Source: Armatimonadota bacterium (GTDB lineage: Bacteria > Armatimonadota > Fimbriimonadia > Fimbriimonadales > Fimbriimonadaceae). Taken from it: a DNA stretch of 64,000 bases. Each line of letters opens with the position of its first letter. Position 1 is the first letter of the stretch. A program made the position numbers and the translations under genes. Below are positions 1 to 64,000 of the stretch, piece after piece. The stretch spans positions 221,238 to 285,237 of the forward strand of contig JAFDWQ010000003.1 of the NCBI GenBank assembly GCA_018268395.1, in the 5' to 3' direction. The notes below the pieces were generated by a model. The model had not been told where the DNA came from, ran no database searches, and worked only from the letters and a program-made list of their open reading frames with translations.

Positions 1-1742
1 CTCCACGGCGAGTACAGGGTTTCTTCCTCGCCGATCCGTTCGAGTGAACCCGGCACCATAAGGTCCACCGCCCAACGGTCGTCGCTACGGGCCACCGCTT
101 GAGGCAGGGCCGATACGTCGGGCCGGAACCGATGGACGTCCTCCCCCAGGTCGTGTCGTTCGAGGCAATAGACGAGGGGGCCCCGGAGCAATGCGGCTTT
201 GCCCGCGTCGTCCGCGACCGCACCGTGAGCTTGAAGCCAAGTGACGCCCATGCCGTAGTCGATGCGGACGTGCGATCCGGCCTCCAAAGCGAATTCCAGG
301 TACCGCCCTTTCCGGCTCGCGGCGCCTCCGGCGGTCGATACGGACGTGGCCCACTCTGGGACACGGATCCGGATCCGGCAGGCGGCGTCGGCCCGGACGT
401 GGACCTCGCCGTTCCACGGGTAGCCCGATTCGACCGTGACCGTTCCTCCCTGAACCTGGTACTCGGCCCCAAAGGGGAGGTCGATGACAAGGGCGCCGTC
501 GCCGGCGAAATACGCGGCGTAAGCTTGGACGGAGAGGACGGTCCGCGCGATGTTCGGCGGACAACACGCGCAGGAGAACCAGGGACGTCGAAGGTGGTGA
601 CCTCGGCTTTCGAGCGGGTTGACGTAAAAGTACCTGTCGGTCGTCAGACTGACTCCGCTGAGCGCGGCATTGTAGAGGGCGCGCTCCAGAGTGTCCGCGT
701 AGCCGGCGTCGCCTGTCGCCCGGCTCATGCGGGCTGCCCAGAAGACGAGCCCGATGGCGGCGCACGTCTCGGCGTACGCGTCAAGGTTTGGGAGGTCGTA
801 ATCGTCAGTAAAGCCCTCGTTGCGGCCGGCGCTGCCGATCCCGCCCGTCACATAGATGCGGCTCTTGACCAGGTTCGTCCAGACCTTTCGCAAGGCGGGC
901 ACGACGCCCGGATCGTCCCAGCAGTCGAGCGCTCCGCAATAGTAGTACATGGCTCGGACGGCGTGTCCGACGGGCCGGTCCTGATCGAGGAACGGTACAT
1001 GGTCTTGGAAGTACGTGCCGTCGTAGGCGCCCTCCGGAAACACCAGCGGCAGGTATCCCTTGTTCAATTCCGCGGCGATCGGGTCTGAAAACTCGTGTTC
1101 GAAGGAACTGGGGCGCGCACCCCTGGCCTGGATCATCTTAGCGCCAAGGCTCCGGTATGCCTCGTCGCCTGTAGCCTCGGTCAATCGGGCGAACGCGAGT
1201 TCGATCTCTTGGTGCCCGCACGCCCGCGGCGGAACCTGGTCGTCAAAGGTCTCGCGGACATGGTCGGCGGCCCGGCGTCCGATATCGAAGAGGCTCGAGA
1301 GGCCGGTCGCTTCTTTGTGAGCGACGGCGGCTTCGATCAGGTGACCGATACAGTAGAGCTCGTGCTTGGCCGTCAGGGCCTTCCACCGTTGTTCCAGCGC
1401 TCCGATCTGGAACGGCGTGCCGATGTAACCGTCCGCATTTTGGGCCTCGGCCACGGTGGCGATCGTCGCATCGACTTGGGCCTTGCCGCTCCAGTCGGGA
1501 TCGACGTTCAGGCCGTACGAAGCCGCTTCAAGCCACTTGTACACGTCGCTGTCGTTGAAGTAGAGGCCTTCGTGACCGGAACTGTCACCACGGGCCGCCC
1601 TCCGGAAGTTTTCGATCCTGCCCGTCTCTTCGCACTGACGCAGTTGATGGGGCAGCCCTGTCTCCAGAAACTGTCGTTGCCACTCCCGCCAAAACGGATC
1701 GGTCACTTTGGACCGGCGGAGGTCGACGCGCTTGCCCGGCAT
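1..1742 (-). CDS. GH127 (DUF1680) beta-L-arabinofuranosidase, 3' end cut by window
   Basis: Predicted glycoside hydrolase family 127 enzyme releasing beta-L-arabinofuranose from plant glycans. The reading frame is open from the ATG at 1742 to the window edge (580 codons seen; the family is about 600-650 aa), so the C-terminus is missing. The N-terminus has the family block SDVYKWLEAASYGL followed by AEAQNADGYIGTPF. The zinc and catalytic cysteine set is visible: E325 and C327 in AYAETCAAIG, and C393-C394 in SCACCPPN; by analogy with characterised GH127 enzymes C393 would be the nucleophile. No signal peptide is obvious. It follows the GNAT gene by 16 bp and has a TAGACT box 6 nt before its ATG, so it may be transcribed without a leader. 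Family assignment is firm; exact substrate is inferred. Confidence 0.88.
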   Translation of the reverse strand, partial: MPGKRVDLRRSKVTDPFWREWQRQFLETGLPHQLRQCEETGRIENFRRAARGDSSGHEGLYFNDSDVYKWLEAASYGLNVDPDWSGKAQVDATIATVAEAQNADGYIGTPFQIGALEQRWKALTAKHELYCIGHLIEAAVAHKEATGLSSLFDIGRRAADHVRETFDDQVPPRACGHQEIELAFARLTEATGDEAYRSLGAKMIQARGARPSSFEHEFSDPIAAELNKGYLPLVFPEGAYDGTYFQDHVPFLDQDRPVGHAVRAMYYYCGALDCWDDPGVVPALRKVWTNLVKSRIYVTGGIGSAGRNEGFTDDYDLPNLDAYAETCAAIGLVFWAARMSRATGDAGYADTLERALYNAALSGVSLTTDRYFYVNPLESRGHHLRRPWFSCACCPPNIARTVLSVQAYAAYFAGDGALVIDLPFGAEYQVQGGTVTVESGYPWNGEVHVRADAACRIRIRVPEWATSVSTAGGAASRKGRYLEFALEAGSHVRIDYGMGVTWLQAHGAVADDAGKAALLRGPLVYCLERHDLGEDVHRFRPDVSALPQAVARSDDRWAVDLMVPGSLERIGEEETLYSPW

Positions 1743-1748
1743 GCCCGG

Positions 1749-1754
1749 AGTCTA
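1749..1754 (-). promoter_or_regulatory. TAGACT -10-like box, leaderless type, GH127 gene
   Basis: TAGACT on the minus strand lies 6 nt before the ATG at 1742, and no Shine-Dalgarno sequence fits between them. It is one of a set of matching boxes in this window. Confidence 0.45.
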
Positions 1755-1758
1755 CTGT

Positions 1759-2709
1759 TCAACCGAGCGGCTTGGCCATCGACCGGTACCGACGCGTGAT
1801 CTGGAACCCGTGGCTCCCGTAGAACGCGTCCAAGGTCGTCCAATCGATGACCGTGCGGCGCGCCCCTGAGCGGGCCAGGAGTTCCAGTGCGCCGCCGAGT
1901 AGCGCGTCACCGAGCCCTCGTCCTCTTGCAGATCGGGCGATGCCGATCGGGCCCAAGGCGGCCCAACACGGCCCCAAGGACCGCCGCCATACGGCTCCAC
2001 CGACGGGACGCTTCGAGGCGGGGGTCTGGGTGAACGCGAACCCCTCGACTTCGCCGCCGACGGTCAAGAGCACGATGTCCTCGGGCTCTCCGTCGTCGAC
2101 CGCCTTTCGAAGCGTATCGTATCGCCATCTGCCCGGGAACGTGCGCTCCAAGAATCCGTCGAGGGAAGGGACATCGGCGTCCGCGCACCGGAAGATCCGG
2201 GCGTCCGACTTGATGACGGCCTCGTGACACCTCGAAGGCGAAAGGTATCCGCCAAGGTCTCGTTCCAGATCGAAGGCTTCTCCGCCTGCGACGAAGCCGA
2301 ATTCCTCAAGGAGGTCCTGGACGTACGCCGCCGTGACCGGTGCACCTGGTAACAGGTGGTCGGCGTCCATTCCGAAGACCACGGAGCGTGCCGTGGCGAG
2401 CACCGGATCGGCCAAGACCGCCGTCAAGGCCTCGCGGCCGTCCTCGACGGTCCGGAACGCCAGCGCCGAGAGGTGGAAGCGGTCCGGGTCTTGGCCGGGG
2501 AAGACGCGGGGGGTCGCCGGGCCCTTGAGAACGGCGAACGAACGGACTTCGCCTTGCCCGTCAAGGAGGACGGCGCTTGCGACGAGGAGAGGGTGTCCCG
2601 TCTGCTTGGAGACGATGTCCTCGGGTTCGACGGTCAGCGCCGCCCCGTAGGTCGTTTTCCAGAGATCGGCCAGGGCCTCTGGCGAAGCCGTCGAAAGGCC
2701 GAAGCTCAA
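1759..2709 (-). CDS. GNAT-family N-acetyltransferase, probable two-domain form
   Basis: About 316 aa. The C-terminal half carries a GNAT core: GPIGIARSARGRGLGDALLGG matches the acetyl-CoA loop (R-G-R-G-L-G), and it ends with the typical AFYGSHGF segment. The N-terminal half looks like a second, degenerate GNAT-like fold. The substrate cannot be told. Start is uncertain: a TTG at 2709 overlaps the stop of the upstream gene as TTGA and would couple translation; a GTG at 2739 in the same frame would overlap that gene by 34 bp. It is the third gene of a minus-strand run beginning with the DUF1844 gene and precedes the GH127 gene by 16 bp. Confidence 0.8.
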   Translation of the reverse strand: MSFGLSTASPEALADLWKTTYGAALTVEPEDIVSKQTGHPLLVASAVLLDGQGEVRSFAVLKGPATPRVFPGQDPDRFHLSALAFRTVEDGREALTAVLADPVLATARSVVFGMDADHLLPGAPVTAAYVQDLLEEFGFVAGGEAFDLERDLGGYLSPSRCHEAVIKSDARIFRCADADVPSLDGFLERTFPGRWRYDTLRKAVDDGEPEDIVLLTVGGEVEGFAFTQTPASKRPVGGAVWRRSLGPCWAALGPIGIARSARGRGLGDALLGGALELLARSGARRTVIDWTTLDAFYGSHGFQITRRYRSMAKPLG

Positions 2710-3050
2710 GCGATGGGGACCCTGGCTTCTTCGGCCCACTCGAACGCGGTCGTCATGTCGTCGAGGTCGCGGCGGATCGAGTTGGCGTCGCGGGACAAGA
2801 GCCTGGGAAGGTCGGGTGCCGACAAGATCCGCTCAAAGGGATCGCTGTGTTGGGTCGGGAACCGCCGGGGATCGTCCGAAGTCGTCCAGTACATGCCGAA
2901 GGCGCTCCGGACGAGCCCGTAATTGGCCTGCATCACGGCCCGGCACGTGCGGAACCGGGCGCACAGCGAGGGGTCTGGCCCGTAAGCGATAGCGTCGTTG
3001 ACGATCCGCCTCAGGTCAAGGTGGGCCTCACGGAAGTCGTGAAGGTTCAA
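2706..3050 (-). CDS. Hypothetical protein, 114 aa
   Basis: I do not recognise this protein. It is a mainly helical soluble sequence rich in Arg and Asp, without a signal peptide, membrane segment or metal motif. It starts MNLHDFREAHLDLRRIV and ends EWAEEARVPIA. Its ATG overlaps the stop of the DUF1844 gene by 4 bp, and its own stop touches the start of the GNAT gene, so it is almost certainly a real gene cotranscribed with both. Confidence 0.7.
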   Translation of the reverse strand: MNLHDFREAHLDLRRIVNDAIAYGPDPSLCARFRTCRAVMQANYGLVRSAFGMYWTTSDDPRRFPTQHSDPFERILSAPDLPRLLSRDANSIRRDLDDMTTAFEWAEEARVPIA

Positions 3051-3334
3051 CGACTGTGCTCCACAAAGTTGATCTGGAGGTCGCGGACGAGGTTCTGGAT
3101 CCGTCGTTTGTCTTCGCCGTCGAGTTGCCTTTCGAGGACTTGCGCCAAGCCTGTGACGGCATCGATCGCGGACTTCGCTTGAGCGACGTCCTTCTCGATC
3201 TTCCCTGTCATGAAGTCAGGTTGAAGGCCCATCTTCTGCCAGGCGACGGCCGACAGTTGTTCGAGCATGACGGCCAAAAGTTCGTGTACGTCGACCGGCT
3301 GTTCCGACGCCGGACCGGGCCCTGTCTCACTCAT
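3047..3334 (-). CDS. DUF1844 domain protein
   Basis: A 95 aa protein matching the short DUF1844 family: an N-terminal helical part (VHELLAVMLEQLSAVAWQKMG), then the family features KDVAQAKSAIDAVTGLAQVL and a closing RRIQNLVRDLQINFVE. The biochemical role of the family is unknown; it is widespread in Acidobacteria, Armatimonadota and similar phyla. I chose the second ATG (MSETG) because GAAGGA sits at the proper distance before it; the first ATG is two codons upstream at 3340. First gene of a four-gene minus-strand run, each overlapping or nearly touching the next. Confidence 0.82.
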   Translation of the reverse strand: MSETGPGPASEQPVDVHELLAVMLEQLSAVAWQKMGLQPDFMTGKIEKDVAQAKSAIDAVTGLAQVLERQLDGEDKRRIQNLVRDLQINFVEHSR

Positions 3335-3433
3335 TCCCATCCTTCAGACGACGACGACGACCCGAAGAGTGCATGAAGGCGTCTTAATATCCAGACCCTT
3401 CGGGGTTGGGCCGGAAAGAGCACAATCGTCACC

Positions 3434-4441
3434 ATGTTCGGAGTCGTCGTCGCTATCCCTCTGTTTGCGTTGGCCTACGGGTTCGGGCCCGGGACCAAGC
3501 TCACGTACGACGCCAACGTCACGTTCGAGGGGTTCCTTCCGTTGATGGGAGGGAACGAGGGCAAGGTCGACGTCAAGATGGCGGTCGCCGTCGCCGGTGC
3601 CGAGCCCGTCGAGGGATATCTCAAGTCGACGAGCGAGATCAAGGAGTTCGACGTTTCGTTCAACGATGCCAAGCTCCCGCTCGACCTCAGTAACGTCACC
3701 GAACTGTTCCCGAAGACGACGATCACGCTCGCCCCGACCGGTCGGATCGCCACGACCGACGCTCCCGACAAGAAACTCCCGGTCCGACTTCCGGGCTTGG
3801 ACGTCAAGCACTTCCCGGACGTCACGTACGTTCCGATCGAACTGCCGTCCCACCCAGAAGCCGGCGTCAAATGGACCTTCGCACGCGAGTTCGGTTCAGC
3901 CCCGATCGACTACGAATGCGAACTCGGCGAAAAGACCGGCGACCTTCAACGGGTCAAGGTGAAGCTCAAGCAGTCCTACCGGGATTTCGAAAGCAAGGCC
4001 TTAGAGACGGTAAAGGAGGAATCCGACGCCGAATGGGACGTGACGACGACGATGAACGGCGAAGGATGGGTCGATTTCGACACTGTCCGGGGCGCCGTCT
4101 CTCAGTTCGAGATCAAGAACACGGCGATCGGTCAGGCCAAGAATCTGAAAACGGGGAAGACGTCCGAACGCAAGTTGGTCACGAAGTACGTCATCAAGCT
4201 CCGTGAAGGCGCAGGCGTCGTCCGGAAGTCCGTCTCGCCCAATTCGGCCGAATGGTGGCGGAACGCCGTGGAAACCGGGAAGAACGCTTTAGCCTGGCTA
4301 AAGACGGCATCGTACTTCGGCCTTCAGTCGCTACCGAAGAACGTCGAGGCCTTGATCGGGCCCTTCCGGCAAGCTCTCGGCCGGTGGTTCCCCGTTACGG
4401 GAGGCACGGTTGTCCAAGTTCGTCCGGACGTTGCGCCGTAG
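3434..4441 (+). CDS. Secreted protein of unknown function
   Basis: A 335 aa protein with an N-terminal signal-like segment (MFGVVVAIPLFALAYGFGPG), after which the chain is a beta-rich soluble protein of alternating charged and hydrophobic residues with no transmembrane helix. I do not recognise a family. The layout (signal, then repeated strands such as KLTYDANVTFEG and KTTITLAPTGRIATTD) resembles exported proteins of the kind that carry one or two beta-sandwich domains. The last 111 bp overlap the 3' end of queG on the other strand. A CACAAT box lies 7 nt before the ATG. Confidence 0.72.
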   Translation: MFGVVVAIPLFALAYGFGPGTKLTYDANVTFEGFLPLMGGNEGKVDVKMAVAVAGAEPVEGYLKSTSEIKEFDVSFNDAKLPLDLSNVTELFPKTTITLAPTGRIATTDAPDKKLPVRLPGLDVKHFPDVTYVPIELPSHPEAGVKWTFAREFGSAPIDYECELGEKTGDLQRVKVKLKQSYRDFESKALETVKEESDAEWDVTTTMNGEGWVDFDTVRGAVSQFEIKNTAIGQAKNLKTGKTSERKLVTKYVIKLREGAGVVRKSVSPNSAEWWRNAVETGKNALAWLKTASYFGLQSLPKNVEALIGPFRQALGRWFPVTGGTVVQVRPDVAP

Positions 4442-5350
4442 TCCTTCCCACCCGGCCCGCCGGACAGGCGAGCCGCGCGTCAGGTCGTCCCATTCCTCCT
4501 TTGAGACGACCGCCAGCCGCTCCAGATCGGGCCAAAGGCGAGGGGTGAAGTCTGGACAGGCCGTGTCCGGTGCGCGCATCGGCTGGCTCGGACGCGGCAT
4601 GTTGAACGGGCAGACCGCCTGGCAGACGTCGCAGCCGAACGTCCAATCGCCGATCTGAGCCCGAAGACGCTCCTTGACCGGTCCTCGGTGTTCGATCGTC
4701 AAGTAGCTGATGCACCGTCGGGCATCGACCTGCCACCCATCGCCCCGAGGCACGATCGCCCCGGTCGGGCAAGCGTCGATGCAGGCGCGGCACGTTCCGC
4801 ACCCTCCTTGCGCCGGAGCGTCGGGCTTTAGCTTGGCCGTGGTCAAGAGGAGTCCGATGACGAAAAGGCTTCCTCGTGTCGAGTCGATGAGACACGTGTT
4901 CTTACCGAACCAACCCAAACCTGCCCGGTTGGCGTACTCCCGTTCGAGCACGGGAGCCGAGTCGACGGTGATCCGGACTCCGGCGGTGGGTTCGGCCGAC
5001 TGTAAGGACTCTGCGACCTTGCGAAGTTTGGAACGGAGGACCTTGTGGTAGTCACGGCCCCTCGCGTAGGCCGCGATGAGCGGCTTTTCGTCCTCGACAG
5101 GTCCGGGGCGTCCGTAGAACAGCCCGACCGCTAAGACCGAGCGGACGCCTGGAAGGAGGGTCGACGGATCCGACCGGAGCTCGCGGGACTTTGGAAGGTA
5201 CGCCATTTCGGCCTGGTGTCCGGAGTCGAGCCAGTCTTCGAAGACCTCGAACGACCGAGGCGGGCCGGCGTCGCAGACTCCGACCAGTTCGAATCCCTGG
5301 TCTCTTGCTGCTTGCTTGACCAAGGACGTCAGCTCGATACGTTCGTCCAT
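4331..5350 (-). CDS. queG: Epoxyqueuosine reductase QueG
   Basis: Cobalamin-dependent iron-sulfur enzyme that reduces epoxyqueuosine to queuosine at position 34 of tRNAs for Asn, Asp, His and Tyr; cytoplasmic. About 339 aa. The two [4Fe-4S] clusters are shown by CGTCRACIDACPTGA and CDVCQAVCPFN, separated by the family block CISYLTIEHRGPV. The N-terminal DUF1730-type cobalamin-binding part includes MAYLPKSRELRSDP and YARGRDYHKVLRSKL. The C-terminal HEAT-like part of longer QueG proteins is replaced by a short tail. The ATG at 5350 has GGGAG just before it; a GTG three codons earlier is possible. It overlaps the end of rsmA by about 22 bp, which suggests one transcript. Confidence 0.93.
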   Translation of the reverse strand: MDERIELTSLVKQAARDQGFELVGVCDAGPPRSFEVFEDWLDSGHQAEMAYLPKSRELRSDPSTLLPGVRSVLAVGLFYGRPGPVEDEKPLIAAYARGRDYHKVLRSKLRKVAESLQSAEPTAGVRITVDSAPVLEREYANRAGLGWFGKNTCLIDSTRGSLFVIGLLLTTAKLKPDAPAQGGCGTCRACIDACPTGAIVPRGDGWQVDARRCISYLTIEHRGPVKERLRAQIGDWTFGCDVCQAVCPFNMPRPSQPMRAPDTACPDFTPRLWPDLERLAVVSKEEWDDLTRGSPVRRAGWEGLRRNVRTNLDNRASRNGEPPAESLPEGPDQGLDVLR

Positions 5351-6168
5351 TGCTCCCACGTGAGCTGGTGCGGCCTGACGTCCGGCCGAAGGCCGGCACC
5401 CTGGAGACGTGCGAGCGCGGCCTCGCGACCGAACAGGGCGGACAGGTTGTTGACCAGTGTTTTGCGAGGTTGTCGGAACCCGGCAGAGACGATGGACAGG
5501 GTCTGACCGATGTCGGGCGAAAAAGGCTTGGGCACCAGCTTAAGGACGGTACTGGCGACCTTGGGCGGCGGAAGGAACGCGCCAGGCGGCACGTGGCAGA
5601 CCTTTTGAACGGCGAACTGGGCTTGTATCGCAACGGACAACGCGCCGCGTCCCGAATCGCCGGGCTTGGCGAGGATCTTCTCGGCGACTTCTCGCTGCAT
5701 CATGAGGACGGCCATCGAGAACTTGTCCCTCACGGCCGCTATCCTGGCCAGGAGCGGCCCCGTGATGTTGTACGGCATGTTCGAGACAACGGCCCGTGGC
5801 GTCGGAAGGCGGTCGAGCAGGGCACCGAGATCCGTTTCAAGGGCGTCGCCGACCACGACTTCGGCGTTAGGGGCCACTTCGGCGAGGACGGACAGGATCG
5901 CAGTGTCCAGTTCCAGCGCCAAAACGGGGCGTCCCTCGGTCAGGGGCGCGGTCAAGACCCCTGGTCCTGGACCGATCTCCAGCACGGCGGCGGCTTCGGA
6001 CGCCGCGGCGACGATGTCCCGTATCGCCGAGGACGAGACCAAAAAATGCTGCCCGAGCCCCTTTTTGGGCCGGGCAGCATGTTTGTCGAGAAGGTCTTTG
6101 AGCTTCAGCGGCCCTTGCGAGGCACTTTCTCCTTGAACACGTGGACGACGACTTTCCGGCGACCCCAT
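5329..6168 (-). CDS. rsmA: 16S rRNA dimethyladenosine transferase RsmA (KsgA)
   Basis: SAM-dependent methylase that dimethylates two adjacent adenines in the 3' hairpin of 16S rRNA late in 30S assembly. Motifs: GLGQHFL (substrate loop), VLEIGPGPGVLTAPL (SAM-binding motif I), NMPYNI (catalytic motif IV) and PPGAFLPPPKVASTVL near the C-terminus. The start is unsettled. ATGs at 6198 and 6168 both lie inside the upstream G5/3D gene. A CTG at 6108 overlaps that gene's TGA stop with AAGGG in front of it, and would give a protein of about 259 aa, the usual family size. The order 3D-domain gene, rsmA mirrors yabE-rnmV-ksgA in Bacillus, here without rnmV. Confidence 0.93.
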   Translation of the reverse strand: MGSPESRRPRVQGESASQGPLKLKDLLDKHAARPKKGLGQHFLVSSSAIRDIVAAASEAAAVLEIGPGPGVLTAPLTEGRPVLALELDTAILSVLAEVAPNAEVVVGDALETDLGALLDRLPTPRAVVSNMPYNITGPLLARIAAVRDKFSMAVLMMQREVAEKILAKPGDSGRGALSVAIQAQFAVQKVCHVPPGAFLPPPKVASTVLKLVPKPFSPDIGQTLSIVSAGFRQPRKTLVNNLSALFGREAALARLQGAGLRPDVRPHQLTWEQWTNVSS

Positions 6169-6758
6169 GCCCTCACCGTCCTCGCGTCTGTGAAGCACAC
6201 GTCGATTATGTTGCCTTTGATCGCTCCTCCCGTATCGGCGGCGATGGCGAACCCATAGCCTTCGACGTAGACCAAGGAGTTGAGCGGAATGACCCTCGGA
6301 TCAACGGCGACGACCCCGAACTGGGCTTTGCGCCCGGTCGCCGTCGTACCCGTCGTACTTCCGTCCGTCGGAAGATAAGCGGTCGATTCCATCGTCATGA
6401 CCTTCGCCCGGTTGAACGAACCGCGGCTGGTCTGGAACCCGGAGGCCCCCATTTCGATCACGGCGGGTTGTGCCGGTTTGACGACGGTCGTCGACTTCTT
6501 GGTCGCCAACACCTTGTCCTTGAACAGGACGCTCGTCACCGTCTCCCGCGATTCCCCGTCTTGGCCCTCAGCCGTTTTCTTGATCCGGCCTGCTCCCAGG
6601 CTGCGGTTGAAAACGTACTTGACGTCTTTCGGAATCGTTTTCTTTATGGTCCGCTCCGAAAAGCGGAGATTGCCTAGGCTCGTCACAGGTCCTGCCGTCG
6701 CTGATTGGACAAGGAGCATCAGGAACAGGGACGTCACCGTCGTCGACAGTTTTCGCAT
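6105..6758 (-). CDS. Secreted G5 / 3D domain protein (YabE-like)
   Basis: A 217 aa exported protein with signal peptide (residues 1-22, ending QSATA), a G5-like domain (about 30-105, with GAGRIKKTAEGQDG) and a C-terminal 3D domain (about 118-212). The 3D hallmark is clear: AVDPRVIPLNSLVYVEGYG then AADTGGAIKGNIIDVCF, with the three conserved aspartates. 3D domains are found in lytic-transglycosylase-like cell-wall remodelling proteins (MltA, Rpf/YabE, YuiC), so a peptidoglycan-cleaving role is inferred. Its stop overlaps the likely rsmA start. It is much shorter than Bacillus YabE (over 400 aa), having only one G5 copy and no DUF348 repeats. Confidence 0.88.
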   Translation of the reverse strand: MRKLSTTVTSLFLMLLVQSATAGPVTSLGNLRFSERTIKKTIPKDVKYVFNRSLGAGRIKKTAEGQDGESRETVTSVLFKDKVLATKKSTTVVKPAQPAVIEMGASGFQTSRGSFNRAKVMTMESTAYLPTDGSTTGTTATGRKAQFGVVAVDPRVIPLNSLVYVEGYGFAIAADTGGAIKGNIIDVCFTDARTVRAWGRRKVVVHVFKEKVPRKGR

Positions 6759-6957
6759 AAGGTTGACCCTTGCGTGGCTGTGGCGACACTCGTCGCGACC
6801 AGGGTTATACCGAGCGCCTTACTGAAACGCCTTTGCAACAAGGCGCAAAAAAGGCGTGAAGGCCCAGGGACAAGGACCCGTTTTTCCACCTGTTATCGCC
6901 AGCAGAAATACGGGCCCAAACTTGGGTTTCAGGTTCAATGGCCGTGGATCCACCCTT

Positions 6958-7791
6958 TTATGGTACGGATTCGATGAGTTTTTGCCTATGGACCGGGCAG
7001 GGGCTCCCTTCGCTCGTCGTAAAGAGGAAGCGGCCGCTCTGGCCGTAGGCGATGCTCTCGCCTTGGGCGTGTAGAGGCATTTTCACGTTTTCCGGCGACT
7101 GCTTCCACCAGTCCTGGAACGCTCCTTTGACCGGGTATTCCAAGGCTCCCGTATAGGTCCGGAGGATCACGAAGCGGCCGTCAGGCGACGCGTCCCCCGC
7201 CGTGACCAGCCGGCCCGCGCTTCCGAGACCGGTGTCCGGGTGGACCGTCCCGAGCTTCGTCATCGTATAGGTCCCCGTAGAGGGCGGCGCAGGGAGACGA
7301 TAGACGACGGCTTCCGAAGACGCCTTCGTCACGAGGTAGATGTCGCCGGTGCCAGGGTCGACGAACAGGGCCTCGCAATTGTGGGCCCCGTCCGGATACT
7401 TGATCGTGAGCTTGTCGTAGTTCAGCACCGATGTGGCGACCAGGTCCGGCTCCTGAAACCGGTACACGGTGACGTTCGCCCGGGAAACGGCGTTGTCGCC
7501 GATATCGCCGAAGTAGAGCATGCTCTTGCCTCCTACCTTCAGGCAAGCCATGTCCTCCCAGTCCGTCGCACCTGCCCCGAGCACGTCGACCGCGGAAGAC
7601 GAACCGTCTTCCTTGAACCGGAAGAACCGGGCGGTGTCGCCGCTATCGTTGTGGGTGTAGTACACGCCTTGGTGCCGCGTGCTCACGCCGACTCCGGAGC
7701 TTTCGTCGACGACTCGGTCGGAGATCGTCGTGAACAGGGTCGCGGACGACCAGATCCGGACGGCGAGTGCCAGTAGGACGCCCGTGTGCAT
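6958..7791 (-). CDS. Secreted beta-propeller-like protein
   Basis: A 277 aa protein starting at MHTGVLLALAVRIWSSATL, a likely signal peptide. The mature part has the short repeated strands of a beta-propeller: GVYYTHNDSGDTARFFRF, DWEDMACLKVGGKSMLYFGD, NCEALFVDPGTGDIYLVTK, GDASPDGRFVILRTYTGALE. Proteins of this shape occur among uncharacterised exported bacterial proteins; I cannot name a substrate. The ATG at 7791 is preferred over longer frames because those would run through comF on the other strand, and because both GGAGGG and a TACCAT box precede this ATG. The 200 bp downstream, to the G5/3D gene, holds several short inverted repeats but no clear terminator. Confidence 0.75.
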   Translation of the reverse strand: MHTGVLLALAVRIWSSATLFTTISDRVVDESSGVGVSTRHQGVYYTHNDSGDTARFFRFKEDGSSSAVDVLGAGATDWEDMACLKVGGKSMLYFGDIGDNAVSRANVTVYRFQEPDLVATSVLNYDKLTIKYPDGAHNCEALFVDPGTGDIYLVTKASSEAVVYRLPAPPSTGTYTMTKLGTVHPDTGLGSAGRLVTAGDASPDGRFVILRTYTGALEYPVKGAFQDWWKQSPENVKMPLHAQGESIAYGQSGRFLFTTSEGSPCPVHRQKLIESVP

Positions 7792-7797
7792 CCCTCC

Positions 7798-7803
7798 ATG
7801 GTA
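7798..7803 (-). promoter_or_regulatory. TACCAT -10-like box before the propeller gene
   Basis: TACCAT on the minus strand, 6 nt before the ATG at 7791. The spacer GGAGGG could also act as a ribosome site, so this case is ambiguous. Confidence 0.35.
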
Positions 7804-7823
7804 CCGCCCTGAACATCGTTCGG

Positions 7824-7829
7824 TAAGAT
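7824..7829 (+). promoter_or_regulatory. TAAGAT -10-like box before comF
   Basis: TAAGAT lies 10 nt before the comF ATG at 7840 with no Shine-Dalgarno between; it fits the leaderless pattern seen elsewhere here. Confidence 0.4.
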
Positions 7830-7839
7830 AGGCCAGAGC

Positions 7840-8535
7840 ATGACGTTTCGTTCGGCAAGCGACCGGATCCTCGACTGGGTGTACCCGAAGAAGTGTGCGC
7901 TCTGCGGCCTCATCGAGCGTCCGGCGCTGTGCGACGACTGTGCGGCCGAGATGCCGCTTGCCGACCGGGTCTGGAGTCCGGGCCGAGGTGCGCTGGACTG
8001 GGTGGCCGCACTCTACGAGTTCGAAGGGCGGGCGGCTCAAGCCGTCAAGAAGCTCAAGTACGGCCGCTCCACTTCTTTGGGCCGGCCGATGTCCGTGCTC
8101 CTTGCCGGCGCGCTCGAACGCGTTCCTGACGTGGACGTCGTCGTGCCCGTCCCCATCCACCGGACGAGGCTGTGGACGAGGGGCTTCAACCAGTCCGACC
8201 TTTTGACCGAAGCGATGCCGCCTGGCTTCGTCTCGAAGGCGCTCGTCCTTCGTTCGCGTCGGACGAGGCCGCAGGTCGAGTTGAACGCCAAGGAGAGACT
8301 GGTGAACCTGCGGGGGGCGTTCAAGGCGTCACCCGAGGTGGCGGGAATGAGAGTGTTGTTGGTGGACGATGTGGTCACAACGGGCGGGACGGGGGTAGCG
8401 TGTGCCGAAGCCTTGAAGACGTCCGGTGCCACGGAGGTCGGATTGCTGGCGTTTTGCGGTCCCTCGAAACAGTCGGGACCTGCGGACGACGGGCCGACGG
8501 TCATGCGAAGCATGTCCCAAGACGCCGAGGAGTGA
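7840..8535 (+). CDS. comF: ComF family phosphoribosyltransferase-like protein
   Basis: A 231 aa ComF/GntX-type protein: an N-terminal double zinc ribbon (C19, C22, C31, C34) followed by a type I phosphoribosyltransferase fold with the PRPP-binding signature VLLVDDVVTTGGT near residues 167-180. In competent bacteria ComF helps handle incoming single-stranded DNA; in others the role is less clear. Proteins of this length and layout are standard. It stands alone and is divergent from the propeller gene with a 48 bp gap that carries back-to-back promoter boxes. Confidence 0.9.
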   Translation: MTFRSASDRILDWVYPKKCALCGLIERPALCDDCAAEMPLADRVWSPGRGALDWVAALYEFEGRAAQAVKKLKYGRSTSLGRPMSVLLAGALERVPDVDVVVPVPIHRTRLWTRGFNQSDLLTEAMPPGFVSKALVLRSRRTRPQVELNAKERLVNLRGAFKASPEVAGMRVLLVDDVVTTGGTGVACAEALKTSGATEVGLLAFCGPSKQSGPADDGPTVMRSMSQDAEE

Positions 8536-8560
8536 AAGGTCGGTTCAAGGCCGGGACGCC

Positions 8561-8845
8561 ATGTCAGATTCCAAACCGTTCGCCGTACACGGATGGGGCG
8601 AGGGCCAAGGGGAGAGGTCTGGGGACGCCATCGTTTGCGACGTCATAGACGCATGGTTTCCTCCAAGCCCTCGCGCGGTCGAAGCCTTCCGTTCGGCGTC
8701 AGAGGCCGCCTTGCGCACGAGTCCCCCGATCGACGGGAGGTCGTCGATCGAAGCCGTCGCCAAGTCCCGGTCATTGGGCCCGAATCCGTTTTCCTTGGCC
8801 CGTGCCCTTCCGCTCGCTCACATCTCGGGGCTCAGAAGTCCGTAA
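8561..8845 (+). pseudogene. Truncated remnant of a histidinol-phosphate-aminotransferase-like PLP enzyme
   Basis: An open frame of 94 codons starting 25 bp after comF. It reads like the N-terminus of a fold-type I aminotransferase of the HisC/CobD kind: HGWGEGQGERSGDAIV, then VCDVIDAWFPPSPRAVEAF and RTSPPIDGRSSIEAVAKSR. From memory, a HisC-related family has DVLDAWFPPSPKV...TSPPT in this position. After about residue 75 the similarity stops, the frame ends, and the hpf gene occupies the next bases on the other strand, so the remaining 250-300 residues including the PLP lysine are absent. I therefore call it a remnant rather than a working gene. It overlaps the 3' end of hpf by 28 bp. Confidence 0.45.
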
Positions 8846-9357
8846 CCGCCGCCGTCCCGTTTGTAGAGCAGTTCTGTCTTGCCGCGTTCGTCCCGGAAGA
8901 GGAAGAACGGGTGGCCGGACAGTTCGAGTTGAAGCAGGGCTTCGTCGACCGACATCGGTTTCATGACGAACCGCTTTCGCTCGACGATCCCGTCCGTCTC
9001 TTCCTCTGGTTCTTCGATCTCCGAGAAGCCGTTCGGGACGGGACGCCCTCGATGGCGATGGGCACGGACGATCTTCGATTTCAGCCGGCGAAGCCGGTTC
9101 TCCAACCGGTCGGCTACTTTGTCGATCGCGGCGTTCAAGCTTTCATCGTGCTCTTCGCCGCGCAGGAAGAGCCCGTCGGCGTACACGGTGACTTCGATCC
9201 GGTGTGCGGGACGGTGAGACTGCCTCTCCTCCCGGTGGACGATCTCGACCTTCTGCGCGTTGTGGAAGTATCGGTCGAGTTTCCCTAGTTTCTTCGCCGC
9301 GTATTCGCGGTCTTTCTGCGACAGGTTGCCCTCAGCGTTTCGTACGAGCACGTCCAT
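8818..9357 (-). CDS. hpf: Ribosome hibernation-promoting factor, long form
   Basis: A 179 aa long HPF/RaiA-family protein that binds idle 30S subunits and drives 100S dimer formation. The N-terminal S30AE domain (about 1-100) includes DREYAAKKLGKLDRYFHNA and LNAAIDKVADRLENRLRRLK, then a charged linker, then the C-terminal dimerisation domain (about 123-179) with VERKRFVMKPMSVDEALLQL and HPFFLFRDE. It follows ispDF by 8 bp, but a TATATT box overlapping the ispDF stop codon suggests an extra promoter of its own, which would suit a stationary-phase factor. Confidence 0.95.
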   Translation of the reverse strand: MDVLVRNAEGNLSQKDREYAAKKLGKLDRYFHNAQKVEIVHREERQSHRPAHRIEVTVYADGLFLRGEEHDESLNAAIDKVADRLENRLRRLKSKIVRAHRHRGRPVPNGFSEIEEPEEETDGIVERKRFVMKPMSVDEALLQLELSGHPFFLFRDERGKTELLYKRDGGGYGLLSPEM

Positions 9358-9365
9358 TGTCAGTT

Positions 9366-10493
9366 CTAATATACGTCAAACTTTCGGACAGTTGCGACAG
9401 CGAAGGCTGCGACGCCCTCCCCCCGTCCGATCGCCCCAAGGCCTTCGTTCGTCGTGGCTTTCACGCTGACACGTCCGATGGGGACACCGGCCGCCTCGGC
9501 GATCGCTGCGACGACCTCGGCATGCCTCGGCGCGACCTTCGGCCGTTCGGCCAACACCGTCGCATCGACGTGGACGATGTCCCAGCCCTGAGCCCGTACG
9601 GCGGCGGCCGCCTCCGCCAGGAAATGCGACGAGCGGACGTCTTTCCAACGAGGGTCCGTGTTCGGGAACAGGTGTCCGATGTCGCCGAGCCCGACGGCGC
9701 CGAGAAGGGCGTCGGTCACGGCATGAAGGAGCGCGTCGGCGTCGGAATGCCCGTCCAATCCAGGCTTGGAGTCGAATTCGACGCCACCGAGCCACATCGG
9801 ACGTTCAGGGTCGGTCGAAAAGGCGTGGACGTCGTATCCGAGCCCCGTCCTTGTCTCCATCGCAGACATCATACGCGAGGCGTCTTCCGGGTTCGTGACC
9901 TTGATGTTTCGGACTTCGCCTTCGACCGATTCGACGGTGACGCCGATCGATTCGAGCAGCGAGGCTTCGTCGGTCGTCTCGCCGGACGCCTCTTGGTGGG
10001 CGCGAACGAGGAGGTCCCTGCGGGCTCCTTGTGGGGTCTGGACGGCGACGAGCGTCGACCGGTCCGGCGTCGTCCAGCCACCGCCAGACCGTTGCTTGAC
10101 CGTGTCGACGACGGGGACGGCCGGAAACGCCGCTCCGGTCCTTTCGACCGCGTCCACGATCCGACGGATCAATGCGTCCGTGACAAGCGGGCGAGCGGCA
10201 TCGTGGACGAGGACGTTCTGGACTTCGATCGGGACGGCCTCTGTGCCTATCCGCGAACTGTCCTGCCTCGAACTGCCCCCCGCCAAGACGAACGCCGCGT
10301 CAGGAGCGTAGGCTCTAAAATCTCTTTCACGTCCGACAGGGCAGACGATCCCGACGGCGTCGACGACGGGACAGGCGGCCAAGACGTCGTACGACCGCGT
10401 CCACAACGGGCGGCCCCGGAACGGCATCCACAGCTTGTCCTGACCGAACCTCGTCGAGGAGCCGGCGGCCAATAGAACGGCGAACGTCTTCAT
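9366..10493 (-). CDS. ispDF: Bifunctional IspD/IspF (MEP cytidylyltransferase / MECDP synthase)
   Basis: A fused enzyme of the MEP isoprenoid pathway. Residues 1 to about 212 are IspD, making CDP-methylerythritol: nucleotide loop LLAAGSSTRFGQDK and VHDAARPLVTDALI. Residues about 216-375 are IspF, making the cyclodiphosphate: GLGYDVHAF with metal-binding Asp and His, DGHSDADALLHAVTDALLGA, and KATTNEGLGAIGRGEGVAA. The intermediate IspE step is encoded elsewhere. Its ATG overlaps the stop of the PIN-TRAM gene by 4 bp, giving the order YacL-like gene, ispD, ispF that is also seen in Bacillus, where the last two are separate genes. Confidence 0.96.
   Translation of the reverse strand: MKTFAVLLAAGSSTRFGQDKLWMPFRGRPLWTRSYDVLAACPVVDAVGIVCPVGRERDFRAYAPDAAFVLAGGSSRQDSSRIGTEAVPIEVQNVLVHDAARPLVTDALIRRIVDAVERTGAAFPAVPVVDTVKQRSGGGWTTPDRSTLVAVQTPQGARRDLLVRAHQEASGETTDEASLLESIGVTVESVEGEVRNIKVTNPEDASRMMSAMETRTGLGYDVHAFSTDPERPMWLGGVEFDSKPGLDGHSDADALLHAVTDALLGAVGLGDIGHLFPNTDPRWKDVRSSHFLAEAAAAVRAQGWDIVHVDATVLAERPKVAPRHAEVVAAIAEAAGVPIGRVSVKATTNEGLGAIGRGEGVAAFAVATVRKFDVY
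9368..9373 (-). promoter_or_regulatory. TATATT -10-like box overlapping the ispDF stop, for hpf
   Basis: TATATT on the minus strand ends in the TAG stop of ispDF (TATATTAG) and lies 10 nt before the hpf ATG. Confidence 0.4.
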
Positions 10494-11956
10494 TTCGTCG
10501 GACGTGGACCGGTGCTTGGGCGGACGTCGACGTCCTCGACGACGGTGCCGAAGATCATCTTGCCCCGTTCGGTTTGGATGACTTGCGTGACGGCCACTTC
10601 GACGTGTTCGCCGATCATCTGGCGGGCGTTCTCGACGACGACCATCGTCCCGTCGTCCAAGTAGCCCACACCTTGTCCGGGCTGGCTGCCTTCGCGCACG
10701 ATCGTCAGTTCCAGGTCTTCCCCTGGCAGGACGTGGGGCCTCAGGGAAAGGGCCAGGTCGTTGATGTTCAAGACGCGCACGTCTTGGATGCTGGCGACAC
10801 GGTTGAGGTTGTAATCGTTGCTGACCAGGTCCGCCCCAAGGGCCTTCGCCAACCGGACCAACCGGCTATCGACGTCTTCGCCGTCGTCGGGCGCGAGCCG
10901 GTCGTGTTCACCGATCAGAAGCGTGTGGTCGGTCTGAAGGTGTCGTAAGACGTCGAGGCCCCGACGGCCCCGTTGACGCCGGAGCGGATCGGCGGAGTCG
11001 GCAATGTGTTGAAGCTCCTTGAGGACGAACTTCGGAACGTGGATCTCGCCCTCAAGAAAGCCGGTCCGTACGAGGTCGTAGATTCGACCGTCGATGAGGA
11101 CGTTGGTGTCCAAGACCTTGATGCCGGATCTCTTGCCCCGGATTTCGCCGCGCTTCCAGGGGAGCACTTCCTCCATCGAATTGAGGGCGAAGATCGAGAG
11201 AAGGCTGAAGCCGATGGTGAGGGCCAGGGTCAGGAGCGACGCCACCAGAGGGCCGAGGTTGACGAGCGCGATCAGGAACGGCAGCGATCCGATGATGCCG
11301 ACGACGATGCCGAGAAAGAGGTTGACCCTGTCGCCGGTCTCCATCTTCCGCCAACGCACGCCCAGACCCTCGGCGGTGTTCACCGCGAGGTTTCCTGCGC
11401 CGCCCCCGAGCATCGCTCCGAGGATCGCCAAGGCCAAGAGGACGAGCGGCTGTTTCGAACCCGGATATCCGCGGGGGGTCTCGACGGTCGTGACCGGGTC
11501 CGGCTTGCTCCCGATGTTTTTGAGGACGTAGAGCTGCGACTTGTCCGGATCGCCCGGATCGGGGACGATCTGGGCTTCGCCCGGCTTCGTCAGCTTGACG
11601 AGGTCTTCACTGACCCTTCGGACTTGGACCGAACTGATCTGGACGTCTTCGCAGTGGACGCCCGGCGCGTCCGACGAACAGAGCTGGTCGAAAGACTTCT
11701 TGCCGGTCTCCGCGTCTTTGACCGCTCTCTGGGCCCGCTTTTCAGACGTCTCCCTGGATTCGTCCGTGAACGTGATCTTCTGGTAGGTGAAGATCTGAGT
11801 CGAAGTCGGGGTCGATGCGTCCGGTGGCTTGCTCGGGTAGTTGACGGCCGTGACCGAATCGAAGATGAAGTCGAGCAGGTTCGGCAGGGCCGTGACGGAC
11901 ACGGTCGCCCCGGCAAGGGCGAACGCTCCGATGATCATCGTCCTTAGACTCAACAC
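10490..11956 (-). CDS. Membrane-anchored PIN-TRAM domain protein (YacL-like)
   Basis: A 488 aa membrane protein. Residues 7-24 form a first membrane segment. Residues about 40-165 are a hydrophilic insert that should lie outside the membrane. Three further hydrophobic segments follow (about 169-190, 211-232, 236-257). A PIN nuclease domain runs from about 280 (KVLDTNVLIDGRIYDL, metal-binding D283) to about 395 (LVSNDYNLNRVA), and a TRAM domain is at about 410-475. PIN-TRAM membrane proteins are conserved and presumed to act on RNA in the cytoplasm. The insert looks like a worn-down parvulin (SEKRAQRAVKDAETGKKSFD, then LTKPGEAQIV and LYVLKNIG). Start is a GTG 11 bp after the transglutaminase gene, with GAAGGA in front. 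Confidence 0.9.
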   Translation of the reverse strand: MLSLRTMIIGAFALAGATVSVTALPNLLDFIFDSVTAVNYPSKPPDASTPTSTQIFTYQKITFTDESRETSEKRAQRAVKDAETGKKSFDQLCSSDAPGVHCEDVQISSVQVRRVSEDLVKLTKPGEAQIVPDPGDPDKSQLYVLKNIGSKPDPVTTVETPRGYPGSKQPLVLLALAILGAMLGGGAGNLAVNTAEGLGVRWRKMETGDRVNLFLGIVVGIIGSLPFLIALVNLGPLVASLLTLALTIGFSLLSIFALNSMEEVLPWKRGEIRGKRSGIKVLDTNVLIDGRIYDLVRTGFLEGEIHVPKFVLKELQHIADSADPLRRQRGRRGLDVLRHLQTDHTLLIGEHDRLAPDDGEDVDSRLVRLAKALGADLVSNDYNLNRVASIQDVRVLNINDLALSLRPHVLPGEDLELTIVREGSQPGQGVGYLDDGTMVVVENARQMIGEHVEVAVTQVIQTERGKMIFGTVVEDVDVRPSTGPRPTK

Positions 11957-11967
11957 TTGCCCATCCT

Positions 11968-13317
11968 TCAGCCCTTCTTGACGGTGATCTTGGCCCCGTC
12001 AATGAGAAAGGACGTGAATGCGTCGCTGACGTTGCCGCACGAGAGCTTGATATGGGTCGCGTCGATGGTCTGGGTCGGTCGCGTCGAGTCGGCTCCGACC
12101 CAACCGGTTCCGTCCCAGAACTCCACCCAAGCGTGATAGTAGAAGGCGCCCATCGCGTAGACAAGCCCCCCGCAGAACCGCGTCGGGATCCCGTCGGCCC
12201 GAAGGAGCGTCCCGAGCAAGACCGCGTGGTCGCGACAGACCCCGTCGCCGGACGCGAGGACGTCGTCGGCGTCGCGCCAGACACCGATGCCGGGGTTCGC
12301 TTTGACCGTCTCCTGGACGAACCGTCGGATCCGCTCCGCCCTTGCGACGGCTCCCTTCGCGTCGGCCGCTTTCTCCTTGGCCAGACGTATGAACTTTTCC
12401 TTGTCGCTCGGGATTCTCAGGTCGGGCGCGAGCCAAGCCGCGTCAGCGGCGGCGGTCCCGCCGCTTGTGGCCTCGACCGGATGGACCATCACCGACCAGC
12501 CGTCGCCCTTCCGCGTGACCGTCTGGTGCGCGTCCGATGGGATCCGGGACAGGTCTGTGCCCGTGATTTCGAGCTCGAGTTCGTGGACGTTGAGGAAATC
12601 CTCGATCTCCCGGTCGGGGCGGATCGAGCTGGCATCGGCGATGTCGACGGTGCCTCGCTCGGATAGCGCCTCCTCCTTGGTCGAGGGAACGATCTCGAGC
12701 CCGAACGGGCCGACGGACTTGATCAGGTCGCCTTTAGACGACAAGTACAACAGCGTCGGCGCGCGCGGGTCGCCGGCATCGATCACGGTCGCCTCGACGG
12801 TTCCGAGCGGCGTCTCCACCTTCTCTTTGCCCTTGACTTTGGGCTCGCATTTGACCAGCGCCAGGGAGTTCGGGTCGAACACGTAGACGACCGTAGGCGC
12901 GCCGCCGTCCAGGTACGACGTCAACGTGTCGTCGGCGAGGCGGCCGTCCTTCGGAAGGACTAACGTCCGCTCCGTCGAGCGGCCGTCCATTGTCGACTTG
13001 GCCTTGATCGTTTGGCCCTCGACCTGAGCGGTGACGGCGTGGGACTTCCCGCCGCTGGACAGGTCGAACTCCATCCGTGTGATCCGGCCGGCCTTGTCGG
13101 ACCACGTCTTCGTCGCGACGCGGATCTCGATCCCTGACCCGAGCATTTTCCCTCCGATCACGGAGAGCGACGTCGAGAGGGTCCCCTCGCCTTCGGGCGC
13201 GGACGCGTACATGACGTATCCCGCCCGCTGTTGTTTGAGCAAGACCGAATACCAGGATTCGTCCGCCCGGGCCCACGCCGCCAGACAGGCGGCGAAAAGG
13301 AAGAGGGCTCTTCTCAT
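11968..13317 (-). CDS. Secreted transglutaminase-like protein
   Basis: A 449 aa exported protein, signal peptide MRRALFLFAACLAAWARA. The long N-terminal part is beta-rich; the C-terminal transglutaminase-like domain holds the cysteine-protease triad C361 (ASGDGVCRDHA), H395 (FYYHAWVEFW) and D410 (GADSTRP). Bacterial members of this fold are thought to be proteases or peptide-modifying enzymes rather than cross-linkers. The ATG at 13317 is chosen because it begins the signal peptide and has a TACACT box 8 nt before it; longer frames would run into the topA promoter and gene. First gene of a likely four-gene unit with PIN-TRAM, ispDF and hpf. Confidence 0.85.
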   Translation of the reverse strand: MRRALFLFAACLAAWARADESWYSVLLKQQRAGYVMYASAPEGEGTLSTSLSVIGGKMLGSGIEIRVATKTWSDKAGRITRMEFDLSSGGKSHAVTAQVEGQTIKAKSTMDGRSTERTLVLPKDGRLADDTLTSYLDGGAPTVVYVFDPNSLALVKCEPKVKGKEKVETPLGTVEATVIDAGDPRAPTLLYLSSKGDLIKSVGPFGLEIVPSTKEEALSERGTVDIADASSIRPDREIEDFLNVHELELEITGTDLSRIPSDAHQTVTRKGDGWSVMVHPVEATSGGTAAADAAWLAPDLRIPSDKEKFIRLAKEKAADAKGAVARAERIRRFVQETVKANPGIGVWRDADDVLASGDGVCRDHAVLLGTLLRADGIPTRFCGGLVYAMGAFYYHAWVEFWDGTGWVGADSTRPTQTIDATHIKLSCGNVSDAFTSFLIDGAKITVKKG

Positions 13318-13325
13318 GAGGTTCC

Positions 13326-13331
13326 AGTGTA
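13326..13331 (-). promoter_or_regulatory. TACACT -10-like box before the transglutaminase gene
   Basis: TACACT on the minus strand, 8 nt before the ATG at 13317, no Shine-Dalgarno; leaderless pattern. Confidence 0.4.
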
Positions 13332-13433
13332 GTCGGACCAGGTCGACGCTCGCGGAGGCGTCGGCCCGGCCTTCGCTTGATACAACTCCTTCCATGTAAC
13401 GATTGGTGCCGGGCCTAATTCCGTTCGGGCCGG

Positions 13434-13463
13434 TTGACTCATCGGGACGGTCATCGGTAAAAC
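13434..13463 (+). promoter_or_regulatory. Sigma70-type promoter for topA
   Basis: TTGACT at 13434-13439 and TAAAAC at 13458-13463 with an 18 bp spacer. Transcription would begin about 15 nt before the topA ATG. No strong Shine-Dalgarno sequence is present in the short leader. Confidence 0.5.
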
Positions 13464-13484
13464 GGGCCGCTTCCTGAGCTTTCC

Positions 13485-16094
13485 ATGTCCAAGGCACTTG
13501 TCATCGTCGAATCGCCCGCTAAAGCCAAGACCATCTCGAGCTTCTTGGGCAAGGGATACGAGGTCCTCGCCAGCTACGGTCACGTCCGCGACCTCCCTGA
13601 AAACAGGAAGGAGATGCCGGAGGAGCACCGGAAGAAGAAGTGGGCCGATTTCGGGGTGAACGTCGAGCAAGACTTCGAGCCCTTCTATGTCGTCCCGGCC
13701 GAGAAGAAGCGTCGGGTCGAAGACCTCAAGCGCGCGGCCAAGGACGCCGGACGTCTCTTGCTCGCGACGGACGAAGACCGAGAGGGCGAAAGCATCAGTT
13801 GGCACGTCCTGCAACTGCTCAAGCCGAAGAAGAGCGTCGAAGTCCAGAGGATCGTGTTCCATGAGATCACTCCGGAAGCCATCGAGCAGGCGCTCGCCCA
13901 TCCCCGCTCGATCGACGAAGGGCTCGTCCGGGCCCAAGAAACGCGGCGGATCCTGGACCGGCTCTACGGATACACCCTGTCCCCACTCCTGTGGCGCAAG
14001 GTCGCACCAGGACTGAGCGCAGGCCGCGTTCAAAGCGTCGCCGTCCGCTTGATCGTCATGAGGGAGCGGGAGCGGCGCGGCTTCGTCGTCGCGGAATACT
14101 CCGGGATCGAGGCGACCTTAAAGGCCAAAGAGGGATCGTTCGTCGCCAAGCTCGGCCGGATCGGGACGTCTCGGATCGCCGACGGTCAAGCGTTCGACGC
14201 ATCGGGCCGGCTGACGGCGTCCGGTGTCGAGTGGCTCAAGGCCGACCGGGCCCAAGACATGGCTGCGCGACTCGAATCGGCCGAGCCCTGGACGGTGACG
14301 TCGGTCGACACGAAGCCGGGCACCGAATCTCCCCCCGTCCCGTTCATGACGTCGACCCTTCAGCAAGAGGCGAACCGGAAGCTGGGTTTCACGGCCAGGA
14401 AGACCATGCAGGTCGCCCAGCAGTTGTACGAAGGCATCGAGATCGGCGGTGAGCCCGTCGGCCTGATCACGTACATGAGGACCGACAGTCTGACGCTCGC
14501 CGACCGGGCCTTGAGCCAGGCGCGCGACGTGATCCGCGACCTCTACGGGCCCGAATACCTCCCGGCCAAGCCCAAGGTCTATAAGAGCAAGGCGAAAAAC
14601 GCGCAGGAAGCGCACGAAGCGATCCGTCCGACCGACCTCTCCCGGCGTCCGCAGGACGTGGAGCGGTATCTCGACCGCGACCAAGCCAGGCTCTACGACC
14701 TCGTCTGGAAGCGGACCTTGGCGTGCCAGATGAAGCCTGCGGAAGTCGAACGGACCCGGGTCGAAATCACAGTGAAAGACGAAGGTGCGGACCTGGTGTT
14801 CGCGGCATCGGGAAAGAGGATCGCCTTCGCCGGGTTCCTTAAGGTCTATGTGGAAGGTGCGGACGACCCAGATGCCGAACTGGGCGATAAGGAGACCGTG
14901 CTGCCGAAGACGTCGGTCGGTGACAAGCTCGACCTGAACGGCGTCAAAGCCACGGCCCACGCGACGAAGCCTCCCGCCCGCTACACGGAAGCGTCTCTCG
15001 TCCAGAAGCTCGAATCCGAAGGCGTCGGACGGCCGAGCACGTACGCCTCCATCATCGGCACGGTCCAAGACCGGGGTTACGTCTTCAAGCGCAAGAACGA
15101 ACTGGTCCCGACGTGGACGGCGTTCTCGGTGACCGAGATCCTCGAGGGCCATTTCGACCAACTCGTCGACCTCGGATTCACGGCCGAAATGGAGTCGGAA
15201 CTCGACGAGATCGCCGACGGGGCGCGCGACTGGGTCGGGCACTTGCGCGAGTTTTTCAACGGGGTCGAGGGCCGTCCCGGACTCGAGACCGAAGTGCGCA
15301 CGAAGGGCCCGGACATCCCGTTCCCGGCCATGCCGGTCGGGGAGGACATCGTCGTCCGTATCGGACGGAACGGCCCGTTCCTTCAACGGGCCGGAGGCGG
15401 GCCTGGCAACACGGTCTCGGTGCCTGAAGACATGCCCCCTGCCGATTTGACGCTCGAAGCGGCGAAGGCCCTCTTTGAGAACAAGAGCGGTCAGCCCGAC
15501 GTCATCGGAACGGATCCGACGACGGGTCGCGAAGTCGTTTTCAAAAAGGGCCGGTTCGGGGCCTACATCGAGGTCTTGCCGAAAGAAGGCGATACAGCCC
15601 CCAAGCGTGTCACGGTCCCACCAGGCGTCGACGCTTCAGCGCTCGACGACGAACTGGTCGGATTGCTTTTGCAGTTCCCGAAGAACCTGGGTCAAAACTC
15701 AGAAGGCGAAGACGTCGTCCTTGCGGTGGGACGCTATGGCGCTTATCTGAGCGCAGGAGAGAAGAAAGCGAACGTGGGCGAGTGGCGTCCGGCGCTCGAC
15801 CTGACTCTGGAAGAGGCCGTCCAAAAGTTGGCCGAGGGCAAGCCGAAGTGGGGCGCAGCAAGGGCTCCGGCCGAAGCCATTCAGGAGTTCGGGCCGATCG
15901 ACGGTGCGGCAGGCCCGGTCAGGGTCTTGAGCGGCAGGTTCGGGCCGTACGTCACCGACGGCAAGGTCAATGCGACGTTACCCAAGGGGATGGACCCGAA
16001 AACGGTGACGGCCGAAGTAGCGGCGGAACTGCTCAAGGCTAAAGCGGCGGCCGGGCCGTCGAAGCGCAAGCCCTTCCGGAAGCGTTCTCGCTGA
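13485..16094 (+). CDS. topA: DNA topoisomerase I
   Basis: Type IA topoisomerase, 869 aa, relaxing negative supercoils. The Toprim domain at the N-terminus has the start signature VIVESPAKAKTISSFLG and the acidic DEDREGESISWH motif. The catalytic tyrosine is Y330 in GLITYMRTDSL. SEGVGRPSTYASII marks the later core. The C-terminus lacks the four-cysteine zinc fingers of E. coli TopA; instead it has repeats of the type DPTTGREVVFKKGRFGAYIE, GRYGAYLS and SGRFGPYVTDGKVNATLP, then a Lys/Arg tail (PSKRKPFRKRSR), as in Actinobacteria and Chloroflexi. Single gene with its own promoter, ending 1 bp from the convergent small membrane gene. Confidence 0.97.
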   Translation: MSKALVIVESPAKAKTISSFLGKGYEVLASYGHVRDLPENRKEMPEEHRKKKWADFGVNVEQDFEPFYVVPAEKKRRVEDLKRAAKDAGRLLLATDEDREGESISWHVLQLLKPKKSVEVQRIVFHEITPEAIEQALAHPRSIDEGLVRAQETRRILDRLYGYTLSPLLWRKVAPGLSAGRVQSVAVRLIVMRERERRGFVVAEYSGIEATLKAKEGSFVAKLGRIGTSRIADGQAFDASGRLTASGVEWLKADRAQDMAARLESAEPWTVTSVDTKPGTESPPVPFMTSTLQQEANRKLGFTARKTMQVAQQLYEGIEIGGEPVGLITYMRTDSLTLADRALSQARDVIRDLYGPEYLPAKPKVYKSKAKNAQEAHEAIRPTDLSRRPQDVERYLDRDQARLYDLVWKRTLACQMKPAEVERTRVEITVKDEGADLVFAASGKRIAFAGFLKVYVEGADDPDAELGDKETVLPKTSVGDKLDLNGVKATAHATKPPARYTEASLVQKLESEGVGRPSTYASIIGTVQDRGYVFKRKNELVPTWTAFSVTEILEGHFDQLVDLGFTAEMESELDEIADGARDWVGHLREFFNGVEGRPGLETEVRTKGPDIPFPAMPVGEDIVVRIGRNGPFLQRAGGGPGNTVSVPEDMPPADLTLEAAKALFENKSGQPDVIGTDPTTGREVVFKKGRFGAYIEVLPKEGDTAPKRVTVPPGVDASALDDELVGLLLQFPKNLGQNSEGEDVVLAVGRYGAYLSAGEKKANVGEWRPALDLTLEEAVQKLAEGKPKWGAARAPAEAIQEFGPIDGAAGPVRVLSGRFGPYVTDGKVNATLPKGMDPKTVTAEVAAELLKAKAAAGPSKRKPFRKRSR

Positions 16095-16095
16095 C

Positions 16096-16521
16096 TTAAC
16101 GACGTTTCTTGGGCTTTTCGAGGCCGATGCGGTGCATGTGCCCGTCTCCCCGGACGCGGAGGGAGTAATACGCGGCCTCGACCGGCGGCTCGTTCTTGGT
16201 CGGCCGCTCCATCGCCGTGCGCTGCAACTCGAACGTCGGCGAGTCCGGATCGGCAAGGGCCCTCGTGCCGAAAGCGAAGCCCGCGTCCTGTTGTGTCTTG
16301 GGCCAAGTGCCGTGGGCCGACCGGAACGATCGGATGCTCTCCCGGATCTCGGCCTTTTCGAGCACGGGGCTCGGTCGCCGGAGGTCGTACGGCAACGTCG
16401 CGACCCCGATCGCTACCGCCACGAGGGTCAGCACGGCCGTGAGGACGGCCATGTTCCTGGTGTCGGCCCTGCTCCGAAGGGGGATGGCTTCGCTCTGGGG
16501 TTCTTCGCCGATGCCGGTCAT
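16096..16521 (-). CDS. Small single-pass membrane protein, hypothetical
   Basis: A 141 aa protein with one membrane helix (about residues 25-45, AVLTAVLTLVAVAIGVATL) after a cytoplasmic-type N-terminus, then a soluble part with EIRESIRSFRSAHGTWPKT, a spacing that recalls the post-helix region of pseudopilins. There is no prepilin peptidase motif (no G-F-T-L-I-E), so I do not call it a pilin. It ends with a basic EKPKKRR tail. It lies 4 bp after recG on the same strand and is probably cotranscribed with it. Confidence 0.7.
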   Translation of the reverse strand: MTGIGEEPQSEAIPLRSRADTRNMAVLTAVLTLVAVAIGVATLPYDLRRPSPVLEKAEIRESIRSFRSAHGTWPKTQQDAGFAFGTRALADPDSPTFELQRTAMERPTKNEPPVEAAYYSLRVRGDGHMHRIGLEKPKKRR

Positions 16522-16525
16522 GTTA

Positions 16526-18664
16526 CTACGACACGGTGACGAGAGCTTCGTCCCGTCTCCTGGCTCGGACTCTTTCGACGACGGAGCGGAACTCGGGCGT
16601 CTCCAACCGGGGGTCGGTCTCCAAAGTCCTGACGGCGGCGCGACGGGCGCGCTCCAAAAGCGCGGCGTCTTGAACGAGGTCTGCGATGTGGAGGTCGAGG
16701 TCGCCGTGCTGACGGGTGCCCATCAGGTCTCCCGGGCCCCGGATCCGGAGATCTTCCTCTGCGATCCGAAAGCCGTCGGTCGTCTCGCGCAAGACTTCGA
16801 GGCGTTGGACGGCTTCCTCGTTCTTACCGTCGGCGATCAGGACGCAGAAGGCTTGCTCCGAACCTCGGCCCACCCGCCCCCGCAACTGATGGAGTTGGGC
16901 AAGGCCGAAGCGGTTGGCGTCCTCGATGACCATGACCGAAGCGTTGGGGACATCGACCCCGACCTCGATCACGACCGTGGCCACGAGAATGTCGAGTTCC
17001 CTTTTGCGAAAGGCGTCCATCGTCTGCTCCTTTTCGGCCGCCCTCATCTGGCCATGGAGCAGGCCGACCTTCTTGTCCGGGAACTCGGTCTGTGAAAGCC
17101 TGTAGTACAGGTCCTCGGCGGCTTGTGCCTCCATCTTCTCGTTGTCGAAGATGACGGGACAGACGAAATAGGCCTGGCGGCCCTCTTCGAGCAGTTTGCG
17201 CACCGCTTGGTAAACCTGGGGCCGTTCCGAGGTCTTCTTCCAGTGGGTCTTCACCGGCTTTCTGCCTGGAGGTAGTTCATCGATGACGCTCAGGTCAAGG
17301 TCACCGTAGACGGTCATCGTCATGGTCCTTGGGATCGGCGTCGCGGTCATGACGAGGACGTCGGGCGTGCCGTAGCCTTTCGTCCTCAGGGCCAGCCTCT
17401 GGAGGACCCCGAAACGGTGCTGTTCATCGATGACGGCGAGTCCGAGCTTTGCGAACTTGACGCCTTCTTGGATGAGGGCGTGTGTGCCGACGCACACTTG
17501 GGCTTCTCCGTTCTCGGCCTGTTGCAAGGCTTTGCGCTTCTGCGGTGCGGTCAACTTGCCTGCAAGGAGCACGGTTTTGACGCCGATGGCGTCGAAGAGG
17601 CGGTGGAGGTTGATGTAGTGCTGCTCGGCCAGGATCTCGGTCGGGGCCATGAGGGCGGTCTGGTAACCGCACCGGACGGCCGCGAGCATCGCCGCGGCGG
17701 CGACGGCGGTCTTTCCGCTCCCGACGTCGCCTTGAACGAGCCTGTTCATCGGAACGGGCCGCTCCATGTCGTCCCAGACTTCCTGGACGACGCGTTTTTG
17801 GGCGCCGGTGAGTTCGAACGGCAGCATCCGGGACACTTCGTCGGCCAGGGTCTCCCCCGGTCGGCCCGACTCCGCGAACAGCGTGGTCCCGTGGGCTTCG
17901 ACGTGGCGCCGACCGATCTCGGAGACAGGAAAACTGATCCCGAGCTCTTGCTGGACTTCAAGGCGCCGCATCTGGAGGGCGAGCTGAAGGTAGTAGAACT
18001 CTTCAAAGGCCAGCCTTTGCCGTGCCGCCGTCTGCGAGGCCTCGGACTCCGGGAGGTGCATCTGGCGCAGGCACCAAGGGAGCGGCTTCCAGCCTTCGGC
18101 TTTGCGGACGGAGGCGGGAAGGGGGTCTTCGACCTGGTCGGCGAAAAACTCGGCGGCCGACTTCGCCGCACGGCGGACGGCCCGCTGGGGCACGCCTTCG
18201 GTCAACGGGTACACGGGCACGATCCGGGCAAAGTCCTCGATGTCCTCGTCTTCGACCGCCTCCCACTCTCCGTTGTGCATTTCGAGGGCGTTCCGGTAAC
18301 CCTCGCGGACCATGCCGTAGGCGACGACCTGTCGTCCGACCGAAGATTGAAGGTTCTTACTGACCCAAGGCTGGTTGAAGAACGTGAGCGCGACCTCGCC
18401 CGTTTTGTCGGCGACGATGCCTTGGATCATCACGCGGCCGCGACCGATGGAGCGCGTACGGACGTCGATGAGCTTGCCGCGGGCCGTACAGTGCTTCCCC
18501 GGCTTGAGGTACATGATCGGCGGAATCTCCCTGCGGTCTTCGTAGCGACGGGGCAAGTGCCAAAGCACGTCGCGCACGGTGAGGAGCCCCAACTTTTGCA
18601 GGAGCATGGCGTTCTTAGGGCCGACTCCTTTCAGATATTGGACTTCGGTATCGAGGCCGGGCAT
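16526..18664 (-). CDS. recG: ATP-dependent DNA helicase RecG
   Basis: Superfamily 2 helicase that remodels stalled replication forks and Holliday junctions. About 712 aa from MPGLDTEVQYLKGVGPKNA, the usual N-terminal helix-hairpin; an in-frame ATG at 18736 would add 24 atypical residues and overlap the divergent atp operon start. Visible motifs: OB-fold wedge domain with RGKLIDVRTRSIGRGRVMI, Walker A GDVGSGKTAVAAAAM, DEQH box (VIDEQHRFGVLQR), TATPIPRTMTMTVYGDLD (motif III), and the RecG C-terminal TRG segment LRIRGPGDLMGTRQHG. The family is 680-700 aa, so the length fits. A divergent promoter region of about 70 bp separates it from atpZ. Confidence 0.96.
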   Translation of the reverse strand: MPGLDTEVQYLKGVGPKNAMLLQKLGLLTVRDVLWHLPRRYEDRREIPPIMYLKPGKHCTARGKLIDVRTRSIGRGRVMIQGIVADKTGEVALTFFNQPWVSKNLQSSVGRQVVAYGMVREGYRNALEMHNGEWEAVEDEDIEDFARIVPVYPLTEGVPQRAVRRAAKSAAEFFADQVEDPLPASVRKAEGWKPLPWCLRQMHLPESEASQTAARQRLAFEEFYYLQLALQMRRLEVQQELGISFPVSEIGRRHVEAHGTTLFAESGRPGETLADEVSRMLPFELTGAQKRVVQEVWDDMERPVPMNRLVQGDVGSGKTAVAAAAMLAAVRCGYQTALMAPTEILAEQHYINLHRLFDAIGVKTVLLAGKLTAPQKRKALQQAENGEAQVCVGTHALIQEGVKFAKLGLAVIDEQHRFGVLQRLALRTKGYGTPDVLVMTATPIPRTMTMTVYGDLDLSVIDELPPGRKPVKTHWKKTSERPQVYQAVRKLLEEGRQAYFVCPVIFDNEKMEAQAAEDLYYRLSQTEFPDKKVGLLHGQMRAAEKEQTMDAFRKRELDILVATVVIEVGVDVPNASVMVIEDANRFGLAQLHQLRGRVGRGSEQAFCVLIADGKNEEAVQRLEVLRETTDGFRIAEEDLRIRGPGDLMGTRQHGDLDLHIADLVQDAALLERARRAAVRTLETDPRLETPEFRSVVERVRARRRDEALVTVS

Positions 18665-18720
18665 GGGGCGCGTCGTCTCTCTCTCAAGACGGTCAAGACC
18701 GTGTCGTCGGCCCGACCTCT

Positions 18721-18726
18721 CATAAT
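18721..18726 (+). promoter_or_regulatory. CATAAT -10-like box of the ATP synthase operon
   Basis: CATAAT lies 8 nt before the ATG at 18735 without a Shine-Dalgarno between, so the operon mRNA may start at or next to the first codon. I found no convincing -35 at 16-18 bp. Confidence 0.5.
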
Positions 18727-18734
18727 GGACGATC

Positions 18735-19154
18735 ATGGAGGGTCATGACGCTCCCGGGCCCACTCCTTCCGACGAGGAAGCGAAACTGCGCCGGATCGAA
18801 GACGAGCTCGCCAAGGTCGCCGCAGAGACGCGCTTGGCGGAACCCGACCACGACGCCTTCGGCGAGCGGCTGAAGCAGATCGAAAGCCAAGCGCGTTCGG
18901 CGAAGACCCAGCACCATAAAGGGACCCCCGAGGGGTCGACCCAGGGGATGTTCACGCCCGAGTCGGGACGGGGCTTGGCGCGGGGCCTCCAGGCAGCGTA
19001 CGCGATCATCGGCGTCCCGATCGCGGGTTGGGTCGTCGGTTGGCTGATCGACCGCGCGGCGGGGACGGGCGTCACGTGGCAGGGCGTCCTGACGATGTGC
19101 GGCGCGGCCTTGGCCGTGCTGTACGTGATCAAAACGTCCTCGGGCCCGTCGTGA
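18735..19154 (+). CDS. AtpZ/AtpI-type ATP synthase accessory protein
   Basis: A 139 aa protein heading the ATP synthase operon. Residues 14-60 are charged and helical, likely a coiled coil (EEAKLRRIEDELAKVAAETR); residues about 77-135 hold two membrane helices (AYAIIGVPIAGWVVGWLID and VLTMCGAALAVLYVI) with the AtpI/AtpZ family spacing. Family members help assemble the c-ring or carry Mg/Ca ions for the synthase. Its stop overlaps the GTG of the next gene (GTGA), so translation of the two is coupled. Confidence 0.75.
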   Translation: MEGHDAPGPTPSDEEAKLRRIEDELAKVAAETRLAEPDHDAFGERLKQIESQARSAKTQHHKGTPEGSTQGMFTPESGRGLARGLQAAYAIIGVPIAGWVVGWLIDRAAGTGVTWQGVLTMCGAALAVLYVIKTSSGPS

Positions 19155-19516
19155 AAGAGCCCTCTGGTCGGGTAGTCCCCGTCGCGACGGCCCTCTGCAC
19201 AGCCCTGATCGTGGGAGCGTTCGCGATCGGAGGGCCGAAAGGAGGCACCGGCGCGCTCCTAGGCGTAGCGGGGACGGCGGTCAGCGTATGGGGGACGTGG
19301 ACGGGGATCCGGTGGGTCGGCCGCATCATGGCGGACGGCTCGCCCGGTTGGCACGGGGCGGCCGCACCGGTCGCTGCGCTCGTGATCAAGCTGCCTGTGA
19401 TCCTCGCGGCGATGTGGACGGCGAACCGGATAGGTCCGCCTGCCCCCGCTTGGTTCTTGGCCGGACTCGCGTTGGTATACTCCGCTCTCGTCTGGTGGGC
19501 CGTGTCACGGCACTAG
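19151..19516 (+). CDS. ATP synthase operon membrane protein (subunit I / AtpR-like)
   Basis: A 121 aa, four-helix membrane protein. GTG at 19151 shares bases with the TGA of the previous gene. Hydrophobic segments are about 10-28, 32-50, 66-84 and 92-115. This is the position and topology of the UncI / AtpR group that sits between atpI/atpZ and atpB; proteins of this group are poorly conserved in sequence. Function by position only: assembly or stability of the F0 sector. It ends 18 bp before atpB. Confidence 0.65.
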   Translation: MKEPSGRVVPVATALCTALIVGAFAIGGPKGGTGALLGVAGTAVSVWGTWTGIRWVGRIMADGSPGWHGAAAPVAALVIKLPVILAAMWTANRIGPPAPAWFLAGLALVYSALVWWAVSRH

Positions 19517-19534
19517 CCCACGTCGCGGAATTCC

Positions 19535-20314
19535 ATGAGTGGGCTGATCAATACAGGTCTGACGATGTTCGCCTCTGCCGAAGAGGGGGGCGAGCACGCC
19601 GCGCACCACGGTGCCAGCTTCGTCGGCTTGATGGTCTATCTCGCGTTCACGGTCATCGTCCTCCTAGCAATACTCCAGATCGCCAAGAGTGGTTTCAAGG
19701 ATAAGGTATTCCGAAAGAAGCCGACCTCGTGGTTCGAGCAGGTGTACTTGTTCGTCGAGGGCATGTGCGTGAACATCATCGGCCCGCACGGTCGTAAGTA
19801 CACGCCCTTCATCATCACGTTCTGGCTGGTGATCTTCGTCGCCAACGCCATCGGCCTGTTCTTCGCGAGCACGCCGACGGCGGACCTCGGGTTCAACCTT
19901 GGGATGGCGCTGATCAGCATCGGTTACGTGCAGTGGGAAGGGATGAAGGCCAACGGTGTCGTCGGGCACTTTCGGCACTTCGCCGGCCCGAAGCTCGGCA
20001 TCGCCATGATCCCGATCACGCTGATGATCTTCGTGATCGAGATCATCTCTGAGGCGATCAAGAACATGTCGCTCAGCCTTCGGCTGTTCGGCAACATCGA
20101 AGGCGGGCACCGCGCCGTCGAGGCGATGAACCTTCTCGGTCAAGGCATCTACCTTCCGGTCGGCTTCTTCTTGATGCCGATTAAGGTGCTGACCGTGGTC
20201 GTTCAGGCGCTGATCTTCACGCTGCTGACGTGCGTGTACATCTCGTTGGTGACGCACCACGAGGACGACCATGGGGGACACGGTGACCACGGCCACGGGC
20301 CCGTCACCGCATAG
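19535..20314 (+). CDS. atpB: ATP synthase F0 subunit a
   Basis: A 259 aa membrane subunit that forms the proton half-channels against the c-ring. The conserved block EIISEAIKNMSLSLRLFGN carries the essential arginine (SLSLRLFGN), followed by the last hydrophobic helices TVVVQALIFTLLTCVYISL. An unusual His/Asp/Gly-rich tail (HHEDDHGGHGDHGHG) ends the protein. Such a tail might bind metal; that is only a guess. Followed after 42 bp by atpE. Confidence 0.95.
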   Translation: MSGLINTGLTMFASAEEGGEHAAHHGASFVGLMVYLAFTVIVLLAILQIAKSGFKDKVFRKKPTSWFEQVYLFVEGMCVNIIGPHGRKYTPFIITFWLVIFVANAIGLFFASTPTADLGFNLGMALISIGYVQWEGMKANGVVGHFRHFAGPKLGIAMIPITLMIFVIEIISEAIKNMSLSLRLFGNIEGGHRAVEAMNLLGQGIYLPVGFFLMPIKVLTVVVQALIFTLLTCVYISLVTHHEDDHGGHGDHGHGPVTA

Positions 20315-20356
20315 GACACTTTCGCAAGGACAATCACTGGAGGAAACACTAGGACA

Positions 20357-20575
20357 ATGACTGGTCAAGGACTTGGAATCGGAATCGGCCTCGCGGCGCT
20401 TGGCGTCGGCCTGGGCCTCGGGCTCATCGGCTACTCGGCGCTTCAGGGCATGGCCCGCCAGCCCGAAGCCATCGGCAAACTGCAGACGGCGATGCTCATC
20501 GCCCTCGCGTTCGTCGAGCTCGTCTTCCTGCTTACGGTCTTCATCGTGCCCGGTTCGATGGGCACGTTCAAGTAA
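20357..20575 (+). CDS. atpE: ATP synthase F0 subunit c
   Basis: A 72 aa hairpin of two membrane helices with the polar loop MARQPEA and the ion-binding carboxylate E54 in [11 protein letters not shown]. The first helix is Gly-rich ([17 protein letters not shown]). The residues that mark sodium-binding c-subunits (Gln before the loop; Glu-Ser-Thr after the carboxylate) are replaced by Leu and by Leu-Val, so a proton-driven ring is predicted. A good Shine-Dalgarno (GGAGG) precedes the ATG, as expected for the subunit needed in most copies. Confidence 0.96.
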
Positions 20576-20595
20576 GCGGAGTCCGCGTACGGATT

Positions 20596-20624
20596 GCCCC
20601 GGCCGGGCGTCGCACGGCCGGGGC
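20596..20624 (+). other. Intercistronic stem-loop between atpE and atpF
   Basis: A perfect 10 bp GC stem (GCCCCGGCCG / CGGCCGGGGC) with a 9 nt loop, no T-run after it. It lies between atpE and atpF. A likely role is to protect the 3' end of the atpE message or dampen read-through, raising c-subunit yield. Confidence 0.55.
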
Positions 20625-20653
20625 CACGACCTTATCCCGCACGATTTGAACTG

Positions 20654-21277
20654 ATGAGCGAAACGAAGAAGACGTCCGGCGCCGCGCTGGTCGCGATGGC
20701 CGTGATCGGGGCCGTGTTCATGTTCGGGGGCTATTACGTCTCCGTGAACGTCACCCACGGCAACATCAAGGCCTTGGAGGAGATGGGTATCCCGTTCGAT
20801 CCGGGCAAGACCTTGGCCGCAATCGGTGTCTTCCTCATCCTCTTCAAGGTCATCGACATTTTCTATCTCACGCCGTTGCGCGACGCCATCGATTCGCGGA
20901 ACAGCAACCTAGAGAACACGTTCAGCGAAGCCGAGAACCTTCGGAACGAGATGACGCAACTCAAGGCCGACTACGAGCGGAGGCTGGCTCAAACGGAAGC
21001 CGACGCCCGTGAGAAGATCCAGGCCCAGATCCGGGAAGCCCAGGAGCTCCGTAAGACCCTCATGGCCGAGTCCAGCGCGAAGGCCGACGAAATGGTCAAA
21101 CGGGCTCAGGAAGAGATCGCCCAGGAACGCGAGCGCGCGCTCACAGGTATCCGGTTGCACGTCGCCAACCTGACGATCCAGGCGACCGAAAAGGTCCTCG
21201 GCGAGAACATGGACAACGACCGTAACCGAAAGCTCATCGACGAGTTCTTGGACAAGGCCGAGGTGCCGGCAGGCTAA
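20654..21277 (+). CDS. atpF: ATP synthase F0 subunit b, with an extra N-terminal membrane helix
   Basis: A 207 aa protein. The typical b-subunit segment is at about 52-78 (KTLAAIGVFLILFKVIDIF, then LTPLRDAIDSRNSNLENTF), followed by a long charged coiled coil to about 180. Ahead of it is a second hydrophobic stretch at about 9-31 (GAALVAMAVIGAVFMFGGYY), so this subunit probably crosses the membrane twice, whereas the family normally crosses once. ATG at 20654 is the only start that fits downstream of the stem-loop; 3 bp separate it from atpH. Confidence 0.9.
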   Translation: MSETKKTSGAALVAMAVIGAVFMFGGYYVSVNVTHGNIKALEEMGIPFDPGKTLAAIGVFLILFKVIDIFYLTPLRDAIDSRNSNLENTFSEAENLRNEMTQLKADYERRLAQTEADAREKIQAQIREAQELRKTLMAESSAKADEMVKRAQEEIAQERERALTGIRLHVANLTIQATEKVLGENMDNDRNRKLIDEFLDKAEVPAG

Positions 21278-21280
21278 ACC

Positions 21281-21835
21281 ATGACGGACGCACGCGTCGC
21301 CAAGCGGTACGCCCGGGCCTTGTTCTCCGCGGCGAAGAAGTTGGGGATCGTCCAGAGCATCGAGGACGACCTGAACCTGATCGGGCACGTCAGTGCGACG
21401 AGTCCGGCGTTCCGTGCGTTCCTGAACAACCCGTCCGCGAGCAAGGACACGAAGGGCGAGGTGTTCACCAAAGCATTCGCCGACCGAGTGACGGCGACGA
21501 CGATGTCGTTCCTGCGCCTCCTGCTCGAAAAGGGGCGCGAGGACTGCCTTGAATTCGTCCGCTTCGCCTACGCCGACCTGAGGCGGGACGACGAGGGCGT
21601 GCTCCAGGCCGTATTCTCGACGACGATCGAGCTCTCCGAAGCGGAAAGGCGGAAGCTCGTCGATAAGCTCACCCGAGCAAGCGGAAAGACGATCGAGGCG
21701 AAATTCGAGATCGATCCGACCCTCGTGGGAGGCATCCGGGTGGCTTACAACAACTATGTCTTGGACGGAAGCGTCCGGGGCGCGATCGACCGACTGAAGG
21801 ACCGGCTGATCTACGACGTCCTCAAACAAAACTGA
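21281..21835 (+). CDS. atpH: ATP synthase F1 subunit delta
   Basis: A 184 aa OSCP/delta subunit joining the b stalk to the top of F1. Family features: [18 protein letters not shown] at the N-terminus, [15 protein letters not shown] in the middle, and the C-terminal [20 protein letters not shown], which is the most conserved delta signature. Lies between atpF (3 bp) and atpA (16 bp). Confidence 0.95.
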
Positions 21836-21851
21836 CCTTTACGACACGACC

Positions 21852-23381
21852 ATGGCGATCAAACCAGAAGAAATCACGTCGATCCTCGAGCAGGAACTGA
21901 AGGCCTTCGAGAAGAAGGTCGACGTCGAGCACGTCGGCACCGTCCTGCAAGTCGCAGACGGCGTCGCGCGCGTCTACGGGCTGCCCGACTGCAAGGTCGG
22001 CGAAATGCTCGAGTTCCCGGGCGGCGTCATCGGCCTTGCCTTGAACCTCGAAGAGGATTCGATCGGCGCGGTCTTGATCGGCGATGACACGGAGATCAAG
22101 GAAGGCGACCCGGTCAAAGAAACGGGCCGCATCATCGAGATCCCGGTCGGCAAGGCCCTGTTGGGCCGGGTCGTCAACGCTCTCGGCCAACCCGTCGACG
22201 AGCAAGGCGTGATCGCTGCGACCGAGAAGAAGCTGATCGAAACGAACGCTCCGGGCGTCGTCGACCGCCAACCGGTCAGCGAGCCGCTTCAAACCGGCAT
22301 CAAGGCCATCGACGCCATGATCCCGATCGGCCGAGGACAGCGCGAGCTCATTATCGGTGACCGCCAAACGGGCAAGACCGCCATCGCCGTCGACGCGATC
22401 CTGAACCAGAAGTACACCCACGAGCCGGGCGAGTCCCCGGTCTACTGCATCTACGTCGCGATCGGCCAAAAGATGGCGAACGTCGCCCGCGTCGTCGAGA
22501 CGCTCCGAGAGAACGGCGCCCTCGAGTACACCTGCGTGGTCGTCGCGTCGGCCGCCGACTCGAACGCGATGCAGTACCTGGCCCCGTTCGCGGGCGCCTC
22601 GATCGGCGAGTGGTTCCGCGACAACGGGATGCACGCTTTGGTGGTCTACGACGACCTGTCCAAGCACGCCGTCGCCTACCGTGCGATGTCGCTGCTCCTT
22701 CGGCGGCCCCCGGGACGCGAAGCTTATCCCGGCGACGTCTTCTACCTTCACTCGCGCCTCCTCGAGCGCGCGGCCAAGCTGAGCGACGAGAACGGTGCCG
22801 GATCGTTGACCGCGCTCCCCGTCATCGAAACGCAGTCGGGCGACGTTTCGGCGTACATCCCGACCAACGTCATCTCGATCACGGACGGTCAGATCTATCT
22901 GGAACCCGACCTCTTCTTTGCGGGCGTCCGACCGGCGATCAACGTCGGTATCTCGGTCAGCCGCGTCGGGGGCAACGCCCAGATCAAGGCGATGAAGCAG
23001 GTCGCGGGCAAGTTGAAGCTCGAAATGGCGCAGTTCCGCGAAGTGCAGGCGTTCGCCCAGTTCGCAAGCGACCTGGACCGTGCGACACAGCTCCAGTTGA
23101 TGCGCGGCCAGCGCTTGACCGAACTGCTCAAACAGGGCCTGGCTTCGCCGTACAGCGTCACCGACCAGATCATCGCCGTCTATTCCGGTACGTCCGGCAT
23201 CATGGACGAGGTCCCGAACGATCAGGTCGGTGCCTTTGAAAAGGTGATCTTGGCCTACGTCAAGGAGAAGTATCCGGACGTGGTCGAGGAGATTTCCGCG
23301 ACAAAGGCGATCTCGGAAGGAGCGATGGCCAAGCTCGACAGCGCGTTCAAGGAGGCGCTGGCCTCGTTCCAGAAGGCCTAG
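21852..23381 (+). CDS. atpA: ATP synthase F1 subunit alpha
   Basis: A 509 aa non-catalytic nucleotide-binding subunit. Walker A is [15 protein letters not shown]; the catalytic-site arginine lies in the [17 protein letters not shown] segment. The family start [19 protein letters not shown] is intact, and length matches the usual 500-510 aa. Followed by atpG after a 44 bp gap. Confidence 0.98.
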
Positions 23382-23425
23382 ACCGAGGGCCGCATTTGGC
23401 GAACCCCTAGGACACACCACCGCTC

Positions 23426-24298
23426 ATGGCCACCCTCAAGCAGATCCGTCAACGCATCCGGACCAGCAAGAACATCCAGCAGATCACGCGTGCGATGAAG
23501 CTGGTCGCCGCCGCGCGGTTGAACCGCGCGAAGATGCGCGTCGAGGAAGCGAGGCCGTACAGCGAGAAGATGCGCGAGTTCATGCAGTCGGTCGGAGGGG
23601 CCGGCGAACTGCCCAACCACCCCCTGCTCGAGAAGCGCCCGGTCAAGCGGACCTTACTGCTCTTGATCACGGCGGAAAGAGGCTTGGCAGGATCCTATAA
23701 CACGCTCTTGATCCGTCGGGCGGGCGACTTCCTCAGAGGCGTCGAAGGAGACGTCAGCATTCTTGGCGTGGGCAAGAAGGGCACGACCTTCTTCGGAAAG
23801 AGGGGCTACGATGTCGTCGACACGATCACCGTTCCGACCGCCGGCGCCGGACTGAACGACGCCCAGGCCGTCACTGAACGGATCCGGGCCCTCTACGAGT
23901 CCGGCGAGTACGACGCCGTGTTCGTCTGTTACTCCAAGTTCTACTCGCCGATCCGGCAAGTGCCGCAGGTCGTCCAGTTGCTTCCGATCGAGCCGCCCCA
24001 GAGCGACGACGCGGACGCCGAAACCTCCCACGGAACGGGCGAATTCAAGTTCGAGCCTGCAGCGGACGAACTGCTCGGATACCTTTTGCCCAAGTACCTG
24101 CTGACGGTCATTTACCAAGCGATGCTGGAATCGTCCGCGTCCGAACACGGTGCTCGCATGACGGCGATGACGTCGGCGACCGACAACGCGGGCAAGATGA
24201 TCGCAGGTCTGACTCTAGCCGCCAACCGGTCCCGCCAAGCCGGCATCACGAAAGAAATCCTCGAGATCGTCGGTGGCGCGGAAGCGCTCAAGGCTTAA
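23426..24298 (+). CDS. atpG: ATP synthase F1 subunit gamma
   Basis: A 290 aa rotor shaft subunit. The N-terminal helix (LKQIRQRIRTSKNIQQITRAM, KLVAAARLNRA) and the C-terminal helix (MTAMTSATDNAGKMI) that form the coiled-coil axle are both present. It is the last ATP synthase gene here: atpD (beta) and atpC (epsilon), which normally follow directly, are absent, and an unrelated gene comes 51 bp later. Confidence 0.97.
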   Translation: MATLKQIRQRIRTSKNIQQITRAMKLVAAARLNRAKMRVEEARPYSEKMREFMQSVGGAGELPNHPLLEKRPVKRTLLLLITAERGLAGSYNTLLIRRAGDFLRGVEGDVSILGVGKKGTTFFGKRGYDVVDTITVPTAGAGLNDAQAVTERIRALYESGEYDAVFVCYSKFYSPIRQVPQVVQLLPIEPPQSDDADAETSHGTGEFKFEPAADELLGYLLPKYLLTVIYQAMLESSASEHGARMTAMTSATDNAGKMIAGLTLAANRSRQAGITKEILEIVGGAEALKA

Positions 24299-24337
24299 AG
24301 GCGGGCTCCCAAACGCCGATCATCGGCCACGTTCAAG

Positions 24338-24343
24338 TATCGT
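24338..24343 (+). promoter_or_regulatory. TATCGT -10-like box before gene 24350
   Basis: TATCGT lies 6 nt before the ATG at 24350; leaderless pattern. It suggests that this gene is not part of the ATP synthase transcript. Confidence 0.35.
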
Positions 24344-24349
24344 GGAGCG

Positions 24350-25261
24350 ATGTTGGCCGTGCCGATCGTCTTGGCCCTGACCCTCGCTTCGGACCCCCTT
24401 TCAGCGCTAGAGGCCAAAGCTGACGGCCTCAAGAGCGCCGGCAGGGAGAAGACGTACGCGATCCGTCGGGAGATCGGCGAAGGCGTCCGTAAGCTGGTCT
24501 CACAGGACAAGCTGAAGTCTGGGGAGGACTTCCGCCGTGCGGCCAAGGTCTGGCCCGCCTTGGATAACGAGTTCGAAGACGCCCGGATCCGGTATGAACT
24601 GGTCTTGGTCGCCGTCGCGTTGGACGATCGCCCGGCGCGGGACTTGATCCGACCGAACTGGGACTCACTGATGGCGGCACAGGGTCGTCCCCAACGGTTC
24701 GGGACCGTACTCGAAGCCCCTGACTTGCCGCGCCAGCCCTTCGATCCCGTACCGAAAGGGGTCGAGGCGGCCTATCGAGGCGTACCTTCGACGTCTACGG
24801 CCGACGACAAGGAAGTCCAAGCCATCGTCGACGCCGATCAGGCCGCCCGCCAAGGCGACTTCACGAAGATGACGGTCAAGCAGATCGAGGAGATGGTGGA
24901 GGGCGACCGCAAACGGCTCGCACGGATCAAGGAGATCGTCACCGGGCCGACCCTCCAGACCGCGAACGACTTCTTCAACGCGGCCCTGACGATGCAGCAC
25001 GGATCCACGGTCCTGGACATCGTCATGGCCCATGAACTGGCGGTTTCGTCGGTCCTCAGGGGGGATACGAAGTCGGCGCGGTGGTTGGCCGCCGCCAGCT
25101 ACGACCGTATGCTCCGGTACGGCGGTCACCGCCAACGGTTCGCCACCCAGTACGACATGGAGGGCCTCCAGCGGGTGGACACGGACGGGATCAACGACCG
25201 CATGCGGCAAGCGATGAAGTGTCCCACCCTGGCCCAGGCGAAGAAGAGGGTCCTGCGCTGA
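24350..25261 (+). CDS. Exported protein with a C-terminal DUF6624-like region
   Basis: A 303 aa protein with a short signal-like N-terminus (MLAVPIVLALTLASDPLSA) and a helical body. The C-terminal third resembles a domain seen in many uncharacterised proteins: TANDFFNAALTMQHGST, MAHELAVSSVLRGDTKSARW, LAAASYDRML and QRFATQ; I relate it to DUF6624-type sequences from memory. No enzymatic motif is evident. It takes the place where atpD would be expected. Confidence 0.7.
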   Translation: MLAVPIVLALTLASDPLSALEAKADGLKSAGREKTYAIRREIGEGVRKLVSQDKLKSGEDFRRAAKVWPALDNEFEDARIRYELVLVAVALDDRPARDLIRPNWDSLMAAQGRPQRFGTVLEAPDLPRQPFDPVPKGVEAAYRGVPSTSTADDKEVQAIVDADQAARQGDFTKMTVKQIEEMVEGDRKRLARIKEIVTGPTLQTANDFFNAALTMQHGSTVLDIVMAHELAVSSVLRGDTKSARWLAAASYDRMLRYGGHRQRFATQYDMEGLQRVDTDGINDRMRQAMKCPTLAQAKKRVLR

Positions 25262-25267
25262 AGGGCG

Positions 25268-26950
25268 TCACGCCGCACGAGGCTCGAGCTCCGAATGCGC
25301 CGTCACACGGTTCCGGCCCTTCTCCTTGCTCCTGTAAAGGGCCCGGTCCGCTTCGGACACGAGTTCGGCCGGGCTGGCCGTCGTTCGGAGCAGCTCGCTG
25401 ACACCGAAGCTTGCGGTGACGGGACGGTACGGCCATTCGTGTCGCTCCAAGGCCGAGCGCAGCCGTTCAGCGGCGACCAATGCCTCGGCTTCGGTCGTTT
25501 CCGGAAGAATGACGACGAACTCTTCGCCGCCATACCGCGCGACGACGTCCCCTGGGCGCGAATTCGATTCGAGGACTTTGGCGACCCTGGTCAGAATCTC
25601 GTCGCCGGCCTGGTGCCCAAAGTCGTCGTTGAACATTTTGAAGCGGTCGACGTCGATCAGGAGGATGGAAAGCGGCTGGAAACGGCGCTGAGACCGGTCG
25701 AAATGGTCGTTAAGGAAACTTTGGAACGTCCGATGGTTCCGGAGACCGGTCAAGCCGTCGGTCGTAGCCAGGGCTTCTAACCTCTCGTTCGCGATCTCCA
25801 GTTCGAACCGTTGCTCTTCGAGGCGGACGTTCATGTCCTGGATGATTCGGAGCTGCTCTTCGAGGATCCGTGTCGCCTGCTTCCGTTCGGTCTGGTCCAC
25901 GCAAGAGATCAGGACGCCGGTGATCGATCCGTTCAAGGCTTTGATCGGAAAGGCACGGGTCAACACGTCGATGGTCTTTCCGTGGAGCGTCTTGGCCGTC
26001 CATTCGATCTCGTTCTGAGAATCGTCCTGAAGCGCAGCCTCGATCCCCTGCAACATGAGGGAAGCGTCCTCGCTGACCGGGAGGACGGTCAGAACGTTCT
26101 GAAGGTAGACGCTGGACGACGGGTGTCCGAAGAGGGTCGTCGCGGCTCGGTTCCAGTCGAAGATCGTGCCGTCCGCACCGACGGAGACACATGCGACCGG
26201 CAGGCCCTGGAAGAGTTCCTCGAATCGGAACGAGGCATGGCGGAGAAGGTCGTTGGCGCCTTCGGCTTCCGAGATGGCCCGGGACAGTTGGTCTTCGTAC
26301 TCCGCGTTCTGGCGGGCCAGCTCTTGCAGTTCGTCCCGTACGTGGCGGAGCGACTCGACGCGGTCCAGAAGCCTTCGCTTCGCGTCTTCCGCCTCTGTCA
26401 ACGACCCCTGCAACGACCGGACAGCCCGCCTCCCGGCTTCGAAACCGATGAAGCAGACGAAAGCCACGACGGCCGCGCACAGGAGCCCTTGCGTCTGCAG
26501 GGCTTGGGTCTGTGCTTCCGACACGTCGTGCGTCGCCTCGGACACAAGTTGCGAAGACAAGGAGAACGCTTCGGCCGCCCGCTCCCTGACGACCGTTTCG
26601 GGGACGCCGAGCCGAACGTCGGCCGTCTTCGCCTTGAGAAACGTCCAAAGCCGGGCCGTCTCCGGGCTTTTGACGTCACCACCGGACGCCCCTTGGACGG
26701 CAGCCAGGTCTTCGAGCTGTTCCCGGTAAAGGTCGGCCTGTCCCGGCCGGCCCAGAGCCAAGGAGCGCAGGAGGTCGTGGTGTCGCTCGACGCCGACCAA
26801 AACCTTCAGCGCGTCCGACGGCCTCTGAGACGAGTCGGCAAAGGCGAGCGGGATCCAGACGAGGCCGACACCGGCCACGACCGCCCACACGACGACGGCC
26901 CACGGGGCCGCGGTCCCCTCCCTCTGCCCGTTCCTAGGAACCAGACCCAC
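25268..26950 (-). CDS. Membrane-bound diguanylate cyclase with PAS domain
   Basis: A 560 aa sensor-type enzyme predicted to make cyclic di-GMP. Two membrane helices (about 17-35 and 152-170) frame an extracytoplasmic region of about 115 residues. A coiled-coil linker (about 178-235), a PAS domain (about 240-350, with GLPVACVSVGADGTIFDWNR) and a GGDEF domain (about 400-550) follow. The active-site motif is GGEEF in ARYGGEEFVVILPE, and an RxxD inhibitory site (RPGD) lies 5 residues upstream, so product inhibition is expected. The long extracytoplasmic loop has the size of a CHASE3-like sensor. Monocistronic; convergent with gene 24350. Confidence 0.92.
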   Translation of the reverse strand: MGLVPRNGQREGTAAPWAVVVWAVVAGVGLVWIPLAFADSSQRPSDALKVLVGVERHHDLLRSLALGRPGQADLYREQLEDLAAVQGASGGDVKSPETARLWTFLKAKTADVRLGVPETVVRERAAEAFSLSSQLVSEATHDVSEAQTQALQTQGLLCAAVVAFVCFIGFEAGRRAVRSLQGSLTEAEDAKRRLLDRVESLRHVRDELQELARQNAEYEDQLSRAISEAEGANDLLRHASFRFEELFQGLPVACVSVGADGTIFDWNRAATTLFGHPSSSVYLQNVLTVLPVSEDASLMLQGIEAALQDDSQNEIEWTAKTLHGKTIDVLTRAFPIKALNGSITGVLISCVDQTERKQATRILEEQLRIIQDMNVRLEEQRFELEIANERLEALATTDGLTGLRNHRTFQSFLNDHFDRSQRRFQPLSILLIDVDRFKMFNDDFGHQAGDEILTRVAKVLESNSRPGDVVARYGGEEFVVILPETTEAEALVAAERLRSALERHEWPYRPVTASFGVSELLRTTASPAELVSEADRALYRSKEKGRNRVTAHSELEPRAA

Positions 26951-26985
26951 CTGACTTGAATTTTCGGTCTGCTTGGAGCCCGTCT

Positions 26986-27534
26986 TTATTCAGCGAGGAG
27001 TCTGTCGAGTTCGCTGTCCGGTGCTTTTTCCAGGTATTCGCGGGTTTCAAGAAGCTCGATCTGACGTTTTTGCCGGACCTCACGGCGGAAGCGGCCTTCT
27101 AAGAACCGCACCTTTTCCTCTCGGGTCTCGCAGACCAACCGGGGGACGGGGCTGGGTTTGCCGTCCTTCAGTGCGACCATCGTGACCCTGGCCGTGTTCG
27201 TGTGGCGCGACGTGCCGGTCCGAAGGTTTGTGGACTCGACGTCGATCGTGACTTCCATCGAAGTGCGCCCGACGTAGCTGATGCGGCCTGTGAGGGTGAC
27301 AAGCTCACCGATTTCGATCGGATCGTGGAAGTCGACCCGGTCGAAGGAGGCCGTGACGCTGACGAGCCCGCAAAACTTTTGTGCGGTCGCGCTCGCGCAT
27401 AGGTCGATCAGGGCCAAGAGGGAACCGCCGAAGACCTTCCCAAGGAAGTTGGCGTCGTTCGGGGTCATGATCTGCGCAAGCTGGGTCGTCGTTTCGCTGA
27501 CCCTTCTGACCGTCGTTCCGGGAGAGGCGTTCAT
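26986..27534 (-). CDS. Acyl-CoA thioesterase, hotdog fold (YkhA/BACH type)
   Basis: A 182 aa acyl-CoA hydrolase. Family marks: TQLAQIMTPNDANFLGKVFGG (N-x-x-G substrate loop with the catalytic Asp-rich block), LIDLCASATAQKF, DRVDFHDPIEIGELVTL and SYVGRTSMEV. Releases free fatty acid and CoA from acyl-CoA in the cytoplasm. Its ATG overlaps the stop of tpiA by 4 bp. Confidence 0.92.
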   Translation of the reverse strand: MNASPGTTVRRVSETTTQLAQIMTPNDANFLGKVFGGSLLALIDLCASATAQKFCGLVSVTASFDRVDFHDPIEIGELVTLTGRISYVGRTSMEVTIDVESTNLRTGTSRHTNTARVTMVALKDGKPSPVPRLVCETREEKVRFLEGRFRREVRQKRQIELLETREYLEKAPDSELDRLLAE

Positions 27535-28325
27535 TTCGCGCTGATGACGATCCGGGCGAAGCCGTCAGGATCCAGCGACGCACCGCCGACAAGCCCGCCG
27601 TCGATGTCCGGTTTGGAGAAAAGCTCGTCAGAGTTGTCAGGTTTGACGCTGCCGCCGTAGAGGACCCGTACGGAATCTGCGACTTCGGCTTCTGACAGGT
27701 TGCCGAGGACCGACCGGACAAACCCGCAGACGCGGTCAGCCTCGTCGGCCGCACACGTTTGGCCCGTGCCGATGGCCCAGACGGGCTCATAAGCGACGAC
27801 CAGCCCGTACAGTTCGGCCGCTTCGATGCCTTCGAGGGCACCCCTGAGCTGGCCTTCGATGACGGCTTCGGTGCGACCCGCTTCCCGTTCGGCGAGCGTT
27901 TCGCCGACGCAGAGGACCGGAGTGACGGCGTGGTAGAGCAACGCCTTGATCTTCAGGTTGACGGTCTCATCGGTCTCGGCGAAGAACGGGACCGTCGATT
28001 CCGGCACTTCCGTCTTTCCGAACCGGCCGCGTGTTTCGGAATGGCCGACGAGGCAATAGTCCACGCAGAGATCGGACAGCATTTTCGGGCTGATGCGGCC
28101 CGTGAACGCCCCCTCTTCCTTCCAGAAGACGTCTTGAGCTCCGACCTTGACCACGGAGTTCTTCGTGAGCTCCTTGACCTTGGGAATGGACAGGTACGGA
28201 GGACAGACGACGACGTCGACGTTCGCCCTGGCAGGTATGGCCGGGATCAGGGACTCGATCATGGCCGTCGCCTGAGGGACGGTCATGTTCATTTTCCAGT
28301 TGCCTGCGACCAGCCTGGTCCTCAT
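27531..28325 (-). CDS. tpiA: Triosephosphate isomerase
   Basis: A 264 aa glycolytic enzyme interconverting DHAP and glyceraldehyde 3-phosphate. Active-site motifs: AGNWKMN (Asn and Lys of the substrate site), CLVGHSETRGRFG (His electrophile) and VVAYEPVWAIGTG (catalytic Glu and start of loop 6), then VLYGGSVKPDN for phosphate binding. Sits in the middle of the osmC-tpiA-thioesterase unit, 2 bp after osmC. Confidence 0.97.
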   Translation of the reverse strand: MRTRLVAGNWKMNMTVPQATAMIESLIPAIPARANVDVVVCPPYLSIPKVKELTKNSVVKVGAQDVFWKEEGAFTGRISPKMLSDLCVDYCLVGHSETRGRFGKTEVPESTVPFFAETDETVNLKIKALLYHAVTPVLCVGETLAEREAGRTEAVIEGQLRGALEGIEAAELYGLVVAYEPVWAIGTGQTCAADEADRVCGFVRSVLGNLSEAEVADSVRVLYGGSVKPDNSDELFSKPDIDGGLVGGASLDPDGFARIVISAK

Positions 28326-28327
28326 GT

Positions 28328-28786
28328 TCAGACCCGCGTGACGGTCGGTTCGACGACGATCTGGACCTTGTCGCGAACGGCGTTCGTGACGATGCAGTAG
28401 GCGTCGGCCTTATGGGCCATGTCTTCGGCCATCTTGACCTGGTCGTCCGTCGCATCGGCACCGAGCCGGATCGTCGGCCTTACGGTGATCTTCTTGTACG
28501 TGAACTGGGGGCCGTTCTCCTCGACTTCCCCGATGGCCGAGACCTCCATGCCAGAGTAGGGAAGTTTTCGGTTCACGGCGATGATCCCGAACGTGATCGA
28601 ATAGCATGCGGCCAGGCTCGCTGTCAGCAGCTCTTCGGGGTTCGTCCCCGTTCCTTCGGAGCCCCCGAACTCGGGCGGAACGGACAACGGGACGCCGACT
28701 GCCGACCTGTCTGCCGTGACTTTTCCGGAACCGTCGCGACCTCCGCTCCAACTTAGGGTCACGGGATATTCGTGGACCTTGGACAT
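28328..28786 (-). CDS. OsmC/Ohr-family peroxiredoxin
   Basis: A 152 aa thiol peroxidase that removes organic hydroperoxides. Both redox cysteines are present: C61 in TASLAACYSI and C131 in AYCIVTNAV. The N-terminal GTGTNPEELL block is typical of the OsmC branch. First gene of the unit with tpiA and the thioesterase; its TAGAAT box is 6 nt before the ATG. Confidence 0.92.
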   Translation of the reverse strand: MSKVHEYPVTLSWSGGRDGSGKVTADRSAVGVPLSVPPEFGGSEGTGTNPEELLTASLAACYSITFGIIAVNRKLPYSGMEVSAIGEVEENGPQFTYKKITVRPTIRLGADATDDQVKMAEDMAHKADAYCIVTNAVRDKVQIVVEPTVTRV

Positions 28787-28792
28787 GCCGGC

Positions 28793-28798
28793 ATTCTA
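28793..28798 (-). promoter_or_regulatory. TAGAAT -10-like box before osmC-tpiA
   Basis: TAGAAT on the minus strand lies 6 nt before the ATG at 28786, no Shine-Dalgarno; leaderless pattern. Confidence 0.45.
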
Positions 28799-28857
28799 CT
28801 CGGGCCAGACTGAACGTGGGCCGCGCCCTCGGCCCTATCGTGCCGCGCGTCCGTGCT

Positions 28858-28863
28858 TACAAT
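28858..28863 (+). promoter_or_regulatory. TACAAT -10 box for the DCC gene
   Basis: TACAAT 18 nt before the ATG at 28882, leaving room for AAGGAACGGG as ribosome site; a conventional leadered start. Confidence 0.4.
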
Positions 28864-28881
28864 GCGTCATAAGGAACGGGA

Positions 28882-29253
28882 ATGACCTGGAAGCTCTACT
28901 ACGACGGCGAGTGCAACCTTTGCCACGGGTCGCAGCTCCAGGTCGTCAAATGGGCTGCGAAAGCAGGCCAGCAGGTCGAAACCGAAGTCCTTCAGTCGCC
29001 GGAAGCGGCCGAAAAGGGTTACTCGGGCGACGAGATGGTCCTCGAGGCGGACGGCGTTTACAGAGCGGCCGACGCTTGGATCCGGCTGATGAGGGTCGCA
29101 CCTTGGTACCTGCGTTGGATCGGCATCGTCGGAACGGTCCCTGGCGTCCGACAACTCTTGGCCCTCGGCTATCGCATCGTGGCCCGGTACAGAAAGAAGT
29201 GGTTCGGAGTCCGCGCGTGCCCCCTTCCGCCGCGTCCGACGGTCAAAAAGTAG
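28882..29253 (+). CDS. DCC family thiol-disulfide oxidoreductase-like protein (DUF393)
   Basis: A 123 aa protein with the family motif DGECNLCHG (C11 and C14, in the D-x-x-C-x-x-C form), a thioredoxin-like redox pair, and the closing RMVA... type helix region LGYRIVARYRKKWFG. Targets are unknown. Divergent from osmC with a 95 bp gap, and convergent with glgA, overlapping its 3' end by 11 bp. Confidence 0.88.
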   Translation: MTWKLYYDGECNLCHGSQLQVVKWAAKAGQQVETEVLQSPEAAEKGYSGDEMVLEADGVYRAADAWIRLMRVAPWYLRWIGIVGTVPGVRQLLALGYRIVARYRKKWFGVRACPLPPRPTVKK

Positions 29254-30694
29254 CCGCTTGGACCGGATACTGCGTCGCCCGCGAACGGACGGCGTTCTCG
29301 TACAAACCGACGTATTCGACCGCACTTTTGCCCCAACCGTAGTCGCCTTCCATGCACCGGAGGACGAACCGGTCCCAGTCCGGGCTCCGATAGGCGCGGA
29401 CGGCTCTGTGGACCGCGTCCAAGAAGGGGCCGGAGTCCCGGTCGGTGAACACGAACCCGTTCTCGCCTTCGAAAACGGTGTCGGCCAGTCCGCCCGTGCG
29501 CCGGACGACGGGGACCGATCCGTACCGCATGGCGAACATTTGGCCGAGGCCGCACGGTTCGAACGAACTGGGCATAAGGAAAACGTCGATCCCGGCGTAG
29601 ACCCGCTGGGCCAAGTCCGCGTCATAGGCTTCGACGAGCTTGAACCTGCCCGGGTGGGCCGCCTGGAACGCCCGGAATTCGGCCGCCATTTGCCGGTCGC
29701 CGATAGCGAGCATGACAAGGCTCGCCCCTGTCTCCAGGATGGCCGGGAGTGAGGCCAAGATGAGGTCGAAGCCCTTTTGACTGCTCAATCGCGAGACGAC
29801 TCCCAGGACAGGGGCGTCCGAAGGCGCGTCGATCCCGAGTTCACGGCAGAGAGATTCCCGGCACAAGCCCTTACCGGTCAGGTCGTGTGAGGAAAAGTGA
29901 TGGTCGATTCGAGGATCGGTCGAGGGATCGTGCCGCTCGACGTCGATCCCGTTCAGGATTCCGGACAGCCGGGCATGGGACGCCAAGTGCCTCATGACCC
30001 CCCAAAGCCCACAGCCGTACTCCTCCGTTTGGATCTCATGGCCGTACGTCGGACTGACGGTGTTGACCTGGTCGGCATAGACGCACCCTGCCTTCAAGAA
30101 ATTCACGCCTCCCCAACACTCGAGACGGTCCATGTCGAAACTGCTCCAAGGAAGTCCTGCCGCTTCGACCGTATCCGGCCCGAACTGGCCCTGGTAGGCC
30201 AGGTTGTGCAGTGTGAACACGCTCGCCGTCGACTCCCAGCCGGTCTTTTCCCTCAGGAACACGGGCAAGAACCCGGTGTGCCAGTCGTTCGCATGGACGA
30301 CGTCCGGGCGCCAGTTCAACCTTCTGCAAGCTTCGAGGGCCGCTTGAGCGTAGAACAGGTAGGCGTCCCTTCCCGGTGAGTAGACCTCTTCGCTCTTCGA
30401 GACGGAACCGAAGAAGTGGTCCCCTTCGATCAGCCAAACGGTCAAGCCGTCATGGACGACCTCGTAGACGTCGGCGAGCACGGCCTGTCTGGGGTTCAGT
30501 CCCACCGGGATCTGGGTGGCGATCTTGACGGCTCTCCACCGAGGGTCGTTCACGACCATCCCGTAGGCCGGCATGACGACACGGACGTCGTGTCCGAGCT
30601 GACCGAGGGCCTTAGGAAGCGAACCGGCGACATCGGCAAGTCCGCCGACTTTTGCGAACGGCTCGACTTCGACAGAGGCAAGGAGGATCTTCAC
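29243..30694 (-). CDS. glgA: Glycogen synthase (ADP-glucose, GT5)
   Basis: A 483 aa GT-B glycosyltransferase extending alpha-1,4-glucan from ADP-glucose. The nucleotide-sugar motif KVGGLADVAGSLPKAL is at residues 15-30; the C-terminal Rossmann half holds GVVSRLSSQKGFDL and PSSFEPCGLGQMFAMRYG with the catalytic Glu-x7-Glu-like site. Start is GTG. No other glycogen gene is nearby. Confidence 0.95.
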   Translation of the reverse strand: MKILLASVEVEPFAKVGGLADVAGSLPKALGQLGHDVRVVMPAYGMVVNDPRWRAVKIATQIPVGLNPRQAVLADVYEVVHDGLTVWLIEGDHFFGSVSKSEEVYSPGRDAYLFYAQAALEACRRLNWRPDVVHANDWHTGFLPVFLREKTGWESTASVFTLHNLAYQGQFGPDTVEAAGLPWSSFDMDRLECWGGVNFLKAGCVYADQVNTVSPTYGHEIQTEEYGCGLWGVMRHLASHARLSGILNGIDVERHDPSTDPRIDHHFSSHDLTGKGLCRESLCRELGIDAPSDAPVLGVVSRLSSQKGFDLILASLPAILETGASLVMLAIGDRQMAAEFRAFQAAHPGRFKLVEAYDADLAQRVYAGIDVFLMPSSFEPCGLGQMFAMRYGSVPVVRRTGGLADTVFEGENGFVFTDRDSGPFLDAVHRAVRAYRSPDWDRFVLRCMEGDYGWGKSAVEYVGLYENAVRSRATQYPVQAATF

Positions 30695-30709
30695 GATGGG
30701 GGTAAGAGG

Positions 30710-30715
30710 ATTATC
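30710..30715 (-). promoter_or_regulatory. GATAAT -10 box for glgA
   Basis: GATAAT on the minus strand 15 nt before the GTG start of glgA, giving a very short leader without a Shine-Dalgarno. Confidence 0.35.
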
Positions 30716-30750
30716 GGACGCAAGTGAGGTCGGGGTCAGACAGGCCTTGT

Positions 30751-30784
30751 CCCGACGCCCGTCCGCTTCGGGCCGGGCGTCGGG
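30751..30784 (-). terminator. Strong hairpin after the thiolase gene
   Basis: A perfect 11 bp stem (CCCGACGCCCG / CGGGCGTCGGG) with a 12 nt loop between thiolase and glgA. No T-run follows on the minus strand, so it is either a factor-dependent terminator or an RNA 3'-end stabiliser. Confidence 0.4.
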
Positions 30785-30809
30785 TCGTTCGCTGGGAGCG
30801 GAACGATCG

Positions 30810-31988
30810 TCAGAGGGCTTGCACCAGGACTGCGGTGGCCTCGCCGCCGCCGATGCAGGGCGTCGCGACCGCGTACTGTCCGCCCCTGCGCCGGAGTTCG
30901 TGGAGGGCGGTCAAGACCAGCCGCGTGCCGGTCATGCCGATCGGATGCCCGAGAGAAACGGCGCCGCCGTTGACGTTCAGTTTGTCCGATCCGATGCCGA
31001 CCTCTTTCGCGGAATGCATGGCGACAACGGAAAAGGCCTCGTTGACCTCGAACAGGTCGATGTCGGAGACGCTCAGACCCGCCTTGTCAAGGAGCTTTTT
31101 GATCGCGGACGCGGGCGCGGTCGTGAACCATTGCGGGTCTTGGGCGAACTGAGTGTAGGCGACGATTTTTCCGATAGGCCTCCAGCCCTTGGCCGAGGCC
31201 TTGTCGGACGAGCAAAGGACCATGGCCGCCGCCCCGTCGTCGATGGAGCTGGCGTTTCCCGCCGTGGTCACGCCCTCCTTGTCGAACGCCGGCCTGAGCT
31301 CGGGAAGTTTTGCGATATTGCCGCGTTTCGGCTCTTCGTCTTCACGGACGACCACAGGGTCGCCCTTACGTTGCGGAATGGACACTGGGACGATCTCTTC
31401 GGCCAACCGGCCCTCGTCTTGCGCGGCCAGAGCCCGCCGGTACGATTCGGCGGCGTAAGCGTCGACCTCTTCTCGGGAAAAGGCGTTGTCGCGGGCGCAG
31501 AGGTCGCCGCAGTTGCCCATATGGACGTTGCTGTACGGATCCCAAAGTCCGTCATGGATCATGAGGTCCAGGGCTTGTGCGTGTCCCATTCGGAAGCCTG
31601 CCCGGGCCGTCGGCATGGCATAGGGCGCGTTCGTCATCGACTCCATCCCGCCCGCCACGACGACGTCAGCGTCGCCGCACCGGACCGCTTGGGCGGCCAT
31701 CATGACCGTCTTCATCCCGCTTCCGCAGACCTTGTTGACGGTCGTGCAGGGCACCGAGTCGGGGATGCCGGCTCCACGGCTGGCTTGGCGTGCCGGCGCC
31801 TGACCGATGGCCGCGCTCAAGACGTTGCCCATCAGGACTTCGTCGACGTCTCCCGGTTGGACTCCGGCTCGTTCCAGTGCGGCCTTGATCGCGACCGATC
31901 CGAGTTGGGGGGCGGTGAGACTGGAAAACGCACCTTGAAAGGCGCCGATCGGAGTACGGACTCCGGACAAGACGACGACGTCGCTCAT
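30810..31988 (-). CDS. Acetyl-CoA acetyltransferase (thiolase)
   Basis: A 392 aa type II thiolase joining or splitting acetoacetyl-CoA. Nucleophile C88 in NKVCGSGMKTVMMAA; later SLGHPIGMTGTR with the active-site His and ATPCIGGGEATAV with the second active-site Cys. The block VLMGNVLSAAIGQAPARQAS also fits. In the cytoplasm it may serve butanoate or fatty-acid breakdown or polyhydroxyalkanoate synthesis; no partner gene is adjacent to decide. TACCCT lies 6 nt before the ATG. Confidence 0.94.
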   Translation of the reverse strand: MSDVVVLSGVRTPIGAFQGAFSSLTAPQLGSVAIKAALERAGVQPGDVDEVLMGNVLSAAIGQAPARQASRGAGIPDSVPCTTVNKVCGSGMKTVMMAAQAVRCGDADVVVAGGMESMTNAPYAMPTARAGFRMGHAQALDLMIHDGLWDPYSNVHMGNCGDLCARDNAFSREEVDAYAAESYRRALAAQDEGRLAEEIVPVSIPQRKGDPVVVREDEEPKRGNIAKLPELRPAFDKEGVTTAGNASSIDDGAAAMVLCSSDKASAKGWRPIGKIVAYTQFAQDPQWFTTAPASAIKKLLDKAGLSVSDIDLFEVNEAFSVVAMHSAKEVGIGSDKLNVNGGAVSLGHPIGMTGTRLVLTALHELRRRGGQYAVATPCIGGGEATAVLVQAL

Positions 31989-31994
31989 GGCGCT

Positions 31995-32000
31995 AGGGTA
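31995..32000 (-). promoter_or_regulatory. TACCCT -10-like box before the thiolase gene
   Basis: TACCCT on the minus strand, 6 nt before the ATG at 31988; leaderless pattern. Confidence 0.4.
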
Positions 32001-32021
32001 CCGGGTCGGATCGGCCCTTCC

Positions 32022-33686
32022 TCAGGCGACCGGGCCTTGCGGATCGGACGGTGCATCCGGCTCGTCGGAACCTGGACTCTTGCGCTTTTTGTCGAGCTTG
32101 GCCATGGCCCGGTCGACGTACGCCGTCTCGGGCATCTGCATCCTGCGCGTGACCGCGATATAGACCCAGCATCCAGCCAGCCCCAGGACGACGAATCCGG
32201 CGCCGAAGACGGGCTTGGACAGGTTCGCCCCAAGCATCCAGCGCATCACGGACCAGCAAGGGACCGCCATGACGGCCGCGGCGATGAAGCATTTACCGAG
32301 GGTCGTCAGGATGCCGGACATGTCCAAGTCACCGGTGTGGCGTGAAATGGTCGTAAGGAGCACGGTCGCGAGGACGACGGCCGCGACCGACCCTGCCAGC
32401 GGGAGTCCGAGATGGGCCAGGGGCGTTTTGGTCAGCAATGTGCAAAGAACGAGGAACACGGCCGTCGTGACCGTGCTGACGACGATCGGCCAAAGCGTCT
32501 GCTGGACCGCGAAGAAGGCCCGCATCAGGATCGGCTGCACGCACCAGGCCGCGACGCCGAACGAGAGGAGTTGCAGGATCGGTGCCGTCCTCGCGGTCTC
32601 GACCTCAGTGAACCGACCGTGTTCCAGCAGGATCTTGATCACACCTTCAGGCATGGCGATCAAAAGCGCCGAGACGGGGACCGTGATGTAGAGGACGGTC
32701 CGTAGCGATCGTGAGAGTTGGTCGCGATAGGCGTCCATCCGCCCGGTCGCATAGAACTGCGAAAGGGCGGGGAACGCTGCGATCGCGAAGGACTGGCCGA
32801 AGACGGCCAAAGGGGCTTGCATGATGCGGTCCGCGTTGTCGAGCGCGGTCGGCATGCCCGCGCCATAGAACGAACCGAAGTACTGCATCACCAGCCCGAA
32901 GACGGCGGGAAGCGACAGTCCGAACACCACGGGCAACATGAGCCGGAACACCTTTCGGACCCCGGGGTGCTTGGTATCGAACGTGACCTTGAACATGCCC
33001 CCGAGCTTTCGGATCGCGAACAGCGGAAGGACGACGTTGCCGAGGAACGCTCCCGCCAAGGCCCCCCAAGACATCCCTGCCACCTTGGGGGACACGAAGT
33101 GGGACAGCACGACCGCGCCAAAGATGATGCCGAGGTTGTAGAGGTTGGGGCCGAGCCCCGGAACGGTGAAAACCTGACGGGCGTAGAGCGTCCCGAACAT
33201 CAGTCCCCCGACGAAGAACGCCAGTTGGGCGGGAAGAACGATCCGGCTGAGGTCGGAGGCCGTCTGCCACGTCGCAGGACTTCCGGGTACGAGAAGTTGA
33301 AGGAGCGGATAGGCGAACACCCAGGCCAGCACGATAAAGACGGTGATGATCACCGACATCCAGCTCGTGACCGAGCTGAAGACGTGCCAGGCTTCCGATT
33401 CCCGACCCGTGTGGAGGTACTCGCTGAACACCGGGATGAACGCGGAACTCAGAGCGCCTCCGGCGATCAAAAAGAACAGGACGTCTGGGACTGCGAAGGA
33501 CTGTCGGTACGCGTCGGTCAGGACCGTCTGACCGAACATGGCGGCGACGATCGTGTTTCGGAGCAACCCGAGGACGCGGCTCAGAAAGAGGCTGAGCACC
33601 ATGATGCCGCTCGCCTTTCCGAAGTCGGGCTTGGGAGGAGTCGGCGCGCTCACAGTCGGGTTCTCGGTGCCGGTGACGACCGGCAA
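32022..33686 (-). CDS. murJ: Lipid II flippase MurJ
   Basis: A 554 aa MviN/MurJ protein moving lipid II across the membrane for peptidoglycan synthesis. About 14 hydrophobic helices; the N-terminal signature SLFLSRVLGLLRNTIVAAMF and LFFLIAGGALSSAFIPVFSEY are clear. A charged cytoplasmic tail of about 40 residues (KLDKKRKSPGSDEPDAP) is added. The start is TTG at 33686, with a CATAAT box 6 nt before it that overlaps the stop of nhaA, so the gene probably has its own promoter despite lying 7 bp after nhaA. Confidence 0.93.
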   Translation of the reverse strand: MPVVTGTENPTVSAPTPPKPDFGKASGIMVLSLFLSRVLGLLRNTIVAAMFGQTVLTDAYRQSFAVPDVLFFLIAGGALSSAFIPVFSEYLHTGRESEAWHVFSSVTSWMSVIITVFIVLAWVFAYPLLQLLVPGSPATWQTASDLSRIVLPAQLAFFVGGLMFGTLYARQVFTVPGLGPNLYNLGIIFGAVVLSHFVSPKVAGMSWGALAGAFLGNVVLPLFAIRKLGGMFKVTFDTKHPGVRKVFRLMLPVVFGLSLPAVFGLVMQYFGSFYGAGMPTALDNADRIMQAPLAVFGQSFAIAAFPALSQFYATGRMDAYRDQLSRSLRTVLYITVPVSALLIAMPEGVIKILLEHGRFTEVETARTAPILQLLSFGVAAWCVQPILMRAFFAVQQTLWPIVVSTVTTAVFLVLCTLLTKTPLAHLGLPLAGSVAAVVLATVLLTTISRHTGDLDMSGILTTLGKCFIAAAVMAVPCWSVMRWMLGANLSKPVFGAGFVVLGLAGCWVYIAVTRRMQMPETAYVDRAMAKLDKKRKSPGSDEPDAPSDPQGPVA

Positions 33687-33692
33687 CGGTCC

Positions 33693-33698
33693 ATTATG
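33693..33698 (-). promoter_or_regulatory. CATAAT -10-like box for murJ, overlapping the nhaA stop
   Basis: CATAAT on the minus strand, 6 nt before the TTG start of murJ; its TAA is the nhaA stop codon. The surrounding TCATAATGGAC is the same as at the atp operon. Confidence 0.45.
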
Positions 33699-35025
33699 AC
33701 TTTTGCGTCCTCGGTCGACCGAGCCTGGCCCGGATCAAGGCGTAACCCAAGACGCCCGAGACCATCGACGCTGCCAGGACGGCGGCTTTGGCTGTCTCGA
33801 GCCTTGCGGGGTCCGGGAAGGCGAGCCCGCTGATGAAGACCGCCATCGTGAAGCCGATGCCGCCGAGAAACCCCGCACCGATGAGGTGTCGGGGCAAGAC
33901 GCCATCGGGCCATGAGGCGAGTCCCGCCTTCAGGACGACGAACGAAAAACCGACGATGCCGAGCGGTTTGCCGACGATGAGGCCGAGCGCGATCCCGACA
34001 GCCATCGGGTCCGTCGGTAGTTTGGACAGAGAGGCACCGTCGACGGGAATTCCGCTATTGGCGAAGGCGAAGACAGGGACGATCAGGAACGCCACCCAAG
34101 GATGGGCGCCGTGGATGAGGCGTTGGAGAGGCGACGTGACACGTTCGATGGACCGCTCGAGGGAGTGGAGCCTGGCTTGTTGGTCTTCGCTCAAGCTTCG
34201 CGAGCCTTCCGGAGCCTCCTCAAAACCGTCGAGGTTGGTCAGGGCCCGTTCACGGAACGCCCGTGCATCGATGCGTGAGGCTGCGGGGACGGTAAAGGCG
34301 GTCAGGATCCCCGCGACCGTAGAATGGACGCCGCTGTGGTGCATGAACCACCACATCACGGCTCCGCCAGCCAGATAAACGAGCAGGTTCCTCACACCGA
34401 GCACGTTCGCAACGATCAACCCGCCGAAGACCAGCAGGCTTCCCGTCAACATTTGGACATCAAGGCCGTGCGAATACGTGAACGCGATGACGCCCACGGC
34501 GCCGATGTCGTCGACGATGGCCAGGGCGGCCAAAAAGACTTTCAGCCCGTACGGCGCACGCCTTCCCAACAGTGCAAGGACCCCAAGGGCGAACGCGATA
34601 TCGGTCGCCATGGGAACGCCCCACCCGGCCGCTGCCGGGCCTGCCGGGTTCAAAATCCTGTACAACAGGGCCGGAACGACCATTCCTCCCAGGGCGGCCA
34701 CGAACGGAAGGACGGCCTGTTTCGGACTCGAGAGTTCGCCGCTGACCAATTCGCGTTTGATCTCGAGACCGACGACCAGGAAAAAGACGGCCATCAGACC
34801 GTCGTTGACAAGGCCGTGGACGTCGAGCGCGTCCCGGAAACGGCCGAAGACCACCGAGACGTCTTGGGCGAGCCAGGATTCGACGGTAGAGCGGAGTTCG
34901 GTGTTCGCGACGATCAGGGCGGCCACGGTTGCGGCGAAGAGGACGATGCCGCCGCTGGCCTCCCGGGAGGCGAACTCCTGGAACGGCCTCATCACGAGTT
35001 CGATCGGCGTGCGTCGGGTCTTCAT
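33694..35025 (-). CDS. nhaA: Na+/H+ antiporter NhaA
   Basis: A 443 aa membrane antiporter exporting sodium in exchange for protons. The paired aspartates of the ion site are in ALAIVDDIGAVGVIAFT; MVVPALLYRILNP and DIAFALGVLALLG are also family blocks. A cytoplasmic loop of about 60 charged residues (DARAFRERALTNLDGFEEAPE...) between helices is longer than in E. coli NhaA (388 aa). The GLEIKRELVSGEL segment matches. It lies 51 bp after the second ClpS-like gene on the same strand. Confidence 0.94.
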   Translation of the reverse strand: MKTRRTPIELVMRPFQEFASREASGGIVLFAATVAALIVANTELRSTVESWLAQDVSVVFGRFRDALDVHGLVNDGLMAVFFLVVGLEIKRELVSGELSSPKQAVLPFVAALGGMVVPALLYRILNPAGPAAAGWGVPMATDIAFALGVLALLGRRAPYGLKVFLAALAIVDDIGAVGVIAFTYSHGLDVQMLTGSLLVFGGLIVANVLGVRNLLVYLAGGAVMWWFMHHSGVHSTVAGILTAFTVPAASRIDARAFRERALTNLDGFEEAPEGSRSLSEDQQARLHSLERSIERVTSPLQRLIHGAHPWVAFLIVPVFAFANSGIPVDGASLSKLPTDPMAVGIALGLIVGKPLGIVGFSFVVLKAGLASWPDGVLPRHLIGAGFLGGIGFTMAVFISGLAFPDPARLETAKAAVLAASMVSGVLGYALIRARLGRPRTQKS

Positions 35026-35076
35026 GTCCGGTACGGCCCGGTTGCGGGGTTCATCCTGGCCTCGTGGAGAGGACGC

Positions 35077-35397
35077 TTAGGCTTGGGGACTGACTTCGAC
35101 CGCGATCCCGATAGTGGTGATCACGTCGGCTGCGCCCCGGCATTCGTTCTCATCGGCACGGTGCACGATGCACGAACCGAAATGGTCGATCTCCCACGCT
35201 TCGATATAAGCCTCTTCCGCGTCGCAGGCGGTCGCGAACATCAAGACCGTGATGACTTCGTCGTACGTGTTGACATCGTTGTTGAAGACGGTCACCATCC
35301 AACCTTCGTCCTTTGCCGGATCGAGCTCTCGGTCCAGGTCTGGGAGCGACGCGGGGCTTGAAACGGCACGGGCCGGCAGGGTGGGAAGGTCAGTCAT
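35077..35397 (-). CDS. ClpS-like adaptor, second copy
   Basis: A 106 aa protein; residues about 33-102 form a ClpS-like core: MVTVFNNDVNTYDEVITVLM, then EEAYIEAWEIDHFG. ClpS hands N-degron proteins to ClpA/ClpC. Compared with E. coli, the pocket residues Asn34-Asp35-Asp36-Thr38 read N39-N40-D41-N43 and the pocket His66 reads D71, so substrate choice must differ. A non-conserved N-terminal extension of about 30 residues precedes the core. The ATG at 35397 overlaps the end of the first copy by 8 bp. Confidence 0.8.
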   Translation of the reverse strand: MTDLPTLPARAVSSPASLPDLDRELDPAKDEGWMVTVFNNDVNTYDEVITVLMFATACDAEEAYIEAWEIDHFGSCIVHRADENECRGAADVITTIGIAVEVSPQA

Positions 35398-35686
35398 CCC
35401 ACTCTTTCTTGACATCGGTCTTGACGCCGATCCGACCGATGATGGCGGCGACGGCTTGACACGCGGCTTCTCCTGCGAAGTGGACGGGAGCCTGACCGAA
35501 ATGGTGGGCTTCCCACGCCTCTGTATAGGCTTCCTCTGGGACACATCCGGTGGCCTCCATCAAGACGCGGACGACGTCCTCGAACGCGGTGTGGTCGTTG
35601 TTGTAGATGACGACCATGTAACGCCCGAACGCGGTCGGAGCTTCTTGTCCCAACGGGGACAAAACGGGTGTCGACGAGTTCCTCAC
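35390..35686 (-). CDS. ClpS-like adaptor, first copy
   Basis: A 98 aa protein with a ClpS-like core at about 22-92: MVVIYNNDHTAFEDVVRVLM and EEAYTEAWEAHHFGQAPVHFA. Pocket residues N29, D31, T33 and H61 match Asn34, Asp36, Thr38 and His66 of E. coli ClpS; Asp35 is replaced by Asn30 and Met40 by Phe35. Start is GTG with AGGTGA at a proper distance. It has its own TATAAT box and overlaps the second copy, so the two adaptors are made together. No clpA or clpC gene is in the window. Confidence 0.83.
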   Translation of the reverse strand: MRNSSTPVLSPLGQEAPTAFGRYMVVIYNNDHTAFEDVVRVLMEATGCVPEEAYTEAWEAHHFGQAPVHFAGEAACQAVAAIIGRIGVKTDVKKEWDD

Positions 35687-35709
35687 GTCACGTTCACCTG
35701 GAACTTCCT

Positions 35710-35715
35710 ATTATA
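35710..35715 (-). promoter_or_regulatory. TATAAT -10 box for the clpS-like pair, overlapping the YfhO gene stop
   Basis: A perfect TATAAT on the minus strand, 23 nt before the GTG start at 35686, overlapping the TAA stop of the upstream gene. Confidence 0.5.
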
Positions 35716-37975
35716 CGATACTCCCGTGGGCCTCTTGGCCGACGCCTGCCGGCTCGCTCGGACGCTTCCGTAAGCCGGCGGCAAGGAGTACGGCCGTCAC
35801 GAGCAGCCCGAACCCGCCGACCGTCGCCCCTGTCCGTAAGCCGGGAGGCGCATATCGGAACTCCACGGACGTCGCTCCTTCGGGAACCGAGACGTGGCGC
35901 CATGGACCCTCGGCCGTGATCGGGACGGGGCGCCCGTCGACGGTAGCCGACCAGCCCGGCATCGAGCGGTCCCTGACGGTCAACTCCGTCGGCCCAAGGA
36001 CTTCGACCGTCTGTCCTTCGGTCGTATCGCGCACGATCCGGGCTTGGCCGTCCGAGACGGTGACACGCCCCGGGCCAGGAAGCCCGTAGACGAAGTGACG
36101 ACCGTCTTGGCGGGGAACCGCCGACATTTGGGGCAACGGGCGGAGGGACCAGACTTCGGTCACGCCGGCTTCGGCAAGTCGGACGGGGTCGAAATCCGGC
36201 TTGACGAACATCATGTTGCCGTTCGCGGGCGGGGCCGGATCTTTGCCGGCATCGATCGCGCGCAAGGTCTCGAGGGTCGTCTTATCGAGCAGTGAATCGT
36301 AGCCGCCGACGTCGTAGAGGCGGGACGTCGTCGCGGTGTTCCCTGGCATCACGGCCCTGGCGGCCAGTAGCAGCTCCCAGTCCGCGTTCACGAAAGCCCG
36401 CCGCACCATGGGTTCTGGAGTCTTGGGCGGGGGTGGGGGCTTGCCCGTCGGGAGGCAGAACAACGGACCTGCGCACAGGCAGGACAAGACGCAAACGGGA
36501 GCAGCCCATTGCGGCCGGAACTTGATCAGGGCCAGGCCGGCACCTGCGAGAAGGACCGATAGCCCGGCAGGGACGGGAGAGACCAGGTCGAAGTTGACGA
36601 TGGCACCCAGCCCGTCGAAGCCGACGAGGTACGAGCCAAGGGTCCCGGCGGCCAGAAACGCGCCCGCGACCGAGGCGACGAAACCGATTCCCAGGCCGAC
36701 CAACGCCCGTGCGGGGAGGGAACGGTCGTCCTTTACGGGCCAAAGCGTCCCGGCCCAGACGGCCAGCCCGAGTACGGCGAGGACGGCGGCCCTTCCTGGG
36801 CTACCTGTCGCCGACCAGCCTGGCAAGACCCAGTACAGCAGGACCGAGAGCGGCCCAAGGGCTAGAAGGAGGCCGACGAGGGCGACCGCGAGGGGGCCCG
36901 CCTGTCTGCGGGCCTTACCCTTTCTCTGGAGGAACAACAAGGCGAAAGCGACGGGCCCGAGCGAGAGGGCCGATTCCGCCATGGCGGCACCGCGTTTGAC
37001 ATACGCGGGCCAGTAGCTCGGGAACACCGTGCCACCCGGTTCGGGCCGCCATCCGTTGCCTGGAAGTCCGGTCACGGACGCGACCACGAAGCCAAGCAGC
37101 TCAGGGGGCCGCAATGCGGCCGAAGCATAGGCCGCTGCCCCTTCTGGGCTGGGGCCGACCTGACGGTGGCTCTGTTTGGAGAATTCGAGCGCGGGCAAGA
37201 CCTGGGGCATGGCCATCATCGCCCCGAGAAAGGCCGCACCGACGGCCGCGCCCCAAACGGTCGCTCGCGACCGGTGTTGGACGAGGATCACGCCACTGAA
37301 AACGACGAGACCGATCAGACCGTAGGCGGCGAACTGAAGATGTCCGCCCAAGAGCATCATGGCCGTGCTCAGGGCCAGACACGCCGTCCAAGCAGCCTTC
37401 CGGTCCGAACCGGCGAGCCGTTTCGCACAGAAGAGGCACCAGGGGATCCACGAACACGTCGTCACGACGCTGGCGAGGGGCGACCAGGCGACCAAGAAGG
37501 CCGAGAGGCCGAACACGACGCCGGCGATAAGTGCGCCCTCTTCGTTCGCGCCGCACACCTTCGCAAGGGCCCTCGCGCCGAGACCGGCCCAGGCCAAGTG
37601 GAACCAGGCGAGGAGCGCGATACCGAGAACGGTCGGCACGTGCAAGACACCGACGAGGACGTGGAGCGGATAGAACCCCGCGCTCTGAGAATTGGCCAAC
37701 AACGGTGTGCCGCACAACTGGTAGGGGTTCCAGAGCGGCAAGTGGCCCGTGCGCCACGACTCGAAAACGAGGTCGCGCCACGGATGGAACTGGAGGACTC
37801 CGTCGGCTTGGAGGACGTCCCAAGCCGAATCCGGTACGGGGCCGTTCCATGGCGCCATCTGAAGGATCTGGCCCCATGGGCCGACGGCTTCGCCGAAGAA
37901 CACCGCGCGCCATAGGACGCACAACGGAAGAAGCGCGAGCGCCAAAACGGCCCCGTGGCGGCGGACGAACGCCAT
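35711..37975 (-). CDS. YfhO-like polytopic membrane protein
   Basis: A 754 aa membrane protein of the YfhO type, with about 12 hydrophobic helices and a large C-terminal extracytoplasmic domain that ends in a final helix. The N-terminal region has the family pattern DGVLQFHPWRDLVFESWRTG followed by LPLWNPYQLCGTPLLANSQS. Members are thought to be GT-C-fold glycosyltransferases that decorate lipoteichoic acid or other envelope polymers using lipid-linked sugars. The ATG at 37975 has a TAAACT box 6 nt before it. Its stop is part of the TATAAT box of the ClpS pair. Confidence 0.85.
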   Translation of the reverse strand: MAFVRRHGAVLALALLPLCVLWRAVFFGEAVGPWGQILQMAPWNGPVPDSAWDVLQADGVLQFHPWRDLVFESWRTGHLPLWNPYQLCGTPLLANSQSAGFYPLHVLVGVLHVPTVLGIALLAWFHLAWAGLGARALAKVCGANEEGALIAGVVFGLSAFLVAWSPLASVVTTCSWIPWCLFCAKRLAGSDRKAAWTACLALSTAMMLLGGHLQFAAYGLIGLVVFSGVILVQHRSRATVWGAAVGAAFLGAMMAMPQVLPALEFSKQSHRQVGPSPEGAAAYASAALRPPELLGFVVASVTGLPGNGWRPEPGGTVFPSYWPAYVKRGAAMAESALSLGPVAFALLFLQRKGKARRQAGPLAVALVGLLLALGPLSVLLYWVLPGWSATGSPGRAAVLAVLGLAVWAGTLWPVKDDRSLPARALVGLGIGFVASVAGAFLAAGTLGSYLVGFDGLGAIVNFDLVSPVPAGLSVLLAGAGLALIKFRPQWAAPVCVLSCLCAGPLFCLPTGKPPPPPKTPEPMVRRAFVNADWELLLAARAVMPGNTATTSRLYDVGGYDSLLDKTTLETLRAIDAGKDPAPPANGNMMFVKPDFDPVRLAEAGVTEVWSLRPLPQMSAVPRQDGRHFVYGLPGPGRVTVSDGQARIVRDTTEGQTVEVLGPTELTVRDRSMPGWSATVDGRPVPITAEGPWRHVSVPEGATSVEFRYAPPGLRTGATVGGFGLLVTAVLLAAGLRKRPSEPAGVGQEAHGSIV

Positions 37976-37981
37976 CGCGCG

Positions 37982-37987
37982 AGTTTA
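37982..37987 (-). promoter_or_regulatory. TAAACT -10-like box before the YfhO-like gene
   Basis: TAAACT on the minus strand, 6 nt before the ATG at 37975; leaderless pattern. Confidence 0.4.
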
Positions 37988-38011
37988 GCCCTTGCCCTCG
38001 CCCTGCGGCCG

Positions 38012-39133
38012 TCAGGAAACGGCGACGGGAGACTTGCAGAACTCGGCGATCGTTTCTGCGGCGAAGGCCGCCTGATCGTCCGAGAGGTGTTGGTGTACTG
38101 GGAGACTCAGGCATTCGCGGCTGACCCTTTCCGTGACGGGAAGACTTCCGGGTCCGTGGCCGAACCGCTCGTACGGCTTATGGAGATGGAGCGGCACCGG
38201 ATAGTAGATGCCGGAGTCGACGTCTCGAGATTTCAAGAAGGCCATCAGGTCGTCGCGCCGTGGATGTCGGACCGTGAACTGGTGCCAAGTGTGGTTGTTG
38301 CCAGGCCGCGTCACAGGAAGGCCGATGTCCTCGCCTTGCAGTCGGTCCAGATAGATCCGAGCGACCTCGGCCCGTCGTGCGTTCCAATCGGCGAGGCGTT
38401 CGAACTTGCAGGAAAGGACGGCCGCTTGGATCTCGGCCATGCGGCTCGTGTACCCGACCTCGTCGTAGTAGTACCGTTCGCGGCCCATCCCGTGGACCCT
38501 CAAGCTCTTAGACCGTTCGCAGACCTCGTCGTCGTCGGTGAGGACCATGCCGCCGTCGCCGGCTGCGCCGAGGTTTTTGGTCACGTAGAAACTGAGACCC
38601 GCCGCCTTGCCCCACTTCCCGGCGAATCGACCCTCATGGTGGTCGCCGACGGCTTGGGCTGCGTCTTCGATGACGGTCAGGCCGTGCGCGTCGGCTATTC
38701 GTTGGACTTCCTTGACGTCCACGAGCTGTCCGAACAGGTGGATCGGCAAGACGGCCTTGGTCCGCGGGGTGACCGCCGCCTCGATCTTCGACGGGTCGAT
38801 GTCGAAGGTGTCTTCCAGAATATCGACCATCACGGGCGTCGCTCCGAGTTGGACGATCGTCTCGACGCTGGCGACGAAGGTGAAAGCGGTCGTGACGACT
38901 TCGTCTCCAGGCCCGATGCCGCACGCTTGCATCGCGATGCGGAGAGCGTCGGTGCCGCTGTTGAGTGCGATGCCGTGCTTGACTCCGTGCGCGGACGCGA
39001 CCTGCTCTTCGAGCCGGCGGTTCCACTTCCCGAGCACGTAAGCGCTCGTCGCAAAGATCTCCGCGACGGCCGCGTCGATTTCGGTCTTGACTTCGTTGTA
39101 CTGGGCGGTCAGGTCGAGGAAGGGGACGCGCAC
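38012..39133 (-). CDS. DegT/DnrJ/EryC1/StrS family sugar aminotransferase
   Basis: A 373 aa PLP enzyme that aminates keto-sugar nucleotides for surface polysaccharide. Signatures: VPFLDLTAQYNEVKTEI at the start, LNSGTDALRIAMQACGIGPG, IEDAAQAVGD, and the PLP lysine in SFYVTKNLGAAGDGG. Start is GTG at 39133, with a TAAAAT box 5 nt ahead. It probably supplies an amino sugar for glycans handled by neighbouring envelope genes; the exact substrate is not visible. Confidence 0.93.
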   Translation of the reverse strand: MRVPFLDLTAQYNEVKTEIDAAVAEIFATSAYVLGKWNRRLEEQVASAHGVKHGIALNSGTDALRIAMQACGIGPGDEVVTTAFTFVASVETIVQLGATPVMVDILEDTFDIDPSKIEAAVTPRTKAVLPIHLFGQLVDVKEVQRIADAHGLTVIEDAAQAVGDHHEGRFAGKWGKAAGLSFYVTKNLGAAGDGGMVLTDDDEVCERSKSLRVHGMGRERYYYDEVGYTSRMAEIQAAVLSCKFERLADWNARRAEVARIYLDRLQGEDIGLPVTRPGNNHTWHQFTVRHPRRDDLMAFLKSRDVDSGIYYPVPLHLHKPYERFGHGPGSLPVTERVSRECLSLPVHQHLSDDQAAFAAETIAEFCKSPVAVS

Positions 39134-39138
39134 GGCTC

Positions 39139-39144
39139 ATTTTA
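39139..39144 (-). promoter_or_regulatory. TAAAAT -10-like box before the DegT gene
   Basis: TAAAAT on the minus strand, 5 nt before the GTG start at 39133; leaderless pattern. Confidence 0.4.
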
Positions 39145-39182
39145 GCGGTTTCGAACGTGCGCCCGAGGGACGGACAGAAGCC

Positions 39183-40703
39183 TTACCCGGTCGGAGCAGG
39201 CTTGCCTGCGGCGCGCTTCGCGGCCAGTCTGTCGACGATGGAATAGATAGCGACAGACCCGCAGAGCGCCCAACAGAAATAGGGAAAGGCCATCCGGTAG
39301 GCGAAGGCGTCGGACCCTGAGGGCACGCCCAGTTCGACCCGGGCTGCGGCCATCTTGCCTTGCGGTACGACCGTCGTCACGTTGCCTCGCACGTCCGTGG
39401 CCAAGGTCTGGCCGCGACCCCCGACCCGGACCAGCGGTAGTCCGGACTCGATGCTCCGCCAGACCGAAGACTGCCACAACTGCTCCCAGGCGGGAGTCTT
39501 CTCGTACCAGTCGTCGATGCTGAGTTGGGCCAGGACTTGGGCGCCGAGCCGTCCGTGACGGTCGGCAAGGTCGGGGAAGACGCCTTCGAAGCAAAGCAAG
39601 GGTCCGATCGTGACGCCGGACACCTTCAAAGTCTTCAGTTCCTTTGCGGGGGTCAAGTCGCCGCCTGGCAGGTTGAAGTTCGCGAGGAGCGGCGATCCCC
39701 GGAAGGGGACGTACTCTCCGAACACGACAAGGCGCGTCTTGTCCGCGTAGTCCCACGCTCCATCGTCATAGGAGAACGCGGTCTGATAGAACGAACCGTC
39801 CGCAGGCCGTTTGCCTCCGAGGACCACGCTGAGCCCGGGCCGCTCGCCCAACGGCGAAAAGGGGGGGATCCTGGGATCGTCGTCGCTGAAGCCTTCGGGC
39901 AGGAACAGTATCTCGCTGCCTTGGCTGAGGGCCCGCGACTGGATCAGTGTCCCGGCGGCGGCCAGGTCGAGTTTACGGACGTCCCGCGGGGTGAAGGCCA
40001 TGTCGATCCCCGGTTGCCCCAGTGTAACGACCTTCTTCTGGACGCTCGGCGGGTTCGCGTACCTGTAAGCCGAGACCATCATGAGAGATCCGAAGACCAA
40101 AGCGGCGCGGAAGGTCGAGCGGGTATCCGGAGCCAGTTTCCTGCCGTCTCTCTCCGGTGGCCAGACGAACATCGCGAGCACGATGTTCGGGACCATCGAC
40201 CAGGCCGAAACGGCGAACACCGTTCCGAAGGACGCGAGTTGGACGAACTGCGGGAACGACCAGAGCGGGTTCGCCAAGATGCCCCAAGGAAAGGCGAGGA
40301 CGACGAGGTAGGCCCTGAAGGCCTCGTGCCCGGCCCAAACGAAGGGGATCAGCCAAGCCCATCGGTAGGCCCAACACTTTTGGACGAGCCACCCGAGCGG
40401 CAGATAGATCAAGGCGCCGAGGACGGCGCACACGGCCCAGGGCACGAGGGCTAAAGCCGGTTTCTTCGTCCAGTCTGCTATGAACGGGACGACCCAGTAC
40501 ATCTGTCCCGCGATGTAAAGGGCTCCGAACAGCGCCGACGACCGAAGGGCGCCCTTGGGGTCGGTCTTCCTTAGCGACGCGATCCACGGAGCCGCCGCGA
40601 CGAAGACGAGCAAGGAGAGGTTGAACGGCGGGAAAGCGAGCAACAGGAGGGCGGCCGACGCGACGACCGGCCACGGCTTGAGCAGACGCTCACGCCACTT
40701 CAA
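39183..40703 (-). CDS. lnt: Apolipoprotein N-acyltransferase
   Basis: A 506 aa inner-membrane enzyme that adds the third acyl chain to lipoproteins; a marker of diderm bacteria and some Actinobacteria. About seven membrane helices, then a nitrilase-like domain with the triad visible as Glu in EILFLPEGF, Lys in DKTRLVVFGEYVPF and Cys in GPLLCFEGVF. The block SIDDWYEKTPAWEQ replaces the usual SNDAWF. A last helix (YFCWALCGSVAIYSIV) anchors the C-terminus. It overlaps the phosphatase gene by 14 bp. Confidence 0.93.
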   Translation of the reverse strand: MKWRERLLKPWPVVASAALLLLAFPPFNLSLLVFVAAAPWIASLRKTDPKGALRSSALFGALYIAGQMYWVVPFIADWTKKPALALVPWAVCAVLGALIYLPLGWLVQKCWAYRWAWLIPFVWAGHEAFRAYLVVLAFPWGILANPLWSFPQFVQLASFGTVFAVSAWSMVPNIVLAMFVWPPERDGRKLAPDTRSTFRAALVFGSLMMVSAYRYANPPSVQKKVVTLGQPGIDMAFTPRDVRKLDLAAAGTLIQSRALSQGSEILFLPEGFSDDDPRIPPFSPLGERPGLSVVLGGKRPADGSFYQTAFSYDDGAWDYADKTRLVVFGEYVPFRGSPLLANFNLPGGDLTPAKELKTLKVSGVTIGPLLCFEGVFPDLADRHGRLGAQVLAQLSIDDWYEKTPAWEQLWQSSVWRSIESGLPLVRVGGRGQTLATDVRGNVTTVVPQGKMAAARVELGVPSGSDAFAYRMAFPYFCWALCGSVAIYSIVDRLAAKRAAGKPAPTG

Positions 40704-41310
40704 CAGGCGCCTCGAGGTGTTTGCAGTCGTTTAACCGGGAGATGACGTAGAAACCGTCCGGCCTTCGCGTCAGTTCCGTGAGCCCGCAGTTCTCGAACCG
40801 GAAGGCCCGTGGGGCATCGTGACCGCCGCGGATGAGCTTTGCGATGAGTTGGGCCAAGGCACCGCCGTGCGACACGACCAGGACGCACCGGTCCTCGCTC
40901 CGGATCCGGTCCTCGACGGCGTTCAGCCGGATCCAGACGTCGTCCATCGACTCTCCGCCGGGAGGACGGACTTCGCGCTCCGGTTTCCCTGTCCGGAGCC
41001 CCTCCTCACGCATCCACTCGTGAAGGACGCTGTAGTCCTCGCCTTCCATGCGTCCGAACGTCCGCTCTCGTAGGTCGGAACGCTCTTCGACGGTCAAACC
41101 AGGTCGGAGGGCCCGGAACGGTGCCAAGGTCTGTCGGCAACGCACGAGGTCGCTGGACAGGACGACGTCGACCTTCATGTCCGTGAGCCTGCGGGCCAAG
41201 CGTGCCGCCTGGACCCTACCGGTCTCGTTCAGTTCGATGTCCGTGTGCCCCTGAGCCCGGTTCGATGCGTTCCAGACCGTCTGGCCGTGACGGACAAGGA
41301 GGACGCGCAT
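40690..41310 (-). CDS. Histidine phosphatase family protein (phosphoglycerate mutase-like)
   Basis: A 206 aa protein of the branch-1 histidine phosphatase clan. Phospho-acceptor H8 in LVRHGQTVWNAS; second catalytic His in VVSHGGALAQLIA; acidic partner in DLRERTFGRMEG. The family includes broad phosphatases, alpha-ribazole phosphatase and cofactor-dependent phosphoglycerate mutase; sequence alone does not decide. A TATAAC box is 8 nt before the ATG. Confidence 0.9.
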   Translation of the reverse strand: MRVLLVRHGQTVWNASNRAQGHTDIELNETGRVQAARLARRLTDMKVDVVLSSDLVRCRQTLAPFRALRPGLTVEERSDLRERTFGRMEGEDYSVLHEWMREEGLRTGKPEREVRPPGGESMDDVWIRLNAVEDRIRSEDRCVLVVSHGGALAQLIAKLIRGGHDAPRAFRFENCGLTELTRRPDGFYVISRLNDCKHLEAPVEVA

Positions 41311-41318
41311 GTCCGTCG

Positions 41319-41324
41319 GTTATA
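41319..41324 (-). promoter_or_regulatory. TATAAC -10-like box before the phosphatase gene
   Basis: TATAAC on the minus strand, 8 nt before the ATG at 41310, no Shine-Dalgarno. Confidence 0.35.
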
Positions 41325-41352
41325 CCGTCGGAGACCTGTTCGGTCCGTGCCG

Positions 41353-42393
41353 TCACACCTGGCAGAGGCCGGCCGCTTGGTCCACTGTGCTGCGCAAGGC
41401 GGCCTTTTCAGGTTCGGTCAGAAGGGCCGCTTCCACCGCGTTCATCGTGACGGACGCGGCCATCGCGGCGTCGAACCCGAATTCCCGGACGGCGGTCTCC
41501 CACTCGCTTGTGACCGAAGTCGAGAACATGGGCGGATCGTCGGAGTTGACACTGACGTTGAGCCCGTCGTCCACCATCCTTCTGAGCGGGTGTGAGGCGT
41601 AGTCAGGGAACACGCCGAGGCAGACGTTGCTCGTCGGACTGACTTCGAGATGGACGGCCCTTTCGCGCAGGTGTTCGACAAGGCGCGGGTCTTCATAGCA
41701 CCGGACGCCGTGACCGACCCTCAAGGCTCCTGCTTCGAGCACGTCCCAGACGGCTTCAGGCCCTGTCGTCTCGCCGGCGTGGGCGATGAGGGGGACCCCT
41801 TTGCGCCGGGCTTCCTGGAACACCTCTGCGTACTGCTTCGTCCCGAGCCACTCCATGCCGGCCAGGCCGAGAGCGACGACGCCGGACGATTTGCCGTCTT
41901 CGACCCATTCAAGGACTTGGGCGGCACGTTCGGGCGGGTCTCCCCGAACGATGTCCAGGATCACGCCCAGTGAGGTCCCGAGTTCCCTTCGCCCCCAAGC
42001 GACGGCGTTGGCGATCGCGTCCCGTTGCTCGTCCCACGGGATGCCCGCGTACTTCTCGATCGTGCAAGCGGTGTACGTCGCCTCCGTGTGGCGCACGTTC
42101 TGACGGGCTTGACCGGCGAGGAACTCCCGGAACACCGTCTCGATGTCTTCCGGGGTTTGGACGCACCGGCTAACGGCGACGTACACCTCGACGAAGTGCT
42201 TGAAATCACGGAAGCTGTACCAGTCCCGGAGTCCTTCGACCGTGTCGGCCGGGAGGTCGACCGCGTTTCGACGGGCCAGGTCGAGGACGGTTTCCGGGCG
42301 GATCGACCCTTCGACGTGGACGTGGAGTTCCACTTTGGGCATGTCGCGGACGAACTGAAGCGTCTGGGCCTGATCCATGAATGATTCTGGCAT
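41353..42393 (-). CDS. add: Adenosine deaminase family protein
   Basis: A 346 aa metal-dependent hydrolase, probably adenosine deaminase. Zinc and active-site motifs: PKVELHVHVEGSIRPET, LIAHAGETTGPEA, RVGHGVRCYED, and VNSDDPPMFSTS. It converts adenosine to inosine in purine salvage; members may prefer adenine or other purines. Start at MPESFMDQ is chosen because the longer frame would cross into the promoter of the divergent gene; MDQAQ at 42378 is equally possible. Confidence 0.92.
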   Translation of the reverse strand: MPESFMDQAQTLQFVRDMPKVELHVHVEGSIRPETVLDLARRNAVDLPADTVEGLRDWYSFRDFKHFVEVYVAVSRCVQTPEDIETVFREFLAGQARQNVRHTEATYTACTIEKYAGIPWDEQRDAIANAVAWGRRELGTSLGVILDIVRGDPPERAAQVLEWVEDGKSSGVVALGLAGMEWLGTKQYAEVFQEARRKGVPLIAHAGETTGPEAVWDVLEAGALRVGHGVRCYEDPRLVEHLRERAVHLEVSPTSNVCLGVFPDYASHPLRRMVDDGLNVSVNSDDPPMFSTSVTSEWETAVREFGFDAAMAASVTMNAVEAALLTEPEKAALRSTVDQAAGLCQV

Positions 42394-42483
42394 ACCTAGA
42401 GGCGTCGGGCCGCGCGTTCCGCCCGTCTCGATCGGGGCCGAACTTTCCGTCGGTCTGGTACCATCTTCAACAGTGGCCGCCAA

Positions 42484-43086
42484 TTGTGGCGGTCCGGATT
42501 GACCCAGGGACTAGGGACCGACTTGCACACTTTCCAAATCCTCCTCATCATGGCGACGGCGGCCGGGCTCGGGCTCCAGGCTTGGTTTTGGCTCGAAGGC
42601 GCACTGATCAAGCAAGCGCGGAAGGTCTGGCCCCGGTCGAGACCTTGGTTGCCCTGGATCGCGATCGTCGGAGCATGCGTGACGCTCGCCCTGACGGCAG
42701 GGGCCATCAACTGGGCCCGGCTCGAAGCGCCCGGCCTGTTCATCGAGCGAAGGGTCTTCGGAGCGGCGATTTTCATCTGCCTGACGGCGATCAGCCTCTT
42801 TCAAGCCAGAAGGGAACAGTGGGGCGAAGAAGACGGCGAAGCTTGGCCTTATTGGCGGGTCAAGCAGGTCTACCATCTTGCCGCCGTTCCGGTCCTTGCA
42901 GGCCTGTACTTCTTCCGACCGTTGCCTGGCGACAAGGTCACGGTGATGATGGTCGAGGGGCTTTCCCACGTTCTGGAGCTTCCGGTCGCTGGCACCGTGT
43001 TCGTGTCCGTGGTCGTCGCCCACCTTTTGATCCGGGCGTTCATGGCGTTTCTCGGCCTCGCCCTTTTGCGTAAGATCGGCGCCTGA
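42484..43086 (+). CDS. Membrane protein, five to six helices, hypothetical
   Basis: About 200 aa, mostly hydrophobic: segments near 16-36, 51-72, 87-105, 129-146 and 163-190. I recognise no family. The start is uncertain: TTG at 42484, or TTG at 42523 with AGGGA in front, or an internal ATG. It ends 20 bp before the S9 peptidase gene and shares its direction, so they may be cotranscribed. Divergent from adenosine deaminase. Confidence 0.65.
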   Translation: MWRSGLTQGLGTDLHTFQILLIMATAAGLGLQAWFWLEGALIKQARKVWPRSRPWLPWIAIVGACVTLALTAGAINWARLEAPGLFIERRVFGAAIFICLTAISLFQARREQWGEEDGEAWPYWRVKQVYHLAAVPVLAGLYFFRPLPGDKVTVMMVEGLSHVLELPVAGTVFVSVVVAHLLIRAFMAFLGLALLRKIGA

Positions 43087-43106
43087 ACGCTCAGGTAAAA
43101 AGGGGC

Positions 43107-45443
43107 ATGCTTCGACGCCTTGCGTGGGCCTTCATCCTCCTGCCCGTGCTCGCACCCGCCCAACCGTGGTCGCCGCCCGTCGATTCGGACCTCAAGTTCG
43201 ACGACCTGTTCCCCCGCCAGCCGTTTTTCGGGAAGACGGCGCGGTCGATCGAGTGGTCCGGTGACGACCGGTACTTCGGCTACCTGTGGAACCCGTACGA
43301 GGTCCGAGGCAACGACCTCTGGGTGTACGACGCAAAGAGCGGCAAGTCGCTGGCGGTGACGTCGATCGAAGTGATGTCCGAGTTCGATACGGACGCGAAG
43401 AAGGCGGCAGAGCGCTTCCGAAAGGAGGACAGGGAGCGGGACGAGCGCTTGAAGCTCGACGAGAAGTCGTACCGGGAAACGATGATCAAGTTGCGCAAAG
43501 AGGACGAGCAAAGGAAAGAACCGCTGCCCTCGTACAACGGCGTTTCGGAATACGCGTGGTCGCACAAGGGGCACGAAGTGCTCTTCGTGTACAAGGGAGA
43601 CCTCTTCCGCTGGAAGGCCGATGACAAGAAGCCGACCCGGTTGACGAAAACGCGGGACTCGGAGGGCGACGTCAAATGGATGGCGGACGACAGCGGCTTC
43701 TACTTCCGTCGAGGCGAAGGGCTTTACATGATGAGGTTCGACCAAGCCTACATCGAGCAGTTGAACCCGAAGCTTCCGGACAACCTCCCGTTCCAAAGCT
43801 ACTCTTTGAGCCCGGACGGGACGAAGATGATGCTGTACGTCGAAAAATCGGGGACGTACAAACCGATCGAGTGGATGACTTACAAGAACCGGTTCGGCCA
43901 AGTCCGGCGACAGAACCAGGCCCTTGGGACGTCCGACGAAAAGCTGCAGGAAGAGCGTCACCTCTTCCTCTTCGACTTGACCAAGGGTCAGGACGAAAAG
44001 CCCTGGAAGGTCTGGAGCTGGAAGAGCGAGGGCGACGAACTGAAGGACGCCAGCTTTGGTGAAGACCCGTGGTCGCCCGATTCGAAACGATTCGCCTTCG
44101 CGACCTACGATACGGCCAGCCGCGAGATCGAGCTGCAGGTGGCGGACCTTTCCACGCAGAAGTTGGAAGCGGTCCACAAGACGACGTTCCCTGGCGAAAG
44201 CAGCAGCGCCGTCCAGTGCAGCCCGGTCTGGACCCCCGACGGAAAGGGCGTGGTCGCACTGTTCGAGACGACCGGATGGCGGCTCCCGTGGTTGGTCGAT
44301 CCGCTGACGAAAACGGCCAAAGCGCTTTGCCAAGGCGAGTTCGAAGCGTATCCGGTTAAGGTGTCTCCCGACGGAAAGTCGCTGATCGTTGTCTCGACCG
44401 CTTTGGATCCGGCGCGGAGCCAGATCTATCGCGTCGACATCGCGTCGGGCGACATGAAGAGGGTTTCCCAGGAGACCGGCGACTATGGCACGCCGCGTGT
44501 CTCGCACCAAGGGAACGCGATGGTCGCGACCTTCAAGAACTGGTCGCGTCCGGTCGAGACGTACGTGGTCTCCGACAGTCGCCAGGTGCAGTTGACGAAG
44601 TCGCACCGCGAGGGCGCTTTCGAAAAGGTCAATAAGCTTCGGCCAGAGCTGTTCACGTTCAAGAACCGGAACGGCCAGACGATCCACGGCTTTGCGTTCC
44701 TCCCTCCGGGCTTCAAAAAGGACGACAAGCGGCCTTGCATGGTCTACACGTACGGTGGGCCGCTGGGCAACGGTAACACGGTTTCTGACGGTACGTTCGC
44801 TTCGACCGAGTACCTCTTGAACATGTATCTGGCCTACGCGATGGGCTATGTCGCGGTCGCGATCGACCCCAGAGGCTCCAGCGGTTACGGCGCGGCCTTC
44901 GTGCGGGCGTCGTTCGGCCACGTCGGCGAAGTCCAGTCGCAAGACCTCGTGGATTGCGCCAAGTTCTGCCAGAGCGAATGGGGCGTCGACCCGAAGAAGA
45001 TGGCGTTGAACGGGTGGTCGTTCGGCGGTTGGCAGACCCAGTACACGATGTACCACGACCCGGACGTCTTTACGCTCGGGATCGCCGGCGCCGGACCGAC
45101 CGAATGGCAGAACTATAACCAGTGGTACTCGCAAGAGACGATCGCCGTCCAGCCGGAAGGAAAGGTCGACGAGCTCGACAAGTTTTCACTGACGAAAGTG
45201 GCGATGAACTTGAAGCACCCGCTTTTGCTGCTTCACGGCATGGACGACGACAACGTCCTGTTCGTCCATACGATCAACGTCTATCGGGTCCTGTGCCAAT
45301 ACGGACTCGCGCCGCTGGTCGAACTCGTCGTCGACCCGACGGGGAGCCACGGACTCGGTGGCGACCTGAACCGGCGCGACACGCTGGCGGTCTACGTCGA
45401 GTTCCTGATCAAACACTGGGGCAATCCGAAGCCGAAGAACTGA
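43107..45443 (+). CDS. S9 family prolyl oligopeptidase-type peptidase (secreted)
   Basis: A 778 aa serine peptidase related to dipeptidyl-peptidase IV. Signal peptide MLRRLAWAFILLPVLAPAQP; residues about 50-520 make a beta-propeller; the alpha/beta-hydrolase domain occupies the rest. Triad: S638 in NGWSFGGWQTQ, D714 in HGMDDDNVLF, H748 in DPTGSHGLGG. A charged insertion of about 60 residues (KKAAERFRKEDRERDERLK...) stands in the first propeller blades. Likely periplasmic release of short peptides. A Shine-Dalgarno-like AAAAAGGGG precedes the ATG. Confidence 0.93.
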   Translation: MLRRLAWAFILLPVLAPAQPWSPPVDSDLKFDDLFPRQPFFGKTARSIEWSGDDRYFGYLWNPYEVRGNDLWVYDAKSGKSLAVTSIEVMSEFDTDAKKAAERFRKEDRERDERLKLDEKSYRETMIKLRKEDEQRKEPLPSYNGVSEYAWSHKGHEVLFVYKGDLFRWKADDKKPTRLTKTRDSEGDVKWMADDSGFYFRRGEGLYMMRFDQAYIEQLNPKLPDNLPFQSYSLSPDGTKMMLYVEKSGTYKPIEWMTYKNRFGQVRRQNQALGTSDEKLQEERHLFLFDLTKGQDEKPWKVWSWKSEGDELKDASFGEDPWSPDSKRFAFATYDTASREIELQVADLSTQKLEAVHKTTFPGESSSAVQCSPVWTPDGKGVVALFETTGWRLPWLVDPLTKTAKALCQGEFEAYPVKVSPDGKSLIVVSTALDPARSQIYRVDIASGDMKRVSQETGDYGTPRVSHQGNAMVATFKNWSRPVETYVVSDSRQVQLTKSHREGAFEKVNKLRPELFTFKNRNGQTIHGFAFLPPGFKKDDKRPCMVYTYGGPLGNGNTVSDGTFASTEYLLNMYLAYAMGYVAVAIDPRGSSGYGAAFVRASFGHVGEVQSQDLVDCAKFCQSEWGVDPKKMALNGWSFGGWQTQYTMYHDPDVFTLGIAGAGPTEWQNYNQWYSQETIAVQPEGKVDELDKFSLTKVAMNLKHPLLLLHGMDDDNVLFVHTINVYRVLCQYGLAPLVELVVDPTGSHGLGGDLNRRDTLAVYVEFLIKHWGNPKPKN

Positions 45444-45466
45444 CGACCTGTCGACGCCCGTACGAG

Positions 45467-45472
45467 TAGAAT
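45467..45472 (+). promoter_or_regulatory. TAGAAT -10-like box before gene 45482
   Basis: TAGAAT lies 9 nt before the ATG at 45482 with no Shine-Dalgarno; leaderless pattern. Confidence 0.45.
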
Positions 45473-45481
45473 CGGCGCGGT

Positions 45482-45955
45482 ATGGAGAGCCAGCGACTCG
45501 ACGTCTTTCGGCAGAACTACCTGGTGTCCGGACTCCCGGCCGACCGGATCGATGAAATCGCGTCTCTCGCGACGTTCGAGACACGGCTGCCTCAGGACTC
45601 CGTCTGCAGGAAGGGCGAAAAGTGCGGCGACCTGTTCGTCGTCCTTGACGGCCGGGTCAACATCACCAGCGAGAACGGTGAAAAACTGGCCGAGATCGGG
45701 CCTGGGGCGGTCATCGGTGAAGTCGCCTTGGTCGACGACCAACCTCGCAGCGCGAACGCGGTCTGCATCAACGCCGTCCATTTCGCCCGTCTTCCCGCCC
45801 GCGAACTCCGGGCGTACATGGTCCAGAACAAGGACGTAGGGTTCACGATGCTCGCGAACCTGGCAAGGGTTTTGAGCACGAGGCTCCGGACGACCGACGC
45901 GGTGATCGACGACCTGGCGGGCAAGAACCGGGATCCCTGGGACTTCGCGACCTGA
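45482..45955 (+). CDS. Stand-alone cyclic-nucleotide-binding domain protein
   Basis: A 157 aa protein made almost only of a cNMP-binding beta-roll (about 18-130), with the phosphate-binding cassette IGEVALVDDQPRSANAV. There is no room for the DNA-binding helix-turn-helix of Crp/Fnr regulators, so it may act as a sensor or protein partner. The phosphate-cassette arginine is present, so ligand binding is possible. It is followed by a GC-rich, possibly structured stretch and by the small genes at 46059 and 46247. Confidence 0.88.
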   Translation: MESQRLDVFRQNYLVSGLPADRIDEIASLATFETRLPQDSVCRKGEKCGDLFVVLDGRVNITSENGEKLAEIGPGAVIGEVALVDDQPRSANAVCINAVHFARLPARELRAYMVQNKDVGFTMLANLARVLSTRLRTTDAVIDDLAGKNRDPWDFAT

Positions 45956-45957
45956 GT

Positions 45958-46033
45958 CCGCCTGGGGCCGGCAGGTCTACGGGGAATCGCAAAGTCCGGC
46001 ACCGGAACCTGGTGGGGGACACCGTCAGGGCGG
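45958..46033 (+). ncRNA. Possible structured RNA element (candidate riboswitch)
   Basis: Seventy-six bases that can close with CCGCCTG / CAGGGCGG and hold inner pairings CAGGT / ACCTG and CCTGGTG / CAC..CAGG. GGGGAATCGCAAAG at 45981-45994 recalls the core of class I cyclic-di-GMP riboswitches, but other conserved parts are not seen. In such GC-rich DNA stems form by chance, so this is a weak call. Confidence 0.2.
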
Positions 46034-46058
46034 TACGTCCTCAGTATCGGCCCGAACG

Positions 46059-46244
46059 ATGATCGATAGCACTACTGTCCGACTCCTTGCATCCATGGCG
46101 GCCCTTGACCGGATCCAGAGGCAAGTCGCCTCGAGCCTGGCTTTGGCCGGGCACGACAACGGCGGCGTGATCTTGGAAACGTGCCAAGCCCTTGTCGAAG
46201 TGGGCGAAGCCGTGGTCGAACACACGTTCGACGAGGAGGTCTAG
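46059..46244 (+). CDS. Small hypothetical protein, 61 aa
   Basis: A short, probably helical protein (MIDSTTVRLLASMAALDRIQ at the start). Its size and helix pattern recall small motility-associated YjfB-type proteins, but the likeness is faint. Its last codons include the ribosome site of the next gene, so both are likely translated from one message. I do not assign a function. Confidence 0.5.
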   Translation: MIDSTTVRLLASMAALDRIQRQVASSLALAGHDNGGVILETCQALVEVGEAVVEHTFDEEV

Positions 46245-46246
46245 CG

Positions 46247-46471
46247 GTGTCCGGCGTCGGTCCGTTCGATCTGTCGTCGGTCGCCTTAGCAGGCATGGAG
46301 CGGGCCGAGCGTTCGATGTCCGACGTCATACGGAGGGTCAGTTCCGGGGACGGCGACCTCGCCGCCGACATGGTCGAACTTTCGGTGGCACAGACGGTCC
46401 ACGCGGTGAACGCCCACGTCCTTCGGATGGTCCAAGACCTCGACCGGACGACGCTCGACGTCTTGGCATAG
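46247..46471 (+). CDS. Small flagellar-rod-like protein, 74 aa
   Basis: GTG start with a strong Shine-Dalgarno GAGGAGGT 5 nt before it, inside the end of the previous gene. The C-terminal 40 residues (DLAADMVELSVAQTVHAVNA then LRMVQDLDRTTLDVLA) match the C-terminal helix of flagellar rod and hook proteins: an acidic-valine start, A-Q, A-N, and an end in L-D-x-x-A. The N-terminal signature of rod proteins is reduced to LAGMERAERSM. Flagellar basal body or a stand-alone helical partner are both possible. No other flagellar gene is nearby. Confidence 0.6.
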   Translation: MSGVGPFDLSSVALAGMERAERSMSDVIRRVSSGDGDLAADMVELSVAQTVHAVNAHVLRMVQDLDRTTLDVLA

Positions 46472-46480
46472 CCCGATCCG

Positions 46481-46495
46481 GTTAGGTACCCTAAC
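46481..46495 (+). promoter_or_regulatory. Palindromic operator and TACCCT box at the MarR gene
   Basis: GTTAGG-TAC-CCTAAC, a perfect 6 bp inverted repeat with a 3 bp centre, ending 4 nt before the ATG at 46500. TACCCT at 46487-46492 inside it fits the leaderless -10 pattern, so a bound regulator would block its own promoter. Confidence 0.55.
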
Positions 46496-46499
46496 GTTC

Positions 46500-46919
46500 A
46501 TGCCCCCGGAAATGATCGGGCCGCGCGTGGCCGCGGTCTATGAAGTCCAGTCCGCCTGGCTCGAACCGAGGCTCCGGAAGATCGGGGTCAGTTGGGGCAC
46601 CTTCCAGTTGCTTTCGGCCGTTTCCGGCTCGGGGCAGAACGCGAGTCAGATCGAAGTCGCGAAACGGCTCGGCGTGACGGCGGCGACCTTGAGCGAATCG
46701 GTGTACAGCCATGTCCAGAGAGGCTTGCTCGAGCAGGCCGCTTCGAGAAAGGACCGGAGGGTGAAGGTGTTGCGGCTCACGGATTCGGCGAAGACCCTGA
46801 TGCGCCAGATCCGTAAGTACGTCAACGAGTCCGAAACGGTCCTGTCCCATGGCTTGACCGAGAAAGAAACGACCCAGTTGGTCGCCCTTCTTGACAAAGT
46901 TTTGGACAATGTTCCCTAG
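46500..46919 (+). CDS. MarR family transcriptional regulator
   Basis: A 139 aa winged-helix regulator. The recognition region is QIEVAKRLGVTAATLSESVYS and the wing has RKDRRVKVLRLTDSAKTLM, the D-R-R hallmark of the MarR wing. The N-terminal helix would form the dimer and ligand pocket. The palindrome just upstream suggests autorepression. Its ligand and other targets are unknown; neighbours are a small flagellar-like gene and a lamin-tail-like gene on the same strand. Confidence 0.92.
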   Translation: MPPEMIGPRVAAVYEVQSAWLEPRLRKIGVSWGTFQLLSAVSGSGQNASQIEVAKRLGVTAATLSESVYSHVQRGLLEQAASRKDRRVKVLRLTDSAKTLMRQIRKYVNESETVLSHGLTEKETTQLVALLDKVLDNVP

Positions 46920-47037
46920 GTCCTCGATCGCTAGATTCCACACTTTGGGGACAAGGCTGTGTGAAAAAGAGGCAATTTCGCACCGACTTCGGTCAATATC
47001 CCGTCAGTATTACTAGCCAAGTCCTTCGGGGTCTTCT

Positions 47038-47409
47038 ATGATCAGGATCGTCGGAATACAAAAGGACGACAACATCGGGCGGGAGTTCGTGCTCCTGCAG
47101 AATCACGGGTCGATGCGCGTGAACCTGAAGGGCCACGCCATCGTCGCCGAGGCGGCTCTGGTGGACGGCAACCAATCGCCTGCCGTCCATCTTTTTTCCG
47201 ACGACGTTTCGATCATGCCGGGCCAGTTCGTCCTTTTGAGGACATGTCCGGGCAGCTCCCACTGGTCGACGACCAATGAAGGTCAAAGGGTCTACTACAC
47301 GCACATGGCCCGTCTCGGGCCGGTGTGGTGCCGTCACGACGGCCCGGTCCACGTCCTGGCCCCGCAACACTCGTTCTGCGAGCGGGCGTCGGAAGCGCTC
47401 CTCGTCTGA
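47038..47409 (+). CDS. Stand-alone lamin-tail-domain-like protein
   Basis: A 123 aa single-domain protein with the Ig-like lamin-tail pattern: IRIVGIQKDDNIGREFVLLQ, NHGSMRVNLKGHAIV, SIMPGQFVLLRT and GPVWCRHDGPVHVLAPQHS. Bacterial lamin-tail domains are usually modules of large secreted proteins; here there is no signal peptide and no other domain. It has three cysteines. Preceded by 118 bp that hold two short hairpins (CACAC/GTGTG and ACCGA/TCGGT) but no clear promoter. Confidence 0.65.
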   Translation: MIRIVGIQKDDNIGREFVLLQNHGSMRVNLKGHAIVAEAALVDGNQSPAVHLFSDDVSIMPGQFVLLRTCPGSSHWSTTNEGQRVYYTHMARLGPVWCRHDGPVHVLAPQHSFCERASEALLV

Positions 47410-48513
47410 TCAGACCGGAAGGAACCCTGGTTCACAGGTGCGCTCGATACGGGCGCCGCTCTCCCCGACGAGGGTGATACCGGACGTCGTGGCGACGATC
47501 GCGGCGACGCTTCCGAACCCCGGTCCGATCGGGACCACGCCGCAAACGGTGGTGACTTCCAAGGGCTCGCTCGGTCGGCAGTCGCGGTACGTTTCGATGC
47601 CTTCGGCCTGGAACGGGTTCGGCGCGACGCTACCGCGCAGTCCGAGGTGGAAGTACGAACAGGTCTCCTCGATCCCGACGACGTTCCTGTGCCTGCCCGA
47701 CCACGGTGCGTAGTGCCGGCCGCCGTTGGAGAACCATAGGACGGTCGTGGGAAGGACAGACGTGTCCTTCAACTGATAGTACGCATAGCCTTCGTCTGGG
47801 AAGGTGACGGCCGACCAGCCGAGCCTTTGCTTTCGGTCGGAGGCGAGCTGGACGAGGTCGTCGAACCCTTCCCTGGCGGGAAACCGAGTCAGATCGGTGA
47901 GCGAACCGTCCGACATCGGGACGTGCGAAAGGTCGGTGACCTTTGCGCCCGCTTTGAGCGACGAATACCCGCCTAGCGCCGGGTCTTCAAAGGGTGCCGG
48001 GAACACGTGGCCCCCGTGCGTCCCGCCGAAAGACAGGATGCCGGGAGAACGGAAAGCGACCATCGCGTGCATGCCGAAACACATCGGTCCGGACAGGCCG
48101 AGGACGGTGTGCTTCTGCATGACGGCCAGGTCCCCGCACCGGACGGTCTTATAGACTTTGGACGGACGGACACGGGTCTCCAGGACGAGGTCGAGCCGAT
48201 GTCGCCCGGTCGAATCGAACGCCCACTCTTCGTTCGCCGTCTCGCCGTGGAGGGGATGGTCCTCTCCGAGGTACGGTTCGGCCGATCCTCCGAAAGGCAT
48301 GCAGAAGAAGTCGCCGCGGAGCGCTCTGAGGATCCCGGGCCTGTCGGAAGGGCCTTCGTCGCACCAGGGCGCGACCGAGAACGGCTGGACCGTGCGGTCT
48401 TCGAGGTCGAACGCGACGGGCCCCATCATCCCGCCCAGTTTCGTGACGTGGGCTGTGACGTTGTCGGATTTCACCGTCCACGACGGCTGTCCAAAGACGG
48501 TCTGGGTCTGCAT
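47410..48513 (-). CDS. Galactose-mutarotase-like protein, hypothetical
   Basis: A 367 aa beta-sandwich-type protein without signal peptide. Sequence pieces such as FFCMPFGG, DHPLHGETANEEW and KHTVLGLSGP are in the order seen in the mutarotase superfamily, where a conserved His-Gly segment lies near the sugar site. I do not recognise a closer family. It may bind or epimerise a sugar. It touches the 3' end of the lamin-tail gene (adjacent, convergent). Confidence 0.7.
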   Translation of the reverse strand: MQTQTVFGQPSWTVKSDNVTAHVTKLGGMMGPVAFDLEDRTVQPFSVAPWCDEGPSDRPGILRALRGDFFCMPFGGSAEPYLGEDHPLHGETANEEWAFDSTGRHRLDLVLETRVRPSKVYKTVRCGDLAVMQKHTVLGLSGPMCFGMHAMVAFRSPGILSFGGTHGGHVFPAPFEDPALGGYSSLKAGAKVTDLSHVPMSDGSLTDLTRFPAREGFDDLVQLASDRKQRLGWSAVTFPDEGYAYYQLKDTSVLPTTVLWFSNGGRHYAPWSGRHRNVVGIEETCSYFHLGLRGSVAPNPFQAEGIETYRDCRPSEPLEVTTVCGVVPIGPGFGSVAAIVATTSGITLVGESGARIERTCEPGFLPV

Positions 48514-48560
48514 CCGGACGGCCAGTGTATCGCAGGTCCGCGACCGGGTATCAAACCATC

Positions 48561-50915
48561 ATGCTCGCAACCTTCGCCCTTGCCTTGACGACCTTCCAGG
48601 CCGGGCCAGCGGTGCTGACCGACTACCTCGTCTACGGCCCGTTCTCCAGTGGGGGCCGGACGCCGTGCCCGACCGACCCCGTCGCGCAAACGATCGTCGA
48701 CGGCAAATGGAAACGTCCGGAGGCCGGAACCGAGACCGCAGGTCGGCCGTGGCAGACCGCAAAGGCGAAGGAGGACGGTTGGCTAGAGGGGCGGGCTTTG
48801 CAGGGCGGCTATGCCTTCGCTACCTATCGGTCCGACGCGTCCAAAACGATGGTCTTGGACGCAGCCGGTCACTCGATGGTCTACGTGAACGGAGTGCCCC
48901 GGGGAGGGGACGTCTATGGCTTCGGGTTCGTCCAGCTTCCGATCAAAGTCAGCAAGGGGGAGAACACGTTTCTGTTCTCGGTCGGAAGGGGACGGGTCCG
49001 AGCGGCGTTGCGTGAGGTCTCCTCGGAGGTCGCCGTCACGGACCTCGATCCGACGATCCCTGACCTTTTGGTCGGCAACGACGATTCGCTGCCCGCTTCG
49101 TTCGTCGTCTCGAACCCGACGGACCAAAAGGTGAAAGGCCTCGTTTGGGCCGTGGTCGACGGATCGGAGGGTCGTCAGTCGGTCTTCGAAATCGGGCCGA
49201 TGACCGTCCGTAAGGCCGTGGTCTACCTTCCGGAGAAATCCTTCGAAGAGCCCGGAACCCATGACCTGCGCGTCGTGTTCCGATCGGAGGGCAAGGACGT
49301 TCAGGGCCCGGCGTTCAAGGTGGAGGTCAAACCCGCCCACACGCTGTATAAGCGGACGTTCGTCAGCCGCATCGACGGGTCGGTCCAGTACTACGCGGTG
49401 CAGCCGGCATCGACGGACGATGCCAAAGGTCTGGTTCTCAGTCTTCACGGTGCCGGAGTCGAAGCGAGCGGACAGGCCGGGGCCTACGGCCCGAAGACGT
49501 GGTGCGACATCGTCTGCCCGACCAACGGTCGTCCGTTCGGGTTCGACTGGGAGGACTGGGGCCGCACGAACGCCCTCGAAACGCTCGAGGACGCCCGTGC
49601 CCACTTGAACCCCGATGCGGACAGGGTCTACCTGACCGGCCACTCGATGGGGGGACACGGTACGTGGTCGATCGGTCTTCTCGAATCTGACCGCTTTGCC
49701 GCCATCGCTCCCTGCGCCGGTTGGTGCTCGTTCTGGTCGTACGCCGGCGCGGCGGACTGGAAGGAGCCGGATCCGGTCGAGACGTTGCTGCGCCGTGCGG
49801 CGAACGCGAGCGATACTTTGAAATTCATCGACAACGCCGAAGGTTTGGGCGTCTACGTCCTCCACGGTGCGGCCGACGACACCGTCTCCGTCGAGGAAGC
49901 GCGGTCGATGCGTAAGGCCCTGGAACCCGTGAAGTGCGCGGTCGATTGGCACGAAGAGCCGGGCCAAGGACACTGGTACGACACCGATCCGGAGCCAGGC
50001 GCCAATTGCGAGGACTACCGGCCGCTGTTCGACTTCTTTTCCCGGTTCCGCGTGCCGCAAGCACTCGAGAGAAGGACGGTCAAGTTCGTCGCCATGGGGC
50101 CCGAGGTCGGAGCAAGGAAGGGGTTCGTCCGCGTTCTGTCCCAAGAAAAGAGCCTGGCGCCAAGCCGGGTCGAAGCCCAGGTCTGGCCGGACGGATCGCG
50201 CATCAGCGCGAAGACCGACAACGTGCACGCGATCGCTTTTGAGGCCAAAGGGATGGCGGACGCACCCGAAGTGGAGTTGGACGGACAGAAACTGAGCGGC
50301 CGCCGCTTCGTCAAGAAGTCCGGTCAGTGGGCCGAAGGCGTCCAGGACGGGCCGTGTAAAGACGTGTCGCGTCCTGGTGGGTTCAAGAGCGCCTACGATC
50401 ACGGGTTCCGGCTCGTCTACCTGACAGGCGGCAAACCCGTCGAAACAGCCGCGGCGCGGGACAAAGCGAGGTTCGATGCGGAGACGTGGTGGTACCGCGG
50501 GAACGGTTCGACGCCCGTGTTCGGCGACGACGGGCTGCCGGCCACGCTGCCAGCGGGCAACTATGTCTTTTATGGAGGCTTCAACGCGCTCGGCACGCGA
50601 CGGGCGCTCTTCGAGACCAAGGGATTCGAGGTCCGTCCGGACTCGGTGCGGATCGGCGGCAAGGAGTTCAAAGGCGATTTGGGCCTACTGCTCGTCCGGC
50701 CGAACCCTGCTGGAGGGTCCGTGGCCCTGGTCGGCGGCTCCAGTCTTCGCGGGTTCAGGACGATGGAACGCCTGAGCACGTTCCTGGCCGGCGTCCATTA
50801 CGCCGACTTCTTCTTGGCTTCGCCCGAAATGTTGACGAAGGGTAGCAAGGGCGTCCTGGCGACGGGCTGGTTCGGTCCTGACTGGAGCTTGGGCGACGAT
50901 TGGGCGTCCCGCTGA
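48561..50915 (+). CDS. Secreted prolyl-oligopeptidase-type esterase/hydrolase
   Basis: A 784 aa exported protein, signal peptide MLATFALALTTFQAGPAVL. N-terminal beta-rich region (about 20-250), a central alpha/beta-hydrolase domain (about 265-500) and a C-terminal region of unknown fold. The nucleophile is S362 in TGHSMGGHGTW; an acid in HGAADDTVSVEEA and His in PGQGHWYD complete the triad. It resembles poly-/carbohydrate esterases more than peptidases; the substrate is unknown. A TATCAA box is 6 nt before the ATG. Confidence 0.85.
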   Translation: MLATFALALTTFQAGPAVLTDYLVYGPFSSGGRTPCPTDPVAQTIVDGKWKRPEAGTETAGRPWQTAKAKEDGWLEGRALQGGYAFATYRSDASKTMVLDAAGHSMVYVNGVPRGGDVYGFGFVQLPIKVSKGENTFLFSVGRGRVRAALREVSSEVAVTDLDPTIPDLLVGNDDSLPASFVVSNPTDQKVKGLVWAVVDGSEGRQSVFEIGPMTVRKAVVYLPEKSFEEPGTHDLRVVFRSEGKDVQGPAFKVEVKPAHTLYKRTFVSRIDGSVQYYAVQPASTDDAKGLVLSLHGAGVEASGQAGAYGPKTWCDIVCPTNGRPFGFDWEDWGRTNALETLEDARAHLNPDADRVYLTGHSMGGHGTWSIGLLESDRFAAIAPCAGWCSFWSYAGAADWKEPDPVETLLRRAANASDTLKFIDNAEGLGVYVLHGAADDTVSVEEARSMRKALEPVKCAVDWHEEPGQGHWYDTDPEPGANCEDYRPLFDFFSRFRVPQALERRTVKFVAMGPEVGARKGFVRVLSQEKSLAPSRVEAQVWPDGSRISAKTDNVHAIAFEAKGMADAPEVELDGQKLSGRRFVKKSGQWAEGVQDGPCKDVSRPGGFKSAYDHGFRLVYLTGGKPVETAAARDKARFDAETWWYRGNGSTPVFGDDGLPATLPAGNYVFYGGFNALGTRRALFETKGFEVRPDSVRIGGKEFKGDLGLLLVRPNPAGGSVALVGGSSLRGFRTMERLSTFLAGVHYADFFLASPEMLTKGSKGVLATGWFGPDWSLGDDWASR

Positions 50916-50918
50916 CCG

Positions 50919-51155
50919 TCACACGTTCTTCGCGTAGTAGAACAGTCGGCGGTTGCTGAAGCCTGCGGGCAGGGTCTTGAGAAGGACGGCGTGCTCGTCG
51001 CGGGCGAGCTGACAGTCGGGACACGATGCGAGGTGGTCCTCGACGGCGGCAGCCTCTTCGTCGTCGAGTTCGCCCGAGACGTACAAGTAGAGGAGGTCTT
51101 TGACCTCTTCGCAGTCCATCGAAGGTCGCTGTTGAGATCCGGTGGGCTCGCTCAT
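50919..51155 (-). CDS. Putative anti-sigma factor, zinc-finger (zf-HC2) type
   Basis: A 78 aa protein (MSEPTGSQQ start; MDCEEVKDLL at 51119 is an alternative). It has the ZAS-type metal motif: MDCEEVKDLLYLYVSGELDD, then VEDHLASCPDCQLARDEH, i.e. Cys near the N-terminus and H-x3-C-x2-C. No membrane helix follows, so it is a soluble ZAS protein. Divergent from the ECF sigma gene, its likely partner. Confidence 0.82.
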   Translation of the reverse strand: MSEPTGSQQRPSMDCEEVKDLLYLYVSGELDDEEAAAVEDHLASCPDCQLARDEHAVLLKTLPAGFSNRRLFYYAKNV

Positions 51156-51220
51156 TCTCTTCGTCGCCGTGTCCGTCCTTGTGAGACGGCCGACCGGCAC
51201 AGGGTTCGTTCGCGATTCCG

Positions 51221-51236
51221 GTGCCACGTGTGACAC
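51221..51236 (+). promoter_or_regulatory. Dyad GTGNCAC repeats between anti-sigma and sigma genes
   Basis: Two copies of GTGNCAC separated by GT (GTGCCAC, GTGACAC), together a near-palindrome, in the 263 bp divergent region. A likely binding site for a regulator. Confidence 0.35.
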
Positions 51237-51255
51237 TCGACGCCGATTCCTGGCA

Positions 51256-51314
51256 AAAGTCAGGACGACCGTCCCGTCCGCTAATCCGCCGCCCCGTCAA
51301 ATTTGCCTGACTTT
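51256..51314 (+). repeat. Inverted repeat AAAGTCAGG ... CCTGACTTT
   Basis: A perfect 9 bp inverted repeat, arms 51256-51264 and 51306-51314, 41 bp apart, within the divergent sigma/anti-sigma region. It may be a paired operator. Confidence 0.35.
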
Positions 51315-51418
51315 GGGGAAGTGTCGTTGGGCCGGTCACAAACTTAAAGTGCGTTGGCAATACTCCTGTGCACGGGCCAGGGGGCAAGTACTTTGGCCGG
51401 TGGTTGTGGGGCAACCGA

Positions 51419-51985
51419 ATGACGCGATTAGAGGAGCTTTCAGGGCCGTCCCTTTGGGCGGTCCAGTTCGCCAACGGGGACAGGAGGGAAGAGGAGCGGC
51501 TGGCCGTCCATGTCCGCGAATTCCTTCGGCGACGATTCCTGTCACTGGGCTTGGCCGCCCAAGACGCCGAGGACCTTCTTCAGGATTGTGTCGCGCTCGT
51601 GTTCGATACGATCGACGAGTTCGACGTCCACCGCGGCAACCTCGACGCGTGGCTCAGCGGTTATGCGAAGAACGTCGTCAGGTCGTGGTGGCGCGGGTCG
51701 TACTCCCGGAAGCGCCGCGAGACCGTGCTTTGCGACGGTATCGAAACCCCGGACTCTTCAGAGCCGATCTTGGCGGGATCGCCGGCTCTAGAGACCGCAC
51801 TGTCGGACCTGAGTCTCATCGACCAGGAACTGCTTCACATGCGTTTTGCGTTCGGCTACTCCTTTGACGAGATCGCCCGAATGTCGGACCTGACGCCGAT
51901 CAACGCGCGAAAAAGGGTGTCCCGCGCAGTGGAAACGCTTCGTCGGAACCCTGGCCTGCGGGAAGAACTGGGATTCGTCGCATAA
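51419..51985 (+). CDS. ECF-type RNA polymerase sigma factor
   Basis: A 188 aa sigma70-family protein with region 2 (VREFLRRRFLSLGLAAQDAE, DLLQDCVALVFDTIDEF, GNLDAWLSGYAKNVVRSWWR) and region 4 (DQELLHMRFAFGYSFDEIAR, LTPINARKRVSRAVETLRR). There is no region 1.1 or 3. The ATG at 51419 begins MTRLEELSG; a GTG at 51368 in the same frame is less likely. Partner anti-sigma gene is divergent upstream; a terminator follows directly. Target genes unknown. Confidence 0.93.
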   Translation: MTRLEELSGPSLWAVQFANGDRREEERLAVHVREFLRRRFLSLGLAAQDAEDLLQDCVALVFDTIDEFDVHRGNLDAWLSGYAKNVVRSWWRGSYSRKRRETVLCDGIETPDSSEPILAGSPALETALSDLSLIDQELLHMRFAFGYSFDEIARMSDLTPINARKRVSRAVETLRRNPGLREELGFVA

Positions 51986-52008
51986 CGTCCTTCGCACCGT
52001 CCGACGCG

Positions 52009-52041
52009 CGGGCGTCGACCTTCATGGTCGGCGCCCGTTTT
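52009..52041 (+). terminator. Intrinsic terminator of the sigma factor gene
   Basis: Stem CGGGCGTCGACC / GGTCGGCGCCCG (12 bp with one T-G wobble), loop of 5 nt, then TTTT. It starts 23 bp after the sigma gene stop. Confidence 0.8.
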
Positions 52042-52273
52042 GTCGTTCCGGCCCATGCCGGCCGTGTCATCCGACCTGGAACAGACGATTTTCAGACTTT
52101 TTCCTGCACGGCGTCACGTTTCCCTTCCGAGCTGCCAATTAGAAGGTACAGAAGCGCTCCAGACGGAGTCAGCGGATTGCGCGAACCGGTGAGGACGACC
52201 AAAAGCCGGATGCGCGACAGACACTTGGCCGACAGGGTTTTGTACCTCTCCACCTGTCGGCCGTTTTCTTTTT
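52042..52273 (+). ncRNA. Candidate small RNA between two terminators
   Basis: About 230 bases with no convincing gene, bounded upstream by the sigma gene terminator and downstream by a second, perfect intrinsic terminator in the same direction. A second terminator so close to the first makes sense if a separate transcript starts between them. The middle can fold (GCGCGAACCGG near 52176 with CCGGATGCGC near 52206). I recognise no known RNA family. Confidence 0.35.
52227..52273 (+). terminator. Perfect intrinsic terminator
   Basis: Stem GGCCGACAGG (52227-52236) / CCTGTCGGCC (52253-52262), 16 nt loop, then G and the T-rich run TTTTCTTTTT to 52273. It points in the + direction and touches the stop codon of the convergent DUF2339 gene. 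Confidence 0.85.
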
Positions 52274-55148
52274 AGGAGCCAGGTTTTTGGAACCGTTTGG
52301 AGCGGATGTAGGCGTGGCTCGCCGTCAGCATGACGATCCCGAACCCGATGAAGACGACGACTTTAACGTTGACCTCGAGGAAGGCCAAGTCGTAGAAAAA
52401 GACCTTGACCAACGTCGAACCGAAGACGGTCAAGCCCCAGTACCGCAGAAGCCGTTCCCCTCTCCAGAAGCCGAACGCGATCAGAGCGGCTCCATAGGCG
52501 ATCCAAGCGAGCGACAAGGACGCGTCGAACTTTACGGCGAAGGGGGGCGCCGTCAAGGCCAGCATCAAAAGGCCCGCCCATAACGCCCATTCCACCGGGA
52601 CGAGGAGGTTGAAGACGGTCTTAGGCTCGACTTTGGCCGACCACAAGGCTCTGCCGACCAAAAGGGCGGTCGCGAACAATGCGGCGAGGGACGCCATGTC
52701 GGCCGTCCTGCCGACGGAATGGGTCGCCGGAACGATGAGGCCGATCTCTGGGATCTTCATCGGCGGGTACAGCGCGAGCCCGAACCCCAAGAACGCCGCT
52801 GCCGTCCACGCCACTTCTGCGTACCGCTTGACGATAGACCAGACGCTGAGGGCACAGGCGAACACGGACGCGCTGAGCAGCACGGCTAGCACGTTCTGCA
52901 CTCCGACGCCCGGCGCGGTCATGAGAAGGTAGCCCGCGCGACAGGCCAGCAGGCCGAACGGGACAGCGGCGAGAGCGGCGACAGTCCCTGCCCGGTCTGC
53001 GAGAGCCCGGGCGATGGCGGAAGCGGTACAAACGGTCGCGAACATGAGGGCGCACGCCGCTACAAGGTCTCCTGTCCGGCTCCAGGCAGCCGCACCGGAA
53101 ACCGAGGAATCTAAGAGAACGACGTAAGGTGCGACGGCGATACCCGCGTAGGCTGCCGACGTCCAAGCCAAATCGTTCCAGCCGGTCTTGACGGCGATGA
53201 CGGCGACAAGGGCCGAGTAGACGGCCATCGAACAGACAAGGGCCGGCATGGGTTCGGAGCCAAGGGCCGTCAAGCCGACCTGGGCGGCCCAACAAAACGG
53301 CACGATCCCGCCAAGACCGGCCAAAACGACGAAGGCCGATGTCCCTTCCGCGCGGATTTTGGCGCGACCGACCGATGCGGCCACCAACGCAGCGAGTGAG
53401 ACCGACATGAGCAGGGCTTGGACCGGCTTTGGCGTCGCCGGCGCAAAGGTCAGTGCCGGCGAGACCGTCAAGAACACGACATGGAAGACGCCGACGACTA
53501 GGGTCGGGACGAGCGTCCTGGCGAGCACGATCGAGAGCGAGGCGCAGACCAGAGCCATGAGGGCACCTGTCACGGTAGCGACGACGTCGCTCCAGCCGGC
53601 GTGGATGCCGACGAAGAACGGAGCTCGGGCGACCATGGTTCCGGCCAGAAGCGCGAGGCCTGCTTTCGACTCCGAAGCCATCGACCCGTCCGGCACTTTG
53701 CTCGAGGCGGCGGTCGCGACGAGCGCCAGTACGACGGCCGTCAAGGCGTCGACCCAAGGGGCGACGCCGCCGGCCACGCGGTCGGCCCTTGCGAGCGGCC
53801 AAACCGCGACCGCCAAAGCGAAAAAGGACGCCGATCCTCCGGCCAAGCACAGGGCGACCGCCCATCGATAGGCGGCGAGCGATCCGTTTTTCCAGAGGAG
53901 GACAGCCGCGACCGCCGCTTCGACCGCGTAGACCCCTGCGGCTTGCGCCTTGGTCAATGCGAACGGGGCGACCAGGGCACCCGTCACCATCGCTCCGACC
54001 GTCAACGCCTGCCGGACTTTGACGTCAGGGTGAAGGCGGGCCAGCAAACCGAACGCTACCGCGACAAGACCCGTCGTCAACGCTCCGACGGGCGAAGCCA
54101 AGGAGGGAAAAACGGAGAACGGCATGAGGGCTACGGCCGTCGAAGCTCCATAGGCCAGCGCGGGAACTTTGCCTTCTTGAGCGTCCTGCCGCGCGAAGGC
54201 ATAGGCGGCCGTCGCACCAAGCCCGAACAGATAGTACGGGATCAGGGCCGGCCACATCGGAGCGCCCCGCTCGGCGGCTACGACCAGTGGTGCGAGCGAC
54301 GCCGTCCAAGAGACGAAGAAAAGGGCATACGCCAAGTACGTCCATCGCTTGCGCCAGACGACGATCGCGCTAGGGACGAGAAGGATCGGATGCAGCGACC
54401 TCGCGGCCACGAAGTCCGCTTCACGCAAGGGCAAGACAACGGCCAAGAACCCGCCTAACAGCCCCAGACTGAAGAAGGCCTGACTGGACCTCCAGAAGCT
54501 AAGGGCCAAGCATGCCAGGCTGACGGCGATGAACGCGACGATCATCGCCTGTGACGAGATCACGTGTTTCGCGGCGTATGCGCCGGCAAAGCTCAGATAG
54601 GTGCCACAGGCTCCGACCCCCACGAGCGTCTGTCCGAAATTCTCCCGTTCGTCGATCTTCCACAGTCCGATGCCGACGAACGCGGCGCACAGCGCCAGTT
54701 CTCCGGCGAACTGCAGGGGCGGAGTGATCCAACCGTTGGAGACGGCGAGGACGACGAGGAACAGCAGCCCAAGGACGACCACGACCGCTCCGGCGATCGT
54801 CATATACCTGCCACCGATCCGGAACTCGACGTCGCCGTCTTCGGCGGGGACGGTCGGCTCGGTCTTGACCTTCTTGGGGACGAAGGTCGTTCCCGGTGGC
54901 GATGTCAAAAACGAGGCCCCTACAGGTTCGTTACGCGGCGGTTCGGGCGGCGCGGCTGCGGCGGGGGGCCATCGGATCGGCGGCTCCACGGCGATCGGGG
55001 GCTCTGCCCGCATCGATGGCGGCGCGGCGGTCTCCGGACCGGGCGCCGGTTCAAGGCTTGCCCTCGCTCTTCCCTCGAGCAGCGATTTGATTTCAGCGAG
55101 CTCGGCTTCGAGCCTCTCGATCCTCGGTCTCAGGTCATCGTCGACCAT
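52272..55148 (-). CDS. DUF2339 large membrane protein
   Basis: About 958 aa. Residues 1-25 are a coiled coil (MVDDDLRPRIERLEAELAEI), then a Pro-rich region, then some 24-26 hydrophobic helices filling the rest, typical of DUF2339 proteins of unknown role. Family blocks such as VGACGTYLSFAGAYAAKHVI and WRSSQAFFSLGLLGGFLAVVLPL are near helices 3-7. MVDDD at 55148 is chosen over a start 10 codons upstream because a Shine-Dalgarno (GAAGGGG) sits before it. Single gene, ending on the terminator of the + strand. Confidence 0.82.
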   Translation of the reverse strand: MVDDDLRPRIERLEAELAEIKSLLEGRARASLEPAPGPETAAPPSMRAEPPIAVEPPIRWPPAAAAPPEPPRNEPVGASFLTSPPGTTFVPKKVKTEPTVPAEDGDVEFRIGGRYMTIAGAVVVVLGLLFLVVLAVSNGWITPPLQFAGELALCAAFVGIGLWKIDERENFGQTLVGVGACGTYLSFAGAYAAKHVISSQAMIVAFIAVSLACLALSFWRSSQAFFSLGLLGGFLAVVLPLREADFVAARSLHPILLVPSAIVVWRKRWTYLAYALFFVSWTASLAPLVVAAERGAPMWPALIPYYLFGLGATAAYAFARQDAQEGKVPALAYGASTAVALMPFSVFPSLASPVGALTTGLVAVAFGLLARLHPDVKVRQALTVGAMVTGALVAPFALTKAQAAGVYAVEAAVAAVLLWKNGSLAAYRWAVALCLAGGSASFFALAVAVWPLARADRVAGGVAPWVDALTAVVLALVATAASSKVPDGSMASESKAGLALLAGTMVARAPFFVGIHAGWSDVVATVTGALMALVCASLSIVLARTLVPTLVVGVFHVVFLTVSPALTFAPATPKPVQALLMSVSLAALVAASVGRAKIRAEGTSAFVVLAGLGGIVPFCWAAQVGLTALGSEPMPALVCSMAVYSALVAVIAVKTGWNDLAWTSAAYAGIAVAPYVVLLDSSVSGAAAWSRTGDLVAACALMFATVCTASAIARALADRAGTVAALAAVPFGLLACRAGYLLMTAPGVGVQNVLAVLLSASVFACALSVWSIVKRYAEVAWTAAAFLGFGLALYPPMKIPEIGLIVPATHSVGRTADMASLAALFATALLVGRALWSAKVEPKTVFNLLVPVEWALWAGLLMLALTAPPFAVKFDASLSLAWIAYGAALIAFGFWRGERLLRYWGLTVFGSTLVKVFFYDLAFLEVNVKVVVFIGFGIVMLTASHAYIRSKRFQKPGS

Positions 55149-55207
55149 ATGGACGGAACCCCTTCCCACTCCGGTCAACGAGGGAGGGGCCCGTCACCGT
55201 TCCCGCG

Positions 55208-58200
55208 TCAGGGACCATAGGGGGTCGTGAAGGTAAAGCGCCCCGATCCGACCTCGAACGCCGTCGCCCAGCCGTCCCGCCCCGAGACCTTGGCATGGGC
55301 CCGGGCCGAATCATCGGGTCCGACTTCGATTTTGGCGCCTTCCGGTCCAGGCACGAGGACGCGGCACGTGGTGTTCGCCGGAACAGAGACCTCAAGGCGT
55401 AGTCGCCCCGCTTCGACTTTCCACGAGACGTCGATCTGCCCTCGAGGAGACAGGTACGACGCCTTGGACCATTCGATGCCGGGTCCTGGCGTCGGTGCGA
55501 CGATGGACGTCGCCCAACCCGGGTCGCCGGGCGCGATGCCTCCTACCTTCTTCATCATCCACTCGCCGACCGAGCCCAGCGCCCAGTGGTTGAAGCTGTT
55601 CATTCCGGGATCCTGGAAGCCGCGTCCCTTGACATAGCCGTCCCAACGCTCCCAGATCGTCGTCGCCCCGTTTTGGATCGTATAACCCCAACTTGGGAAC
55701 GTCGTGTTCAAGAGGAGGGTGTAAGCAATATCGGTGCGACCGTTCCGACTGAGGACGTCCATCATCGGCAGCGTGCTGTGGAAGCCCGTCGTCATGTGGC
55801 CGCCCCTCGCTTCGATGCCGTGCACCATATGGTCGAACGCTGACTTTTCAAGACCGGCCGGGACGAGGCCAAGGTAAAGGGCCATGGCGTATCCGGCTTG
55901 AGTGTCGCCCTTGATGCGCCCGTCCGCGCCGACGTACGCCTTTTGGAACGCGGTTTTGACCTTGTCGGCCATGGCCCGGTACTCTCGCGACTCGGTCTTG
56001 TGGCCGAGGACCGCCGCGGTCTTGGAGACCATGTCGGCCGACTGGTACCACATCGTGGTCGCGAAGGCGTCTTTGGGCATTTCACTGCCTGTGGCGTCCC
56101 ACCCGTCGCGGACGAGGGTGTTCCCGTTGAGCCAGTCTCCGTAATCGTTGTGCCGCTCGTTCGTCCAGACGCCGTCCGGGTTTTTCGAAGAGATCCAGTC
56201 GACCCAGCGCTTCATGGACGGATAGTGGGCCGCGAGCAAAGCCGTGTCCCCCGTGTTCCGATAGTGCACCCATGCGCAGACGACGCCCGCGTCTCCCCAT
56301 CCGGGCACTCCCGTGAATCGGTCGTTCTTGCCGTAAGGGTGCGGTGCGAAGTCGGGATACATGCCGTTGTCGGCTTGGGCGTCGCGGACGTCTTGCAACC
56401 ACTTGGTGAAGAATCCCGACATGTCCATGTTAAAGTAGGCCGTCTGGGCGAACGCGAGGATGTCTCCCATCCAGCCGAGCCGTTCGTCGCGTTGCGGGCA
56501 GTCGGTCGGCGAACTCATGAGGTTGGCCCGTTGCGTCCAGAAGATGTTCTGCCAGAGACGGTCGACCATCGGATTCGAGGTGTCGAACCGGGCGGTCTCC
56601 TTGGAGGAGCTGCAGAACACTTCGCCCGTGACGTCGGTCACGTCCGGCTTCTCGGACAGTCCTTCGATCGAAACGTACCGGAACCCATGATAGGTGAAGC
56701 GCGGGTGCCACTCGGCCGTCGTGGACTGCGAGAACTCGACGGTGTCGCGTTGCGGCGCGCCACGCAGGTTCTCGGTGTAGACCGTCCCGTCCTCGTTCAG
56801 CATTTCGGCGTACTGGACGACGACCTTAGCCCCTTGCTTTGCCGTCATCCTCGCTCGGATCCACCCGACCATGTTCTGCCCCATGTCGAGGACGTACACG
56901 CCTGGTTTCGGCTCCGTCACGCTGAGCGGTCGGATCCTTTCGACGAGGCGGATGGCTTCGTTCGTCTGGGCAACGAGTTCGGGGCGGAAGCCCTCTTCGG
57001 GCCCGTCCGCCGTCCGGACAGGGACGCTCCCCTTTTCAAAGGCCTCCTGACCCAAGACCGTCCGTTCTCCGTCGTAAAGGTCGGCGGACCGGATCGGGCC
57101 ATCGGTGTCCGCGATCCAGGTGGAATCGGTCGGGACGAAGGCCTTCGTCCCGTCAGTGTATTCGAGTTCGATCTGACCCAGGAAGTGCGTGCGCCGCCCA
57201 TAGACGGCCCGGGGATAGCGCCTTGGATCGAGGGATTGGCTCATTCCGATCCGTCCCGCATACCAGCCGTCTCCCAGAGCGACGTCCCAGCGGTTTCCGC
57301 CCTGTTTCAACAGGCCGGTCACGTCGTACGCCTGGTATTGGACCCTGGTCCGGTAGTCCGTCCACTCGGGGGAGAGGAGACGGTCGCCGACCTTCCGGCC
57401 GTTCAGTCGGGCTTCATAGAGCCCCAAGGCCGTCGCGTACAGCACGGCCTTCCTCACCTTTCGGTCAAGGTCGAAGTCCTTACGTAGGTATTGGACGGGC
57501 AAAGAGTCGAGCCCGGTCACGTTGTGCGAAACGGTGTCCCCGTCCGTCAACCTCTTCACGCCCCAGACGCCGTTCTCAATGGACGAGTCGGCCGAGACCG
57601 TAGCCCCCTGAGAGACGACCTTTCCTTTCGACAGGACCTGGATCTCGGCCAGGGCGACCCCAAAGACTCCGCCGTCGCGCTCACGGGTCTCGGACACGGT
57701 CAATCGGACATAACGCCCGTTGGCCGGACCGACCGCGACCCTGACCGGCTCCGCCCCCGGCTTATCGCCCTGCCGAGCGGTCGCGAGGGGCGTTACGCCC
57801 GTGAATTCCGGAGTCGCAGCCGTCTCGATCGAGTATGCGACCGGGAACAGGAACCCGGGCGTGTCCCGATAGTCGAACGGTCGGGCTGGATGTAGGAGGA
57901 CTTCGTCGAAATCCTGGGCGCTTCCGAGGTCGACGACGATCCAACGGGAATGTTTCGGATCCTTGGACATCTCCGAGTGGTAGCCGTTCGAAGCCGGTCG
58001 GACTTCGGGGACCGTCACGTCGGCCGTGATCCAGCGCCCTTTCCAGTCGGCCGGATCCAGACCGGTCCGGAACTTTGCCGGGCGGCTCCATGTCCCCTCT
58101 TTGCCATGACCGTCCCACAACCGGACTTTCCAGACGCAGTCCTGTCCGCTCGTCAGGCGCGCGCCCTGGTACGTGATTTGGGACTGCTCCCTCGACGTCG

Positions 58201-58411
58201 TCCTGCGGGAGTCCCAGACGACCTTTCCGCCCGACTCCACGACGATCTGGTACGCGCTCTGGACCGAACCATAGCGGTCGTCATCGATCTCCCACGAAAA
58301 GCGCGGCGTCCGCGTCTGAAGGGCGAGCGGGTCGATAAGGTACTCGGTGCGAAGGTACCGGGCTTGCATGGACGGCAGCAAGGTTAGCAGAGCGACGGAC
58401 GCCAACGTCAT
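55208..58411 (-). CDS. GH78 alpha-L-rhamnosidase, secreted
   Basis: A 1067 aa glycoside hydrolase family 78 enzyme cutting alpha-L-rhamnose from plant glycans such as rhamnogalacturonan or flavonoid glycosides. Signal peptide MTLASVALLTLLPSMQA. Order: Ig-like fibronectin-type domain (about 20-130), F5/8-type C-like jelly-roll (about 135-265), rhamnosidase N domain (about 300-470), concanavalin-like domain, the (alpha/alpha)6 barrel with the catalytic acid in DCPQRDERLGWMGD and the base in NGATTIWERWDGY, then a C-terminal beta domain. The extra jelly-roll module is not present in most GH78 proteins. Confidence 0.93.
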   Translation of the reverse strand: MTLASVALLTLLPSMQARYLRTEYLIDPLALQTRTPRFSWEIDDDRYGSVQSAYQIVVESGGKVVWDSRRTTSREQSQITYQGARLTSGQDCVWKVRLWDGHGKEGTWSRPAKFRTGLDPADWKGRWITADVTVPEVRPASNGYHSEMSKDPKHSRWIVVDLGSAQDFDEVLLHPARPFDYRDTPGFLFPVAYSIETAATPEFTGVTPLATARQGDKPGAEPVRVAVGPANGRYVRLTVSETRERDGGVFGVALAEIQVLSKGKVVSQGATVSADSSIENGVWGVKRLTDGDTVSHNVTGLDSLPVQYLRKDFDLDRKVRKAVLYATALGLYEARLNGRKVGDRLLSPEWTDYRTRVQYQAYDVTGLLKQGGNRWDVALGDGWYAGRIGMSQSLDPRRYPRAVYGRRTHFLGQIELEYTDGTKAFVPTDSTWIADTDGPIRSADLYDGERTVLGQEAFEKGSVPVRTADGPEEGFRPELVAQTNEAIRLVERIRPLSVTEPKPGVYVLDMGQNMVGWIRARMTAKQGAKVVVQYAEMLNEDGTVYTENLRGAPQRDTVEFSQSTTAEWHPRFTYHGFRYVSIEGLSEKPDVTDVTGEVFCSSSKETARFDTSNPMVDRLWQNIFWTQRANLMSSPTDCPQRDERLGWMGDILAFAQTAYFNMDMSGFFTKWLQDVRDAQADNGMYPDFAPHPYGKNDRFTGVPGWGDAGVVCAWVHYRNTGDTALLAAHYPSMKRWVDWISSKNPDGVWTNERHNDYGDWLNGNTLVRDGWDATGSEMPKDAFATTMWYQSADMVSKTAAVLGHKTESREYRAMADKVKTAFQKAYVGADGRIKGDTQAGYAMALYLGLVPAGLEKSAFDHMVHGIEARGGHMTTGFHSTLPMMDVLSRNGRTDIAYTLLLNTTFPSWGYTIQNGATTIWERWDGYVKGRGFQDPGMNSFNHWALGSVGEWMMKKVGGIAPGDPGWATSIVAPTPGPGIEWSKASYLSPRGQIDVSWKVEAGRLRLEVSVPANTTCRVLVPGPEGAKIEVGPDDSARAHAKVSGRDGWATAFEVGSGRFTFTTPYGP

Positions 58412-58557
58412 GTCGCGAGTTTTGCACGGCGGGCCCAGCGTTGGCCTACGGCCCGATATGGGACCGGAGAAACCTTCGACGACGGCGGGCCGTCAAAGCC
58501 CTTCCTGCCCGAACCTCCGTCGATGCGTCGACACGTCAAGAGCAAGGTGACAGCCCG

Positions 58558-59730
58558 ATGAAGACCTTCGAATCCGTAAACGTTTGGGGAGACCCCGTCG
58601 ATACCGACGCCGTCCTGCAGATCCAGAACTGTGCGGCCGATCCGTCCGTCGTGGGGGCGGCTTTGATGGCCGACCATCACGTCGGGTACAGCATGCCCAT
58701 CGGAGGCGTCGTCGCCTATCGGGACAAGGTGAGCCCGAGCGGGGTCGGGTTCGACATCGCGTGCGGCAACAAGGCCGTTCTCACGGACATGCCGGCTAAG
58801 GAAGCCCGGAGAAAGATCGCCCGGATCATGGACGACGTCTTTGCGAAGGTCAGCTTCGGAGTCGGGATGAAAAACCAGGAACGGGTCGACCATGAACTGT
58901 TCGACGATCCCGCTTGGAACGACCTGCCCTTCAAGGCATGGAAGGACAAAGCCCGGGAACAACTCGGGACGGTCGGAAGCGGCAACCACTATGTCGACGT
59001 CTTCTTGGACGACGGCGAGCGCGTTTGGATCGGTGTCCACTTTGGGTCGCGGGGCTTCGGGCACCGTGTCGCCAGCCACTTTATCGAGGCAGGCGGAGGC
59101 TCGGGCGGCATGTTCGTCGATCCGGTCACGTTCCACGACCGCTCGTCGCTCGGAACCGACTATCTGACCGGGATGGCTTTGGCAGGGCGATACGCGTACG
59201 CCGGCCGTGATTGGGTCTGCGCACGCGTGGCGAAGATCCTCGGTGCGAAGATCCTCGAGGACGTCCATAACCATCACAATTTCGCGTGGAAAGAGCGTCA
59301 CCTCGGCGAAGACCTGTGGGTCGTCCGCAAGGGGGCGACCCCGGCGTTCCCGGGCCAAAAAGGTTTCGTGGGCGGTTCCATGGGCGACATGTCCGTAATC
59401 CTGGAGGGCGTCGACGGTCACGACGCGGTCGCGGCGTTCCGGTCGACCGTTCACGGTGCCGGTCGGGTCATGTCGAGGACGCAGGCCGCCGGACGCCTCC
59501 GAAAGGGAAAGCGCGAGGGCGGAAAGGTCACTCATGACATGATGCACAAGTGGGTGAAGCAGGCGGGGGTCGAACTTCGAGGTGCGGGCACGGACGAGTC
59601 CCCCCACTGTTACAAGCGGTTGCCGGACGTGCTCGGCCACCACGCTTCGACCGTCCGCGTCCTGCACACGCTGAAGCCGATCGGGGTGGCGATGGCGGGC
59701 GACGACGTGGTCGATCCGTACCGCGACTGA
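58558..59730 (+). CDS. rtcB: RtcB family RNA ligase
   Basis: A 390 aa RNA-splicing ligase that joins 2',3'-cyclic phosphate or 3'-phosphate ends to 5'-OH ends using GTP. Manganese-binding and active residues: C69 in VGFDIACGNKA, the GSGNHYVDV motif, HFGSRGFGH, HNHHNFAWKE, and the guanylylated histidine H299 in VHGAGRVMSR. Start ATG 58558 has AAGGTGA in front; an earlier in-frame start is not supported. Archease is not encoded nearby. Family is about 390-480 aa, so it is a compact member. Confidence 0.94.
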   Translation: MKTFESVNVWGDPVDTDAVLQIQNCAADPSVVGAALMADHHVGYSMPIGGVVAYRDKVSPSGVGFDIACGNKAVLTDMPAKEARRKIARIMDDVFAKVSFGVGMKNQERVDHELFDDPAWNDLPFKAWKDKAREQLGTVGSGNHYVDVFLDDGERVWIGVHFGSRGFGHRVASHFIEAGGGSGGMFVDPVTFHDRSSLGTDYLTGMALAGRYAYAGRDWVCARVAKILGAKILEDVHNHHNFAWKERHLGEDLWVVRKGATPAFPGQKGFVGGSMGDMSVILEGVDGHDAVAAFRSTVHGAGRVMSRTQAAGRLRKGKREGGKVTHDMMHKWVKQAGVELRGAGTDESPHCYKRLPDVLGHHASTVRVLHTLKPIGVAMAGDDVVDPYRD

Positions 59731-59782
59731 CCTTCGCAGAGGGTCGTGTAACCCCCCGGACGTCAAGTGTGTCTGAGGAGGC

Positions 59783-60682
59783 ATGGTCTTCCGCCAGGTC
59801 GCCGTCGCGTTCAGCCTTCATGCCGCCGTCAACGCGTGTCCGTGCGCGTCGGTCTCTTCGGGGCCCCTAGTGAGGTTGACGGGGGAGTCGGCCCTGATCG
59901 CGTTCGACGCTCGGACGTCGGTCGAGCATTTCGTCCGAAGGGCGGTGTTCGACTCGCAAGCCAAGGACTTCGGGTTTCTGGTTCCCGTACCGTCACGGCC
60001 GACCATCGCCGAAGTCGACGACGAGACGTTGCCGGACTTGGCGGACTTCATCCGCCCGTTCCTGCCGAACCCGACCGCGTCGGGGCCGGCCTCTCGGTCC
60101 CGGGGTGGAGCCGGTGGAGCCGGTCGTCCTGTCGAGGTCGTCGAGACGGCAACGATCGGCCCCCTGACAGCGACGGTCGTCCGCTCGACGGACTCTTCGG
60201 GACTTGCGAAATGGCTACGGGCGAACGGGTATGTGACCCCGGAAGACGTCGATCGCTATCTCAGCGCGTACACGTCCCGGCATTGGTACTTCGTCGCCCT
60301 GAAGGTGACATCGCCCGAAACCCGCGTCCAAACGGTGACCTTGAGGATTTCGTTCTCGACCAAGGTTCCGATCTACCCGTACCGGACGCCTCGGTCACAG
60401 TGGGGCGGTGCGACCCGACGGCCTTTGTCCTTGTTCGTCCTCTCGGAGTACCGGCCTGACGCCCGGTTCCTGGCCACACAGAAGTCGTGGTCCGACCCTC
60501 TGTGCGAAACGGAGTTCAGCGGTCTCGCCGTCGACTCGCTCGCGAAACGGTTGCACGTCCGCCCGGACGGATTGCCGGAATCAGGAGTCTTGAGCCACTA
60601 CCGTATCGAGGGCGGGACATCGGACTATGCGGAAGACCTTGGGTTCCGGTCGGGCCCGTTCGACGACGTGTCCGCCCTCTAG
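59783..60682 (+). CDS. DUF2330 exported protein
   Basis: A 299 aa protein with an N-terminal signal-like segment and several DUF2330 features: SALIAFDARTSVEHFVRRAVFD, KDFGFLVPVPSRPTIAEVD, and WYFVALKVTS. The role of the family is unknown. GGAGG in front of the ATG supports the start. The run of Gly/Ala/Ser at about 108-116 (SRGGAGGAG) marks a flexible linker in the middle. Probably cotranscribed with rtcB, 52 bp away. Confidence 0.8.
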   Translation: MVFRQVAVAFSLHAAVNACPCASVSSGPLVRLTGESALIAFDARTSVEHFVRRAVFDSQAKDFGFLVPVPSRPTIAEVDDETLPDLADFIRPFLPNPTASGPASRSRGGAGGAGRPVEVVETATIGPLTATVVRSTDSSGLAKWLRANGYVTPEDVDRYLSAYTSRHWYFVALKVTSPETRVQTVTLRISFSTKVPIYPYRTPRSQWGGATRRPLSLFVLSEYRPDARFLATQKSWSDPLCETEFSGLAVDSLAKRLHVRPDGLPESGVLSHYRIEGGTSDYAEDLGFRSGPFDDVSAL

Positions 60683-61311
60683 GCGGCGTCACCCGATTGT
60701 GGGAACGGGTGACGCGGCAGAAGGCGGTCTGTTTTGACGGGCCGCTTCGGCAACGGCGATTCAAGGTGCCTGTTCCAGGCGAGGTGGTCGAGCCGCGAGG
60801 CGAACTGCAAGCGGCAACCGCCTCGCCAACCCGATCCCTCGGCAGGACGTTGGTGGGCGACGTGGCCCTTCGCTACGACCAATCGGTCCGGCAAGAAGAA
60901 CTCGAATTCCAAATCCTGCCCGTCGGGCAGCGCGACAGCGCTCAGGTAGCCGAAACCTCTCGAGCTCATGTCGACGACTTCAAGGGGAAGGGCGCCCGAC
61001 TCGAGCAGGGCCCTCGCTGCCAGTTGGTCGTCGATCCGTCTTCCGTCCTGAGGTCCTCCGGGCAAGACCTTGCACACGTCGGTCTGAAGGACGACGTGCT
61101 TGCCGGAGACGCCAAGAACGGTCGTCTCGTAGTCCTCGATGAAGCCCCTCTTCGTGACGATCAGTCGGCACACCGTCCCGGTGTCCAGTCCCGTTTCCGA
61201 CGTCTCGAAGATCGAGATCCTGCCTTCGGTCGCGACGATCCAGCCGTGCCAAAGGCACGGTCGCGTCGGCACTTGCAGATAGCCCCTCCAACCGTAGAGA
61301 GAGTCGGACAC
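60679..61311 (-). CDS. PilZ-like domain protein
   Basis: A 210 aa soluble protein. Residues about 105-175 have the PilZ-like layout: LEVVDMSSRGFGYLSAVALPDG (the D-x-S-x-x-G motif of cyclic-di-GMP receptors), then FFLPDRLVVAKGHVAHQRP and WRGGCRLQF. The N-terminal RxxxR half of the c-di-GMP site is not obvious, so ligand binding is uncertain. Start is GTG at 61311. It is convergent with the DUF2330 gene, overlapping by 4 bp. Confidence 0.6.
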   Translation of the reverse strand: MSDSLYGWRGYLQVPTRPCLWHGWIVATEGRISIFETSETGLDTGTVCRLIVTKRGFIEDYETTVLGVSGKHVVLQTDVCKVLPGGPQDGRRIDDQLAARALLESGALPLEVVDMSSRGFGYLSAVALPDGQDLEFEFFLPDRLVVAKGHVAHQRPAEGSGWRGGCRLQFASRLDHLAWNRHLESPLPKRPVKTDRLLPRHPFPQSGDAA

Positions 61312-61387
61312 AGTCTTCTTGTTGGACGTTTTCGCCGTTGACTTGACGGAATTTTCTACTTTTCTTACGGCCGACGGTCGGATTCCC

Positions 61388-62485
61388 TCATTCCTGCGGG
61401 GAAGGCTTCCGGGAGGTCGTCAGCCACGGGGCCCTGTCGAGCATGCCCCGATCGACGAGGGATTCATACCGGTTCAGCCGGGCTCCGGCGTCCGTCCTCG
61501 TGACTCTTTGCGCGACCCTCTCCGGAAGCCGCAGTCGGACGCAAGCTTGTGCGGCCGTCGTCTTCAGCCTCCTTTTGAGCGGGCCCCTGAACGTCGAGGC
61601 AAGCCGGACCGCTTTCTCAGCTCCGGTGTGGTCGCCTTGTCCCAGGAGCTCGAGCGAGAGCAAGACGAAGCGGTGGGCCATGAACGCCGACCAAGCGTCT
61701 AAGAGCTTATCGACCGACCCGCTGGGAAGGTCGAACATCGGTGCCCGGTCTTCGCACCACTCACGGGCCAGTCGGTAGGCGCCGTCCAAGATCGCCGGCA
61801 GGTTCCCCGAGGTTGTCGAACCTTTGTGCCTCCGCCAATGTCCGCTCACGTCGTCGACCCAGCGGAACGGGCCGTACTCCCCGACCGCGACGAACGTGGG
61901 CAGGTCGACGACGGGCAGGTACGGGCGCGACCGGAACCCTCCGGTGGATTCCAGCGCCGCACGCCTTAAGACGGTCGAGACCGGGAACGTGAACGTGAGG
62001 TGGCTCGGGTGAAGCAGGGCGAGCGGCCCCGAGCCGAGCGGGCTGTTCGTCAGACCTTCGGTCGATGGCCGGACTTCGGGGATCCGGGTCACCGTCCGAC
62101 CTTCATCGTCGACCATGAGGGTCGGTCCACTGACCAAAACGGCGTCGGAACCCTCCAATTCGGGCACTTGGTTCTTGAGTTTGCCCGGCGGCCAAGTATC
62201 GTCGCCTTCGAGGATGGCGACGTACGCTCCCGAGGCTTCGCGCAGTGCCGCATTGTAGGTGTCGCAGAGAGCACCGATCCCGGAGTGCGGCCTTCGAAGG
62301 ATCCGGATACGGGAGTCGCGATAGCCTTCGACGATGTCCGGTGTACCGTCCGTCGATCCGTCGTCGACCACGATCATTTCCCAGTCCTCGAACGTTTGTC
62401 CGAGCACGCTTTCGACGCATTCGCCCACGTAGCGGGCGTGATCGAACGTCGGCGTCAGCACGCTGACCTTGGGCACAGCCTTCAT
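61388..62485 (-). CDS. Family 2 glycosyltransferase
   Basis: A 365 aa inverting GT-A glycosyltransferase. The N-terminal catalytic part has VSVLTPTFDHARYVGECVES, WEMIVVDDGSTDGTPDIV and the metal-binding EGDDTWPPGKL (a D-x-D-like pair). The rest is a variable C-terminal extension. It probably adds a sugar in surface polysaccharide or glycan synthesis; donor and acceptor are unknown. Start ATG at 62485 (MKAVPKVSVL). Confidence 0.92.
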   Translation of the reverse strand: MKAVPKVSVLTPTFDHARYVGECVESVLGQTFEDWEMIVVDDGSTDGTPDIVEGYRDSRIRILRRPHSGIGALCDTYNAALREASGAYVAILEGDDTWPPGKLKNQVPELEGSDAVLVSGPTLMVDDEGRTVTRIPEVRPSTEGLTNSPLGSGPLALLHPSHLTFTFPVSTVLRRAALESTGGFRSRPYLPVVDLPTFVAVGEYGPFRWVDDVSGHWRRHKGSTTSGNLPAILDGAYRLAREWCEDRAPMFDLPSGSVDKLLDAWSAFMAHRFVLLSLELLGQGDHTGAEKAVRLASTFRGPLKRRLKTTAAQACVRLRLPERVAQRVTRTDAGARLNRYESLVDRGMLDRAPWLTTSRKPSPQE

Positions 62486-62523
62486 TGTGCACCGAGTCGG
62501 GTCTGATCAGGACTCGATGTCCG

Positions 62524-64000
62524 TCATCGGTCGAGTCCGAGTCCGGGCCACATCGCGTCGACCTTTCTCTTCACGTCGTCGGACATGGCGATCAGTTTCG
62601 GGTACGGCCGTGAGAACCCGTTCTCACCCGGCCACTTGTGCGTGCAGTCGAAACCGAGCTTTCCTCCGAAGCCTTCTTGTTGCGAAGCATGGTCGAGTTG
62701 GTCGACGGGGCCTTTCGAATGAAGGACGTCGCGGCCTGGATCGCAATTGGCGCCAAGACGGAAGAGCACCTCGTCCCGGTCTTGCACGTCGCAATCTTCG
62801 TCAAAGACGTAAACGAACTTTGTAAACGCGAGGCCGCCCAGGCCCCACAGGGCGTTCATGACCTTGTACGCATGGCCGGGATACTTCTTACGGATGGAGA
62901 CAAAGGCGACGTTGTGGAAACACGCCTCGACCGGAAGGTTCATGTCGACGATCTCCGGCACGGTCATCTGGATGAGCGGTAAGAAGATCCGCTCGACGGC
63001 TTTACCCATCCAACCGTCCTCCATGGGAGGCCGTCCGACGATCGTAGCCGGCCACACCGGCCGCTCCCTCGACGTCATGCACGTGACATGGAACACGGGA
63101 AAGTCCTCGGCCAGGGAATAGTAACCCGTATGGTCACCGAACGGTCCTTCGAGCCGCCTTTCGGAGGGGTCGACGAAGCCTTCGAGGACCATCTCGCAGT
63201 CGGCGGGGACGTGCACGTCGATCGTCTTGCACCGGACGAGCTTCACGGGTTCTCGGCGCAGGAAACCGGCCCACACCATCTCGTCGATCCCGGGCGGCAG
63301 CGGCGAAATGGCGCTGAACATGTACGCCGGGTCGCCGCCGAGGCAGACCGCCACCTGGATGCGCCGTCCTTCTGCGCCGGCGTCCTCCATGTGCCTCATG
63401 CCTGTCTTGTGCATCTGCCAGTGCATGCCGCACTCGTCCTTGCCTTGGACCTGGACACGGTACATCCCGACGTTCCGCTTCCCCGTCCGAGGGTCGTGGG
63501 TGAAGACCATCGGGAGGGTCACGTACGGGCCGGCGTCTTCGGGCCAGCACGTGAGGACGGGTAGCGACGTCAGGTCGATGTCGGCCCCCGTCACGACATG
63601 TTCTTGGCAAAGGGCCGAAGACACGGTTTTCGGCTTGGTCGACTGAAGGGTCTGCAGCAGCATCGGTGCCGCTTTAAGGGCGTCTTGGAGGGACTTGGGC
63701 GGGTCGGAAGGCAGTTTGACGAGACTCCGGAGCCTCTCGGCGTGCTCTTCGAAGTCGGCGCAACCGAGGGCCAGCGACATCCTTCGTCGGGATCCCATCG
63801 TATTGATCGCGACGGGCACGTCGTAGACGGTTTCGCCCGGAGAGGCTCCGCCGAAGGCCGGGAGGTGGATCGACGGCCTGCCCATGACGGCGCTCGTGGG
63901 GTCGGGAGAGCCGAGGCGCATCGGACGCCCTCGAACGTTCTCGAACAAGAGCGCGGGGCCGCCGGACTTCATGACGCGGTCCGCTATCTCGGTGATCTCA
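62524..64000 (-). CDS. UbiD family decarboxylase, 5' end cut by window
   Basis: Prenylated-FMN-dependent decarboxylase of the UbiD type, 491 codons visible and the frame runs on past the right edge (EITEIADRVMKSGGPALLFENV reads as the usual start of the protein continuing upstream). Later motifs: CLGGDPAYMFSAISPLP, SERRLEGPFGDHTGYYSL (catalytic Glu-Arg-Glu region) and KYPGHAYKVMNALWG. Could serve menaquinone (futalosine route) or aromatic acid metabolism; the context is off the window. The ATG at 63972 is internal, not the start. Confidence 0.93.
   Translation of the reverse strand, partial: EITEIADRVMKSGGPALLFENVRGRPMRLGSPDPTSAVMGRPSIHLPAFGGASPGETVYDVPVAINTMGSRRRMSLALGCADFEEHAERLRSLVKLPSDPPKSLQDALKAAPMLLQTLQSTKPKTVSSALCQEHVVTGADIDLTSLPVLTCWPEDAGPYVTLPMVFTHDPRTGKRNVGMYRVQVQGKDECGMHWQMHKTGMRHMEDAGAEGRRIQVAVCLGGDPAYMFSAISPLPPGIDEMVWAGFLRREPVKLVRCKTIDVHVPADCEMVLEGFVDPSERRLEGPFGDHTGYYSLAEDFPVFHVTCMTSRERPVWPATIVGRPPMEDGWMGKAVERIFLPLIQMTVPEIVDMNLPVEACFHNVAFVSIRKKYPGHAYKVMNALWGLGGLAFTKFVYVFDEDCDVQDRDEVLFRLGANCDPGRDVLHSKGPVDQLDHASQQEGFGGKLGFDCTHKWPGENGFSRPYPKLIAMSDDVKRKVDAMWPGLGLDR

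Follow-up and report, generated by a model that had tools for sequence, protein, structure and literature searches.

Two ClpS-like genes lie in tandem on the minus strand of the window, by which we mean the whole analyzed stretch of 64,000 nucleotides from contig JAFDWQ010000003.1 of an Armatimonadota bacterium. The first, clpS-A (35390..35686, minus strand), begins with a GTG start codon and encodes a protein of 98 aa (hereafter A) with N29, D31, H61, gate residue F35, A57 and A60, and a C-terminal EWDD; the second, clpS-B (35077..35397, minus strand), begins with ATG and encodes a protein of 106 aa (hereafter B) with N39, N40, D41, N43, gate residue Y45, I70 and D71. The stop codon of clpS-A and the start codon of clpS-B fall in an overlap of 8 bp (35390..35397, minus strand), from which we infer that the two genes are translationally coupled. 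An earlier note on this DNA had described two overlapping ClpS genes with an 8-bp overlap; this is correct, and we can add the strand, which the note did not give. ClpS adaptors are small proteins that recognize the N-terminal residue of other proteins and target them for degradation. clpS-A and clpS-B are the sole ClpS genes of the 3.72-Mb genome (99.8% complete), and the two proteins of one locus have a mean core identity of about 45%.

Both proteins have a ClpS core, as the earlier note had proposed. They exceed the Pfam gathering cut-off of 23 bits for PF02617 (ClpS), with 40.4 bits for A and 37.4 bits for B, and their AlphaFold2 models, with a core pLDDT above 90, adopt the ClpS fold. On E. 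coli ClpS (2wa8_C, residues 26..106), the A model superposes with Z 13.6 and rmsd 1.1 Å over 75 residues (A 21..95), and the B model with Z 13.1 and rmsd 1.3 Å over 75 residues (B 31..105). The note had suggested a structural search; run with the two predicted models, Foldseek matched solved ClpS structures and placed neither protein outside the fold. The N-terminal arm, of low confidence in the models, is probably disordered. The NCBIfam ClpS equivalog models were failed by both, with best scores of 17.4 (A) and 20.9 bits (B) against cut-offs of at least 107. Each protein consists of the ClpS domain only, with no UBR box or ubiquitin ligase parts.

For the binding pocket, the residue register is backed by structural superposition and by an HMM alignment in which the A profile and E. 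coli ClpS match without gaps. In ungapped numbering, the residues at E. coli sites 34, 35, 36, 38 and 66 are N29, N30, D31, T33 and H61 in A, and N39, N40, D41, N43 and D71 in B; the residues quoted in the earlier note (N29, D31, T33 and H61 in A, N43 and D71 in B, and Asn at both Asp35 sites) are thus correct. According to the part of the source available and in part to general knowledge, sites 34, 36 and 66 grip the amino group of the ligand, and Met40 acts as the gate (PMC12493166). The canonical triad Asn34/Asp36/His66 is complete in A (N29, D31 and H61, the codon of the latter at 35504..35506, minus strand) and incomplete in B, in which N39 and D41 are kept and D71 (codon 35185..35187, minus strand) occupies the His66 site. 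Beyond the changes noted earlier, neither protein has the Met40 gatekeeper, for which A has F35 and B has Y45; both have Ala at the Met62 site; and at the Val65 site A has Ala and B has Ile. Lys84, which contacts ClpA in E. coli, corresponds to Val79 of A and Ala89 of B.

The pair had also been assigned a TATAAT promoter of its own, which we rejected. The hexamer (35710..35715, minus strand) runs into the stop codon of the gene upstream, and a scan of 34900-36000 turned up no sigma-70-like site; the whole window contains a single TATAAT, with 0.76 expected. The upstream gene (35711..37975, minus strand) encodes a YfhO-like membrane protein, ends 24 bp upstream of clpS-A and is a conserved neighbor: of 41 loci with the pair (see below), 29, including the window, have it upstream in the same orientation; two others have it in contact with the pair, one has it upstream but on the opposite strand, and the search did not find it in the remaining nine. 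Among 64 named pair loci, many of them from the same genomes, 47 have it in the same orientation as the pair, compared with none of 16 Chthonomonadales-type loci. Because of this conserved same-strand position, the pair is probably carried on the yfhO transcript rather than expressed from the TATAAT hexamer, with the YfhO-like gene as the probable operon head or co-transcribed partner. Neither nhaA, downstream, nor the aminotransferase gene, upstream, is a conserved neighbor at the pair loci.

The earlier note had proposed to examine conservation of the pair in related genomes. Among 61 genomes (this genome and 60 relatives), 60 have a ClpS match at E values up to 1, and 55 have one above the cut-off. 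A profile search of fetched stretches found the A-B tandem in 41 of the 61, this window included, which excludes chance as an explanation. These genomes belong to families f1, f3 and f5 of the order, and named records of the pair are from Armatimonadota, mostly Fimbriimonadaceae/Fimbriimonadales. Two records with Armatimonadota-type ClpS are titled Methanoregulaceae archaeon and Actinomycetota (L115 and L135), and are probably mislabelled metagenome bins. With start codons chosen by script, the genes overlap in 30 of the 41 pairs (by 13 bp in 16, 8 bp in 7, 4 bp in 3 and 1 bp in 1, while the remaining 3 are long-start choices with shorter alternatives) and do not overlap in 11. A Glu-Trp motif forms the C-terminal end of A in 39 of the 41 pairs; since these include 9 of the 11 non-overlapping pairs, this ending is no mere by-product of the start codon of clpS-B. 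Single-copy relatives exist, with an A-type gene only (G008 and G031) or a B-type gene only (G030). B is the better conserved copy, with a mean core identity between loci of 0.60, compared with 0.54 for A (71 pair loci). In two f5 genomes, A is degenerate in its pocket (L074, 812-1096) or frameshifted (L077, 4297-4542), and B is intact; these two A sequences were left out of the trees and of alignment A1. The ClpS pair is a real, ancient and conserved two-adaptor module of one Armatimonadota order.

The pockets of the two copies have kept distinct profiles across the 41 pairs. In A, site 34 is Asn in 37; site 35 is Asn in 34 and Asp in 6; site 36 is Asp in 30 and Glu in 6; site 38 is Asn in 22 and Thr in 18; site 40 is Phe in 18 and Tyr in 8; site 65 is Ala in 40; and site 66 is His in 34, Glu in 3, Asp in 2, and Gln and Gly in 1 each. 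In B, site 34 is Asn in 24 and Asp in 17; sites 35 and 38 are Asn in all 41; site 36 is Asp in 25 and Glu in 12; site 40 is Tyr in 29, Phe in 5 and Trp in 4; site 65 is Ile in 32 and Val in 9; and site 66 is Asp in 31 and His in 10. The earlier note had named a normal pocket in the second copy of relatives as evidence against its reading: His66 is indeed present in 10 of the 41 B proteins, but Thr38 or Asp35 in none. The picture is unchanged in a larger set of 72 A and 74 B proteins, in which site 65 is Ala in 71 of 72 A, whereas it is Ile or Val in all 74 B, and site 38 is Asn in all B and Thr in half of A. In both copies, Thr51, Trp63 and the Cys of sites 53 and 81 show little or no variation; the two Cys are invariant, and the human UBR1/UBR2 N-domains have them as well.

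The earlier note read the pair as a duplication in which copy 2 had changed. Diverged paralogs with different pockets, long kept together, agree with the first part of this claim, and a changed target set for one copy is plausible from the sequences; the choice of copy 2 as the changed one does not stand, given that B-type genes occur without a linked A gene at 16 Chthonomonadales-type loci and that, even if B-type proteins alone are counted, at least 14 changes between His and Asp have taken place at site 66. In a careful tree of 78 rows, from which long-branch rows were left out, A forms one clade (support 100/99.9). A quick tree of 203 rows, from which all L137 rows and near-identical named loci were left out, groups four single-copy relatives with the A clade and nests A, with weak support, among B-type and Chthonomonadales rows. 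A third tree includes the A-like L197, from another family, and has a well-supported 35-row side composed of A and outgroup rows, with B and most single rows on the opposite side. The latter two trees lean different ways on the timing of the A-B split, and an AU test on the 78-row tree, with the split placed before or after the separation of Chthonomonadales and Fimbriimonadales, rejected neither alternative (p 0.34 and 0.38).

Asp at site 66 recurs beyond the pair. Among 17 single B-type rows, nine have Asp66 and eight His66. A second ClpS match is found elsewhere in 12 of the 16 Chthonomonadales-type genomes with a B-type gene; the examples L178, L184, L185 and L190, assigned to genomes by contig places, have His66, and L197, also the second gene of such a genome, is A-like. 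Among the remaining rows of unlinked single ClpS from the phylum (O and F groups), 3 of 30 have Asp66; unlinked genes with this residue include L172, L179 and L181. Over a tree of 201 rows, site 66 has changed among His, Asp and other residues at least 26 times. On account of these changes and of the Asp in unlinked ClpS genes, we rejected Asp66 as a mark of the duplicated copy. Within 91 B-type rows, the combinations at sites 34 and 66 are N/D in 51, D/H in 23, D/D in 15 and N/H in 2, an association for which a naive Fisher test, inflated by relatedness, gives p 1e-9. On a tree built without columns 34 and 66, 300 random pairings give a median of 14 path-disjoint pairs that differ at site 66; site 34 shifts as expected in 9 of these 14 contrasts (range 7-10) and in the opposite direction in 0 (sign test p 0.004), with one contrast left on strongly supported branches of this weakly resolved 75-column tree. 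Plasmodium and Arabidopsis rows were left out of the covariation and wider-set analyses. It is therefore suggestive that sites 34 and 66 of B-type proteins vary together, pairing N34 with D66 or D34 with H66, as though an acidic residue were maintained close to the amino group of the ligand, a pattern that would fit retained binding of N-termini.

In comparison with the ClpS of E. coli and Caulobacter, fold, size and N-terminal arm are alike, and A keeps Asn34, Asp36 and His66. Unlike these proteins, A and B have Asn35, Ala or Thr in place of Met62, Trp63 and two invariant Cys, lack the Met40 gate and score far below the NCBIfam equivalog cut-offs, and neither His66 nor Thr38 is present in B. 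The N-domains of human UBR1 and UBR2 are closer to the A and B profiles than any solved bacterial ClpS, with E values of 7e-9 and 1e-7 for A (compared with 7e-4 for E. coli ClpS) and of 3e-7 and 1e-7 for B. These ClpS-like N-domains resemble the pair in having both Cys sites and, as in B, Asp at site 66; they differ in being domains of giant ubiquitin ligases and in having Asp35 and His38. Because UBR1 and UBR2, with their Asp66, are type-2 N-recognins, Asp66 should be compatible with N-degron reading. The same is argued by S. pombe Ubr11, whose N-domain is needed for type-2 recognition according to the available part of that work (PMC4447728). Among bacteria, the closest counterpart to B is ClpS1 of Leptospira interrogans, which, in the portion of the study available, likewise has Asp66, a Tyr gate at site 40 and no Lys84, is a second adaptor beside one with a canonical pocket, and binds ClpA and blocks ssrA-tag degradation; it differs in that clpS1 lies apart from clpS2, sites 34 and 38 are Asp and His, and ClpA is present (PMC12493166). 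Judged from these sequences, Asp66 is a recurrent N-recognin variant and not a new invention of B, as it also occurs in unlinked single ClpS, in Leptospira ClpS1 and in human UBR1/UBR2. In S. elongatus, ClpS1 and ClpS2 have different residue preferences and are both adaptors of one ClpC, an arrangement of two adaptors per ClpC like that considered here; a tandem overlap is not described in the accessible part of that paper (PMC7966870). In the open-access literature, the matches listed included no ClpS work on Armatimonadetes/Armatimonadota, Fimbriimonas or Chthonomonas, and, for tandem or paralogous clpS, the Leptospira study alone was recognizably on point. Precedents exist for the single substitutions and for the two-ClpS arrangement; the open-access literature searched appears to contain no description of a fixed tandem with overlap or of the 34/66 swap.

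The genome encodes the partners that a Clp-protease ClpS adaptor needs, a ClpC with N-domain and ClpP: it has one ClpP, one ClpC (834 aa), ClpB (870 aa) and one Aat. Aat makes Leu/Phe N-degrons, and an ATE_C-type transferase was found in none of the 61 genomes. By hand count, Aat is present in 36 of the 41 pair genomes, with none detected in the other 5, compared with 0 of 10 genomes with an f2-type single ClpS. Across the phylum (291 genomes), ClpS is present in 161 genomes and Aat in 132, of which 124 also have ClpS; this co-occurrence follows clades, and the genome counts are non-independent. One f2 genome (L067, G037:C36) differs from its f2 relatives, which have an odd single ClpS or none, and no Aat: it encodes Aat and a canonical ClpS of 109.6 bits, possibly acquired from elsewhere. 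In another genome of the same genus as ours (L082, G003:C5:473400-481600), a second ClpC-like gene (1454-3937, minus strand; 827 aa, two Clp_N domains) is preceded at a distance of 26 bp by a third, A-like clpS (3963-4286, minus strand).

We consider it somewhat more probable than an even chance that A and B are two ClpS-fold N-recognins with coupled translation and different residue preferences, which feed a single ClpC-ClpP machine. The two proteins would be made together, dock on ClpC and bind N-degrons downstream of Aat and endoproteases, and their different first-residue preferences would widen or split N-degron reading. In A, the amino-group site would be near-canonical and the pocket enlarged, and B would have an alternative site as in Leptospira ClpS1 and UBR1/UBR2, with Asp66, or His66 compensated by Asp34, together with an aromatic gate at site 40, Asn38 and Ile/Val65. 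This reading draws on the PF02617 membership and ClpS fold of a conserved and mostly overlapping pair (30/41); on the presence of only two ClpS, one ClpP, one ClpC and one Aat, with Aat-ClpS co-occurrence; on the A-like clpS next to a ClpC-like gene in G003; on the UBR1/UBR2 profile matches with Asp66 and the 34-66 covariation; and on the differing preferences of S. elongatus ClpS1 and ClpS2 (PMC7966870, as far as the available text goes). Counted against it are the loss of Lys84, the 5 of 41 pair genomes with no detected Aat, the NCBIfam scores far below cut-off, a covariation seen on a weakly resolved tree and an Aat co-occurrence bound to clades. More tentatively, at rather less than even chances, B could approximate a bacterial UBR1/UBR2 type-2 pocket, with an acid swapping between sites 34 and 66, and read residues that A does not; if true, this would amount to a two-channel N-degron code, with B reading, e.g., beta-branched N-terminal residues.

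Other readings of the pair deserve weighing. B may no longer read N-degrons, and instead compete with A for the ClpC N-domain, or partner A, so as to set the N-degron traffic of ClpC; the lack of His66 in 31 of 41 B proteins and Asp34 in 17 of 41 would suit this, as would an A:B ratio fixed by coupled translation, and Leptospira ClpS1, with Asp66 and Tyr40, offers a model in the effects on ClpA and ssrA-tag degradation reported in the available text (PMC12493166). We nevertheless hold it to be unlikely, since B is the more conserved copy, its sites 35 and 38 are invariant, its sites 34 and 66 covary, and type-2 N-recognins themselves carry Asp66. A similarly low probability attaches to A and B having the same or widely overlapping targets and being kept as a pair for dose or robustness: the fold and most pocket positions are kept by both, and single-copy relatives exist, but differences fixed over 72-74 loci at sites 65 and 38 argue otherwise.

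The two scenarios nearest to the earlier note fare worse. A relay, with one copy passing substrate to the other, draws on the overlap and the constant gene order only, and is very improbable given genomes with just A or just B. A recent duplication in this lineage, leaving copy 2 free to change, might be read from the tandem arrangement and from the A-B identity within a locus; we rejected it as scarcely credible, because the pair is conserved across families f1, f3 and f5, A is a single well-supported clade, and B-type proteins outside the order and Asp66 in unlinked genes place these features beyond the pair.

The pair bears on the N-degron code more widely: across a large and conserved group of proteins, Asp can take the place of His66, a residue often treated as essential in ClpS, with apparent compensation at site 34, which ties bacterial variants to the UBR1/UBR2 pocket and makes the range of variation in the bacterial code directly testable. 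Natural pockets with different preferences would also be of practical use, as engineered ClpS proteins already serve as N-terminal amino-acid binders for protein sequencing, according to the available part of the source (PMC12874005). In the window's own genome, a separate gene (G000:C7, L212 603-1469, minus strand) encodes a stand-alone protein of 289 aa with two Clp_N domains and no ATPase, which could bind ClpS adaptors without ClpC; ORFs of similar size are present in G009, G014 and G016.
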